Shown one piece after another: positions 1 through 64,000 of a stretch of 64,000 bases of DNA. Source of the stretch: Apostichopus japonicus. Its lineage: Eukaryota; Echinodermata; Holothuroidea; Aspidochirotida; Stichopodidae. The stretch covers positions 34,508,668-34,572,667 of the forward strand of contig NC_092569.1 of assembly GCF_037975245.1 (NCBI RefSeq), in the 5' to 3' direction. Under the pieces are notes generated by a model that made no database searches, was not told where the DNA came from, and saw nothing but the letters and a program-made list of their open reading frames with translations. The translations under genes were made by a program, and so were the position numbers. The first letter of the stretch is position 1. Each line of letters opens with the position of its first letter.

Positions 1-1370
1 TGTAACAGTCAGTGATGTTATATCCAAGTGATTTACAGAAAATGAAGGAACACATTGTGCATGCGTTAGAATGATTCTCAATCTCTTAAGATGAATAACA
101 GTAACCATTCCATGATCAAACACGTCCATTGAATACTATAGTCAATATTACATCAACATATTTACTATAGGCTCGAAGATTACAGGACCTACTAACAGCC
201 GATCGTCTATACCATTTTCAAATTAAAGGTAATCATTATATATAGGCCCAAATTATAGTATGCTATATTTGCTACAAGTTTTCAAAAAGTACTTTCCTGG
301 AGGTCTTCACTCTCCAAATTGTTCTCAGACATTTTTAAGGAACACACAAGATTATCGAATGTCCCAGTGAGGAAAATTTTCTCGAAGGTTGTAATAAAAA
401 CAGTTTAAGAATTTTGACCAAAGGTGACCATATTTGAATATCTAGCAAACTTTGACCCATACAGCATACCTTTAAGTTCGTACGACTGATTACGATATCA
501 ATATTTAACTCATCAACTTGACACATCAGTATAGGAACCCATCAAAGTTATTTAAAAATGTGATATATTGGCCTAAGCAACGCACTATATACCTAGTAAG
601 GTGAGTCACAAGTATATATACAAATGATTTTCTATGAGATGTTGCGTTTACCGGCAGCACTTTGTATTGAACCCCGTCCCTAGGGGAGGGGGTGTCTATA
701 TTTGTCAAGTTAAGGGCAATAAGCTGCAAAATTGTGCTATATTTCGCAACCATGTTAAATGGTTCTGTGACATATAACCACGGTGACGAAGCTAGCGTAA
801 GTGAAGCATCCCCCCCCCCCCACCCACACCCGCAGCTCGAAAGACCATTCGTTATTCAGGAACATCTGCAGCACCTTTTAAAGATGGATGTTAGTGGGTG
901 CGTTCGCATCGTCCTGGTACACCCACTCGCGTAGGGAACTTGAAGAATCACATTCCTCGAATCACTGGCACCAGTTTGTTTTCAACTGCGCTAAAATTGT
1001 AAGGCCATTATCCCTGGTGACATTACATCAAGCTCCACGAATAATTGGAGCTCATGTACAAACACCATTTATTACCCTTCATTCGGACTCTAGTTCCTTA
1101 AAAGTTGAGGGCTACGTGACCTTAATAGACTAATACTCTATCTTCATTGTTTCTAAGTCTTAGCTTGAAACAACGACCTTTGTTTCACCTTCACCCTCTC
1201 ATATTTACATTCTGATAGCCTTCCGATTGCCTAGACACAATAGCATGAATGTGTACCTGGTAAACCAATAAACAACAGATAAGTATTGTTCTCTGTGCCT
1301 GCTACACATGGCAACAGCTGAGCTGACCGCGTACGTTCCGAGTGTCATCCGATTGGACTCGATTTATATA
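1..1370. other. intergenic, 5' flank of regucalcin gene
   Basis: No gene recognised. Short open frames here lack splice context or any recognisable family. A run of 12 C lies at 810-821. The stretch presumably holds upstream regulatory sequence of the regucalcin gene, but no element other than the TATA-like box listed separately could be supported. Confidence 0.5.
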
Positions 1371-1385
1371 TCTTTATGGAATCCT

Positions 1386-1393
1386 ATATAAAC
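1386..1393 (+). promoter_or_regulatory. candidate TATA box of regucalcin gene
   Basis: TATATAAA occurs about 120 bp upstream of the regucalcin ATG. A TCAG initiator-like motif at 1417-1420 lies about 30 bp downstream, the usual TATA-to-start spacing. Transcription start is inferred only; AT-rich DNA produces such matches by chance. Confidence 0.35.
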
Positions 1394-1510
1394 ATGATGA
1401 ATGTCGAATGACAAAATCAGAATCAAGAACGACTGTGGAGCTGTAACAGCCGAGTAAAACCGACACCCTGGTAAAGCGTAACATTTTACCGGAACCTGTA
1501 CTGTGTAACC

Positions 1511-4227
<2,717 letters not shown>

Positions 4228-6015
4228 ATTTCAACAAATATGTTTTCTTAGTATAAAAGTGCTAAAGATTTGTTTAAAAAACACAAGTATGTAAAACAAA
4301 TCATAATGTTATTGTTCACGATATGATTCGAAATGTGGTTTTTACGGAGTCTTGAAGAAACTGAAATTTACAATGTATCAAATATTATTAAATATTATTA
4401 AATATTAATATATATTATTAAATATTACCATATATTATGAAATGTCAATATATATTTAAAAAAATTATTATCTACGTTTCGATTGCAATATAGTATACAT
4501 TGATTTCATTTATTCGGATTTTTACTAGACGTACTGTTTAATTTTTTGTTCACCTAAAATTACGAAAAAAATACATTCCTTTTTAATTTTGATATGATAT
4601 TAAATACGTAGAAAATATATATGAATATGTGATATAGCAGTTTTTTGTCACGGCAGTCATACATCGATATATCACAAGTTCGAATATTTATAGTTTCAAT
4701 ATTTTCCGATATTTATACCGAAAATTACTGTATATGGACGTTACACGTATTAAAATGGATTCTATATTTTATTAAAATGGATTCTAGAGGTCAACACCTT
4801 TATCTGTGATCAGTCATTGAAAGAGAGATTGATACAATAAATCAATCGTTGACAGAAGCACGCATGCGCAGTGCAATGCTCTCTAAGTAGGCCTATGGTA
4901 CTAAAGCAACTAGAACATGCACCCTTATCTAGTTGTTCATGAAATGCACTATCAAGTTTGACTGTATACAGCAGTGCAAGTAATTGAATGGTGGGTGGAT
5001 CATGTATAGGTGTTTGTTCATAGACTACGATCATGGTTGTTAGAGGACCTAAGTTATGCAGATGAAAAGAAGTAGTAAAACCAATAAAAATCTTTAATTA
5101 CATATATTTATATATATACATCATAAATAATTATGTTGAATAACTCTTTCAATAAACTGAGAAAAGTTTAAAGTTTGGTCTGGGAAATTTGTGAAGTTGA
5201 AACCCACCACGGCCAAACGACAGGAGACTAACGTATGTTGGTTAACATGTGACGTCATGATACCAGCTTCAGCAAATAAAACTGGTAAAGTCATTGAAGA
5301 CTCACCCCAACCCGCGTGCGGCCATCTGAAAAGGTTAACTTGCTGTTGCTTGCAAGTCACGTTTTGTAAGTGTCGCTACAAAATGCAGACAGTAATGAAA
5401 CGTGATACCTTGTTATCTTTTATCTAGACCTGAGATGTCCATCGCTGTATCGTTTATACACTGTGCTGTGGGTATTGACCGCAGCTGTATGTACTGACTG
5501 TACACTATAGTGTCTAATTACCGACGGTAGCAAGCTGTGTGTTTATTTTCTGGGATAGATGGTGGTGTCTAACACTTCTGTTACACCTCATTTGAAACTA
5601 GGTCAGATTACCGGCATTAGACGTTTTTGCGCGAGTCTTCACACAACAAGTATCATTCACATTTTGATACGGTGATATAAGATACATATAGGTATCACGT
5701 AAGTCCGTTGGTTAGGCATGTAATAGCATACGTGGTCATGTGATATATTCGTCATATGCTGCATCACGTCTAAGAGTAGTTCAATATGCCCCCCTCCACC
5801 TCCCCTCCCCCCCAAAAAAAGAACATTAGCTAAGTTCTTCATAATATTTGCATAGCAAACATGCACTTCTATACAGGCATTACAAAGGCAGCAGTTGCAT
5901 ATGCCTTAGACGGCAAAGTTTAACACAATGGCCAGCAAGAGTCTTCCAATGGAAAGTGTTTACTATTGCCCTTGCATCCAGACACTTTATAGTGTCCATT
6001 AAGAACATTAAGTGG
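4228..6015. other. intergenic, AT-rich, 3' flank of regucalcin
   Basis: Very AT-rich from about 4370 to 4700, with ATATTATTAA-type simple sequence. AATAAA at 4836-4841 could be a polyadenylation signal for the regucalcin transcript, about 600 bp past the stop. The open frames near 5121-5430 on both strands show no recognisable domain and no convincing splice sites. Nothing else is supported. Confidence 0.45.
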
Positions 6016-6407
6016 AATATTGGCAGTGGCGGAGCGTCCATACAGTCATGGGGGGGGGGGCGCATGCCCCCCTGACGGACTCAAATGGACTGCTGGCGCC
6101 CTTTTCAGCTTTTTACCACTTTTTACTTATTCGCAATTATTGACTTTTTTTATTGCGCTCTCATCTACCTATTGACATTTGTCACATTTTGTTGGCGATG
6201 ACACCTATTTATTCTTCGTTTATCTGCAAATTAGCAAGGCCCGGAAAGGGTCATTTCCGGCGATCTAGAGAGTATCTTTACTCAAAAAATTCTGTACGCT
6301 CCGCGCCAACCTGTGGTGGCGCTCCGCTTAGATAGTGTCCAAAGCGCCCCTACAGACCATTCTCGACCCCCCTGACCAATACCCCTAGCTCCGCCACTGA
6401 ATATTGG
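6016..6407. mobile_element. hAT-type MITE with perfect 8-bp TSD
   Basis: The element at 6024-6399 (376 bp) starts with CAGTGGCGGAGC and ends with the exact reverse complement GCTCCGCCACTG. It is flanked on both sides by AATATTGG (6016-6023 and 6400-6407), a perfect 8-bp target-site duplication. It has no coding capacity. A second copy in opposite orientation lies at 50143-50530. 8-bp duplications and CAG-type termini fit the hAT superfamily; P and Merlin elements can also give 8 bp. Confidence 0.9.
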
Positions 6408-7033
6408 AATAAAAACTGTGAGATGTGGTTAGCAGCCAATAATATTAAGGTGTAAAAAAATAGGAACAAAATATGGCCATATTTGATCATGACTAGGTAG
6501 TTCCCCCTCCCCCCCTCCCTCCCACTCGAACCGCATAAGAAAAATGAAGAGTGCTGTTAGAACAACCTTGTTTGTGGATACATTTATACACCTAATTTAA
6601 ACCTAATTAATGCCTCAGAATCACCATTTCCACGGCAAACTTTTGTATGTTGGAGAAACCATCCCCCGCCCCCCCCGCCCCTCCTCAAACAAGGGAGTCT
6701 GCTGCGATGGCTTCCAGGCTCATCGCTTCTGTTTAAATCCTGGATTCGCCCCTGATTCTAATCTAGCTCACGACGAATCTGCATGCGTTGCCAAGGCATG
6801 ACATCGTTATTGCTTGGACAAATTGGATTTAATATTATGTGTTTGCCAATGGAGCTGCTACTTGGACTTTCCGCCGACATTAACACGGCTCCATTTTGTG
6901 ATAAAATAGTCCACTAGCATAAATCGTGCGGCAATCTACACACATGAATATGTTTCATAGTTTTTAATGCATTTTAGGGTATATGCTTCTTTCGTAACTA
7001 TGTCTATATACCGCACTGGTAGCTATCAAATAA

Positions 7034-7087
7034 TGTGCAACCACTGATCTGTACACTAACGTTAGTGTACAGATCAGTGTGTGCAAC
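7034..7087. repeat. 38-bp perfect palindrome between 8-bp direct repeats
   Basis: Positions 7042-7060 and 7061-7079 are exact reverse complements with no spacer, centred on AAC/GTT. The palindrome is bracketed by TGTGCAAC at 7034-7041 and 7080-7087. This looks like an insertion consisting only of two fused 19-bp terminal inverted repeats with a target duplication. Confidence 0.85.
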
Positions 7088-7432
7088 CCGTTCCCAAACC
7101 GTTCGACGGTCAAACGGAAGAGGAAGTGCGACAACATTCCATTACTGCAGTAACTTAGCAACAGAAACTTTTAACTTGTTCAAGTCGTTTTATGTAGAGC
7201 TATATTGCCCTGGGGTGCTTGCAAGTTTGAGCTGAAACGCTAACCATTCAGCACACATAAACAGTACATGACAACGCAACACAGTTAGCCTAATGAATGG
7301 TCGTAGACAGGAAGGCATATACGTGTAATGTAAGTAACCTTCTTTCTTTATTGTATGCTTTTGTGTGCGATCGCAGAAGTAAGTTGAACAGAAATAATCC
7401 ATTCCGTGCTTCACATTTACCTTTTTTTTTCT

Positions 7433-7470
7433 AGCCTAACGTGTTACTGCCTAACGTTACACGTTAGGCT
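7433..7470. repeat. 12-bp inverted repeat (hairpin)
   Basis: AGCCTAACGTGT (7433-7444) and its exact complement ACACGTTAGGCT (7459-7470) are separated by 14 nt. Function unknown; possibly a degraded transposon terminus. Confidence 0.6.
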
Positions 7471-8773
7471 AATGTTAATCGTTGTGACACATAGGGCTAA
7501 CACGGGAACCATTGACTGAGACACAGTTTGCTACTTGTGTAGCCTAGAACTGCTGAAGTAACATTTAAAGCTTGATTACATGTTAAGTTAGTCTAACAGT
7601 AGCGGTAGCCATACCACAGGGTTCATTTTATGCCAAGTATTGATAGTTTTGGGGTCAAAATCGTTGTGAATGCATGAGTGACATTCCTGTGTCAAAACGA
7701 AAAGTTATACTGATAACTGATCGAGTTAACTGATAACTGATCGAGTTCCTGAACTTCGATTTAAATCCAATGAAAGAAGAACATAAATGTTCTTCATTCA
7801 AAGGTTGAAAAGAGTGTTTGCAGCTTTAACAGTAGGCTTTCCCCCCACCCCCTGACACCATCTAGTGGGGTTACTAGCCCATCTGATTTCTCGGAGTGTC
7901 CCAATTGTTATCAATTAAAGAAATTGGTAACCCAATATGAAAGCTGTTTAGAAAGTGAAAGGCTAAAACAATCCAAAAAATTGGCAATGCCACATGTAAA
8001 CCAAGAAAATACTCAGCAAACCTCGTCTTTTGTTATCGAGTTAACGTAAAACTCCACATTCAACATCAGTTTATCAATTTTACAGTTAATGTTAACCTGC
8101 ACAACAGTAACCCTACAGATTCTACTGCATGCTACCTCTAGCCTACCATAGGCCTAGTTATGGTCACATGCAAATTTTGGGCTCAAACCATTGAGCTAAT
8201 CAAATAAATATATGCATTATACCCTTGTGATGACACCAGAGGGATATACTGGTAATAATTTGTGAATTTATGATAAAATCTTTTTCTGTTTCTTCCATCC
8301 TATGTGTTTCATGTCTTTTCTTTGATCAACAATTTTCTGAATGTCAATTCCTCTAAGGTAGTTCAGTCTTTCAAACATATGTTGAGGTACTACATACTAC
8401 ATACTACTAAAAAGCATGAATCTGTTTATTTATTTTCCACTAACTGCTGCTTGGTCGATAGTGTTTGTTATATGAGGAATTGTAACTGTTTATGATCTGT
8501 TAACTAGGTATCATGTATCATGTATAGGTGACCTAGCTCTTATTACAGGGGGGAGGGATGTGGGGGGGGGGGATTTATGGTATCGGAACGTAGCAGAAAC
8601 GTACTTTTGAAAACTTTACACCAGTTTTAGTAGAATTTGGTAGTCGTAATAAACTCCTTTAATTAACATTGTTACAAAGTTTTAGAGATTCCGTAGAGCT
8701 CATTTGTAAATAATTTGGTAAGCAAACAGCTGATAGCTTAAATTGTGCGTTGCCAATTAAGTGACACCCGTAC

Positions 8774-8786
8774 GTCTCCTAGCAAC
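8774..8786 (+). promoter_or_regulatory. candidate RFX X-box
   Basis: GTCTCCTAGCAAC fits the X-box consensus RYYNYY-N(1-3)-RRNRAC bound by RFX factors at ciliary and sperm genes. It lies about 830 bp upstream of the RGS22 ATG. One loose-consensus match in intergenic DNA is weak evidence. Confidence 0.2.
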
Positions 8787-9614
8787 AGCAGAAACCACTT
8801 AGAAGCCTGTTTACATAATGTACAATATGCAGTCAGCTTATAGTTTGTCCAACTTCCAACTTAATGAAAGAATAATTAGTAGCCTATGCCAATTAACAGA
8901 AAGCTAACAAGGAGCAGAAATTTGCTAATTGAGTTAATTGGGCTTAATGAGATACAGTTGTGTCATGCTAACAATGAAGTCATTGTAGTGACATATCATT
9001 GTCTACAGTACCTTGGGTTGCTAGTTACATAATATAGTTTTCATGAAACAGAACAATATTCTGGATGAGGAATAATGATGAATTAGCTACAAATATATGC
9101 CACACTCGACTTAAAGTATGATGAGGTTTTCAACATGTGCCATTTTGTAGAAAGAGAATGAAAGAGAATGATTAGTGATTTGATACATGCTGCTGAATGC
9201 AGAAATACAGGTATGAGACATATTAAATGATAACAGATTTAATGTGATGTTTTGATATTTGGTTAAGTCAAGTTTTAATTTATATTGTTTTACGACACTG
9301 TGCTAGAAGTACTCAATTAACAATGGACTACTAACTATGGTACTTAGCAAGGACTGACATAAATTTACATAAAGGATAAAAAGATTTACATCATGGCCCT
9401 AATCTTGTGGATCTTGGTGCACGGGCCTTTCATCAGGACAATTAAAGACGAGGATTTAATTCAATATCTTCTTCACGAATCCGTCTCTTTCACAGCGTGA
9501 GATGTTTACATGGATGGAAATGAGACGAAGCTGAGTCGCCGGAGCTGCAGACAAGATGTGCAATAAAGAGGAAACCTTTAAGGGATACAAGAAAAAGTAT
9601 TAGGAGAATTCAAA

Positions 9615-12600
9615 ATGCCGGAGAAAAAATTATCCATAGGTGAGTATAAGTTAGAGAAAGGCTTTTATGTTTTAATAGTTCTGTATTTAGATTTCAGATG
9701 AAAGTCATATTAAATTCTAGTGAAGTAACTTACAGATATAGAATTTTTATTATTTTAGCCACCAAAAAAAACTAACAAAAAAAAACGTTGATTAAAATAT
9801 CTACTGGTTAAAATCAATTTCTCATTTGCATTTCCCTGAATTTACAACACGCATCAGTTACTGTACAGGCTTTTGAAGAGCAGCCTAATATTTGCTGATA
9901 ATAAGCAGTAATTGCAATAGCAATAAGCATAATATATAATTGAAATCGTAGTTAGTAGGAAATCCAGAATAGTGAAAAGACTTCCAGCCGCCACCGGGAT
10001 TCGAACCCGGGCCTCTCTCTTTATATGCGGACAACCTTACCACTAGGCTATGGATGCTGATTGTATGTCTAGAGGTTCGAAATGGGTAAGGAAGGTCGTC
10101 ATTCCACTGTAGGCGTTTGACACCTGTATCGAACAATACTAGTTCTGTTAATGGTGACATAATAGATAAAACATAATGCTAACTAACTCGAAATCATTTG
10201 TGATTCCTAAAGCCAGATCTCGAAAGAGATACTTTGAACAGACTTTGTTAATGAAATGTACAGTAGGTGAACCACAAATGAATATATATGCAATTGAAAT
10301 AGTAGTGAGTTGGAAAATCCAAAACAGTGGAAAAACTTCCAGCCTCCACCGGGATTCAAACCCGGGCCTCCCATTTATATATATATTATGATAGAGAAAA
10401 GTTGTTTATGGTCAAATTTCTGGTTGTTCAGAGCTTGTATGTTGTTAGGACACTAAATTACTTGTGTCTCAGCAACTAGCTATTAATGAAAATTTTCATT
10501 GGGCCACTTTTGCAATTTACTTACTGTGTTAATTACTTTACAGATTCTCTTAGCCTGACTTAGACGACATAAGAGTCTTAGCCCTCACCTCAAAACCCCA
10601 TTAGCCCTCACCCCCTTAACCCTCACCCCCGCACCGCCTTAGCCCTCACCCCTGCATCGCCTACCCTTTGAAAATTGATGGTTGCACACTTGCTTACTTT
10701 TAAATGCTTTGTAAATTACTTTGATCATGAAATAGCTAATGAAGAGCTGTAGAAATAATTTAACATCATTTTCTTGCTCTTTTTCATCTCCACAGTTCCC
10801 CCAGAAGTTACTCTTGATGATCTGGTAAGTTTTCAGAGTCTCACAGCCATTCACCTGAGATGAATTGTCTCTTTCCATGTTTCATTGCTCCCAGAATTGT
10901 TCATTTATTTGGTAAAGACTAGAACTTAAGTGCCTGCCTGTGTGTGTGTCCAAGAGGAATGAGGAGGGTGGGGTATCTGTTGGGTCAGGGGAGGGGAAGG
11001 GGATGGATTTGAAAGAATGAAGAAATTGTATAACTGATCAAACCATTCCAGGGTTTACATGAATTCAGGACAGATGTCTCAAAGACAAACCTGTTGATAT
11101 TATTCAAAATGTCAATAGCTATGGTATTAACAAAATGAAGTTTCAATCATTCCAAGCATTCATACTGCCTACTCTGAGAGCAAGACATTGCTTTATGACT
11201 CGGGCAGTTTAATTGATGGAAAAAAATAAACCTTGTCTCTCTTTCTCCTTCCAGGAGGACTTTTTGGCTACAGATGATTTATTTATCGACTATTTTAATG
11301 CATTTCTTCAATTGCCGGTAAGTACCATCCACATTGCATCTACATATGTCATCATCAAAGGTTTTTTTTATTTCTTTTCAATCATATTTTACTTGTCATA
11401 AATGACTAATTAACAGTTGCTGACTGCTCTTTCCTTCATTTGAACGCTGTTCTAATTCATCGATATTTAGCCTCTCATAATGCACATGTGTTTCCATGGC
11501 AACATAGATCATTAACTTACTGAAAATGGGAGTGGGGGAGGTGACTATTCCCCACCACCTTAAGTGTTCGGACAGTTTGGCCACTTTGGCTGATCGTTGA
11601 AGTATGTGTGATTCCTTTGTCGGGCGGCATCCAGTGTCTTCTCTCCTCCCCGTGTCCCTCCTCCTACCTCCCCCCCCCAATATAACAAAATGGGCTCCTT
11701 TGCTGATCAATGAGCTAAATTGATAAGGCTATTTGCTCTGGCTCACATGGAGAGCAAATTACTGCAAAATCTCAGGGAAGTTTCTGTCATTAAATTGGTC
11801 CTTTGTAGCTCTACTTAATGTTTTGAGAAACCTGCTGGATTAGACGTTAAGATTGAAATGAATACTACATAAGTGCTTGAGCTTTAGAGTTGGGTAATTA
11901 ATCTAAAGGTTATTAACTAAGTTCATTCATAAGGTCACAAGAAAACAATCAGCCAACAAAGATCAACATGATATGAAGTGTTCTATGAGATGTGACAACA
12001 ATTCTTGGATCCTCTGTTCTTTACCTTTTAACTCCTTTGAAACCAGTAATCCATTGCACCGTTCGAAGCAAATTCAGAATTCAAGATTTAGTTTAACTTG
12101 CCACATCTTCGTTTGTTTTGTTTTTATTTTGCAGACATTTCCTGAACCATTATTTTTCAACAAGGACAGAGGAGGGTTTGAAGTCATCAGCGATGCCAAG
12201 ACTGATCTCAAATCCAGACTGCGGGCCATGGTCCGTTCACAGCAGAAGAGAAAGTCGATATACAAGGCCCCTCACCAGGTCATCACAGAGCAGAGCCCCC
12301 CAAAGATGCCCTGGCACTACACAGAGGAGGAAGAACCAGACATGAAGACAAGCTTCAAGGTCCAGGTATGATATGCAGATAGGACTTATCAAAGTACTAG
12401 ACCTGAAGACAAGCTTCAAGGTCCAGGTATGACATGCAGATAAGACTTATCAAAGTACCAGACCTGAAGACAAGCTTCAAGGTCCAGGTATGACATGCAG
12501 ATAAGACTTATCAAAGTACCAGACCTGAAGACAAGCTTCAAGGTCCAGGTATGACATGCAGATAAGACTTATCAAAGTATAGAAACATAGTTTGTTGTAT

Positions 12601-13218
12601 CTATCATCAATTTTATTGTGGACAAAGGGTAAAAGAAGTTTAATGGCGAGACCAGGGTTCGAACCAGTGACCTCTGGATTACTAGCCCAGTGTGGTACCA
12701 ACTGAGCTCTCCATTCCCCAGTTGGTGGCAATCCTTATATAGCTGTTCCTTTCCTCCGGGGGAAGGGGGGAGGTCGGAAGCCACTAACCAAGGACTGGAT
12801 TGCTCAGTTAGTGGAGAACTGGGTTTGCAATCCCATTCTATCCCATTGCACTCTAACCGTGAATTTAGTTTGAATCCTGTTCTAGCCGTAAAGTTGTTGC
12901 TCTTTTCAATCATTCATAATTTCACAGTCGGTTTACATTTGTTTAGCATAAGTAAATTTATTGTGATATACCATAAAATTCAGACTTCAAGCAAAACGTT
13001 GTCAAGTCAGTCACGTTTTCTTTGGCTTGATCTGTTTTTTTGAGTACCAACTTGTTTTAGTATTTTGTTGTTCTTGTAATTTTCTCCTCCTCCTCTGTCA
13101 CCAGTGTTTGAATAAAGACCAGGGTATACAATGGATCAAAGAGGAGAGGCTGCCAGCGTTCCTTCAGAGTGATTGTTACTTAGAGTATAGACTTGCCAGG
13201 TTGATATCTCAAACAGAG
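9615..13218 (+). CDS. RGS22: RGS22 exons 1-5, conserved N-terminal block (residues 1-154)
   Basis: Exons 1 and 2 are tiny (25 and 29 nt). Exon 3 encodes the family hallmark EDFLATDDLFIDYFNAF; exon 4 continues with TFPEPLFFNKDRGGFEVISDA. Exon 5 encodes QGIQWIKEERLPAFLQSDCY and the following YRLARLIS, an RGS-like helical segment. The donor of exon 4 lies inside a 61-bp tandem array that repeats the exon end and splice site. Confidence 0.88.
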
Positions 13219-16200
13219 GTAAATCTCAAGAAAAATCTCAAAATTTGATATATTTGAATCCTAACTTACACCACAAAATGTCCAATGGTAGGTTTGTGGT
13301 GCCATCTTGGCACAAACGCTTTAATTTGTGACATTTTTTTTTTGGATTTCATTGTTTTCATATGATACAGTTGTGATGTTCACTTACCTTTTGATGTCTA
13401 CAGAAACACGACCTTCACTATTTTTGATGACATGTTGTATTTGTCTGTGAAGAAATGGTTTGTGCATTTTGAGGGAAATTCAAGGCACTAAATCTCCCAA
13501 CATGTTTTTACTTAATTATCCTCTTACCAGATTAAATATATCAATCCTTACTGAGATGCTGAATTTTCACTACAAGAAATAGACTTATACTCTCTTAAGC
13601 TACTGTGCAGAAAATTAACAATAACTTTTGTAATAATCAATGTAGCTAATGTAAGTTCTTTTTATCTGCAAAGTTAGTTTCACCAAAGGAGCAAGTTAAC
13701 TGAAATATTCCAGTATCAACATTCTAACTTATTTGTCATTTAAATTTATATAAAATATGTTCCAAAAATTTGATCGTTATTTCCAGGAAATTTGACGACA
13801 AAACAAGTGGTGATTGCAATCAAGCATTCTATCTCAGGTGCTGTGATGAAGATTTTATTCTCTCTTACTATATTTTAAAATATTCTTTTATTTATTTGCT
13901 CATTAGATTGCATCCAAAGAAACCGATTGTCCGTTGAACCTTTACATTGACCCGGAGTACAAACCATTTGCCATCGAGAAACCCTTTGTGGAGGTGGAGG
14001 AGGTGGTAGATGAAAAGCAACTGGCGATGAGGAATATGTATGTTTGTATGGGTGATGCTGTTACTACCCAAACAGATGATTGGTTCAGCCAGGTCAAGAT
14101 GTCCTCCACTACCAACCTTACCACCTCGACTGGTACAAGACCCTCGACAGCATCAGCGGGGGTGAGGAGTGGGTCACGACCTTTGAGTGAACTCAGCGGT
14201 AGGGAGACTTTGGCAGACAGTGGAGTTGGTTCCACGGGTAGAATATCTGCCACTGGGGACTCCAGCTACTCTGTGACCTTTGAGGATGACCTGCCCAATA
14301 GGGATCGTCTACTCCGGAGTCCGTTGAGAACAAGAACTCCGCCTGTTTGGAGACCTCCCATAGGGGAAGATGTCTGCGTGGTAGCTGATGGTGCCGGGGG
14401 AAGACGTTACTCTGGTAAGGGGATATCTGGAGATGAAGCAATACTGATGGAATTAGGTGAAGATGATGCTGCAAGCCACAAACAATTAGGAGGACATTCC
14501 AAGGACGAAGATGAGGAAGAGGCAGAGAGTGGGTGTGACGTTGGAAGTCAAGTCTTCGGAGATGACCAGGAAGAAGAAGAAGAAGAAGAAGATGAAGAAT
14601 TAAATCTGTCAGAGACCAATGCCCTGAGAGTTCACAGCCTGGATGATTTAGCTATGCTCATTATTTCTCAGGCTGTGAAAGGGGCTCTTGTAGTACTCTA
14701 CAATCCAAGTCTGGACGAACTAGAGAGAATCGTCGATGAAAACATCTTACGGACGTCCGATATTAAAACCAAACATCTCGATGAGGGTTGGATGGAACGG
14801 CTCGAGCTCGCCTCTGATTTCGGGGACGATCCACCAGATATTAAGAGCGTACGGATCGAAGTACCCGCTGTCGAAATGGAACGATCTGTGAGCAAGATAT
14901 CCATGACGATATCTTCCGTCGGAGGCAAAGACCAGGGCGATACCGATTCTCTCTTCGACAGCGATAATGAAGATGATGCCGCAGAACCAGACACCTTTTT
15001 CAGTCGCCCTCCACCGTCTTACGACCTGACCACCTTAAAGGGAATTGAGGCCTTCAAGAAATTTCTATGGGGTACCGCGGGAGAAAAATGCTGGAATCTG
15101 TGGTTAGACGTAGATAAAGGGAAGACAATCAAAGACCCGCAAGTCCAACAAATGTGAGTTTTAAGTTTTCAGTCATAAATTGTAAGAAACAAGTATTAAT
15201 ATCATTTCTTCTTCAGTATCACCAGCTTGTTCTTTGACTCCAACAAAAGCTATCATCATACATGTCTTTCTAACATCATGCAGCTAACTCATATTGTGCC
15301 AAAGAGTAAATGCATAAATGTTGGTCTGGGTCTGTGCTCTGTGGGAGGTTTACATCGTTTTTCTATTCTTTGTTTATTAACACACACGCCGTCTCCATTT
15401 TCACTTGATTAGCTATCTGTCTCAACTGAGGGAGAAGTACTTAAACTCAGGAGGTCTGTGTGAACTTCCAGTGGAGCTCAAAGATACCCTTGGATTAGCG
15501 ATTCCATCTCGCTTGACATCCATTACCAAACTGGGACGGATACAAGCAAAGATTGCCAAACCTTTACTTTTGTATTGGTAAGTTTCAGCTTTACCTGTTT
15601 CTTTCTTTCTACTGTCTTTTTCTGATCAAAACCAGAGTCCGAATAAAGCTGCTACAGAGTCCAAGCCAAGTCTAAGTCCATGTTACTCTGGAGTCAGAAT
15701 CAAGTCTTGAGTCCAGAGTAAAAGTGGATTTGAGTGACCCAGCTCTGACTTATTGCTTTAACCACAATCAACCATAGTTTTACATTTCTCTTATGCTGTT
15801 GTCCATCCACCATTGTTGTCCATCCTGTTGTCCATGCACCGGGGTTGTCCATGCACCGGTGTTGCCCATCCTGTTGTCCATGCACCGGTGTTGCCCATCC
15901 TGTTGTCCATGCACCGGTGTTGCCCATCCTGTTGTCCATGCACCGGTGTTGCCCATCCTGTTGTCCATCGTTAGATAAAAACTTTCTTTGTTATGTATTT
16001 CTTCACTTCATATTTTTCACCACCTCCTGTAACCATTATGTTGCTGTTTTGTATATTTCCTGTATTGGTCTATAAATTTCTCAGTTGGTACAATAATTCT
16101 AAAACTGTCAACCATATCTAGGTTTATGTTCCTACATATATTTATGTGATAATTGCCTTTCCTTCTGTGTTTTGTGACTTGCACACATTTTAAACTTCTG

Positions 16201-19200
16201 TCATTTTACCTCTTGAGAATGAATCTGGACTGGATGTTTCTGACTGCCTAATGTTAGTGCAATGTTTAACAGAGACAAACATCTGACTGATAGATTGTAA
16301 ATAAATAAACAGATTTCTATTGCTGACAGGCTTATCATGTTCGTGTTTGTATAAATGCAAATACCTCTCTCAATGATGTGAACCTATGTTATATTTAATC
16401 CAGCAGCCTTGTTGTGTAATGGTATGAGAATTAAATTGTGATACTGTAATTGTAAGAACAAAGTTCAAAATTCTGTCATTCAAATTTGAGATGGAAACTT
16501 AAGTTAAGCAAACACCAGATTTGATATAAGCAGCCAGCCCTATATTGGCTGTGTTGGATATGTTGGCTAAGGTAATTATTACTGTCAGCATTTTCCTAAA
16601 CATTAATGTTCAAATGTTTAGTACCTCCCTGGCTTGAAAGTACAAATGAAGTTCCTATATCCATGGTTTCTATTGTACAACTAAGATTTTGGCATATAGT
16701 GAAAAGCAAGATATTTTGTTAAGATAATTTCTGATGGTTACTTTTCTGCTTATCTTGGTGTCTGTTTCTCAAGGGCGCCCAGATTTTTGATGAAGGAAGC
16801 CTACCAGTGTCGTCCTGGAAGCCACTATGCCTATCATCAGCGGAGGTTACAGGCTCAACACAAACCAGAGGCATATCAAGAACCTCGTTCATTTACCCTG
16901 TTACCTCTCAGACCCAAAACATGTATGCCTCGTTTGAGAGGTCCTTCCAGCCCTAGTGAGGTATGGAAGTGTATATTGTGTGTTGGAGTTTAAATTTTAA
17001 ATTCATTTATAACCTTGAGGTTTCTGAAATTCAATCTAGGTTTTAAAAATGTCAGAACAGTCTTTGTAGGAATTAAAGAATGCATCTATTGAACAGATGC
17101 AGGGCAGTAGGTTGAATTCAGGAAACTTATTAAAGCAAACGCCCCATTCAGATTCATTTTACAATATCTGTACAGAAATCTTTTAATTGAGAGAGAAAGA
17201 GTTGGGCTGAGTTGGGACCCTCTGATATATGCTATAACCATGAAAACATTCCGAAAATATTTTATTACACAATACAAAATTCTATTACTTATAATCTTTT
17301 GGTTTGGGGGAGGGGTAGGGGCATATGATGTACTGGATGTGTTTATCTAAGGCTTTGCTTCTGTTCCTCCTTAGATTACTTCCAAACAAGCCAACCAGTC
17401 CCCACGATCATCTATCAACAAACCACAAATACAGACTGGAGGTAGAAGGAGCCTTCCTTTCATACCCCTAGGAAGTGCTTCAACTGCTTTGGTGCCCAAA
17501 TCACCAGCACCCCCCACAGCAGACCCACCCAGAAAAGCCTTGAATTCTCTCGCCAATAGTGAAGATGTAAACCCCTCACCTAAGCACGGGAACACCCAAA
17601 CTCTGGGTCCAGTGGTAGGTAGGAAGTTGGTTATGAACGCCCCCGAAAAGTTAAAGCCTCCTCTCAGTGTCAGAGATGTCCAGAATAGTGGAAGCAGTGA
17701 GGTGGGAAATGCAGAAAAAGAATTGAGGTATGTTAGAAATCTCATTTAAATTTGGATACTTTGTTGGTAATATACTCAGGGGCTGCACAATTTTAACCCC
17801 CCACCATCCCCGGTCACTGGTAACTTGTGACACCCTAACACCCGGATGTGGACAATTTAATAGGTCAAACCTGGGGCCCTACCCTGCGACACATCAGCAC
17901 AGTCCATAGGGGACAGCCTATAGGGTGCAGCCCATATCTTGCACATTGGAGTATATTTACAAGTTTGCCGTTTAAGTTATATCCATTTATCCACATTGGT
18001 GAAGAGATACACATGAGAATCAAGTACCTTGCCCAAGGACAGGACTTACGATATGGCCACGACTGGAACCAGCAATCCTGGTATCGCAAGTCCATTCCAT
18101 TGACAGCTGGACAATAACGCTGTCTATCTCTTCTAAGTAGATGGCTAATGTGATGAATCCTTACGTGGTCAAAGGTTGCAATGTATATTAACAATATAAA
18201 AGACCTGTATTGCACATAACAGGCATTTTCATCAGAATATATTTAGTTTACATAAGACACCATTGTCTTCTTAGAGAAAAACATTAAATGTTTGATAAGT
18301 TATCACTCACCATTGACAATACCAGACTCAAAAGTAAGTACTCTAAGCAACAGATTAGCTCTAATCCTGACTAACAAAGACACCGTCACTCAATTTTGAA
18401 ACAACAATAATTGTTCATAGCTCAATATTTGCTATTCTGAGTCATTGTGAAAGAGTCAAGGTGATGTTTGCGTTCAGTACATGTCACGCTGTTTGAAGAA
18501 ATGATTGATTGATTTGTTGTTTAATCGATCAATAAATATCAGCAGCATCTTTGACTGTCTGTGATACAGACGAGACAAATCAAACACATCTTATTCATCA
18601 GTTTTTAAAAGGATTGTTCGGATTCTGTGATTGCAAAGAAATCTATCAACTCTCGGCACGATTTGATTTCATGAAGGCAAGAGATTACATTTTCTGTAGA
18701 TCTGGATAACGTCAAACCAAGAGCTGGCTCTCATTGTAAAGAAAGACACCAAAGGTCGTTTGATGTAACTAAGCAGTAATCAAATTTTGGAGACATTAGT
18801 TATAAAACTATTGTACTAGTGATGTATTGAACAAGTATGCAAAAGTGATGCAAGGAAACAATTTGAAAAAAACTACTCCTTTGTACCTCTAAGGCCTGTA
18901 TTAATCAATTCTGATCTCTGTCCTGGTAACCTTTTCAATTCGAGTTCATGTTCTTTGGTATCAATTATGTCTTCTATTTCTTACATTACATTACTGACAT
19001 TTTAGTTCACTACCCACTGAATCTAAATAAGTAGGGCATTGGACAGATGGTACCAATGCTAATGAGTATCTTCCCTGAACACTTCCTATCCCTACCCCTA
19101 TCCCTTACCCCCACAGTAATATTTGATCAGCTGGTCATCACATTAATTAATATCAAAGTGATAATAACAACTGCAACCCTTTAGGGTTCTTCATCAATTC

Positions 19201-22200
19201 ATCTTGTTCATTCTCTGGGCTGATGGGTTAAACTTTGTGGGAGTAGTGTCTTGAAATGTAGAAAATTTCTTTGAGTTGTAACAAAGGTGAATTGACATCA
19301 ATGGAACTAGCAAGATAATGTTATGTGTTCATAAAGATTTTTTTGGAGTCTTCCTTTTTTTTGTGTCTTTTTCCTTTGTTTTCTGTTTTTTTGTTGAGAA
19401 AAAATACTCCCAGTTTATCTAACGGTTCTTCCATCCATCTTTCAGAAATGCAGATGAAAATAAATCTGATAAGAAGAGACCATCTTCTGCTGCAGAGAGC
19501 ACGACCTCGCAGGAGAGTGAATTTCTCGGTGGACGGAGGATGGAGAGCCTCTTAGACGGATTGTACCATGAGAAGAAAGCAGGGGGCTTCTTTATGAAAT
19601 ATCTAGAAAAAATTGGAAATGAGGTAACTTTTGAGTACCAATTACTCCTCAATATAATGTTGCCGTTGATTGAAATATGATGTTCCCTCTCTACTTGTTG
19701 AGAGTGTTGATTTAATTCCCTGCATTGTTATTTTCTCAATACTTTTGATTTTGTGTCCATGGTGAAATTTGAAATGTTGTTTCATACTTTGATCATCTCT
19801 CCTTTTGTTGTAATGATATATCAGTAATATACTATTTTCAGAACTAATTTTATTCTCGTGAAACTGACACAGATATCATAAATATTGTAACGTTCAAAAT
19901 ATTTCTTGCTTTCTATGGTACTACACTCAAGAATATTTTTTTTTGGCTTTCGTGTGAAAAGTTTTGAAAGCAGCATGATGTATAGTTTAACATTGATATT
20001 TTTTTCTATATGTCTAGCATCTGGGCGAAAATGTCATATTGTGGTGGCTAAAACTTGAAATATGAATGACTTGTTAATTAACTATAGCTTCAAAGTGCTT
20101 TTCTTTTCATTGGTCTCCAGGTTTATATTAATTGTCTCAGCTGTTGGCACGAGTTACAAGAGTATCACACATTATTCTATACTGATGCATTCAGTACGTA
20201 TGCTCTAGCAAGGAAAGCCCAGGTAAGGGAATGATGAATTTAATAAAAAAATATTTACTTAGTGAGTTAATTATTACAAAGTAAAACAAGACCAACTTTA
20301 GCAGAATTGCCATGATATGACACCACTCACTCTGCTGTTCCCTGATTTATTCATAAACTATCACTAAGTCTGAATAATTTGTATCTTCTCCATATAAAAC
20401 GCTGGCAGGTACTTTTACGACGCTTGAGCGACCACGAATATGGGAGAAGCCCGCAAGGGCTTATGGATTACAAATTACACGTGGGGTGGCTTCCAATAAA
20501 ATATTTAAACTCAAATTTGGAAACTTTTTAAGTTAGAAAGTCTTATCAGATGGGTAAACCCTAGATTGCTCTTGGATGATAAGCCTACCTTACAATGAAA
20601 TGGCCCGGTATCAAACCCCCAATCACCGGATTGCTAAGCCTAATTTTATCAAATGCCACCGCCTTTATCCACTTAAATACAGCACCGGTCAAACTTTTCA
20701 GAGAATTTCCCACAATTTAATTCAGCAATCAATTTTAACGACCACAATATCACTTCAAGAAAGTAACCTCTGACATATTATCTGATGGAACTAAGGGGAT
20801 TTTTTGGCAACTCATGGGCGCTGATCAGACCCTTGTATCTTTTATATTCACCCATGGCTACAGCCCATAATATGAATTGACCCTGATAACATTGGACAAA
20901 TTGAAAGATAAACTTTATCTGCCAAAGACTTGTTTATTTGGATATGCATATTCATAAAGTGATACACTTTTTTTAATGATGATTGGTCTGTATACCTCCC
21001 ATGTGGAACTGCACCAAGAACAAACTAGAAAGATGTCACATGGTTATATTTTATACACTGTTCTTTCTGGGAAAGCCATGCATCTATTTGAAAGACAAAT
21101 TCAAAAGAACAGGAAAACCGCTTCAAAGGACAGCAAGCATAGTGACTTAAGTCAGCCATCTAATAAAAAGTGAGTAGTTTGCCTCCATACAAAATATATA
21201 TAAAAAATGACATAATAAACCTTACCAACTGAAGGTTGCTGTGCTAATTAAAGTCTGACAAAAAGTTATTTCTAATGACAACATATTTCATTCCTTTTGA
21301 CTCATTTTTGTAGCTATTTCTCTGTGTTCTTCTGATCTTAACTCTGAGTCTTTTGTCTTCAATGTTACTCATTCTGCAGGAAATTCACTCCAAGTTTATA
21401 GTAGAAGGTTGTTTCTATTCCATCAACTGTCCTCAAAGCATCAAATCTCAGGTTTACAGAGAAGCAATACCACCCTTTGAAGAGCTGTTTGATGGGGCAG
21501 AAGAACATATCTTTCAGGTGTTAGTTACGCCCTGGTCGACAATGAAAGAACTAGATAAAGGGCTTTATGATAAGGTAAAGAATTTGTTTTATTCGTTGGA
21601 TGGTTAGTTCGTTTAGTTGGATGGTTAGTTGGTTTGTTCGTTTGTTTGTAAGTAATTTGGTGCATTCGTTCTAAGGTCAAGGAACGGAGAGGGGGAAAGC
21701 TCTTCGCTGAGAGAAAAGATGCAGATGATAGCTAAGTGAGACCTTACCTTGATAAGTGGGAGAGTCAGAGAGTGTGACGCAAAGATTATGATAAACTAAT
21801 ACTATTTCTAATAAGGAAGACGTACACAGTAAGCATGAACAAAGAAATTGTGAAGGGAAAGCACAAGATTTAAATGATCATGCAATGGTTAAATCAGTGG
21901 TATTGAAGAAGAAATTAACTCTACTATCTGGGAAAGTGTGGGTTAATGAACCATCATATCAAATAATACCAAAATAAATTTAAAAATCTACTTTAGTAGC
22001 AAAAATTAATTTCATTAAAATGTTGAATCAGTCATAGCATTTGTTTCTATCAATTAATTTGTAGCTGTTTTCTATTACCTTCAATGAGTACCTCAATACC
22101 CTTCTACCCCCCCACTTCTCCCCTTCACCTATCACCTCTCCTTATACTTGCTATTACTTTTCTTTTTGGTTTCAAATTGTACTCATATTTTTGTGTGACG

Positions 22201-25200
22201 CAGATTCAACTAACAGAGGAAGAGAGACAGTTAGAGGGTGTGACGTCTCGTCATCTCCAAAAGTTACAGAGACGTCTAAACAGAGAGGTAGGCGTGGTCT
22301 ATGAATATTCATTTTTATGCAAAAACACTGAAGTATACTCTACACAAATACTTAGGAGTACTGTTTTCCATAGTATAATATGTGTCAATTTAATAATAAT
22401 ACTCATAAAATGTATGTAAATTTAGCTACTGGATATTATAAAACTTAAATTTGACAAATGTAATATATTAAGTGACCCTTATTGTAATATTACAATGTGA
22501 ATATGCATCATGCAAATTATGTCTTTGATTATTCAATTTATAAGTAAGAGCACATGCTTATCTCATGCTCTTCACACAGCACTATAGCCTATAACATGGA
22601 AGTCCTAATTCTTTCTGTTCTTATGTTTTGAGCTTGTGTTAATAAAGTGAAATCCATTTGTAAAATCTGTTTGTCATTATACTTACTGTACTTCTTTCCA
22701 GACCTTAATATCTTGTGTAAACTGGGTTAGAATCCTTATCCAGTTTCAAGTTCAGAATATTTTGGTCTCATATCTTATGTTTGTTTTTTCTCTCGTCTCT
22801 TTTCAGAGGATGTTCACACCAGACTTCCAGGTCGATTCAGAGGATGAGGAAGCAAAACGAGAAGCGTATTACACTGCTCTCGCAGATAAAATTCCTCCAG
22901 AGTACAGTGATTTTGATTTTAACAAGCTCATCCACAATCGATTAGAATTGGAAAATTTCAGGAACTTCCTTGGTAAGATATTTGATGAATATGGTCATAA
23001 TCTCTAACAACTTTCGTAATTTATGGTGGATCATGGTTTTCTCAAACAATACTATTACTTCAGAATGAAACTATAAATCTAAATATTTGCTGTCATCTAG
23101 AATGAATAATACCCTTCTTTGCTTAAAATAACTATTGACAAACTTATATAAGTTGCTATCACAAAGTAACAGCAAAATAGAAAAGATATTTAGTCACAGA
23201 GTTGTTAACAATTCATAATCATGGACGTTAAATATGAATGTAAGAGACTGACTTCGGTCAGCTTGCGGGTTTGATAAGCCAATGAGGCTTCTTCACGAGT
23301 TCCTGCTTGCAGGAGGATCTAAAATACATACATACATACACCCATACATTTCCACAGTGAAAGGATAAATACTGTTGGCTTTAACATACAATTTCACAAT
23401 GTAAAAAAAAAACATGGAAAAAATGTTTGATCACAGTTCACAAAATATATTAAATCATAGATAAAACAAATTAAAGAGACTCTTTTTGTCTTAACACCAA
23501 AGTAGCATATGAGTTTACTTCCTTATTGAACAGATATCTAGTTACAGGCATCTTCAATAAGACATTTATTTTGCTAAAGTTGAGGAGGGCACTGTGGTTT
23601 GTAAAGGAAAATTGGATTGTATTCAAAGAGGACTATTAAACTTACTCTTCCCCACAGCTAACTTCAACTTAGGCCCAGTGGTTTTAAGTGTTAAAGCGGG
23701 TGGAATTTCAAGCTATGAAACCCACAAAAATGCCATCTAGGGGTCAAGAATTGGAGTCTGGATTGTTTCAAAGTAACAAATGTTTTATTTTCCAAGGATA
23801 ATCAATGGTGTTAAATCATCTGATATATTCTTCCAAATTGTAAAAACCAAACAAATCCTTTTATTTCCAAACTGTCCATCCTGATGTAATGTATAGACCT
23901 TTTGTTTTGCGTTCCACATTTCCATGTGACTGTTGAATACCCTGCACAAACGGCCTTCCATGTTATCGGACTGCAGTTGTCATTGCTTTCGTTTTGTTGT
24001 CTATTCAATCATGTAGTGTCATTATTTTATGAATGAATATGAAAGATATCTATGAATATGCGTTTTATTAATGAACATTTCTATTTTGCCAGATGACAAT
24101 TATGCCCTGATGGACCTACTCTGTTGGCTGGACATCGAGTCTTTCCGCCGGACTCCTCACCTAGAATCTGTTAAGAGAGATGGGAAGGCCAAGGACATCA
24201 AGACAAAGTACCTGAATAAAAAGTACTATTTTGGATCGAAATCTCCAGCAACAAGAAAACAACAAAATGAGGTAAAAATTGCATTTTTGTTTGCATCCCA
24301 ATATTTGCCTGCACGTATTGTCCCCCCCCCCTTTCCTGTTTTTTCTTTGCAATGAGAATCATATTTTCTGGAAAGTTGTTTATTTGCAAAAAGTCAATTA
24401 TTCCAAATAGTTCCCCTTTGATAAGAAAGGTTTCAGCATAATTTTCTATTTTTAAATTGTTTGTGAACAGTTTTACTTGAATTTCAGATATTCAGATATA
24501 TATATTCAGATATTTAAAAAAATATTGTAAATCAAAATTAGAATGAGGAAAAATATTGCTGTGGCTGAACAATGGTTTAACAAATGATGTAAAGTACAGA
24601 ACTTCCCTGTAGTGTCGGTCCCCAGGAACAAACCTAACCACTTCAAAGTACCTCAATTAACAGACAAACACAAAGAGAACTGTATCACGTAAATTATATT
24701 CTTCGTCTGCTTTGGAAGGTAGCATGCTTGGCTTTTATATTAAATGAATAAACATTATATGCTAATTAATACAATTAACATATAAATAGCAAAAAATCCT
24801 TATCAATGGAAACTACGTTCTGAACATTTCCCACATTTTTCCCAATTAAATGTCTGCAATTTGATTTATTTCCCCCCCCCCCCAAACTTGAGTCATTTGT
24901 TCAAAATGTGTGATTTTTTCCCTCGGGAACATTATCATGCAGATGTCATTGGGACGTACATCAGCAATCAATTTAGAAATGAGCTTTCATATCTTTTCTT
25001 GTAGGCTATGATGGCAGGAGGAGGGTGGGGTAAGTTACTCCTGGAGAGAACTCCGACCCCAATCTTACTAGAGGTACAGAAACATGTCAGAGAAAGACTA
25101 GAAAGAAAATGGCTGCCAATCTTCATCTGTACGGAAGGATTTCAGAGCCGACAGAGTCCAAACATGAAGCTGAGTGATTTAATGGATGATCTACTCTTTA

Positions 25201-28200
25201 ATCGAAGGAAGAGATCACAAGCTATTTACAAGGTCAGTTTATAAATAAATCTCTCAAACTTAAGTCACAGCTAGACAGCTATTTGTAGGTCAGTTCATCG
25301 ATAATTTTATCAAAATCAAGTCACAGAAGGTTAAATATCTTGTGATATAAATACTGTGATTTTTTTGTAGCCAAACTTGGGGAAGTATTTAATTTTTTTT
25401 TTATAAATATCTCTGTTTTCTTAGAAGGATATTTAATTTAAAAGTATTTCAAATAAGTAGTAGAACCGTGATAGTTTGTTAAAGGGGAAGGCTGCAAGAG
25501 GGAATTTCGAAAAACCTGCCAGCTTCTGAAAGGTTGGAGATGGAGAGATGTCACTGTGAAATTAAAGAATGCTTGTCATGAAGGAAGTGATCGTTATAAT
25601 TAAAGTAAACAATAAATGTCTGTAAATTTATTAAGAATCAGAATTTTAAATTGCACTTGTCTGATCAAAGCAGTATTTTGCTTCTTATGGTAGCATTCAG
25701 GTACCTAATGTATTTCTCTGCTATTTTTGCGATGAAGTGTAATGAATATGTTGACACATTGTATGTTACATGACAGAATTTAATATGCGAGAAACATTGA
25801 ATAAATAAAATTGTGAAAAGTTCAAAGAAACACAGCATTCTTATCATTAAATTGCAAGAACTCCACCACCCAGAATCTGATATGCCAATTAGGCTCGGTT
25901 TAAGATTTGCTACATACTCTTGAAAGATTCCGGAGGTTTTGAAACTTTAAAACATCCATTTATGAAAATATTAGCTTAACTAACAATGTATTGTTTACTG
26001 AATTTTGTCTCGCAATGTTATGTTTGTTGCAAACAGAAGCAGTGGCTTAAAATTCACTGAGTATGACAGTTTTTGGCTTTGAATGATCCTCCGTACCATC
26101 AAACGCATAGATGATAGTTCTACAAATCTGGAACAAAACTAATTTGAGAGAATAAATTTGGAAGTCCCTGTCTTGTATCTAAGTGCAAGATGCTACACTT
26201 ATATAAAATATGCAACACCATCTTAACCTTAATACATCGGTGGAATGGTCTTAGCTGCTCTTTTGCACAGTTGTAAGAGATTCGCTAGTTGTTCCCCCCA
26301 GGCTGAGACGATACTGTAGTTCTCCAAAGTTTAATAGAGTTAAATCTTGAGTGCACAAAAATATCTTCAAATCTTTCTGCTGTTGAGTGTAACATGTTAG
26401 ACCAGAATATGCTACACAATATCTCTTACCTCTCTCTAATGTGAGTGAAGATGAGTTTAATTCCTCTTTCACACAGCGGCTGGGTGTTGTTATACCCAGG
26501 GTCAGAAGATACTTAATAGAACTAGTCTTTTACCCCTAATGTGTGAGTGAAGATGAGTTTAATTTTGCTTTCACACAGTGGCTAGGTGTTGTTATACCCA
26601 AGGTCAGAAGATACTTAATAGAACTAATCTCTTACCCCTAATGTGTCAGTGAAGATGTGTTTATTTCCTCTTTCTCGCAGATATTAGAGAGTCGATGGGT
26701 ATCTTCATCCAAAGAGATCATATCCTTCAGGCAAGCCTTACAGAATCCTTTCACTTGCCAACAATTTCGAAAGTTTGTTTCCGTCAAGGGTGAGAACCTA
26801 GAAAACAACGTTCTTTTCTGGTTGGAGGTTCAGAAATTTAAGGTTTGTACACCTGTGTTCTCCTGTTAAAGTGGTATTATGATAAAGAGACAAAAAGCAA
26901 TAATAGTTTGCTCCAACCTTCCTTATGAATCCCATCTGTTGTTTTCCGTATCCTTAAGTAATTCAAGCCAGTATTAAAATAAACTACTGCCCTCTCTTTC
27001 TTTCTTAGTTTCCTTGCCCCTATAAATAAATGACAGTTAAATGGCCCGAAGATCGTTTCTATAGCAGGAACTTCTTTAGATGCTAACTGTTGGATCTGCA
27101 CACGGCTTTCCACCTGCCATTTCTCATTAAGTTACTCATTATTAAAATGGTATAAGAATAATCTAATAAACCTTTATTATGAGAAATTTCAATTAAATAA
27201 GATTTTGCCAAATGGGGAGGGAAACCCTTCCCAACGAACCCTTTCTTCCAGCTAGGGCCCAAGTTTGACATTTGGGCCATCAGTAGACCTCCCTGCTTGC
27301 TGTATCTGACAGAGACCTGGCCTACAATATACCATCCTCATAATGTGTATACCTGAATGGCTTTTTTGTTTATTTTCACATTGTCATAATTTTAGGTGGC
27401 ATATTTGTCCAATTGCTGATTTAATTATCATTAATAATTATATATTATTTTAAGTCATTGTTGTATTTAACTTCAGTTTATATTCTTGAGATATTTTCTT
27501 AGTGTTTTTGAATCAGTTTTATGCGCTCTTGTGTTTTTTGCTCTTTCACTGCTTTATGTCAGATGCATATCTCAACAGGGCCCTGGAAAAGATTAACTAC
27601 CCAAAATCAAGTAACAGTAGCTTGAATGAAGTATAAAATTTGCTCATTAATTCCTCGTTTTCAGGAAATGTACCATAGTCACACAGAGGAGTCTCTGATC
27701 CACCAGAAGATCACAGCTATCATCCGATGTTTCATTGATTCAGAGATCCAGCCCTCTCTACATATCGACATCACCCCAGAACAAGCTGATAAAATACTTG
27801 ATAAGCGACCTAAGGAGATGGGGCCTTACGTCTTTAGAGATTCTCAAGTAAGTCGCCTCCTCCTCCTGCCCCTCCCCTACCCCCCCACACCCCCTCTATA
27901 TATTCATCATGACCAGTCTTAAGTAAGCCCACTAGTCAATACCTCCAGTAGATTCAGATCCCTGTCTTGTTGTTTATAGTCGTTATATTGATGGTATTCA
28001 GATATTCTTTTCAAGGAAGCACGATATAATGTAAATGGTGTTTGTGTTCCCTCCCCTCAAATGGATATTGTCTCCACCAACCTATCAGAAATACTAAGTT
28101 CTACGGTGATAGGGCGTTCCATGTTTGCGCGCCAAGTCTGTGGAATACCTTACCACAGTCTCTTCTTGCACGTAATCATTTTCAAACTTTCAATTTTCAT

Positions 28201-28318
28201 CTCAAAACCTTTCTCTTTGCTAAGTACTTTTATTAGTAATAGTTTTTCTGCATTCTTTGTAAAGCACTTTGAGATACACCTTACTCAAAGAGCTATATAA
28301 ATGTTGATTATTATTTTA

Positions 28319-28350
<32 letters not shown>

Positions 28351-31300
28351 GATTATTCTTTCTTTCAGTTGACTGTGTTCAGAGTCTTGTTCTCTCACTG
28401 GAATGAATTCCTGAAATACAGAAATACAATTGCTGAAGATAAAGTTTTAGAGGATTTGGAGAGGAAGAAGAGGAGGCAGAAGAAGAAAGAGGCTGAACAG
28501 AGGAGACTTGATGAAGAAAAGGTATTAATTAAAATTTATTCATTTTTATTATTAATTAAAGAAAGGAAATGTGACATAATGGTCACTCCACAATGTCAAG
28601 AAAGGAATATTTTAGTCAATTGATTCCTTCAACGACAATAAAAACGAGAGATGAATCTATTAATGGCAGTCTTTACCCTGGCCCAGCTCTGTTGGCTACT
28701 GAGCTGATGGATAATGTTGGTCCTATTTGTCTATATTTCAGGCATATTAACCTGCATACCCCAGTATGTCCACCATCTGTGCCTTAACTCTGTTAGTTCC
28801 TTACATTATGACTATTATAACATGATAAAGTAATTTGTTTCTATTTTCAGGAGCTGAAAGCATCTGTCAGGATGGAGGATGATCGTATGAGCATCAGCTC
28901 CAGGAGGATGTCCCGAATATCAGGTTTATTTGTAGATTTCTTAGAAGAAGAGGAAGACGAAGAAAAGGTCCAGTGGAAATATTCGGAATACGTTAACGGC
29001 TTGGAAAGAGAACAGCAGCTGCTGAATGGAGATGACAGAGCCTCCAGTATCATGTCATGTGAGTACTACTATCGGCCATCAGCTGTTATTGATTCCACAT
29101 GAACAAAATTGCTGGAATGTTTCCTTGTCAATAATTAAATCATTTATCTGGATAGAAAACTTAATATTTGCAGCAAATAGTTGCATTCTGATGAATTCTA
29201 GCTAACTCGCTAACTAACTAACAGTGTTGAATGTTTTTATCTTTTTCTCTCTTATCCTTCCTGATTTTTCTGTATGTTTGTTTCTTGTTTATGAATGCAT
29301 GGTGTAGATGATGATTTGAGATTTGTTTCAATAACATACTGGTTAGATGATGATTTGAGATTTGTATCAATGACAGACTGGTTAGATGATGATTTGAGAT
29401 TTGTATCAATGACAGACTGGTTAGATGATGATTTGAGATTTGTTTCAATGACAGGCTGGTTAGATGATGATTTAGATTTGTTTCAATGACAGACTGGTTA
29501 GATGATGATTTAGATTTGTTTCAATGACAGACTGTTTAGATGATGATTTGAGATTTGTATCAATGACAGACTGGTTAGATGATGATTTGAGATTTGTATC
29601 AATGACAGACTGGTTAGATGATGATTTGAGATTTGTTTCAATGACAGACTGGTTAGATGATGATTTAGATTTGTTTCAATGACAGACTGGTTAGATGATG
29701 ATTTAGATTTGTTTCAATGACAGACTGGTTAGATGATGATTTGAGATTTGTTTCAATGACAGACTGGTTAGATGATGATTTGAGATTTGTTTCAATGACA
29801 GACTGGTTAGATGATGACTTGAGATTTGTTTCAATGACAGACTGGTTAGATGATGATTTAGATTTGTTTCAATGACAGACTGGTTAGATGATAATTTGAG
29901 ATTTGTATCAATGACAGACTGGTTAGATGATGATTTGAGATTTGTATCAATGACAGACTGGTTAGATGATGATTTGAGATTTGTTTCAATGACAGACTGG
30001 TTAGATGATGATTTAGATTTGTTTCAATGACAGACTGGTTAGATGATGATTTAGATTTGTTTCAATGACAGACTGGTTAGATGATGATTTAGATTTGTTT
30101 CAATGACAGACTGGTTAGATGATAATTTGAGATTTGTATCAATGACAGACTGGTTAGATGATGATTTGAGATTTGTATCAATGACAGACTGCTTAGATGA
30201 TGATTTGAGATTTGTTTCAATGACAGACTGGTTAGATGATGACTTAGATTTGTTTCAATGACAGACTGGTTAGATGATGATTTAGATTTGTTTCAATGAC
30301 AGACTGGTTAGATGATGATTTGAGATTTGTTTCAATGACAGACTGGTTAGATGATGATTTAGATTTGTTTCAATGACAGACTGGTTAGATGATGATTTGA
30401 GATTTGTTTCAATGACAGACTGGTTAGATGATGATTTGAGATTTGTTTCAATGACAGACTGGTTAGATGATGATTTAGATTTGTTTCAATGACAGGCTGG
30501 TAGATGATGATTTGAGATTTGTTTCAATGACAGACTGATTAGATTATGATTTGAGATTTGTTTCAATGACAGCATGTCTTATCTGTTTTAGCTATTACCA
30601 ATCTAATGGATGAGAAAGAAGAGGATTCAGTCATCGAAAAGGAACAGGGACAAGACAGGAAGGATGTAAATGGTGAGGATTAGAAACAGATTAAAACAAC
30701 TTAATCATGGATGGGAAGGAATAGGAAAAAATAAATGATACATAGACATCATGGGAAGGCGTGGGAAATATAAATTATACATAGACATAATGGGAAGGTG
30801 TGGGAAAGAATAAATTATACATAGACATCATGGTAGTTTGGAAAAGTGAAGGCAATCATATAAATGGAGTTAATAGCGTTCACAAAACTAAAATAAAAAC
30901 TGTAAGGATGTGAAAGTGTGGACAAAACTAGACACACTACATGGATATTGTAATGTGGATAAAACTGAGAAAAACCACATAGATGTAATAGCATGGACTA
31001 AACTAGACACAATACATGGATGTAATAGTGTGGACAAAACTAGACACACTAAACTGATGTAATAGTGTGGACTGAAGTGAGGCATATTGAATAAAATTGT
31101 TAAAATTAAAGAAGAATTAGAAACTTGATAATGTGTGGAAGGAGCTATGACAAGGCTGGGTGGGGTTACTGGGGTAGTAGTGTCAGCAAAATTACCAAAT
31201 GTAAAGTCTAGATATTTTGGATTAATGATTTCAGCCAGTGATAAGCTTAAGCTGCACATGTACGTATGAGGTCAGGGGCGTCGGGTGGCGACAACAGCTT

Positions 31301-31656
31301 TTTTTTGCTTGTTATCTTTGCTCATAGTTTTAGACATGCTTTATGTCTTTGATATTATAGGTAAGATTAAAGCTAAAGGCAACGTCTCCTTCAAGACAGA
31401 AGAAGATATCGTCTCCGTCAGTCAAACATCCGAAGGAGTTGATCCTCATCCTCCCAAAACCAAGAAGAGAGTGACGCTGATTGAGCCAGGAAAGGAGAAG
31501 GTGAGTGGCCCGACAGATCAACAAAATGGATCAGGGATTGGGAGAGGTTCTAAGAAGGGAACAGGTCGAGTGAGCTCAGCTGCCAACAGTAAACAGAGAG
31601 GACAGAATGGTGGTGTTAGGAATGTCTCCCGACCATCAACTTCAAAGAGGAGGTAA
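9615..31656 (+). CDS. RGS22: regulator of G-protein signalling 22, 22 exons
   Basis: The exons join in frame to 1542 aa plus TAA: 9615-9639, 10796-10824, 11255-11317, 12135-12365, 13105-13218, 13907-15153, 15413-15577, 16774-16960, 17375-17727, 19446-19623, 20121-20222, 21380-21574, 22204-22287, 22807-22972, 24093-24271, 25005-25232, 26681-26842, 27665-27847, 28369-28521, 28851-29058, 30592-30672, 31361-31656. All introns are GT-AG and every phase matches. The N-terminal EDFLATDDLFIDYFNAFLQLP-type block and the multiple RGS folds identify RGS22, a large multi-RGS protein enriched in testis that binds G-alpha subunits. The predicted length exceeds human RGS22 (about 1260 aa), mainly through the long acidic exon 6 and basic C-terminal exons. 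The start ATG has A at -3; other upstream ATGs mean the true start is not certain. The last exon could splice onward at AG/GTAACA, but the in-frame TAA overlaps that site. Confidence 0.9.
9900..10065 (-). mobile_element. tRNA-derived SINE, antisense, in RGS22 intron 1
   Basis: On the minus strand an A-box-like TAGCCTAGTGGTAAGG (10035-10050) is followed by a B box GGTTCGAATCC (9997-10007), then a non-tRNA body. The A/B spacing of about 30 nt fits a tRNA promoter. A diverged partial copy lies about 350 bp downstream. Confidence 0.7.
10285..10378 (-). mobile_element. truncated second copy of the same SINE
   Basis: The body and B-box region (10352-10362) match the copy at 9938-10020, but the 5' A-box part is missing. 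The B box carries a C-to-T type change. Confidence 0.65.
10568..10665. repeat. CCCTCACCCC-type minisatellite in RGS22 intron 1
   Basis: About five imperfect 18-21 bp units contain TTAGCCCTCACCCC. The strand is strongly C-rich. Confidence 0.65.
12336..12580. repeat. 61-bp tandem repeat spanning RGS22 exon 4 donor
   Basis: Four copies with an exact 61-bp period. Each contains the last coding bases of exon 4 (GAAGACAAGCTTCAAGGTCCAG minus its first bases) and the donor GTATGA. Donors fall at 12366, 12427, 12488 and 12549. Confidence 0.95.
12644..12900 (-). mobile_element. tRNA-Thr(AGT)-like SINE in RGS22 intron 4
   Basis: On the minus strand 12644-12716 resembles a tRNA. It has an A-box region AGCTCAGTTGGTACC (12694-12708), an anticodon loop CTAGTAA (anticodon AGT, Thr) closed by a CTGGG/TCCAG stem, and a perfect B box GGTTCGAACC (12656-12665). 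The acceptor stem is degraded, so this is a SINE head or tRNA pseudogene. From 12780 on the plus strand, a second degenerate A box (TTGCTCAGTTAGTGG) and B box (GTTTGAATCC) follow in the opposite direction. Confidence 0.6.
13907..15153 (+). CDS. RGS22: RGS22 exon 6, long disordered/acidic exon (residues 155-570)
   Basis: This single exon of 1247 nt encodes a Ser/Thr/Gly-rich low-complexity region, then an acidic run (DDQEEEEEEEDEE, about residue 375), then folded segments LDDLAMLIISQAVKGALVV and GIEAFKKFLWGTAGEKCWNL. The last resembles the start of an RGS fold. The expansion relative to the vertebrate protein lies mostly in the low-complexity part. It starts at AG/ATTGCATCC and ends in phase 2 before GTGAGT. 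Confidence 0.88.
15413..19623 (+). CDS. RGS22: RGS22 exons 7-10, linker and start of RGS domain 1 (residues 570-864)
   Basis: Exon 7 (YLSQLREKYLNSGG) finishes the N-terminal RGS-like helical region. Exon 8 has RFLMKEAYQCRPGSHYAYHQ; exon 9 is a Pro/Ser-rich linker. Exon 10 ends with LLDGLYHEKKAGGFFMKYLE, which begins the first canonical RGS bundle completed by exons 11-13. Confidence 0.85.
15795..15969. repeat. 29-bp minisatellite in RGS22 intron 7
   Basis: At least four near-perfect 29-bp units with the core CCATGCACCGGTGTTGCCCA, plus degenerate copies at the left edge. Intronic; the open frames it creates on both strands are artefacts. Confidence 0.9.
17985..18115. repeat. possible SINE-like interspersed repeat
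   Basis: The AGTACCTTGCCCAAGGACAG block, followed by a diverged tRNA-type B-box-like ACTGGAACCAGCAATCC, resembles a module common in deuterostome short interspersed repeats. No termini or target duplications were found. Confidence 0.35.
20121..22287 (+). CDS. RGS22: RGS22 exons 11-13, RGS domain 1 (residues 865-991)
   Basis: The exons encode NCLSCWHELQEYHTLFYT, then AREAQ-like ALARKAQEIHSKFI, and FEELFDGAEEHIFQVL, which matches the Fd-aq-i-L helix seen in RGS domains. Exon 13 (ERQLEGVTSRHLQKLQRRLN) is a charged helix linking to the next domain. Confidence 0.85.
22807..25232 (+). CDS. RGS22: RGS22 exons 14-16, RGS domain 2 (residues 992-1182)
   Basis: The exons encode KLIHNRLELENFRNFL and DNYALMDLLCWLDIESFRR, corresponding to RGS helices that contact G-alpha. 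A long lysine-rich insert follows, then ILLEVQKHVRERLERKWLPI and FICTEGFQSRQ. Several usual G-alpha contact positions are not obviously conserved, so catalytic GAP activity is uncertain. Confidence 0.83.
23240..23345. repeat. probable retroposon tail with CATA microsatellite
   Basis: A GC-richer segment (GAAG-type hairpin around GCTTGCGGG and CTGCTTGCAGG) ends in CATACATACATACA. This layout is typical of a short retroposon 3' end. Family not identified. Confidence 0.3.
26433..26680. repeat. triplicated 102-bp unit carrying the exon 17 acceptor
   Basis: Three copies of a unit with TAATGTG-GTGAAGATG-GTTTA and a pyrimidine tract ending in AG. The AGs end at about 26478, 26579 and 26680. The last is the real acceptor of RGS22 exon 17; the first two read CTTTCACACAG. 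Confidence 0.8.
26681..28521 (+). CDS. RGS22: RGS22 exons 17-19, RGS domain 3 (residues 1183-1348)
   Basis: This is the most canonical RGS domain in the protein. It has SFRQALQNPFTCQQFRKFV, ENLENNVLFWLEVQKFK (the ENL-FWLE signature), IRCFIDSEIQPSLHIDI and VFRVLFSHWNEFLKYR. Exon 19 ends in a Lys/Arg/Glu-rich coiled-coil-like tail. The acceptor of exon 17 lies at the end of a triplicated 102-bp unit, and exon 19 follows a LINE 3' end directly. Confidence 0.88.
28040..28350 (+). mobile_element. 5'-truncated CR1/L2-like LINE 3' end
   Basis: An open frame to 28236 encodes YGDRAFHVCAPSLWNTLPQS and then FNFHLKTFLF. This is the conserved C-terminal tail of CR1/L2/Jockey-type reverse transcriptase proteins (GDRAF-APxLWNxLP). 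It is followed by a 3' UTR ending in an ATATAAATGTTG-type motif and an (ATT)n tail at 28309-28350. The tail ends 18 bp upstream of the RGS22 exon 19 acceptor. Confidence 0.8.
28851..31656 (+). CDS. RGS22: RGS22 exons 20-22, charged C-terminus (residues 1349-1542)
   Basis: Exon 20 encodes RISGLFVDFLEEEEDEEK and further acidic sequence; exon 21 is a short acidic linker. Exon 22 encodes KTKKRVTLIEPGKEK and a basic Gly/Ser-rich tail ending at TAA 31654-31656. No known domain is visible and the region is poorly conserved in the family. Exon 21 sits just after a 1.27-kb minisatellite. Phases close in frame, which supports the model. Confidence 0.75.
29303..30575. repeat. 39/38-bp minisatellite, about 33 copies, RGS22 intron 20
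   Basis: The unit core is GACTGGTTAGATGATGATTT. Two length classes occur: 39 bp (TTGAGATTTG) and 38 bp (TTAGATTTG), and the 39-bp class has GTATCA or GTTTCA variants. The order of variants repeats as a higher-order block. The array ends 16 bp before exon 21. Confidence 0.95.
30711..30835. repeat. tandem repeat of about 46 bp in RGS22 intron 21
   Basis: Three imperfect copies contain ATACATAGACATCATGGGAA. Confidence 0.75.
30893..31075. repeat. tandem repeat of about 42 bp in RGS22 intron 21
   Basis: Four imperfect copies contain GTGTGGACAAAACTAGACAC. Confidence 0.75.
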
Positions 31657-31862
31657 CATGAATTTGTGCTTCTGCTTTATTTGATGTCTAAAACCTATTC
31701 CACTGTCTTTCATTGGATAGTTGTAAAGAAAAAAGCACTTTTCAATTTTAATCAAGAAATTTTAATTCAACATGTATGTCAGCGTTAGTCCTGCTAATAC
31801 TTCATAGGACATGCAAGCTTTAAAAACAAGTTTTCAATTTTTTTTACAACTTTGATTTAGCA

Positions 31863-31868
31863 AATAAA
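31863..31868 (+). terminator. candidate RGS22 polyadenylation signal
   Basis: AATAAA about 210 bp after the RGS22 stop; further AATAAA-like sites follow near 31893-31930. Which one is used cannot be told from sequence. Confidence 0.35.
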
Positions 31869-32074
31869 TTTTGCTTTGTTGATCGTGGAAAAAAATAATA
31901 AAATAATAAAATTTGGATGAAAATAATAAAATATTCAGTTGTGTCTCCATCCAGGTCAAACTGGAGGTTGATCATTTTTATGAAGTTTGATATTTTTTTT
32001 ACAATCAGGGTATATGTTCAGAGGCTATTTAGAGTTATGGAGCTTTGGTATCTTATGTTAGGGTTATTATTCAA

Positions 32075-32545
32075 AGCTCTGATATCATGTAGCATTTCGT
32101 ACCTAGCCTAGCTATCACTTGTAAGTATATTATACCTAGCTTTGATATCATATGTTAGGGTTTTATTCAAAGCTGTGATATCAAGTAGCATTTTGTACCT
32201 AGCCTAGCGATCACTTGTCAGTAGTTTATACCTAGCTTTGATATCATATGTTAACTAGTTTTGACCACTCTTGTATATCCTATTTTTGTGTTTTATGTCT
32301 CATATTTTAGTGTTTATTTCACTGTGACATCATCAGTTAGTGTTTTGTACCTAGCTTTGATATCATATATCTATTTTATACCCAAATATGATATCTTCTT
32401 TTAATGTTTTATACCTCACTTTTATATCATATTTTACTTATAGCTTTGATATGATGATATCACATGTTAGTGTTTCATCTAGCTATGATATCCTATTTTT
32501 GTACTTTGATGTAATTTTTTAGTGTTGTCATATCTAGCCTTGTTA
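32075..32545. repeat. degenerate GATATC-rich tandem repeat
   Basis: Many imperfect units of about 33-36 bp contain TACCTAGCTTTGATATCATA. Strongly diverged, so an old array. Confidence 0.65.
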
Positions 32546-33249
32546 ACAGAGCAGTTATTTTGATATGATCATGAAGTACAAACATTTTTATTTTATTCTC
32601 ACAATGGACTTCTAGAAACCAAAAGTTATATTTTTCTGCCATTCAAAATAATCATTTTCTCTGCTTTTTGTGCAGAGGGTATTTTTATATTTCGAATAGA
32701 CAATGATTGTACCTGAATTACTGCAATAACCAAGTAAAGATCATTTAGTCTGTTTATGATATATGCTTAGCATGTTTGTCTCTTGTACAGAAGACAATGC
32801 TCCATACTAGCTTCATCTGGTTATTAGTTATAATATTCATAAAAAATTACACATAACCTACACAGTGTTTCTCAGTTGTGCTTGTTAGTAGTATAAAATG
32901 GTATGCAAATATTCAGATTAAGTTTAACAGAAGGGGAATTATTCACCATTCGACCTGTGTTATAAACCTACACTGTTATGGTAAATGGTTTAATAATGAG
33001 ACTGAAATGCCAAACATTGATCAGGGTAAATCAGTTCTTGTATAGGATGATAAAGGTGTTTTACCTTTGATACTTTAACCGAGCTGTCAGTTACTGTACA
33101 CTGTCAGGCCTCTGGGAGCTGCCCAATAATATTTTCGGATAAATATGCAGTAAAACAGGGCTTATTTTAAGGATGGAAATCATGCAATTCTTTTACTAAC
33201 AATTGTTACCTAACTTATCTTTTATTCATGTTATTAATGTCTACTGCAG
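32546..33249. other. intergenic, no feature seen
   Basis: AT-rich sequence with no recognisable gene or element; it may include RGS22 3' UTR. Confidence 0.4.
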
Positions 33250-34200
33250 AAAAAATGAAATCGCAAATAGCAAAGTCTACTGGTATTTAGCCAGTAGATA
33301 GCCTGAATGTAGCTTGTTCTTGAAGAAAAATAGAAAAGTCTACTGGTATTCAGCAGATGGCCTGAGTGTAGTTCGTTCTCGAAGAGAAATAGAAAGGTCT
33401 ACTGGTATTTACCCAGTAGATAGTCTGAATGTAGCTCAATCTCGAAGATAAATAGCAAAGTCTACTGGTATTTAGACAGTAGATGGCCTGAATGCAGCTC
33501 GTTCTTGAAGAAAAATAGAAAAGTCCACTGGAATTTAGCCAGTAGATAGCCTGAATGTAGCTCGTTCTTGAAGAGAAATAGCAAAGTCTACTGGTATTTA
33601 GACACTAGATGGCCTGAATGTAGCTCGTTCTTGAAGAGAAATAGAATGGTCTACTGGTATTCAGCCAGTAGATAGCCTGAATGTAGCTCAATCTCGAAGA
33701 GAAATAGCAAAGTCTACTGGTATTTAGACAGTAGATGGCCTGAATGCAGCTCGTTCTTGAAGAAAAATAGAAAAGTCCACTGGAATTTAGCCAGTAGATA
33801 GCCTGAATGTAGCTCGTTCTTGAAGAGAAATAGCAAAGTCTACTGGTATTTAGCCAGTAGATAGCCTGAATGTAGCTCAATCTCGAAGAGAAATAGCAAA
33901 GTCTACTGGTATTTAGACAGTAGATGGCCTGAATGTAGCTCGTTCTTGAAGAGAAATAGAAAGGTCTACTGGTATTCAGCCAGTAGATAGCCTGAATGTA
34001 GCTCAATCTCGAAGAGAAATAGCAAAGTCTGCTGGTATTTAGACAGTAGATGGCCTGAATGTAGCTCGTTCTTGAAGAGAAATAGCAAAGTCTACTGGTA
34101 TTTAGCCAGTAGATGGCCTGAATGTAGCTCGTTCTTGAAGAGAAATAGCAAAGTCTGCTGGTATTTAGCCAGTATGTGGCCTGAATGTAGCTTGTTCTTA
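33250..34200. repeat. 63-bp minisatellite, 15 copies
   Basis: The unit contains AAAGTCTACTGGTATTTAGC and recurs every 63 bp from about 33267 to 34151. Because 63 is divisible by 3, long open frames appear on both strands (133 codons on minus). These are a product of periodicity. Confidence 0.95.
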
Positions 34201-36334
34201 AAGAGGAACATTCATTACAGTGCTGTATTAACCAGTCATGGGTTGAGTCAACTAGTTTTCATAATGAAAAATAATTCTCAATTAAATTTTTCATTTTGTC
34301 TGCTTCATTCACTTTACTAATTGTGTCCTCAAATGTATTAATTAGTTATCTGCCAATTAGAACTTGTCTGCTTGTACGGTGTCTGTAAGGAAAAAAGTTC
34401 CTTTCCCATCATATATCTCATTAGCAAAATCAATCCTCAAAACTTTGATATCAAGTTTTCAAACTATAAGCATATCAGGTAAAAGTTTGAAACAAGATGG
34501 TGCTTACTTTTGTACTTCTAACATCAAGAATACTGAACCTATAATTCCATATTTAAATAATTGTTCTTCCGTTTTATACCTCAGCAATAGAAAAAAACTT
34601 TAATGGAAGAAATTCTTAGCTATACAAATTATTTTAAATGCATTTCTCTCAACTTTAGCCTAGTTGTAAGTTACACAGAAAAGCCTGCTGTTAGCCATCA
34701 TATGTAAACAATAAACAAGGAACTAAAATGCCAACATGTTATGAAGAACAGAATGGGGAAAGAAAATTGCATGAATAGTTTGCACAAATCAGCAAAATGT
34801 CTCTTAATGCACATTGGCCTGGAACCCTGCTTTTATTGGTAATATTTTCTCTTTGATTGTATCCTTACTGTACAGCAATTAAGTCTGGTATCTGCTGTTA
34901 TGGATCAAAGCATTCTCCATAAATTAAGATCTGTTTGTATTTAAGATCCATTGTGTTATCTTTAATATATCTTTTGCCATATAAAGCTTGTTTATTTATT
35001 GAAAAATTAATACAATTTATAGTTGAATTGTAAATAAAAAATTCAGTCTTGAGAAGTTTGTGGTCATTATGGAATTGTTTGAAATAGTAATTAATTTGGT
35101 TAATAAGAGGATTGTTACCAAAGATGTAATAATATGTAGATGCACGTTTGATCTGTTTTTATTTGTTTATAAATGTATGTTTTCTGCCTTATATGTTGCC
35201 TCGTAAATTCACCAAAGTTGTTCCTTTTTATTTTAATATGCACCTTGCCTTATTCAGTGCCATTCCGTCCAGTTTGATGTGTGCTAGAATGACAACGGAA
35301 CTTGCAGTGTTTCTGTGTTTTATATTCTATGATTTATTCAATTTTTAAGTAATCTAAGGAAATGTAGCCTAATATCTTTTTCCTGTTTTATTTCTCAGCT
35401 TATTTAAAGTAAAAGGCAGTAACTGTTGTATGATTGATTACTTACTTTAGTTTAATAGAAGTTGCGCAACTTAAACCAAACAGAATCACACGCGCTATGT
35501 GCAGTAACTGGTACAGCTGTAAAGCTCCCACCTAATGTTGTGAACTTGTGATTGTGGTAAATATTAAAACATTAGGAATGGCGGTACTGTAGTGATGTTG
35601 GGTCATAGTTGTCCAAGTGACAAGCTAAAGCTCACCCCCACCCCCCTTCTACTTTTATCCCCATCATCTTTATAGCAAAAGAAATATGAGCTAGTTTAAA
35701 TTTCACAAAAAGAGACCTATAAATACTCAAATTTAATTGTTATAATATCTTTCCTGTATTAGGACCATTCTTTCTAATTGCTGAAAGTCCTAGTTTGCAA
35801 GAAGTGTCTTCTGAGGGTTGAATTCCACTCTCGCCCCCCTCCCAATTAGGAAAACATCCCCTGTGTGGGTAGTGCAGTAAACAAGGTGTTATGATTTAAA
35901 TAGTTAGTGTGATCACCTTTCTGCTGCATGTTAGGACAGTGCAGATGAAATGAAAACAGAATTTTATGAATTATGTTAATCATCAGTGGAGTAATTTACA
36001 CATTATGCTAGTGTTCCTTCCAGAACAATTTGACAACTTATCTGTAAACTGTTCCAGTTAGTCCCATCTACTGAACAATTATTTTGTGATAAGAAGTGTT
36101 TTTCTCTCAATTTTAAGGAAATCCTTTTCTGTCATGAAGGTAATATAAATAGAGTCACATACATTGTCCCATTAATCAATCTTTGTTCACATTTTTGTTT
36201 ACTTTTCTTTCCTTTTCCTGGCATTCAGAGTATAAACCAGGCCTAGCTAATTCCAAGAAGTATCACAATAAATCCTCTTATTACAACCTGCTGCAGAAAT
36301 GTATTATCACCACAGGATTCATTTCCAACCCACT
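34201..36334. other. intergenic, no feature seen
   Basis: AT-rich sequence between two minisatellites. Short open frames lack homology cues. Nothing supported. Confidence 0.4.
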
Positions 36335-36840
36335 GACTTTATCTACCCATCAACTGACCATACCCACCAACTGACCCTATCCACCAACTGATGCTACCCA
36401 TCAACTGACCCCACCCACCAACTGATGCTACCCATCAACTGACTCCACCCACCAACTGATGCTACCCTTCAACTGACCCCATCCAGCAAATGCTACCCAT
36501 CAACTGACCCCACCCACCAACTGATCCTACCCATCAACTGACCCCACCCACCAACTGATCCTACCCATCAACTGACCCCACCCACCAACTAATCCTACCC
36601 ATCAACTGACCCCACCCACCAACTGATCCCAACCACCTATTAATTCTACCCACAAACTGATCCCACCACCATCTGATTCTACCCATCAACTGACCCCGCC
36701 CACCAACTGAACCCAACCAACTGAACCCAACCACCATCTGATTCTACCCACCAACTGACCCCACCCACACTGATCCTACCCACTCCACGCATCAACTGAT
36801 CCTACAACCCCACTGATCCTACCCACCCACTGATCCTACC
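36335..36840. repeat. C/A-rich minisatellite of about 34 bp
   Basis: About 14 units built of CCACCCACCAACTGATCCTA plus CCCATCAACTGACC, with indels at both ends. The strand has almost no G. Confidence 0.9.
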
Positions 36841-38265
36841 TGCAGTTTCAGAAATATGGTTTTCACAATACTCCTCTTGATATGTGTTATAATCTCAAGA
36901 TGTCAAGCTTAGCTGAAGTTTAAGTGAAGTTAACAGGATTTGACTGTTCAATATCAACTTATCCTATGTATATATATATTTCATATTAATTGCAGAGCCA
37001 GCAGAGGTCAAATACTTGTTTAAATGGTGTGGGCAAAGGGGCCCCTCCCCCCCCCCCCCCCTCTATCATCACCAGTCCATGGAGTTTTGGCATTCAATTG
37101 GGAAAGATTTAGACTCTTCCCAGCACAGTCTTGGATTCAATGCATGAAAATGTATTAGCACTAATAATCTAAATATGCCTCAGTGTAAAGGTTCAATTTT
37201 GTTTTGCATGAGGGACCCCAAGATCCCTTATACAGATAGACCCCTCATTCTTAATTCCTGGATCCAACTCTAGCCCAGTCTGAAAGATTCATGCCACAAC
37301 AGAAATTGTCGGGGAGGATTTAGAACTTCAGCATATTTGAAATGAAGGCTTACGATGTTTCCTTCAGATTTAACAGTCAACCATTGACAATTAAGAGAAA
37401 TAAACCAGAGGTCTTTCATCCATTACAATAAACTTTGTTCAAATCCAGGTTTGAAAGTCAGAGTGACGTACAAAACAAAGGTTTCAGCAATAATTGACTA
37501 ATCAGATCTTTTCTTTATTATTTCAATCAGTATCTATTGTTCAACATTTCAATACAAAGCCAGAAAGATTATCATTTTCTGGGCAAGACTCCAAAAATTT
37601 ACAATCATTTCACACAAAAAAATGACCCTAAGAGATAATCTTTTCTGTAAAAATTCTTAAAAATTGTGCATACTAAGATTGTGAAAATTTATAAATAAAC
37701 TCATAATTTATTCAATCTTTTGTTCTTTCATAACAACATTTCCCTTGCCAAAACCTCATTACTATTATTAACAACCAGAACATCTCATTCACATTATGGT
37801 AAAATATATAAAAACAGAACTGCTTGTATCTCTCAGTGAAATAAGTGTATTATCTTATAACAAGCAGGTCCTTTAATTTAAATCTTCAAGTAGGTCATTT
37901 CACTCAAAGCAGCAGTGATAGACAATGAAACCAAAAGCAATATCAAGCTCAAATATCTCTATTCATTGTCCTATTTAATTGTCCTAATTAATTGTCCTAT
38001 TTAATTAGCTGTCTGTCTGTCCATCTGTCTTTTAAATGTGTCTTTAATCAGCTTTTATTTCAGTAAGCCCCTGAAGAAGATCCTGCTAGGATTAAAACAT
38101 CACGCTCTCTAAATGATTTCCTTCATGTATAGCCTTACTAAGTATTTCTAATATCTCAGACATGCTCACATCTTGAAGAGCATCTGAAGAGCATGCTACA
38201 ATCGAAATGTCAGGCTCTCTAACTTTGATAGAATACCTTACCAATTGAGCAGTTTACGGCTACCC

Positions 38266-38430
38266 TAACTCAATAAAGTCATCTCACTGACACATAGAAA
38301 TTAGTAGCTAACTTAAGACTTCTTCTGTATGTCCGTTAGTTTTATGATGTAACTCAATAAAGTCACCTCACTGACATATAGAAATTAGTAGCTAATTTAA
38401 ATCCGATAGTGTTATGATTTAATTGAAGTG
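38266..38430. repeat. two-copy direct repeat of about 84 bp
   Basis: TAACTCAATAAAGTCA-CTCACTGACA and the following 40 bp occur twice, starting at about 38266 and 38350, with few differences. Confidence 0.75.
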
Positions 38431-39807
38431 ACAACTTGGCAACAAACCAGCTTCAAAGAGTAGTGATTAAGTAATCTGTACAAAGAATGAGCGGTGTAGC
38501 ACCTACCTACACCATAACACCACTGCAACTTCACCTGAATGAACTGCACAGGTATGTACTGTTGTTAATGACAGCTTTACTTCTCATAAATTGAACAATT
38601 TAAACCTCACATCTGTGCCAAGAGCCACTCAATGAGGGTAACAGACCTGTGCACCACACTAGAGGAGTGTAAACCACAGAGGTAAACCATGGAGGTAAAT
38701 GTTTTCTGAATAACCCAGTTAGACTGGTTCTATATCTGCTTTTAACAAATGAACGCTGATACATTTAATCCAACCAACCATTTCATCAAAAAAACAGGAA
38801 TGCCATGAATTTTCAAATCCCTTCAAATTGGGAAAGATGTCCAAGCAGTACTGCCCTGTTGTTAAAAAAAACTAAGCCTAACGCATAGCAACCATGGCAA
38901 TGGTATCAGGAATGCCAACACAAATATTTCTTCAAATTTTTCCCATCAATGCTCAAATTCTTGGACTGACTTCAAACCTGAGATGAACCCCTGGCTTGAT
39001 ACAGAGTTGTATGCAGCATGGATTTCGATGGCCTCAGGAAGCAGGAATTATATGATTGACCATATCCGCATCTGGCTCTCTGCTAGGTAAATTGATCGGC
39101 GAATTGTCCATAATGGTTGAATGTTGAGGTGGCCTCGCTTGAGATCTGTGGATGATCAGATTCAATGTATTGATGACAATAAGCTTTTGTTATTATATTA
39201 CGATATCGACAAAAATATATCGACTTAAGTTTCTGCCCCGAATATCTGATGCCGAAGTAGCCAGATAATACCTCGAGATTTTAACTGACAATCACAAACA
39301 CAAAACGAGACAGTTTTTAAAACTCAACTCAGAGTGAATATGAGACCATGAATCGCACTGTTTTCTCACAACAACATACAAATTGGTAATTTTAGTTGGC
39401 TGACTTCTCAGTTTTGGTCGTACCAGTTTGGATGTGTTTCATGAACCAAAATCACATAGGTTTTACACAGGGTCCACTCATTGCAACTGGATTTGGCCTA
39501 GTCCAAAATGGATGTGGGTTGTTGTGCCTTATATTGCCTCATATTGTTTGTTGGAGAGAAAAAAAGTACAATATAAATATATGTTATATATATATTATCT
39601 CATAACTGAACAACCCCAATATCAGCATGCAACTTTTCATGTAATAAGTACTGCCTCTGGTAAATAATTTTGCCTTTTCATTAAATGAAAAAAAAAATGG
39701 TCTGATATAACTTGTGCCAACATCACAAGTTATCAAGCAGATATTTCTATAAAAGTTCTGCATCAGAACACATTCTCACCTGGCTCCTTTTACCACCTCA
39801 CTTGCCT

Positions 39808-39813
39808 TTTATT
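39808..39813 (-). terminator. candidate PPP1R42 polyadenylation signal
   Basis: TTTATT on the plus strand (AATAAA on minus) lies about 365 bp past the PPP1R42 stop. Chance match possible. Confidence 0.25.
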
Positions 39814-40175
39814 ACACATGTCCATACTGGACCAACTGTTATCAAATTGACCCTCTACTGCCCCTCCCCCATGCCCACTCCCCTCCCACACCTCCACTTC
39901 AAGGAATTTGATTAATGTTTCTGCATTAGTCAGATATCTTAGTGTAGTAACAGTGAGGAACCAGTTATCACAGACATGCAATCCAGGTTAAAAGTGCTAT
40001 TAATGTTAGATCTAAATTTGCTAAATCATTACAAGTTGAGCTAAGGTGACTAGTCTGCCATAACTGGTTATTCAGTCTCATCGGTTATTCAGTCTCATCA
40101 TGGGCCCATAGCATAGCACTGCATAGCATTGAATAGGATAGCATAACAATGCATGGCATAGCATTGAATAGGATC

Positions 40176-44521
<4,346 letters not shown>

Positions 44522-46429
44522 TATGTAGTCATGCTTATGCCACAGGTCATGTAGGGATACAGCCACCAGAAATCAAGATTTCAATTGCTTCAGGGTAAAA
44601 CAGAACCATTAGCTGATGAGAAAAATATTTTTATATACGAGTAGGTGATGAGGAATGAAGCTGTATACTTCTCGCACCCAACCTGTAACCACTCCTCCTA
44701 CGTACACCGGCAATACCAAGGCAATACAATTGCAGCCAGGGGTATCAATAAGGATTGACAATTATGATGGAGAGGGGGGGGGGGCATTTTTATCTGTCAA
44801 ATATCTGTTTACCACACAAAATCTCCTGAATTTCCCATAACCACCACTCCTACAGTAGCTCAAATGTCATGCTCATGCCAACGTAATTACGTAATTACAA
44901 ACAATTGAATAATCAAGTGATCTGTTTTTACTCTCCTGATCCGATGAAACTACTGAAATGTTCATGCCAATGTAAAACATTTCAAATGCTGATATTAACT
45001 GTCAAAATTTTAAGAAGTTAGGCCTAGGCTAGGCCCATTGTAACTTTAATAGCAGAACTTTAGGTTACAGCCTAGTCCTTACAATAAATTTAAACTCCAG
45101 CACAAACTTCAATGCTTGCATAGTATACCTAATGTCGGTTGAATAGTGTGTGATTAGACTGATTGAGCTGGGCTCTACTTTCCGCCATGGCAGATAGCTT
45201 GAAACCTATGGCGGATAGGTACATTTTAGGAATTTATTTTACACAGGAATGTTTTAGTGAAAGTTTCTGAGATTCGTGTGGAAGGATATAGGTACACCGT
45301 CTTCAAATGTGACGGTGTGCTGGATAGACTGAATTGTATTTAAGACAAAATAGGGAATAGACACACAGTCTTTAATGTACTTGTTGATTGAATAGTTTCA
45401 ATTGTAAGTTCGTAAGAGTCGATACGCTGTCTTCAAATATATAATAATTGGTTGAATAAATCAAATTAATTAAGGTTGATTGTTTATTAAAAGGACTGAT
45501 TCTAATTGTCAATTTAAATGACCTATTTTGTTGATTTTGCGGGCCTAGGTAGTGTGAAGAGAAGCAATATACAGTGCATATAGCCTAGGCCTACAAAAGT
45601 GCTTTACCGCAATCGGGGTAACACGGCGGAATGGCACTTTTTCTATGGCGGAAATAGCACATTTTCTATGGCGGAATGTACCGATGGTGGAATGACACGG
45701 CCCCCAGCTAGCCTATAGGCCTACACTCTGTCCTTGCCTGGTCAGGAACAGACCAGGAGATACTACTGTACAGTCACTACGAGTTGATTGCGTTATCTTT
45801 TATAAGCGTAAGGAGCGCTTGCAGCCTAACATTAAAATGCTTTCTGCAGCCTAACTTAACAGTTAAGCATTAATAGTATTTAGACTAACGTTACCATTTC
45901 TATTACTAGTATTCTTAGCCTAGGCCTATTTTCGGCACAACTTACTGTACAGTGTAGTGTAGGTCTCACGTAACGTAGGCTACTGTAAATGTTTGCAGAT
46001 CAAATTAAAAAAAAAAGCATTACTCTTTTAAACAACTCAACCGTTTCTACGAGTAAAATCGAAGTTTAACACACATTAAGTTAAAAATTCAGTAGCTTAC
46101 TATCATCTCATAGTGACAATAATTGGTCCTGGCTTGACAAGTGGGCAGGTCAGCACTTTGCTTAGGCTGCGTCTATGCCGGTCGTTGCTAAGGAAGCAAT
46201 AGTAAAAGATTTAGTGCTAGTGCACGAAGAGCATACGTTATTCCTAGCTTACAAACTGTACTGAAAATGGTCACCACTCACCTATCTATCGTGATATCTT
46301 GCCGTGACATAGGGCAACAATTTTTAATCCAAGTTGTAAGTTAGGAATAATAGATGCCCTTCGTGTACTAATATAATTATTTAATATTCCTTAGGAACGA
46401 CCGTGTCGAACGCCATTTTAACATTTATA
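44522..46429. other. intergenic, 5' flank of PPP1R42
   Basis: No gene seen. At 45170-45700 the ATGGCGGA core recurs several times, and three degenerate units around GTCTTCAAAT...GAATAG lie at 45285-45470. CpG and TAGGCCTA motifs are frequent. Promoter of PPP1R42 presumed near 44530-44700 but not identifiable. Confidence 0.4.
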
Positions 46430-46800
46430 CAATAATTCGAGATATCTACAATTAAATTGTAGATATCTGCAATTAATTTCAAATATCTCGAATTAAATTG
46501 AAGAAATCTCTAATCATTCCAGATATCTCCAGTTCAACATGAGATATCAGAAATGCATGTATTTTCGATATCTTGAATTTTATTTAAGATATCTCATATT
46601 GATTTTAAGATATTAAGACTAATAAAAGTTATTAAAATGGAACATTATTTAAAATTTCTCGAATTGAATTCGAGATATCAGAAATTGAATTCAAGATATC
46701 AAAAATTGAATTAGAGATATAAAAAAAAAAATCGAATTTGAGATATCCAAAATAGAATTCAAGATATCAAGAATTCGAATTTGAGATATTGTTAATGAAG
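46430..46800. repeat. GATATC/AATTGAATT palindrome-rich array
   Basis: About 16 copies of GAGATATC-type palindromes alternate with AATT-containing palindromes at 18-24 bp spacing. The left half mostly reads GATATCT-AATT and the right half AATTGAATTCGAGATATC, so both strands look alike. Non-coding. Confidence 0.8.
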
Positions 46801-46878
46801 TCTGCAAGTAAGGAGAAGAAAGCTGCTTATGTCCTATGGATAGCTTAAGGGGATTACAAAGCTGGGATTACTTAGACA

Positions 46879-47199
46879 TGTAAAGACTTGCTAATAGGAT
46901 TAAAGGATAGAGCTAGAGATGAGGAGAGAAAAGTAGGGAAGGGTTTACAAATTACAACAGTTGGGCTGTGGCTTTTGTGAGGTGAAGAGTTAAGGTAATA
47001 ACAAGAGACAAGGAAAGGGAGAAGCCTAGGTTGTGTGAGACGATAGCGGTGATAGTGTTGGAAGGTAGCAGAGTTTGTTGACGAAGATGTTTTGTGATTG
47101 TGAAAGGGAGCAGTGGCATTTTGTAGAGTCCGATAATAAAAGAAGAAAAGCATCGAATAACATTGTCCTTAACTTATTAAACCAAACTACGTAATTACA
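46879..47199 (+). mobile_element. candidate LTR of a retrotransposon relic
   Basis: A 321-bp segment starts TGTAA and ends TTACA (inverted TG...CA termini). It contains AATAAA at 47135-47140 and is followed directly by TGGTGGCAACGG, the type of primer-binding-site region seen next to Ty3/Gypsy LTRs. A decayed gag follows at 48087-48540. No 3' LTR is present, so the boundaries rest on termini only. Confidence 0.55.
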
Positions 47200-47710
47200 T
47201 GGTGGCAACGGTTTAAAAGAAGAAATGCCTCGGTGTTTGCCCACTACCATTGTGTTAAATCCGCTACCAGCTAAAAGTCAATGGGATTCAAAGGATATAA
47301 CTTTAGCTAATGTGTTAGTCATGCAGACGATTTGTTAATTTAACAGAAAATAGGTAACAACACATGAAACTTGGGCGAAACGGATGGATGGTAATCGTTT
47401 CAGAAAACATCTGAAGAAGCAAGATCCCGAAGGTATGTAACGACATCATACAACCGCATAGTGGTGGAGCTGATTGTACGGTGGAGATCATACAACGCCC
47501 AATTACGGAAGCAGAGTTGTCCATTTAAAAAACACGCTGTTACATAAAAATTCATTAATCAAGGTGGAGGAAGTCATTGTTTGGTGGAAGAGAAGAAGAA
47601 ACAAAAATATAGAATACAGACAGCAACCAAATATGACAGCTGAGGCACTTTTATGGATTTTTTTTTAAGGAGTTCTTCTTGGACACTTTCTCGCTGAAAC
47701 TGCGGTGGAG

Positions 47711-48018
47711 ATCGCATACAGGCCGTAGCCAGGAATTTGCCAAGGGAGGGGCGAAACTGTAGATTTGGCATTGCAAACTATCTAAGCGTAGCGCCACCAT
47801 GAGTGGCGCGAAGCGTACAAAAAATTTTGGCTGAAAATGCCTCCCAGATCGCTGGAAATGGCACTTCCCAGGCCTTGTAAGTTACATCTTAGCATTTTCT
47901 CTTTTGAAAATACTAGCGATATCATAAAAACATTAAAAAAAAATATATGCTCAAGGGGGGGGGGGGTGGCGGCTGCCCCCTTCGCCCCCCCCCCCTTGGC
48001 TACGCGCCTGATCGCATA
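47711..48018. mobile_element. 292-bp hAT-type MITE with perfect 8-bp TSD
   Basis: The element at 47719-48010 begins CAGGCCGTAGCCA and ends TGGCTACGCGCCTG (terminal inverted repeats with one indel). It is flanked by ATCGCATA on both sides (47711-47718, 48011-48018). It sits inside the leader of the LTR-retrotransposon relic. The internal core (CTAAGCGTAGCGCCACCAT, GGCGCGAAGCGTACAA) resembles the 376-388 bp MITEs of this window. Confidence 0.88.
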
Positions 48019-48086
48019 TACATTAAGGTTGTAAACCGATATTTATTAATAATTGCTATTTCATATTCTCCATTTAAGGGTGCATC

Positions 48087-48540
48087 ATGTATAATTTAGT
48101 GTCAGAGAAAAGTGAAGTGAAAATGAACACGACAGATAAAAGGGAGGACCAAACTTCTTCACCAGGGATACCTGAAGGTCTTCCAAAAGAAATGCGGATA
48201 AACTACTTACTAGATATGCGTAAGGTAGAAGCACAAATTGAAATAGAAAAATGTAAACAAAATCATGAAATAGAAAACAAAAGTCCGAACAAGACCATGA
48301 ACTGAACAAGGCTAAAGTAGAGGCAGATACAGAAGTAAAACTAAAGCAACTTCAGATAGAGAACGAAACTGCCAAAGTTCAAGTGAACCCAACGTATAAG
48401 TGGCAAGTGGTGAAAGTGTAAATTTGATGAAGGTGCCTCGTCTGCATGAGAAGGAAAATGCTGATGTATATCTTAGAGGTTTTGAAATGTTAGCAGAAAC
48501 AAACAAGTGGGATAAATCACAGTGGGCAATAATTTTTGGT
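48087..48540 (+). pseudogene. decayed gag of a Ty3/Gypsy-type LTR retrotransposon
   Basis: Three frames in turn carry recognisable pieces: a charged Lys/Glu-rich helical region, its continuation after a frameshift near 48280, and after another shift near 48415 a segment with VPRLHEKENADVYLRGFEML followed by NKWDKSQWAII, typical of capsid-like Gag. The frame then runs into unrelated sequence and stops near 48570. No pol is present. The copy is dead: two frameshifts and a 3' truncation. Confidence 0.7.
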
Positions 48541-48599
48541 TATTTGGTTTTCATACATTATGCTATGATGTGAAAGAAATTTAAAGCAACATGATATGC

Positions 48600-48930
48600 T
48601 AATTTTTCAAATATCTTGGAAAAGACTTGCAATACAGGAATTAGCCTATAGTTATCTTTCACCTTTTTCTGTTACTTTATTTTGTAGTCAGGAAAAGCAC
48701 TTGTAATTTTAAGATCATTAGGCACATTATACCACTATTAAAACACCTGTTCACAAGATGGCTGAATGGACGAACAATAATGTTATTAAATGCTTTAACA
48801 ACTTTACAATGAATATTATAATTGTCCTTGACTACCATTTTGAAGATCTTTGATACATTCCATAATATCGTCATCATCGGTGGAATACAAAAACATACAG
48901 TGATCATGTATACACCAGCTCTTCTTAATT
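48600..48930 (-). pseudogene. non-LTR reverse transcriptase fragment
   Basis: On the minus strand one frame reads NIIVRPFSHLVNRCFNSGI (RT finger region, helix before the conserved P-x-K block). After a frame change comes KDNYRLIPVLQVFSKIFEKL, a variant of the DNYRPISVLPVFSKIFEKL motif of Jockey/CR1-like LINEs. The fragment is short, with in-frame stops, so it is a dead relic abutting the gag remnant tail to tail. Confidence 0.65.
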
Positions 48931-49364
48931 TTGGAGCGACTACTTCATCCTTGAAGAGGGAAATAACGTTCATACAAGAAGATACAAATGAATGCGTTTT
49001 AAGTAGAATTAAAATCATTTACTATTAGAACATCAGTCCAAACCACCTGTGAAAGATCCTGATGAAATGAAGTTATAGCACTTTGCGTCAATTTACGGTG
49101 TAAGTTTGTAGACCTATTCCTTCTAGATGTATAAGAAGAAGAGGCGTCAATCATAGAAGGGGGAGGGGGGACAGGGTGACACGTCCCCACCTCTAAAGGG
49201 TGGGGACAGGTTTGGTAACTGATTCGCGTAGGCGCTGGAGTATCATTCAGACTCATAATGACTCGTGTATCCCACAAAGGGAGCTGAAACATTGTGCTAC
49301 ATGAGATTAGTATGTTATTATTTTTTTTATTCTCAACTGCTCGACCACCAGATGCTCGACCAGA
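48931..49364. other. intergenic, no feature seen
   Basis: No gene recognised; a G-rich then C-rich stretch lies near 49160-49205. CTCGACCA is duplicated just before the TCCC array. Confidence 0.4.
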
Positions 49365-50019
49365 TCCCTCCCTCCCTCCCTCCCTCCCTCCCTCCCTCCC
49401 TCCCTCCCTCCCTCCCTCCCTCCCTCCCTCCCTCCCTCCCTCCCTCCCTCCCTCCCTCCCTCCCTCCCTCCCTCCCTCCCTCCCTCCCTCCCTCCCTCCC
49501 TCCCTCCCTCCCTCCCTCCCTCCCTCCCTCCCTCCCTCCCTCCCTCCCTCCCTCCCTCCCTCCCTCCCTCCCTCCCTCCCTCCCTCCCTCCCTCCCTCCC
49601 TCCCTCCCTCCCTCCCTCCCTCCCTCCCTCCCTCCCTCCCTCCCTCCCTCCCTCCCTCCCTCCCTCCCTCCCTCCCTCCCTCCCTCCCTCCCTCCCTCCC
49701 TCCCTCCCTCCCTCCCTCCCTCCCTCCCTCCCTCCCTCCCTCCCTCCCTCCCTCCCTCCCTCCCTCCCTCCCTCCCTCCCTCCCTCCCTCCCTCCCTCCC
49801 TCCCTCCCTCCCTCCCTCCCTCCCTCCCTCCCTCCCTCCCTCCCTCCCTCCCTCCCTCCCTCCCTCCCTCCCTCCCTCCCTCCCTCCCTCCCTCCCTCCC
49901 TCCCTCCCTCCCTCCCTCCCTCCCTCCCTCCCTCCCTCCCTCCCTCCCTCCCTCCCTCCCTCCCTCCCTCCCTCCCTCCCTCCCTCCCTCCCTCCCTCCC
50001 TCCCTCCCTCCCTCCCTCC
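49365..50019. repeat. perfect (TCCC)n microsatellite, 655 bp
   Basis: About 164 uninterrupted TCCC units. The minus strand is (GGGA)n, a strong G-quadruplex former. The long Pro/Leu/Ser and Gly/Arg/Glu open frames across it are artefacts of the 4-bp period. Confidence 0.98.
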
Positions 50020-50134
50020 TATTGGTGTAAAATATTGACACCTCTTATAACGGCCACTATAAAACTTGGTTGAAGGAAATGAAAAAATAGCAGATATTTC
50101 CGAAACCGAACACTACACACATAGGCGTAGGAGG

Positions 50135-50538
50135 CGCGGCGGCAGTGGCGGAGCTAGGGATATTGGTCAGGAGGGGCGAGAATGGTCTGTAGGGGCGCTT
50201 TCGACACTATCTAAGCGGAGCGCCACCACTGGTTGGCGCGTAGCGTACAGAAAATTTTTGAGTAAAGATGCTCCCTAGATCGCCGGAAATGACCCTTTCC
50301 GGGCCTGGCTAATTTGCAGATAAACGAAGAATAAGGTGTCATCGCCAAATTACACCAACAAAATGTGACAAATCTCAATAAGTAGATGAGAGCGCAATAA
50401 AAAAGTCAATAATCTAGAATAAGTAAAAAGTGGTAAAGAGCTGAAAAAGGCGCCAGCAGTCCATTTGAGTCCGTCAGGGGGGGGGGCATCCGCCCGCCCG
50501 CCCTCTGACCGTATGGACGCTCCGCCACTGCGCGGCGG
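50135..50538. mobile_element. second hAT-type MITE with perfect 8-bp TSD
   Basis: The element at 50143-50530 (388 bp) has the same termini CAGTGGCGGAGC / GCTCCGCCACTG as the copy at 6024-6399 and is homologous to it in reverse orientation throughout. It is flanked by CGCGGCGG on both sides (50135-50142, 50531-50538). Confidence 0.9.
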
Positions 50539-50885
50539 GGGTGCAGCCCCTAATTCGCCATTACTAATGTAAAAGAGAGTTTTGACATAATTGGACCTCC
50601 ATGCTTTTTCTACATCTACATGAGACATGTCGTTGTTTACATTAGCATCCCGCGGTATACTGCGCAATTTTAACGGACCGTACGGTACACGATGGCATGC
50701 GATGTAGTAACCGATGCTTGCTTATATGATATTGACTTTAACACGTTGAACGCGAGCTTTGCGCGCGAAAATTTTTGGTTATTTTTTCAGGCAAGTCGGA
50801 CAGTTTTGAGGCTTTTCATCCTGGAACGCCATTTTCATGCTCACTGATATGATGTGATATCTGCTGTTTGCGTTACAAATTCCAA

Positions 50886-51134
50886 CAGGCGCGTAGCGAG
50901 GAATTTGCCAAGGTAGGGGCGAAGCCTGTAGGCAAATTATCTAAGCGTAGCGCCACCATAGGTTGGCGCGAAGCGTACAAGCAAATTTTGGCCGAAAATG
51001 TCTCCCAGGTAGCTGGAAATGACACTTCCCAGGCCTTGTAAGTTGCATCTAAGCACTTTCTATTTTGAAATTACTTAGCGATATCATTTAAAAAAAAATG
51101 CTGAATGGGGGGGGGGGCGGGCGGTCGCCCCCAT
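50886..51134. mobile_element. 3'-truncated copy of the 292-bp MITE family
   Basis: The element starts CAGGCGCGTAGCGAGGAATT and follows the 47719-48010 element to the G-run and GGTCGCCCCCAT, then diverges before a recognisable right terminus. No target duplication was found. Confidence 0.75.
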
Positions 51135-51404
51135 CCCAAAATGCGTCATGTTCCCCGACGACACGGTCGAGTTCGAGACCAGCCACAGTTGGTTTCATAG
51201 CACAATTCTACACACGCGTTATGATAGACCATATATAGTATATATATAGATCATTAGTGAGAGGGAAATGGAAACGTCAAAAAATGGAGTTGTCGGTGTA
51301 AAGGGTAGGGTGAGTCACACTTTTACGAAATCATTGATCCGTCACTGGCTACCCTTTAGCGCTGTAATGATGTTACTGTTCCTCTTTCTCTTCCCGGTGT
51401 CTTC

Positions 51405-51700
51405 GCGTTTTTCTTTTACTCCCTCCTTTCTCCTTTCTCCTTTTTCTCTCTTTCTTCTTTTTCTTTTCCCTTCCTTCCTCTCCTCCTCCTCTTTTTTCCC
51501 CTCTTTTTTCCTTTTTTCTTCTCTTTTTTTTCTCTCCTCTTTTTCTTACCCGGGGGGCGCGCGCCCCCAACGCCCCCCCTAGATACGCACCTGTATGTTT
51601 AGACAACGAAATAAGTTTGCCTTTTTAGCGTTCCATAAAACATTCTTGCTACCCTCTCGCCAACCGATGGTGGCGCTCAGATAGTGTCATGATGGTCCCT
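51405..51700. repeat. polypyrimidine tract and MITE terminal fragments
   Basis: A T/C-only stretch covers 51413-51548. It leads into GGGGGGCGCGCGCCCCC and a MITE-like right end TAGATACGCACCTG ending at 51593. At 51655-51690 CTCGCCAACCGATGGTGGCG resembles the internal core of the MITEs. No complete element could be delimited. Confidence 0.5.
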
Positions 51701-52560
51701 TTTAGGAATGGCCCACCCACTAAAGATTTCTTTCAAAGGCCCTGGTATAACCTCACCTCAAAGCATCACTGTGTAACATTTGGACGATACATGTTTCTCG
51801 ATGTTCCGCAACTGTGTATGGAACGCTAAAAGTGAAAAGTTCAAGAATGTTTCCGTTTGGGTTTAAGTTTCAATTAACCATGATACGGCTCTAAGTCACA
51901 CCCGGATGTTAAATAGCCAAGTCTTCCTTAATTTAAGTCCAATCACTTGTCAGATGTTGACTTTTGTTAAAATTTATCTATGACTGACATATAAATCCAG
52001 GGACCAAACAGAAGCAAACTTGAAGATTTATAGTTGTGAGTGCCACCCCCCCCCCCCATTCGCGCCCGCCGAAGCTTCATACTACACCCATTTAACTTTG
52101 ACTATCTAACTCGAAATCATTTGTGATTCATAATTATTAATTTTCCACAAACAAATTAAACATCTCCGAAATTTAGCGATAGTACCTGTGTTTTCAACAT
52201 TTCGTTATTTTAAGTTGACTATGTACATGAGATTAACAACACCACGTGCAACCACATAATACTTTGTCATTAGTTGACATGGCTGGTATTAGAAGATTTA
52301 TTTAGGGATATTGTAATCTATATATATTTATAAATGTTACCCTATGTTTTGTGAGTAGTTCGACGGCAACCCTGATAATGACTTCATATAAACATATAAG
52401 TATATGAAATGTGTATGTATATGTCCTAGAACCAAGAATCGTTAAGAATCCACTTGCAATTATCCATTTCCAACCAACTAATAATACTTGGGGGTTGGGG
52501 GGAGGGTGAGGGTTGACTACGAGGGATGCAACAAATTAAGGAAAAATGCACAAGTTTACT
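51701..52560. other. intergenic, 3' flank of fibrinogen-related gene
   Basis: AT-rich, with no gene seen. A C homopolymer lies at about 52045-52058 and a G-rich stretch near 52490-52510. Confidence 0.4.
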
Positions 52561-52564
52561 ATGT

Positions 52565-52578
52565 TTTATTTTTTTATT
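52565..52578 (-). terminator. candidate polyadenylation signals of the fibrinogen-related gene
   Basis: Two TTTATT motifs (AATAAA on minus) lie about 290 bp past the stop codon at 52865. Plausible but not proven. Confidence 0.35.
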
Positions 52579-52864
52579 CTTTTGTGAGACTCATGCAATA
52601 ATCAATTTTCAAACTATCAAACAACAGTATGCTGGTTAATATTAATAATTTGACATCAATTTCAATAAATATCTCCTCATTCCCTTTGAAAATGAATTAT
52701 TTAGTCGAATCGTCCCGTTTGTAATTTGTGTTGCATTATACTTCTTCTTTCTTGTCTATGGCACGTCTAGCTGTCCGATGCTCGAAGATTTGTGTCGATC
52801 TTTTCTTATTTTTCCTTTTGTAAAACCTGCTCTTTTGTGCAATGTTATTTATACAGTGTTTTGT

Positions 52865-53223
52865 CTACACAGGCCGTATTTTCATATCTGTGTATTGAAG
52901 GTTGCATCCATAACTGTTCAAACTAGAACTATACCAGAACATGTGCGTTCCTCGAGTAGAGCCGTCATAGTCTCCGTTGAGGTGAGAATAAGCGCAATAA
53001 GCGCAGTTGTCGCTGCCATCGGGAAAATAATTGCAATAGTAACTATAACCGGGACAATAAGACCGACACTGAGAAGCAGAATAATAACGTCTACAGTCAT
53101 AATAATCGTAGAACCACCAGGCTCCTCTGTGTTCCACAGCACAGTTGTAGCTGCTCCATCCATCGTTGTCCCGGTCTTTTGTACTGAACGGTTTATTGTT
53201 GCTACCAGACAAACGATCATAAC
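52865..53223 (-). CDS. FReD C-terminal exon with Cys/Tyr-rich insertion
   Basis: Begins [20 protein letters not shown], with the DRDND calcium-binding loop, then [12 protein letters not shown]. In ordinary FReDs about nine residues separate WW from LNG. Here 44 residues do, encoded at 52982-53113, very rich in Tyr and with six Cys. The domain then resumes with SHLNGDYDG and finishes YTDMKIRPV before TAG. Acceptor CGCAG/GT, phase 1. Confidence 0.88.
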
Positions 53224-56200
53224 CTGCGACAAACAAGAAAGAGTAAATAAATCGGTCATTTTATATACTTTAAACGAATCCAATATCGGATGTAAAATAG
53301 AGGGCAGTGCGTTTTTGTCCTACCAACATGAAAACGTCAGTTCCGCGAATGTTTTGTTTTTTTGTGTTCAATATTTACGATACATAAGGTGGTATTTTGT
53401 CTTTGCAAGGGAGTTTTTATATACTTTTGTTGTTGTTCCGTTTGAAATACAGCACCACAATAGGAGTAGAATACAGATGGGGAAACCACTTTAACCAAAT
53501 ACTAGGTTTGGGTTACTAGAGTCGCTAATATCGCTCTTTATTTATATTTATTCATCCGCAAGTATTTACAATACTATTCATTCATTTCATTATTTGATTG
53601 TTATTTCTAAGTTCACAACTGATTAGTTTCCTACTCTGTCAAAACTGTAGTTATAAAGTTCTTGTTTGTTGAATAATATAACCCTGTTCTACTGCGTACT
53701 GGGTATTCAGTGTGTTATTGTCATCGATTGTTCAATTATTTACCCTAGATATATAACACTTTGTAATTGGTGTATCTTTCAACCTGAGCTCACACGTTGG
53801 ACTGTAAACGTAGATTGAAATTACACTATACACAAATCATAAAATCAATACTTTTAAATGAAGAATAGAACCGACATTGTATAAACGGAATTTACTATTA
53901 ATGTAGTAGCTAATATTTTAGGTTTCGACAAAGTAACCAAAATTCGATGTATTACATTTATGAAAATCTTGAATGATATTGATTATCGTCTTTTTATTAT
54001 TTAGTTCTTATCGACATGTACTTCTAGTCTCGTACGTATAACTTCTTTGAACAGACTGATTGATTGATTAAAATTTATCGAATCTATACAGACGAATATT
54101 TCAAATAAATCATTTTTGATTCCTCTATTTCAATGTTCTATGCATGATAAACCCTAAATGACTTTTCACATAACATGATTAAATTTAAATAGCGCCTCAA
54201 AGTTTTCACATATGAGAATCATCGAAATATACTTACCACTTAAAGTCACACTATACAGTAACGAGAAGGCACACGTGACATGCTTCCAGTTACTACTAAT
54301 ATGATATTAACCCCTTTGTAAGTTGGAAGTGATGCGAGTTTGGTAGACAACAGCGAGCGGCAAGGCAACAGACATTTACGATAATTTTCAGAATACTCGT
54401 TTAGGTTGGGGTGATAGTGATGTTGAGATTTACTTTCTCTGTGTCAGAAATACATGGACACTGGCTATTATAATATCTACTGCCAAAGTTTTATATATTG
54501 TTAGGTGCTTGTTACGTGCAAACACGGCCAAGAGACTTGTGTTTCCAATGAAAAGCGGATCTTATCGTCTGCTTCTTATGTCTGTACACATTGTATACAG
54601 TCCTGAAACCTACGTGCGTTCCAGTTGTACTTCAAACGCTTGAAAGAAAATAGCAATGTTTGGAATTGAAAATTGCTGTGAACCTTGAACTTAAATATCA
54701 TTTAGCCAGGAATGCGGTAGCTATGAGATCAGGACATTAGTTGTTAGTTGCTTCTCCTAATTCACGTAATCGGTCCAGATTTATGTTTGCGTCAGTGATT
54801 AGAACCATCTATTACTCACCTGTATTTCCGCTGTGTGATCCAACTGATAGTCGATACTTGTTTGCTTGGTTATTAATCCTAAAAGTCGAATAGACGGCGT
54901 ATTTTGATGATGAGCCGGAGTCCCTTAGATCAATACGAAGCTGGTAAGTTTTCTGGTTGGTCAGAGAGTAGATATATTTATTACCTAGCCAGTGGTCATC
55001 ATTTTTATTACCGAAACCGTCCTTGTAGTCCCTCCAACCACGATAAAAGTCAACGGAGGCACTCGATCGTCGTTGGAAAACCTATGAAATAAAAAAGAAA
55101 AGTGAATCCAGCTGTATAATCTAGTTATCCGTAAGAGCATAACATTCAACGCCGTTAGATAGTTAACAAAGATATGGATACTGTGAAAGTGAGATAATTT
55201 GCAATAGTGTTTTGTTTCTTGATTTTGGTTCTTCCTTAAATGGTCAAGTGCATCTCAAAGAGATCTGCAGTGCATCATTTTGAGGAATTTAAAGTATAAT
55301 GTGAGAAAGTTCAGAATTTAAGTCCTTAATTGTTTGCGAAGCTCACCGTCCATCCTCCTCCGTTACTTTCCATCTCACAGTAAACCTGAATACCGCGTGG
55401 CCAACCATCAGGGTAAATGGTGTAAACTCCATCACTGCGTGTACCGGAAATATAAAGCTCTTGGCAATCTTTTGGGACCACCTCGCGGGTGCACGTCACT
55501 CCGTCCCCTTCGTAGTTTGTATTGCAGTAACATTTACGGACACTCCTCCTCGTAGCACAGGTTGCGTGACTACTACACTGGTAACTTTCATCTACAAGTC
55601 GGCTGTTCCTACAAGTTGATTTTCGTGTACATCTTGAATTGATGTAAAAGTGGCCCTCCTGTTTTAAGATATTCAGCAAAAAGAAAAACAACAACTAATA
55701 AATGAATTATGCATTTGCGGTTGTCATATTGAAATGTACCGGATTTCAACAATAAGTGGCCACGTGATTCCCGACTAAACGAAATACATCCCTCGACTGA
55801 AAGGTTTTACTGTATTGGCGACAAAAAACTGGGTCTATAGCCCCTTCACAACCACGATGCGCACGCTACTCGGTTATCTGTAAATGCAATGTAATTATCG
55901 ACAAGTATAAATAGTAAAGGTTTGCTTCTAATTATATGGACAATGATTTAAAAAAAACCATTACAAAATGACCTAAAAGAACCGTACTGACCCCTAATAC
56001 ACTTCCTTTGTCGGCAACGAAGCAGTTGTGGGTGCACGTCACTCCGTCCCCTTGGTAGTTTTGATTACAGTAGCATTTACGGACACCGTTCCTCTCAGCA
56101 CAGGTTGCGTGACCACTACACTGGTAACTCGCCTCTATAATCTGGTTATTTTGGCAAGTTGATCTTCGTGTACATCCTGAATTGATGTAAAAATCGCCAA

Positions 56201-59200
56201 CCTGATTTAAGATATTCATCAAGTAAGAAACAACAAATAAACAAATAATAAATTTGCGGTTGTCACAGTGAAATGTATATGATTTCAACGGTGGGTGGCC
56301 AATGATAAATCCCCTCGAATGATCTAGGTATGGATATGAACCTTTTCGAAAAATATATGAGGTCTTTCAAGCCAACTCCGATGAATGGACGTAGGAATCC
56401 GCCTTAAAAATTGTAGCCACAACTATTGCATTCAACCACTTATCACGACTATATATTAGCCATACAAATGAATCTAACCGCAAGACTGTGAAAAAAGTAT
56501 CCATGAATTTTTGTGTCAGGCTTATAAGTGCATGCACATCCGTAGGAGTGGTCTCGTGATTCCCGAATCAACGTAATATATCCATCGACTGACAGTTTTG
56601 AGAGGACTGTCGACAAAAACAAATGGGTCAATGGCCCTGCCCAACCACGATGCGAACGCCACTCAGATATCTGTACTGTAATGTGATTATCGACAAGTAT
56701 AATAAGTAAAGGTTTCCTTCTAATTATATGTACAAGATTAAGAACAAAGCATTATAAAAATGACCTGAAGGACCGTACTGACCCCTAATACACTTCCTAT
56801 GTCAGCAACGAAGCAGTTGTGGCGGCACGTAACTCCGTCCCCTTGGTAGTTTTGATTACAGTAGCATTTACGGACACCGCTCCTCTCAGTACAGGTTGCG
56901 TGACTACTACACTGGTAACTTTCATGTTCAAGCCGGCTGTTCCTACAAGTTGATTTTCGTGTACATCTTGAATTGATGTAAAAGTGGCCCTCCTGTTTTA
57001 AGATATTCAGCAAAAGGAAAGCCAACAACTAATAAATGAATTATGCATTTGCGGTTGTCATATTGAAATGTACTGGATTTCAACGATGGGTGGCCACGTG
57101 ATTCCCGACTAAACGTAATACATCCCTCGACTGAAAGATTTTACTGTATTGGCGACAAAAAACTGGGTCTATAGCCCCTACACAACCACGATGCGCACGC
57201 TACTCGCTAATCTGTAAATGCAATGTAATTATCGACAAGTATAAATAGTAAAGGTTTGCTTCTAATTATATGGACAATGATTAAAAAAACCCATTACAAA
57301 ATGACCTAAAAGAACCGTACTGACCCCTAATACACTTCCTTTGTCGGCAACGAAGCAGTTGTGGGTGCACGTCACTCCGTCCCCTTGGTAATTTGGATTG
57401 CAGTAACATTTACGGACACCGTTAATCTCAGAACAGGTTGCGTAACTACTACACTGGTAACTCTCATCCACGAGCCGACTGTTCCTACAAGTTGATTTTT
57501 GTGTACATCTTGAATTGATGTAAAAGTGGCCCTCCTAATTTAAGATATTCAGCGAAAAGAAAAACATCAACATCAACTTATAACCGAAATAAACAGAATG
57601 TGTCAGGCTTATCAGTGCATGCACACCCGTAGGAGTGGCCTCGTGATTCCCGACTAAACGTAATATATCCCTTGACTGACAATTTTGACTGGACTGGCGA
57701 CAAAAACAAATGGGTCAATGGCCCCTGCCCAACCACGACGAGCGCGTCACTCGGATAACTGTAAATGTAAAATGAATATTGACAAGTATAAAGAGTAAAG
57801 GTTTGCTTCTAATTATATGGACAATAATTAAGAACGAAGCATTATAAAAAGGGCATGAAGGAACCGAACTGACCCCTAACACACTTCCTATGTCAGCAAC
57901 GAAGCAGTTGTGGGTGCACGTCACTCCGTCCCCTTGGTAGTTTTGATTACAGTAGCATTTACGGACACCGTTCCTCTCAGCACAGGTTGCGTGACCACTA
58001 CACTGGTAACTCGCCTCTATAATCTGGTTATTTTGGCAAGTTGATCTTCGTGTACATCCTGAATTGATGTAAAAATCGCCAACCTGATTTAAGATATTCA
58101 TCAAGTAAGAAACAACAAATAAACAAATTATAAATTTGCGGTTGTCACAGTGAAATGTATATGATTTCAACGGTGGGTGGCCAATGATAAATCCCCTCGA
58201 ATGATCTAGGTATGGATATGAACCTTTTCGAAAAATATATGAGGTCTCTCAAGCCAACTCCGATGAATGGGCGTAGGAATCCGCCTTAAAATTTGTAGCC
58301 ACAAATATTGCATTCAACCACTTATCACGACTATATATTAGCCATACAAATGAATCTAACCGCAAGACTGTGAAAAAAGTATCCATGAATTTTTGTGTCA
58401 GGCTTATAAGTGCATGCACACCCGTAGGAGTGGTCTCGTGATTCCCGAATCAACGTAATATATCCCTCGACTGACAGTTTTGAGAGGACTGTCGACAAAA
58501 ACAAATGGGTCAATGGCCCTGCCCAACCACGATGCGAACGCCACTCAGATATCTGTACTGTAATGTGATTATCGACAAGTATAATAAGTAAAGGTTTCCT
58601 TCTAATTATATGTACAAGATTAAGAACAAAGCATTATAAAAATGACCTGAAGGACCGTACTGACCCCTAATACACTTCCTATGTCAGCAACGAAGCAGTT
58701 GTGGCGGCACGTCACTCCGTCCCCTTGGTAGTTTTGATTACAGTAGCATTTACGGACACCGCTCCTCTCAGTACAGGTTGCGTGACTACTACACTGGTAA
58801 CTTTCATGTACAAGCCGGCTGTTCCTACAAGTTGATTTTCGTGTACATCTTGAATTGATGTAAAAGTGGCCCTCCTGTTTTAAGATATTCAGCAAAAAGA
58901 AAACCAACAACTAATAAATGAATTATGCATTTGCGGTTGTCATATTGAAATGTACTGGATTTCAACGATGGGTGGCCACGTGATTCCCGACTAAACGTAA
59001 TACATCCCTCGACTGAAAGATTTTACTGTATTGGCGACAAAAAACTGGGTCTATAGCCCCTACACAACCACGATGCGCACGCTACTCGGTTATCTGTAAA
59101 TGCAACGTAATTATCGACAAGTATAAATAGTAAAGGTTTGCTTCTAATTATATGGACAATGATTTAAAAAAAACCATTACAAAATGACCTAAAAGAACCG

Positions 59201-62200
59201 TACTGACCCCTAATACACTTCCTTTGTCGGCAACGAAGCAGTTGTGGGTGCACGTCACTCCGTCCCCTTGGTAATTTGGATTGCAGTAACATTTACGGAC
59301 ACCGTTAATCTCAGAACAGGTTGCGTAACTACTACACTGGTAACTCTCATCCACGAGCCGACTGTTCCTACAAGTTGATTTTTGTGTACATCTTGAATTG
59401 ATGTAAAAGTGGCCCTCCTAATTTAAGATATTCAGCGAAAAGAAAAACATCAACATCAACTTATAACCGAAATAAACAGAATGTGTCAGGCTTATCAGTG
59501 CATGCACACCCGTAGGAGTGGCCTCGTGATTCCCGACTAAACGTAATATATCCCTTGACTGACAATTTTGACTGGACTGGCGACAAAAACAAATGGGTCA
59601 ATGGCCCCTGCCCAACCACGACGAGCGCGTCACTCGGATAACTGTAAATGTAAAATGAATATTGACAAGTATAAAGAGTAAAGGTTTGCTTCTAATTATA
59701 TGGACAATAATTAAGAACGAAGCATTATAAAAAGGGCATGAAAGAACCGAACTGACCCCTAACACACTTCCTATGTCAGCAACGAAGCAGTTGTGGGTGC
59801 ACGTCACTCCGTCCCCTTGGTAGTTTTGATTACAGTAGCATTTACGGACACCGTTCCTCTCAGCACAGGTTGCGTGACCACTACACTGGTAACTCGCCTC
59901 TATAATCTGGTTATTTTGGCAAGTTGATCTTCGTGTACATCCTGAATTGATGTAAAAATCGCCAACCTGATTTAAGATATTCATCAAGTAAGAAACAACA
60001 AATAAACAAATTATAAATTTGCGGTTGTCACAGTGAAATGTATATGATTTCAACGGTGGGTGGCCAATGATAAATCCCCTCGAATGATCTAGGTATGGAT
60101 AAGAACCTTTCGAAAAATATATGAGGTCTCTCAAGCCAACTCCGATGAATGGGCGTAGGAATCCGCCTTAAAATTTGTAGCCACAAATATTGCATTCAAC
60201 CACTTATCACGACTATATATTAGCCATACAAATGAATCTAACCGCAAGACTGTGAAAAAAGTATCCATGAATTTTTGTGTCAGGCTTATAAGTGCATGCA
60301 CACCCGTAGGAGTGGTCTCGTGATTCCCGAATCAACGTAATATATCCCTCGACTGACAGTTTTGAGAGGACTGTCGACAAAAACAAATGGGTCAATGGCC
60401 CTGCCCAACCACGATGCGAACGCCACTCAGATATCTGTACTGTAATGTGATTATCGACAAGTATAATAAGTAAAGGTTTCCTTCTAATTATATGTACAAG
60501 ATTAAGAACAAAGCATTATAAAAATGACCTGAAGGACCGTACTGACCCCTAATACACTTCCTATGTCAGCAACGAAGCAGTTGTGGCGGCACGTAACTCC
60601 GTCCCCTTGGTAGTTTTGATTACAGTAGCATTTACGGACACCGCTCCTCTCAGTGCAGGTTGCGTGACTACTACACTGGTAACTTTCATGTACAAGCCGG
60701 CTGTTCCTACAAGTTGATTTTCGTGTACATCTTGAATTGATGTAAAAGTGGCCCTCCTGTTTTAAGATATTCAGCAAAAAGAAAACCAACAACTAATAAA
60801 TGAATTATGCATTTGCGGTTGTCATATTGAAATGTACTGGATTTCAACGATGGGTGGCCACGTGATTCCCGACTAAACGTAATACATCCCTCGACTGAAA
60901 GATTTTACTGTATTGGCGACAAAAAACTGGGTCTATAGCCCCTACACAACCACGATGCGCACGCTACTCGGTTATCTGTAAATGCAACGTAATTATCGAC
61001 AAGTATAAATAGTAAAGGTTTGCTTCTAATTATATGGACAATGATTTAAAAAAAACCATTACAAAATGACCTAAAAGAACCGTACTGACCCCTAATACAC
61101 TTCCTTTGTCGGCAACGAAGCAGTTGTGGGTGCACGTCACTCCGTCCCCTTGGTAATTTGGATTGCAGTAACATTTACGGACACCGTTAATCTCAGAACA
61201 GGTTGCGTAACTACTACACTGGTAACTCTCATCCACGAGCCGACTGTTCCTACAAGTTGATTTTTGTGTACATCTTGAATTGATGTAAAAGTGGCCCTCC
61301 TAATTTAAGATATTCAGCGAAAAGAAAAACATCAACATCAACTCATAACCGAAATAAACAGAATGTGTCAGGCTTATCAGTGCATGCACACCCGTAGGAG
61401 TGGCCTCGTGATTCCCGACTAAACGTAATATATCCCTTGACTGACAGTTTTGACTGGACTGGCGACAAAAACAAATGGGTCAATGGCCCCTGCCCAACCA
61501 CAATGCGCGCGTCACTCGGATAACTGTAAATTTAAAATGAATATTGACAAGTATAAAGAGTAAAGGTTTGCTTCTAATTATATGGACAATAATTAAGAAC
61601 GAAGCATTATAAAAAGGGCATGAAAGAACCGAACTGACCCCTAACACACTTCCTATGTCAGCAACGAAGCAGTTGTGGGTGCACGTCACTCCGTCCCCTT
61701 GGTAGTTTTGATTACAGTAGCATTTACGGACACCGTTCCTCTCAGCACAGGTTGCGTGAGCACTACACTGGTAACTCGCCTCTATAATCTGGTTATTTTG
61801 GCAAGTTGATCTTCGTGTACATCCTGAATTGATGTAAAAATCGCCAACCTGATTTAAGATATTCATCAAGTAAGAAACAACAAATAAACAAATTATAAAT
61901 TTGCGGTTGTCACAGTGAAATGTATATGATTTCAACGGTGGGTGGCCAATGATAAATCCCCTCGAATGATCTAGGTATGGATAAGAACCTTTTCGAAAAA
62001 TATATGAGGTCTCTCAAGCCAACTCCGATGAATGGGCGTAGGAATCCGCCTTAAAATTTGTAGCCACAAATATTGCATTCAACCACTTATCACGACTATA
62101 TATTAGCCATACAAATGAATCTAACCGCAAGACTGTGAAAAAAGTATCCATGAATTTTTGTGTCAGGCTTATAAGTGCATGCACACCCGTAGGAGTGGTC

Positions 62201-63731
62201 TCGTGATTCCCGAATCAACGTAATATATCCCTCGACTGACAGTTTTGAGAGGACTGTCGACAAAAACAAATGGGTCAATGGCCCTGCCCAACCACGATGC
62301 GAACGCCACTCAGATATCTGTACTGTAATGTGATTATCGACAAGTATAATAAGTAAAGGTTTCCTTCTAATTATATGTACAAGATTAAGAACAAAGCATT
62401 ATAAAAATGACCTGAAGGACCGTACTGACCCCTAATACACTTCCTATGTCAGCAACGAAGCAGTTGTGGCGGCACGTAACTCCGTCCCCTTGGTAGTTTT
62501 GATTACAGTAGCATTTACGGACACCGCTCCTCTCAGTGCAGGTTGCGTGACTACTACACTGGTAACTTTCATGTACAAGCCGGCTGTTCCTACAAGTTGA
62601 TTTTCGTGTACATCTTGAATTGATGTAAAAGTGGCCCTCCTGTTTTAAGATATTCAGCAAAAAGAAAACCAACAACTAATAAATGAATTATGCATTTGCG
62701 GTTGTCATATTGAAATGTACTGGATTTCAACGATGGGTGGCCACGTGATTCCCGACTAAACGTAATACATCCCTCGACTGAAAGATTTTACTGTATTGGC
62801 GACAAAAAACTGGGTCTATAGCCCCTACACAACCACGATGCGCACGCTACTCGGTTATCTGTAAATGCAACGTAATTATCGACAAGTATAAATAGTAAAG
62901 GTTTGCTTCTAATTATATGGACAATGATTTAAAAAAACCCATTACAAAATGACCTAAAAGAACCGTACTGACCCCTAATACACTTCCTTTGTCGGCAACG
63001 AAGCAGTTGTGGGTGCACGTCACTCCGTCCCCTTGGTAATTTGGATTGCAGTAACATTTACGGACACCGTTAATCTCAGAACAGGTTGCGTAACTACTAC
63101 ACTGGTAACTCTCATCCACGAGCCGACTGTTCCTACAAGTTGATTTTTGTGTACATCTTGAATTGATGTAAAAGTGGCCCTCCTAATTTAAGATATTCAG
63201 CGAAAAGAAAAACATCAACATCAACTCATAACCGAAATAAACAGAATGTGTCAGGCTTATCAGTGCATGCACACCCGTAGGAGTGGCCTCGTGATTCCCG
63301 ACTAAACGTAATATATCCCTTGACTGACAGTTTTGACTGGACTGGCGACAAAAACAAATGGGTCAATGGCCCCTGCCCAACCACAATGCGCGCGTCACTC
63401 GGATAACTGTAAATTTAAAATGAATATTGACAAGTATAAAGAGTAAAGGTTTGCTTCTAATTATATGGACAATAATTAAGAACGAAGCATTATAAAAAGG
63501 GCATGAAAGAACCGAACTGACCCATAACACACTTCCTATGTCAGCAACGAAGCAGTTGTGGGTGCACGTCACTCCGTCCCCTTGGTAGTTTTGATTACAG
63601 TAGCATTTACGGACACCGTTCCTCTCAGCACAGGTTGCGTGAGCACTACACTGGTAACTCGCCTCTATAATCTGGTTATTTTGGCAAGTTGATCTTCGTG
63701 TACATCCTGAATTGATGTAAAAATCGCCAAC
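52865..63731 (-). CDS. multi-EGF fibrinogen-related protein, 5' end beyond window
   Basis: The three 3' exons (55658-55347, 55081-54820, 53223-52865) join in frame and encode an EGF-like domain plus a complete fibrinogen C-terminal domain (FReD), ending in MKIRPV and TAG. Upstream, 13 further exons of exactly 210 nt, all phase 0-0, each encode a 70-residue EGF-like cassette with 8 Cys. If all were spliced together the visible part would be about 1220 aa. FReD proteins of this type (ficolins, FREPs, tachylectins) are secreted oligomeric lectins of innate immunity; EGF repeats plus FReD also occurs in tenascin-like matrix proteins. Immune recognition is inferred. The start codon and signal peptide are outside the window. 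It is uncertain whether all cassettes belong to one transcript, or whether some are alternative or belong to separate gene copies. Confidence 0.78.
54820..55081 (-). CDS. FReD middle exon
   Basis: Encodes [40 protein letters not shown] and [10 protein letters not shown], hallmark core of fibrinogen domains. Acceptor TTTCATAG, donor GTGAGT; enters in phase 0 and leaves in phase 1. Confidence 0.9.
55347..55658 (-). CDS. EGF-like plus FReD N-terminal exon
   Basis: Starts [16 protein letters not shown] like the E-type cassettes, with [14 protein letters not shown]. Instead of the cassette end it continues [20 protein letters not shown] and [16 protein letters not shown], the start of the fibrinogen domain. 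312 nt, phase 0-0. It looks like an EGF cassette fused to the FReD. Confidence 0.88.
55992..56201 (-). CDS. EGF-like cassette exon 1 (V type)
   Basis: Starts [19 protein letters not shown] core YQCSGHATC...[14 protein letters not shown]; ends GSVLG before GTCAGT. 210 nt, phase 0-0. Confidence 0.75.
56783..56992 (-). CDS. EGF-like cassette exon 2 (E type, RSG)
   Basis: Starts [16 protein letters not shown], contains [15 protein letters not shown] and [11 protein letters not shown]. 210 nt, phase 0-0. Confidence 0.75.
57325..57534 (-). CDS. EGF-like cassette exon 3 (E type, EING)
   Basis: Contains [18 protein letters not shown] and [11 protein letters not shown]. The acceptor is AAATTAG rather than AAAACAG. 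210 nt, phase 0-0. Confidence 0.75.
57874..58083 (-). CDS. EGF-like cassette exon 4 (V type)
   Basis: Near-identical to the V cassette 1882 bp downstream in transcript order; CFVADIG instead of CFVADKG. 210 nt. Confidence 0.75.
58665..58874 (-). CDS. EGF-like cassette exon 5 (E type, RSG)
   Basis: Second array copy of the RSG cassette; RLVHESYQC replaces RLEHESYQC. 210 nt. Confidence 0.75.
59208..59417 (-). CDS. EGF-like cassette exon 6 (E type, EING)
   Basis: Second array copy of the EING cassette. 210 nt, phase 0-0. Confidence 0.75.
59757..59966 (-). CDS. EGF-like cassette exon 7 (V type)
   Basis: Third array copy of the V cassette. 210 nt, phase 0-0. Confidence 0.75.
60547..60756 (-). 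CDS. EGF-like cassette exon 8 (E type, RSG)
   Basis: Third array copy of the RSG cassette. 210 nt, phase 0-0. Confidence 0.75.
61090..61299 (-). CDS. EGF-like cassette exon 9 (E type, EING)
   Basis: Third array copy of the EING cassette. 210 nt, phase 0-0. Confidence 0.75.
61639..61848 (-). CDS. EGF-like cassette exon 10 (V type)
   Basis: Fourth array copy of the V cassette; CSAHATC replaces CSGHATC. 210 nt. Confidence 0.75.
62430..62639 (-). CDS. EGF-like cassette exon 11 (E type, RSG)
   Basis: Fourth array copy of the RSG cassette. 210 nt, phase 0-0. Confidence 0.75.
62973..63182 (-). CDS. EGF-like cassette exon 12 (E type, EING)
   Basis: Fourth array copy of the EING cassette. 210 nt, phase 0-0. 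Confidence 0.75.
63522..63731 (-). CDS. EGF-like cassette exon 13 (V type)
   Basis: Fifth V copy. CSAHATC as in exon 10. The last codon is TGG (Trp) instead of GGG (Gly), directly before the GTCAGT donor. 210 nt. Confidence 0.75.
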
Positions 63732-64000
63732 CTGATTTAAGATATTCATCAAGTAAGAAACAACAAATAAACAAATTATAAATTTGCGGTTGTCACAGTG
63801 AAATGTATATGATTTCAACGGTGGGTGGCCAATGATAAATCCCCTCGAATGATCTAGGTATGGATAAGAACCTTTTCGAAAAATATATGAGGTCTCTCAA
63901 GCCAACTCCGATGAATGGGCGTAGGAATCCGCCTTAAAATTTGTAGCCACAAATATTGCATTCAACCACTTATCACGACTATATATTAGCCATACAAATG

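Follow-up and report, generated by a model that had tools for sequence, protein, structure and literature searches.

The window analysed here, a 64,000-nt stretch of contig C9 of Apostichopus japonicus, contains the 3' part of a gene (g1) that belongs to a gene cluster on this contig; two published primers have exact matches in the genome. The exon products predict a protein with the order (truncated FReD)-TIL-(cassette)n-EGF-FReD, in which the cassette array is preceded on its 5' side by a putative TIL exon and by the second, truncated FReD. As part of the best explanation as a whole, the locus is probably one member of a large tandem fibrinogen-related (lectin-type) family of this species. 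Its features are as follows, with the cassettes numbered from the FReD:

52865..53223, minus: terminal FReD exon 3, encoding the C-terminal portion of the fibrinogen-like head; begins in phase 1 and ends with the stop codon 52865-52867
52982..53113, minus: hypervariable Tyr/Ser/Cys-rich loop of 44 aa with 6 Cys, between GAWW and LNGDY
54820..55081, minus: FReD exon 2, phase 0 to 1
55347..55658, minus: exon in which the last cassette-like EGF (57 aa) is fused to FReD exon 1, phase 0-0
55992..56201, minus: cassette 1, type A, 210 nt
56783..56992, minus: cassette 2, type B, 210 nt
57325..57534, minus: cassette 3, type C, 210 nt
57874..58083, minus: cassette 4, type A, 210 nt
58665..58874, minus: cassette 5, type B, 210 nt
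59208..59417, minus: cassette 6, type C, 210 nt
59757..59966, minus: cassette 7, type A, 210 nt
60547..60756, minus: cassette 8, type B, 210 nt
61090..61299, minus: cassette 9, type C, 210 nt
61639..61848, minus: cassette 10, type A, 210 nt
62430..62639, minus: cassette 11, type B, 210 nt
62973..63182, minus: cassette 12, type C, 210 nt
63522..63731, minus: cassette 13, type A, 210 nt, the last inside the window
C9:34580009-34580218, minus: cassette 24, array end, outside the window
About C9:34580670-34580881, minus: TIL exon, beyond cassette 24
Within about C9:34581738-34582549, minus: truncated FReD, two exons, beyond the TIL exon

Further 5', our scan found no conserved open exon longer than 58 nt between a candidate signal-peptide exon and the first FReD, and none of ten short candidates for the exon joining the two was convincing.

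An earlier note on this DNA had described thirteen exons of 210 nt and phase 0-0 at 55992-63731, and all of them were recovered at that exact span on the minus strand; each is open, with AG bordering it on the 5' side and GTCAGT on the 3' side. However, thirteen is the count within the window only. The window edge cuts through the array, which comprises 24 cassettes over 15.6 kb and ends at window-equivalent position 71551; an array of 13 was therefore ruled out. Three cassette types (A, B, and C) repeat with a 1.88-kb period, and the near identity claimed for these periods was confirmed, with 98.5-99.9% whole-period identity among the first five trimers and about 96% between the sixth and the others. 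Past the trimers, a second period consists of A'A'' dimers (1577 bp, 99.8% identical), and the array has unique ends (the edge cassette and the A'A'' block). The idea of recent amplification was supported.

Pfam matches identified the cassette domains as TILa and EGF_3, with TILa spanning the junction between neighbouring cassettes. The reading of the cassettes as EGF exons was correct for EGF_3 but incomplete, as a TILa is rebuilt at each junction, and these matches ruled out a plain EGF array. Against a cut-off of 27, the TILa scores were 28.7 for a type A cassette, 29.4 for a TIL-cassette construct, and 26.9 for a type C cassette; TIL scored 18.3, under the cut-off of 24.5. At E 0.01, the cassette profile matched only two PDB sequences, both of uromodulin (E 0.0016 and 0.0025) and in the EGF part only. 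The predicted structure of one cassette (mean pLDDT 47.2, pTM 0.34) was too poor for any fold.

The frame-neutral symmetry of the cassettes extended to ten genes, in which 63 of 74 cassette-like matches were exactly 210 nt with AG..GT borders and phase 0-0, a regularity beyond chance; the other 11 comprised ten terminal exons in which EGF and FReD are fused, and the cassette of g2, a broken gene missing its 5' end. Every full cassette (63/63) has the donor GTCAGT and 8 cysteines, and 62 of them are open. The idea that the cassettes form the variable recognition surface was rejected, as they are the conserved part of the protein (mean column entropy 0.40 bits among 38 distinct cassettes). The dN/dS was about 0.51 over 15 distinct cassettes of g1, which look to be under constraint.

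Cassette number changes by whole units between gene copies, as the earlier note had anticipated. In a comparison of cassette and loop variation among gene copies of one assembly, nine genes held 24, 4, 3, 1, 1, 5, 6, at least 12 (the locus end cuts this gene), and 7 cassettes. The sister gene g3 has the structure C-A'-A''-edge, with 4 cassettes versus 24 in g1; its cassettes are 96-99% identical to the counterpart types in g1, its FReD2 is 98.1% identical, and two of its three spacings are equal to those of g1 (661 and 785), the third being 805 versus 785. Moreover, C9:34712436-34721639 and C9:35390001-35400000, which sit about 678 kb apart, aligned over 9204 bases with 99.80% identity. A single internal gap between them reached 10 bases or more; it spans 795 bp, corresponding to one cassette plus intron, and the two regions hold 5 and 6 cassettes, respectively. 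These two copies might be retained haplotigs instead of two loci.

The joined head exons (253 residues) matched PF00147 at 181.3 bits (cut-off, 22), the match running from residue 5 to residue 174 and reaching as far as the loop, and the truncated N-terminal FReD matched the fibrinogen domain at 120.1 bits. The Tyr/Ser/Cys-rich loop of the last FReD exon is 32-49 residues long, compared with 8 residues in FIBCD1 and in three other FReDs of the same genome (the three readable among eight other FReD loci). This loop was absent from the earlier note. We read 66 loop sequences and delimited 65; the 5'-truncated copy g4b was left out, and L088 and L090 were not read. Sixty of the last exons were hand-picked from 150 scored matches, mostly in the upper half, and are not a random sample. 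Among the 65 parsed loops (Y 23.5%, C 13.7%, and S 12.6%), 61 were distinct, the four repeats coming from a duplicated block, and 62 were open. Stops were found in the loops of L034 and L039; the broken members include g2, whose 5' exons are missing and whose loop is interrupted by a stop, and g4, in which a cassette contains a stop.

Across 57 sequences, the mean entropy was 1.42 bits in the loop versus 0.63 bits in the rest of the last FReD exon. Cys 63, 73, and 76 of the loop were invariant, Cys 52 was conserved in at least 90%, and Cys 56 had a low entropy (0.3), whereas Cys 43 was not conserved (entropy, 1.0). Runs of at least four Tyr codons, which reach a length of nine, contained 125 codons in total, and 116 of these were TAT. 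The predicted structure of the last exon alone, which is half a domain, supported no fold (mean pLDDT 46.8, pTM 0.33). We take the position of the short FReD loop to be part of the canonical ligand site. Within the best explanation as a whole, there is a good chance that recognition diversity resides mainly in the last-exon loop and not in the cassettes.

The dN/dS of the loop was 0.65 (bootstrap, 0.51-0.88) versus 0.37 for the flank (0.26-0.59) in a pair test that excluded loops with stops, loops preceded by fewer than 20 residues, loops of unequal length, and pairs with an identity above 0.995 or below 0.80. Since the loop value does not exceed 1, diversifying selection is not proven, and we rejected positive selection on the loop as an established result; relaxed constraint and slippage could contribute to its variation. 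The pooled dN/dS was 0.31-0.67 across the seven exon classes measured, with the broken g2 left out. In the two gene pairs compared, g1/g3 and g2/g6 (the latter including the broken g2), the identity over two loop windows was 0.71-0.77, whereas it was 0.78-0.92 in the adjoining intron part and 0.85-0.97 in the 3' flank up to the homology end. A conversion tract could lower the identity over the loop windows.

PDB sequence matches placed the head in the same FReD family as FIBCD1, ficolins, and techylectin-5A, with the KDRDND stretch, presumably the Ca site, retained. Where FIBCD1 has GAWWYRNCHTSNLNG, the A. japonicus FReD has about 36 residues inserted and the His after Cys replaced. The expansion of FREP genes in A. 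japonicus has been published, although the available text of that paper contains nothing on cassette arrays, TIL/TILa units, a truncated FReD at the N-terminus, or the hypervariable loop (PMC5638244). Neither the variable head loop nor the adjustable stalk was encountered in the literature searched. According to the available parts of two reports, FREPs are up-regulated with LPS or in regeneration (PMC4264123, PMC5638244), the transcripts not being tied to the present genes.

As far as the available text of PMC7588048 goes, mollusc FREPs and FReMs are likewise lectin-like proteins that are encoded by a multigene family and carry the FReD at the C-terminus, FReMs combine EGF-like domains with FReD, and only one FReM gene is reported in the snail. 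The same combination occurs here, with EGF_3 and Fibrinogen_C in one fused exon; the array, TIL/TILa, and the second FReD are additional. Mollusc FREPs differ in possessing one or two IgSF domains (PMC7588048, same portion), for which the A. japonicus exon products scanned gave no match at E 1, and the conserved open exons listed by the scan between the signal exon and the first FReD (58 nt or less) are too short for an Ig domain. In addition, the A. japonicus family varies in the FReD itself, and its stalk is a TILa-EGF array. Tenascins, as described in the accessible part of PMC11401434, also have EGF-like repeats, a C-terminal FReD, and single-exon repeats that vary in number, the last being FN3. 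However, their EGF spacing is C-x3-C-x5-C (PMC11401434), whereas the cassettes have C-x11-C-x5-C-x8-C-x-C-x10-C; FN3 is absent between EGF and FReD, and EGF and FReD1 share one exon. No tenascin was found in the echinoderms searched in that study, according to the same part of the paper. By analogy, the loop resembles the bovine ultralong CDR H3 knobs, as partially available sources describe them, in being long, cysteine-framed, and variable; it differs in belonging to germline gene copies of a FReD, not to recombined antibody loops, and is known here from sequence.

The cassette boundary lies inside TILa in phase 0, so that any cassette placed after any other would rebuild TILa and the cassettes would be freely combinable; units could therefore be gained or lost without breaking the frame. 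Whole cassettes may thus be added or dropped when near-identical repeats undergo unequal crossing over or conversion, and the altered stalk length would be expected to affect reach and avidity. At the other end of the protein, the position of the short FReD loop would be occupied by a last-exon loop of 32-49 residues, in which some cysteines are invariant and the remaining Tyr/Ser-rich residues are hypervariable. Germline diversification may draw on the duplication of genes, on last exons that are probably exchanged among them, on slippage at TAT codons, and on substitution. We consider germline-diversified lectins with a variable head and an adjustable stalk the best explanation, and a reasonably probable one; secretion, ligand binding, and an immune role would be expected properties of the family. 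A more far-reaching proposal, which we put forward only tentatively, is an echinoderm germline repertoire resembling antibody loops, in which dozens of lectin genes built on one scaffold would display a cysteine-framed, hypervariable Tyr/Ser-rich loop of changing length on the FReD ligand face, carry stalks adjusted by frame-neutral gain and loss of exons, exchange last exons, and differ in loops and stalks between individuals. To our knowledge, echinoderms have no antibodies, and they possess very large immune-type gene families. The present family looks like an inherited route to many recognition proteins, and it would offer a concrete route to germline diversity by means of a conserved scaffold, a cysteine-framed hypervariable loop, and whole-exon stalk change. 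It may also provide a specific structural hypothesis for the FREP expansion reported in this farmed animal that regenerates, and the 99.8% copies differing by one exon unit provide a natural case for exon-array evolution.

Alternative splicing of the symmetric cassettes, which would yield many stalk isoforms per gene and animal as in Dscam or tenascins, is rather unlikely in our view. As each of the 63 full-length cassettes measures 210 nt and is phase 0-0, skipping keeps the frame; only skipping would avoid the stop in one cassette of g4, and the cassette donor GGG|GTCAGT is weak in computed U1 pairing (-7.6 kcal/mol versus -14.3 for the FReD2 donor). However, other donors of the gene came out just as weak in the computation (-6.4 for the TIL exon, -5.2 for the first FReD' exon, and -8.3 for EGF-FReD1), no cassette is marked for skipping since one donor is common to all 63, and skipping of near-identical cassettes would alter length more than specificity. 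Extracellular-matrix or adhesive proteins for wound closure and visceral regeneration, with the stalk as a spacer and the Tyr/Cys-rich loop as a cross-linker, are an unlikely reading. Such loops could cross-link, and uromodulin, the only PDB match of the cassette profile (EGF part), is an extracellular filament protein; the available texts also report up-regulation of A. japonicus FREPs in regeneration (PMC5638244) and the tenascin order of EGF repeats and C-terminal FReD (PMC11401434). A cross-linker, however, has no need of 61 distinct loops in a set of 65 whose cysteines are fixed while the residues between them vary, and the loop aligns with the short loop of other FReDs, the presumed ligand site.

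Neutral tandem amplification of decaying genes, with loops and arrays varying through lost constraint, appears improbable. It is consistent with the raised loop dN/dS (still below 1), the broken members, and TAT slippage, but not with the open state of 62/63 cassettes and 62/65 loops, the three loop cysteines invariant in 57 sequences, or the pooled dN/dS of 0.31-0.67 in seven exon classes; in the two gene pairs the loop is more diverged than neighbouring non-coding DNA, for which relaxed constraint alone is insufficient. Very improbable is an assembly artefact, in which collapsed, expanded, or haplotype-duplicated repeats would give the array and the 5-versus-6 difference. Near-identical periods are difficult to assemble, two pieces of C9 separated by about 678 kb share 99.8% identity, and PacBio reads average 14.7 kb according to the accessible part of PMC10344927, if it describes the same assembly, versus an array of 15.6 kb. 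Nevertheless, a single trimer is far below the read length, the periods differ in a graded manner (98.5-99.9%) between unique array ends, nine genes have differing cassette numbers, and a haplotig reading would still make the one-unit difference allelic.

For the germline-diversified lectins that we favour, exchange between exons was examined by rank correlation. The correlation between FReD2 and FReD3 was 0.06 among 45 main-clade genes, versus 0.19 for the control (FReD2 halves), and 0.36 versus 0.45 among all 48 genes; a strong FReD2/FReD3 conflict was dropped as a claim because the control correlation was low too. Individual pairs were still striking, such as g2 and g6, which are 99.6% identical in FReD2 and 65.9% identical in the loop.

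The earlier note described an array of 13 exons, each of exactly 210 nt, upstream of an EGF-FReD module (FReD, fibrinogen-related domain). These exons were confirmed in number, length and position; they lie on the minus strand, and each is preceded by AG, followed by GTCAGT, open and in phase 0-0. The window spans C9:34508668-34572667, and its edge was not the end of the array, as 24 such exons (hereafter cassettes) were counted once the sequence beyond the window was added. The array comprises six A-B-C trimers, then A'A'' dimers and finally one edge cassette adjoining the upstream exon, with introns of 332-582 nt. The trimer period is 1.88 kb (2.0 kb for the sixth and last); full-length identity is 98.5-99.9% among trimers 1-5, and trimer 6 is approximately 96% identical to the others. 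The dimers, with a period of 1577 bp, are 99.8% identical. The graded identity of the trimers fits repeated unequal exchange within the array. The window gene's 15 distinct cassettes gave a dN/dS of 0.51, and seven exon classes gave pooled values of 0.31-0.67, which point to constraint on the coding sequence.

The description of the cassettes as EGF exons held in part. Two cassettes scanned singly against Pfam matched EGF_3 (3.5e-10 and 5.1e-8), but they are not plain EGF exons, since TILa was matched too (5.3e-6, just under the cut-off, and 1.5e-6, over it). In a construct fusing the upstream TIL exon with its cassette, the match to TILa began 5' of the exon junction and ended 3' of it. Because the match spans the junction in this construct, its coordinates suggest that a TILa domain should be restored at every exon-exon junction, irrespective of which cassettes adjoin. 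Full 210-nt exons flanked by AG and GT accounted for 63 of 74 cassette-like matches; the other 11 were ten fused terminal exons and one broken cassette of the cluster member g2. All 63 full cassettes encode 8 cysteines, and 62 are open. At an E value of 0.01, the only PDB matches of the cassette profile were two uromodulin sequences, over the EGF part.

From 5' to 3', the gene order is a truncated FReD of two exons, a TIL exon joining in phase 1, n cassettes, a fused EGF-FReD1 exon, FReD2, and FReD3 with the stop codon. The two-exon truncated FReD was found in all six complete genes of the region, in which no FReD3-like exon was detected, at the threshold used, between it and the next exon. 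A conserved exon beginning MENCFKVCLTVLTIWNSFGTEM, located 5' in the same six genes, looks like a candidate signal peptide; a search for an exon linking it to the gene settled on none.

Cassette copy number varies by whole units between gene copies, with 24, 4, 3, 1, 1, 5, 6, at least 12, and 7 cassettes in nine genes. Two copies approximately 678 kb apart on C9, the contig carrying the cluster, share 99.80% identity across 9204 aligned bases and contain 5 and 6 cassettes, respectively; their alignment has a single internal gap that reaches 10 bases, which is 795 bp long and corresponds to one exon plus intron. One of these copies may be a retained haplotype. The sister gene of the window gene, g3, has only C-A'-A''-edge, 96-99% identical to the matching types of the 24-cassette window gene; two of three cassette spacings are equal in the two genes, and their FReD2 exons are 98.1% identical. 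When the genome (671,581,487 bases, 35 contigs) was searched with one cassette, the best 150 of 1038 first-look candidates were scored; all 150 were on C9, and 149 lacked a stop. Two published A. japonicus primers (PMC4264123) had exact matches in this genome, oriented towards each other within 102 bp (C3:4420638-4420739); additional exact or near matches occurred close by on C3, and controls with reversed patterns had none. We regard the species as A. japonicus or extremely near to it.

The block containing g4-g7 is apparently present twice (C9:34645000-34722000 and C9:35323000-35400000, approximately 678 kb apart) and seems to be either a recent segmental duplication or a retained haplotype; the loops of four last exons compared between the two blocks were identical. 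The gene g2 (C9:34602133-34605402) has a single cassette without a 5' end and acceptor, and a stop in its loop; exons upstream of this cassette were looked for and none was found. This gene is a broken cluster member.

The follow-up also revealed a feature absent from the earlier note, a hypervariable loop rich in Tyr, Ser and Cys (52982-53113) that lies between GAWW and LNGDY of the last FReD exon. The segment in FIBCD1 is GAWWYRNCHTSNLNG, and the window gene has approximately 36 residues inserted at the same place. The short form occurs in all 3 readable loci among eight other FReD loci of the genome; the short loop of other FReDs forms part of the ligand site. A last-exon search scored the best 150 of 744 candidates; 147 of the 150 were on C9, and 60 further last exons were chosen from the 150; 58 of these and 8 from the first region gave 66 sequences, in which 65 loops were delimited. 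The loops are 32-49 residues long (8 in FIBCD1 by the same measure), 61 of the 65 are distinct, and their composition is 23.5% Tyr, 13.7% Cys and 12.6% Ser. Six cysteines are present in 44 loops and four in 14; stops occur in three. Mean column entropy (57 sequences) was 1.42 bits in the loop versus 0.63 over the remaining exon. Three cysteines (63, 73 and 76) do not vary and Cys 52 is conserved at 90% or more, with column entropies of 0.3 at Cys 56 and 1.0 at Cys 43. In the main clade (45 of the 48 genes compared), the loop had a mean nucleotide identity of 0.672, compared with 0.867 in the remainder of FReD3 and 0.915 in FReD2. On contig C16, a further FReD exon (L090, C16:28519420-28519770) carries a distinct Cys-rich insertion at the loop place; loop expansion may therefore have occurred in more than one subfamily.

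In alignments of the window gene (g1) with g3 and of g2 with g6, loop-window identity was 0.71-0.77, compared with 0.78-0.92 in the adjoining intron part, 0.84-1.0 nearer FReD2, and 0.85-0.97 downstream of the loop up to the homology end; this comparison covers two pairs, one including the broken g2, with large intron-window gaps left uncounted. Relaxed constraint alone is not expected to leave a coding loop more diverged than its non-coding neighbours; a conversion tract could also produce a local identity dip at the loop. Across 17 independent close pairs, dN/dS was 0.65 (0.51-0.88) in the loop and 0.37 (0.26-0.59) in the flank, and loop pN was 2.0 times flank pN (1.4-2.9); a Fisher test on rounded counts gave p 0.018. 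With a loop dN/dS of 0.65, positive selection on the loop was not demonstrated. Within stretches of at least four consecutive Tyr, TAT makes up 116 of 125 codons; such a predominance of TAT repeats suggests that the Tyr runs arise by slippage. Exchange of last exons between genes is suggested by g2 and g6, which are 99.6% identical in FReD2 and far less so in FReD3 (80.3%). The FReD2/FReD3 rank correlation was 0.06 versus 0.19 for a within-FReD2 control in the main clade, and 0.36 versus 0.45 in all 48 genes; because the control is also low, this correlation is only suggestive. Downstream of g4 there is a second FReD3 copy (L016, C9:34645683-34645925), truncated at its 5' end so that it starts immediately after the GAWW position; C9:35323472 shows a comparable partial match. 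Such partial exons are probably relics of last-exon duplication.

We consider it somewhat probable that the family represents lectins diversified in the germline, in which a conserved scaffold bears a hypervariable loop where other FReDs have the short one, and the length of the stalk can be changed by frame-neutral units. Single-exon structure predictions were of poor quality (mean pLDDT 46.8 for the last exon alone, 57 sequences; 47.2 for one cassette, 38 sequences) and would argue neither for nor against a loop knob. Because they gave no support, our confidence in this explanation was slightly lowered, as was that in a novel case, which we hold only tentatively. Secretion, ligand binding and an immune function are presumed for the family. 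Published reports describe a FREP expansion in A. japonicus, with FREPs up-regulated during regeneration (PMC5638244), a 2.58-fold increase of a fibrinogen-like transcript in coelomocytes 4 h after LPS (PMC4264123) and, in another sea cucumber, an intestinal FREP induced by LPS and unchanged in coelomocytes (PMC2702171); none is linked to the window-gene family by these reports. No description of the cassette array or loop was found in the open-access literature searched.

The window also contains the following features:

29300-30572, 39-bp satellite, 33 copies, 96% matches
33265-34205, 63-bp satellite, 15 copies, 87% matches
49365-50019, perfect (TCCC)n run, 655 bp
2709-3098, open frame with a match to the SMP-30/gluconolactonase/LRE-like region (Pfam SGL, 1.6e-14)
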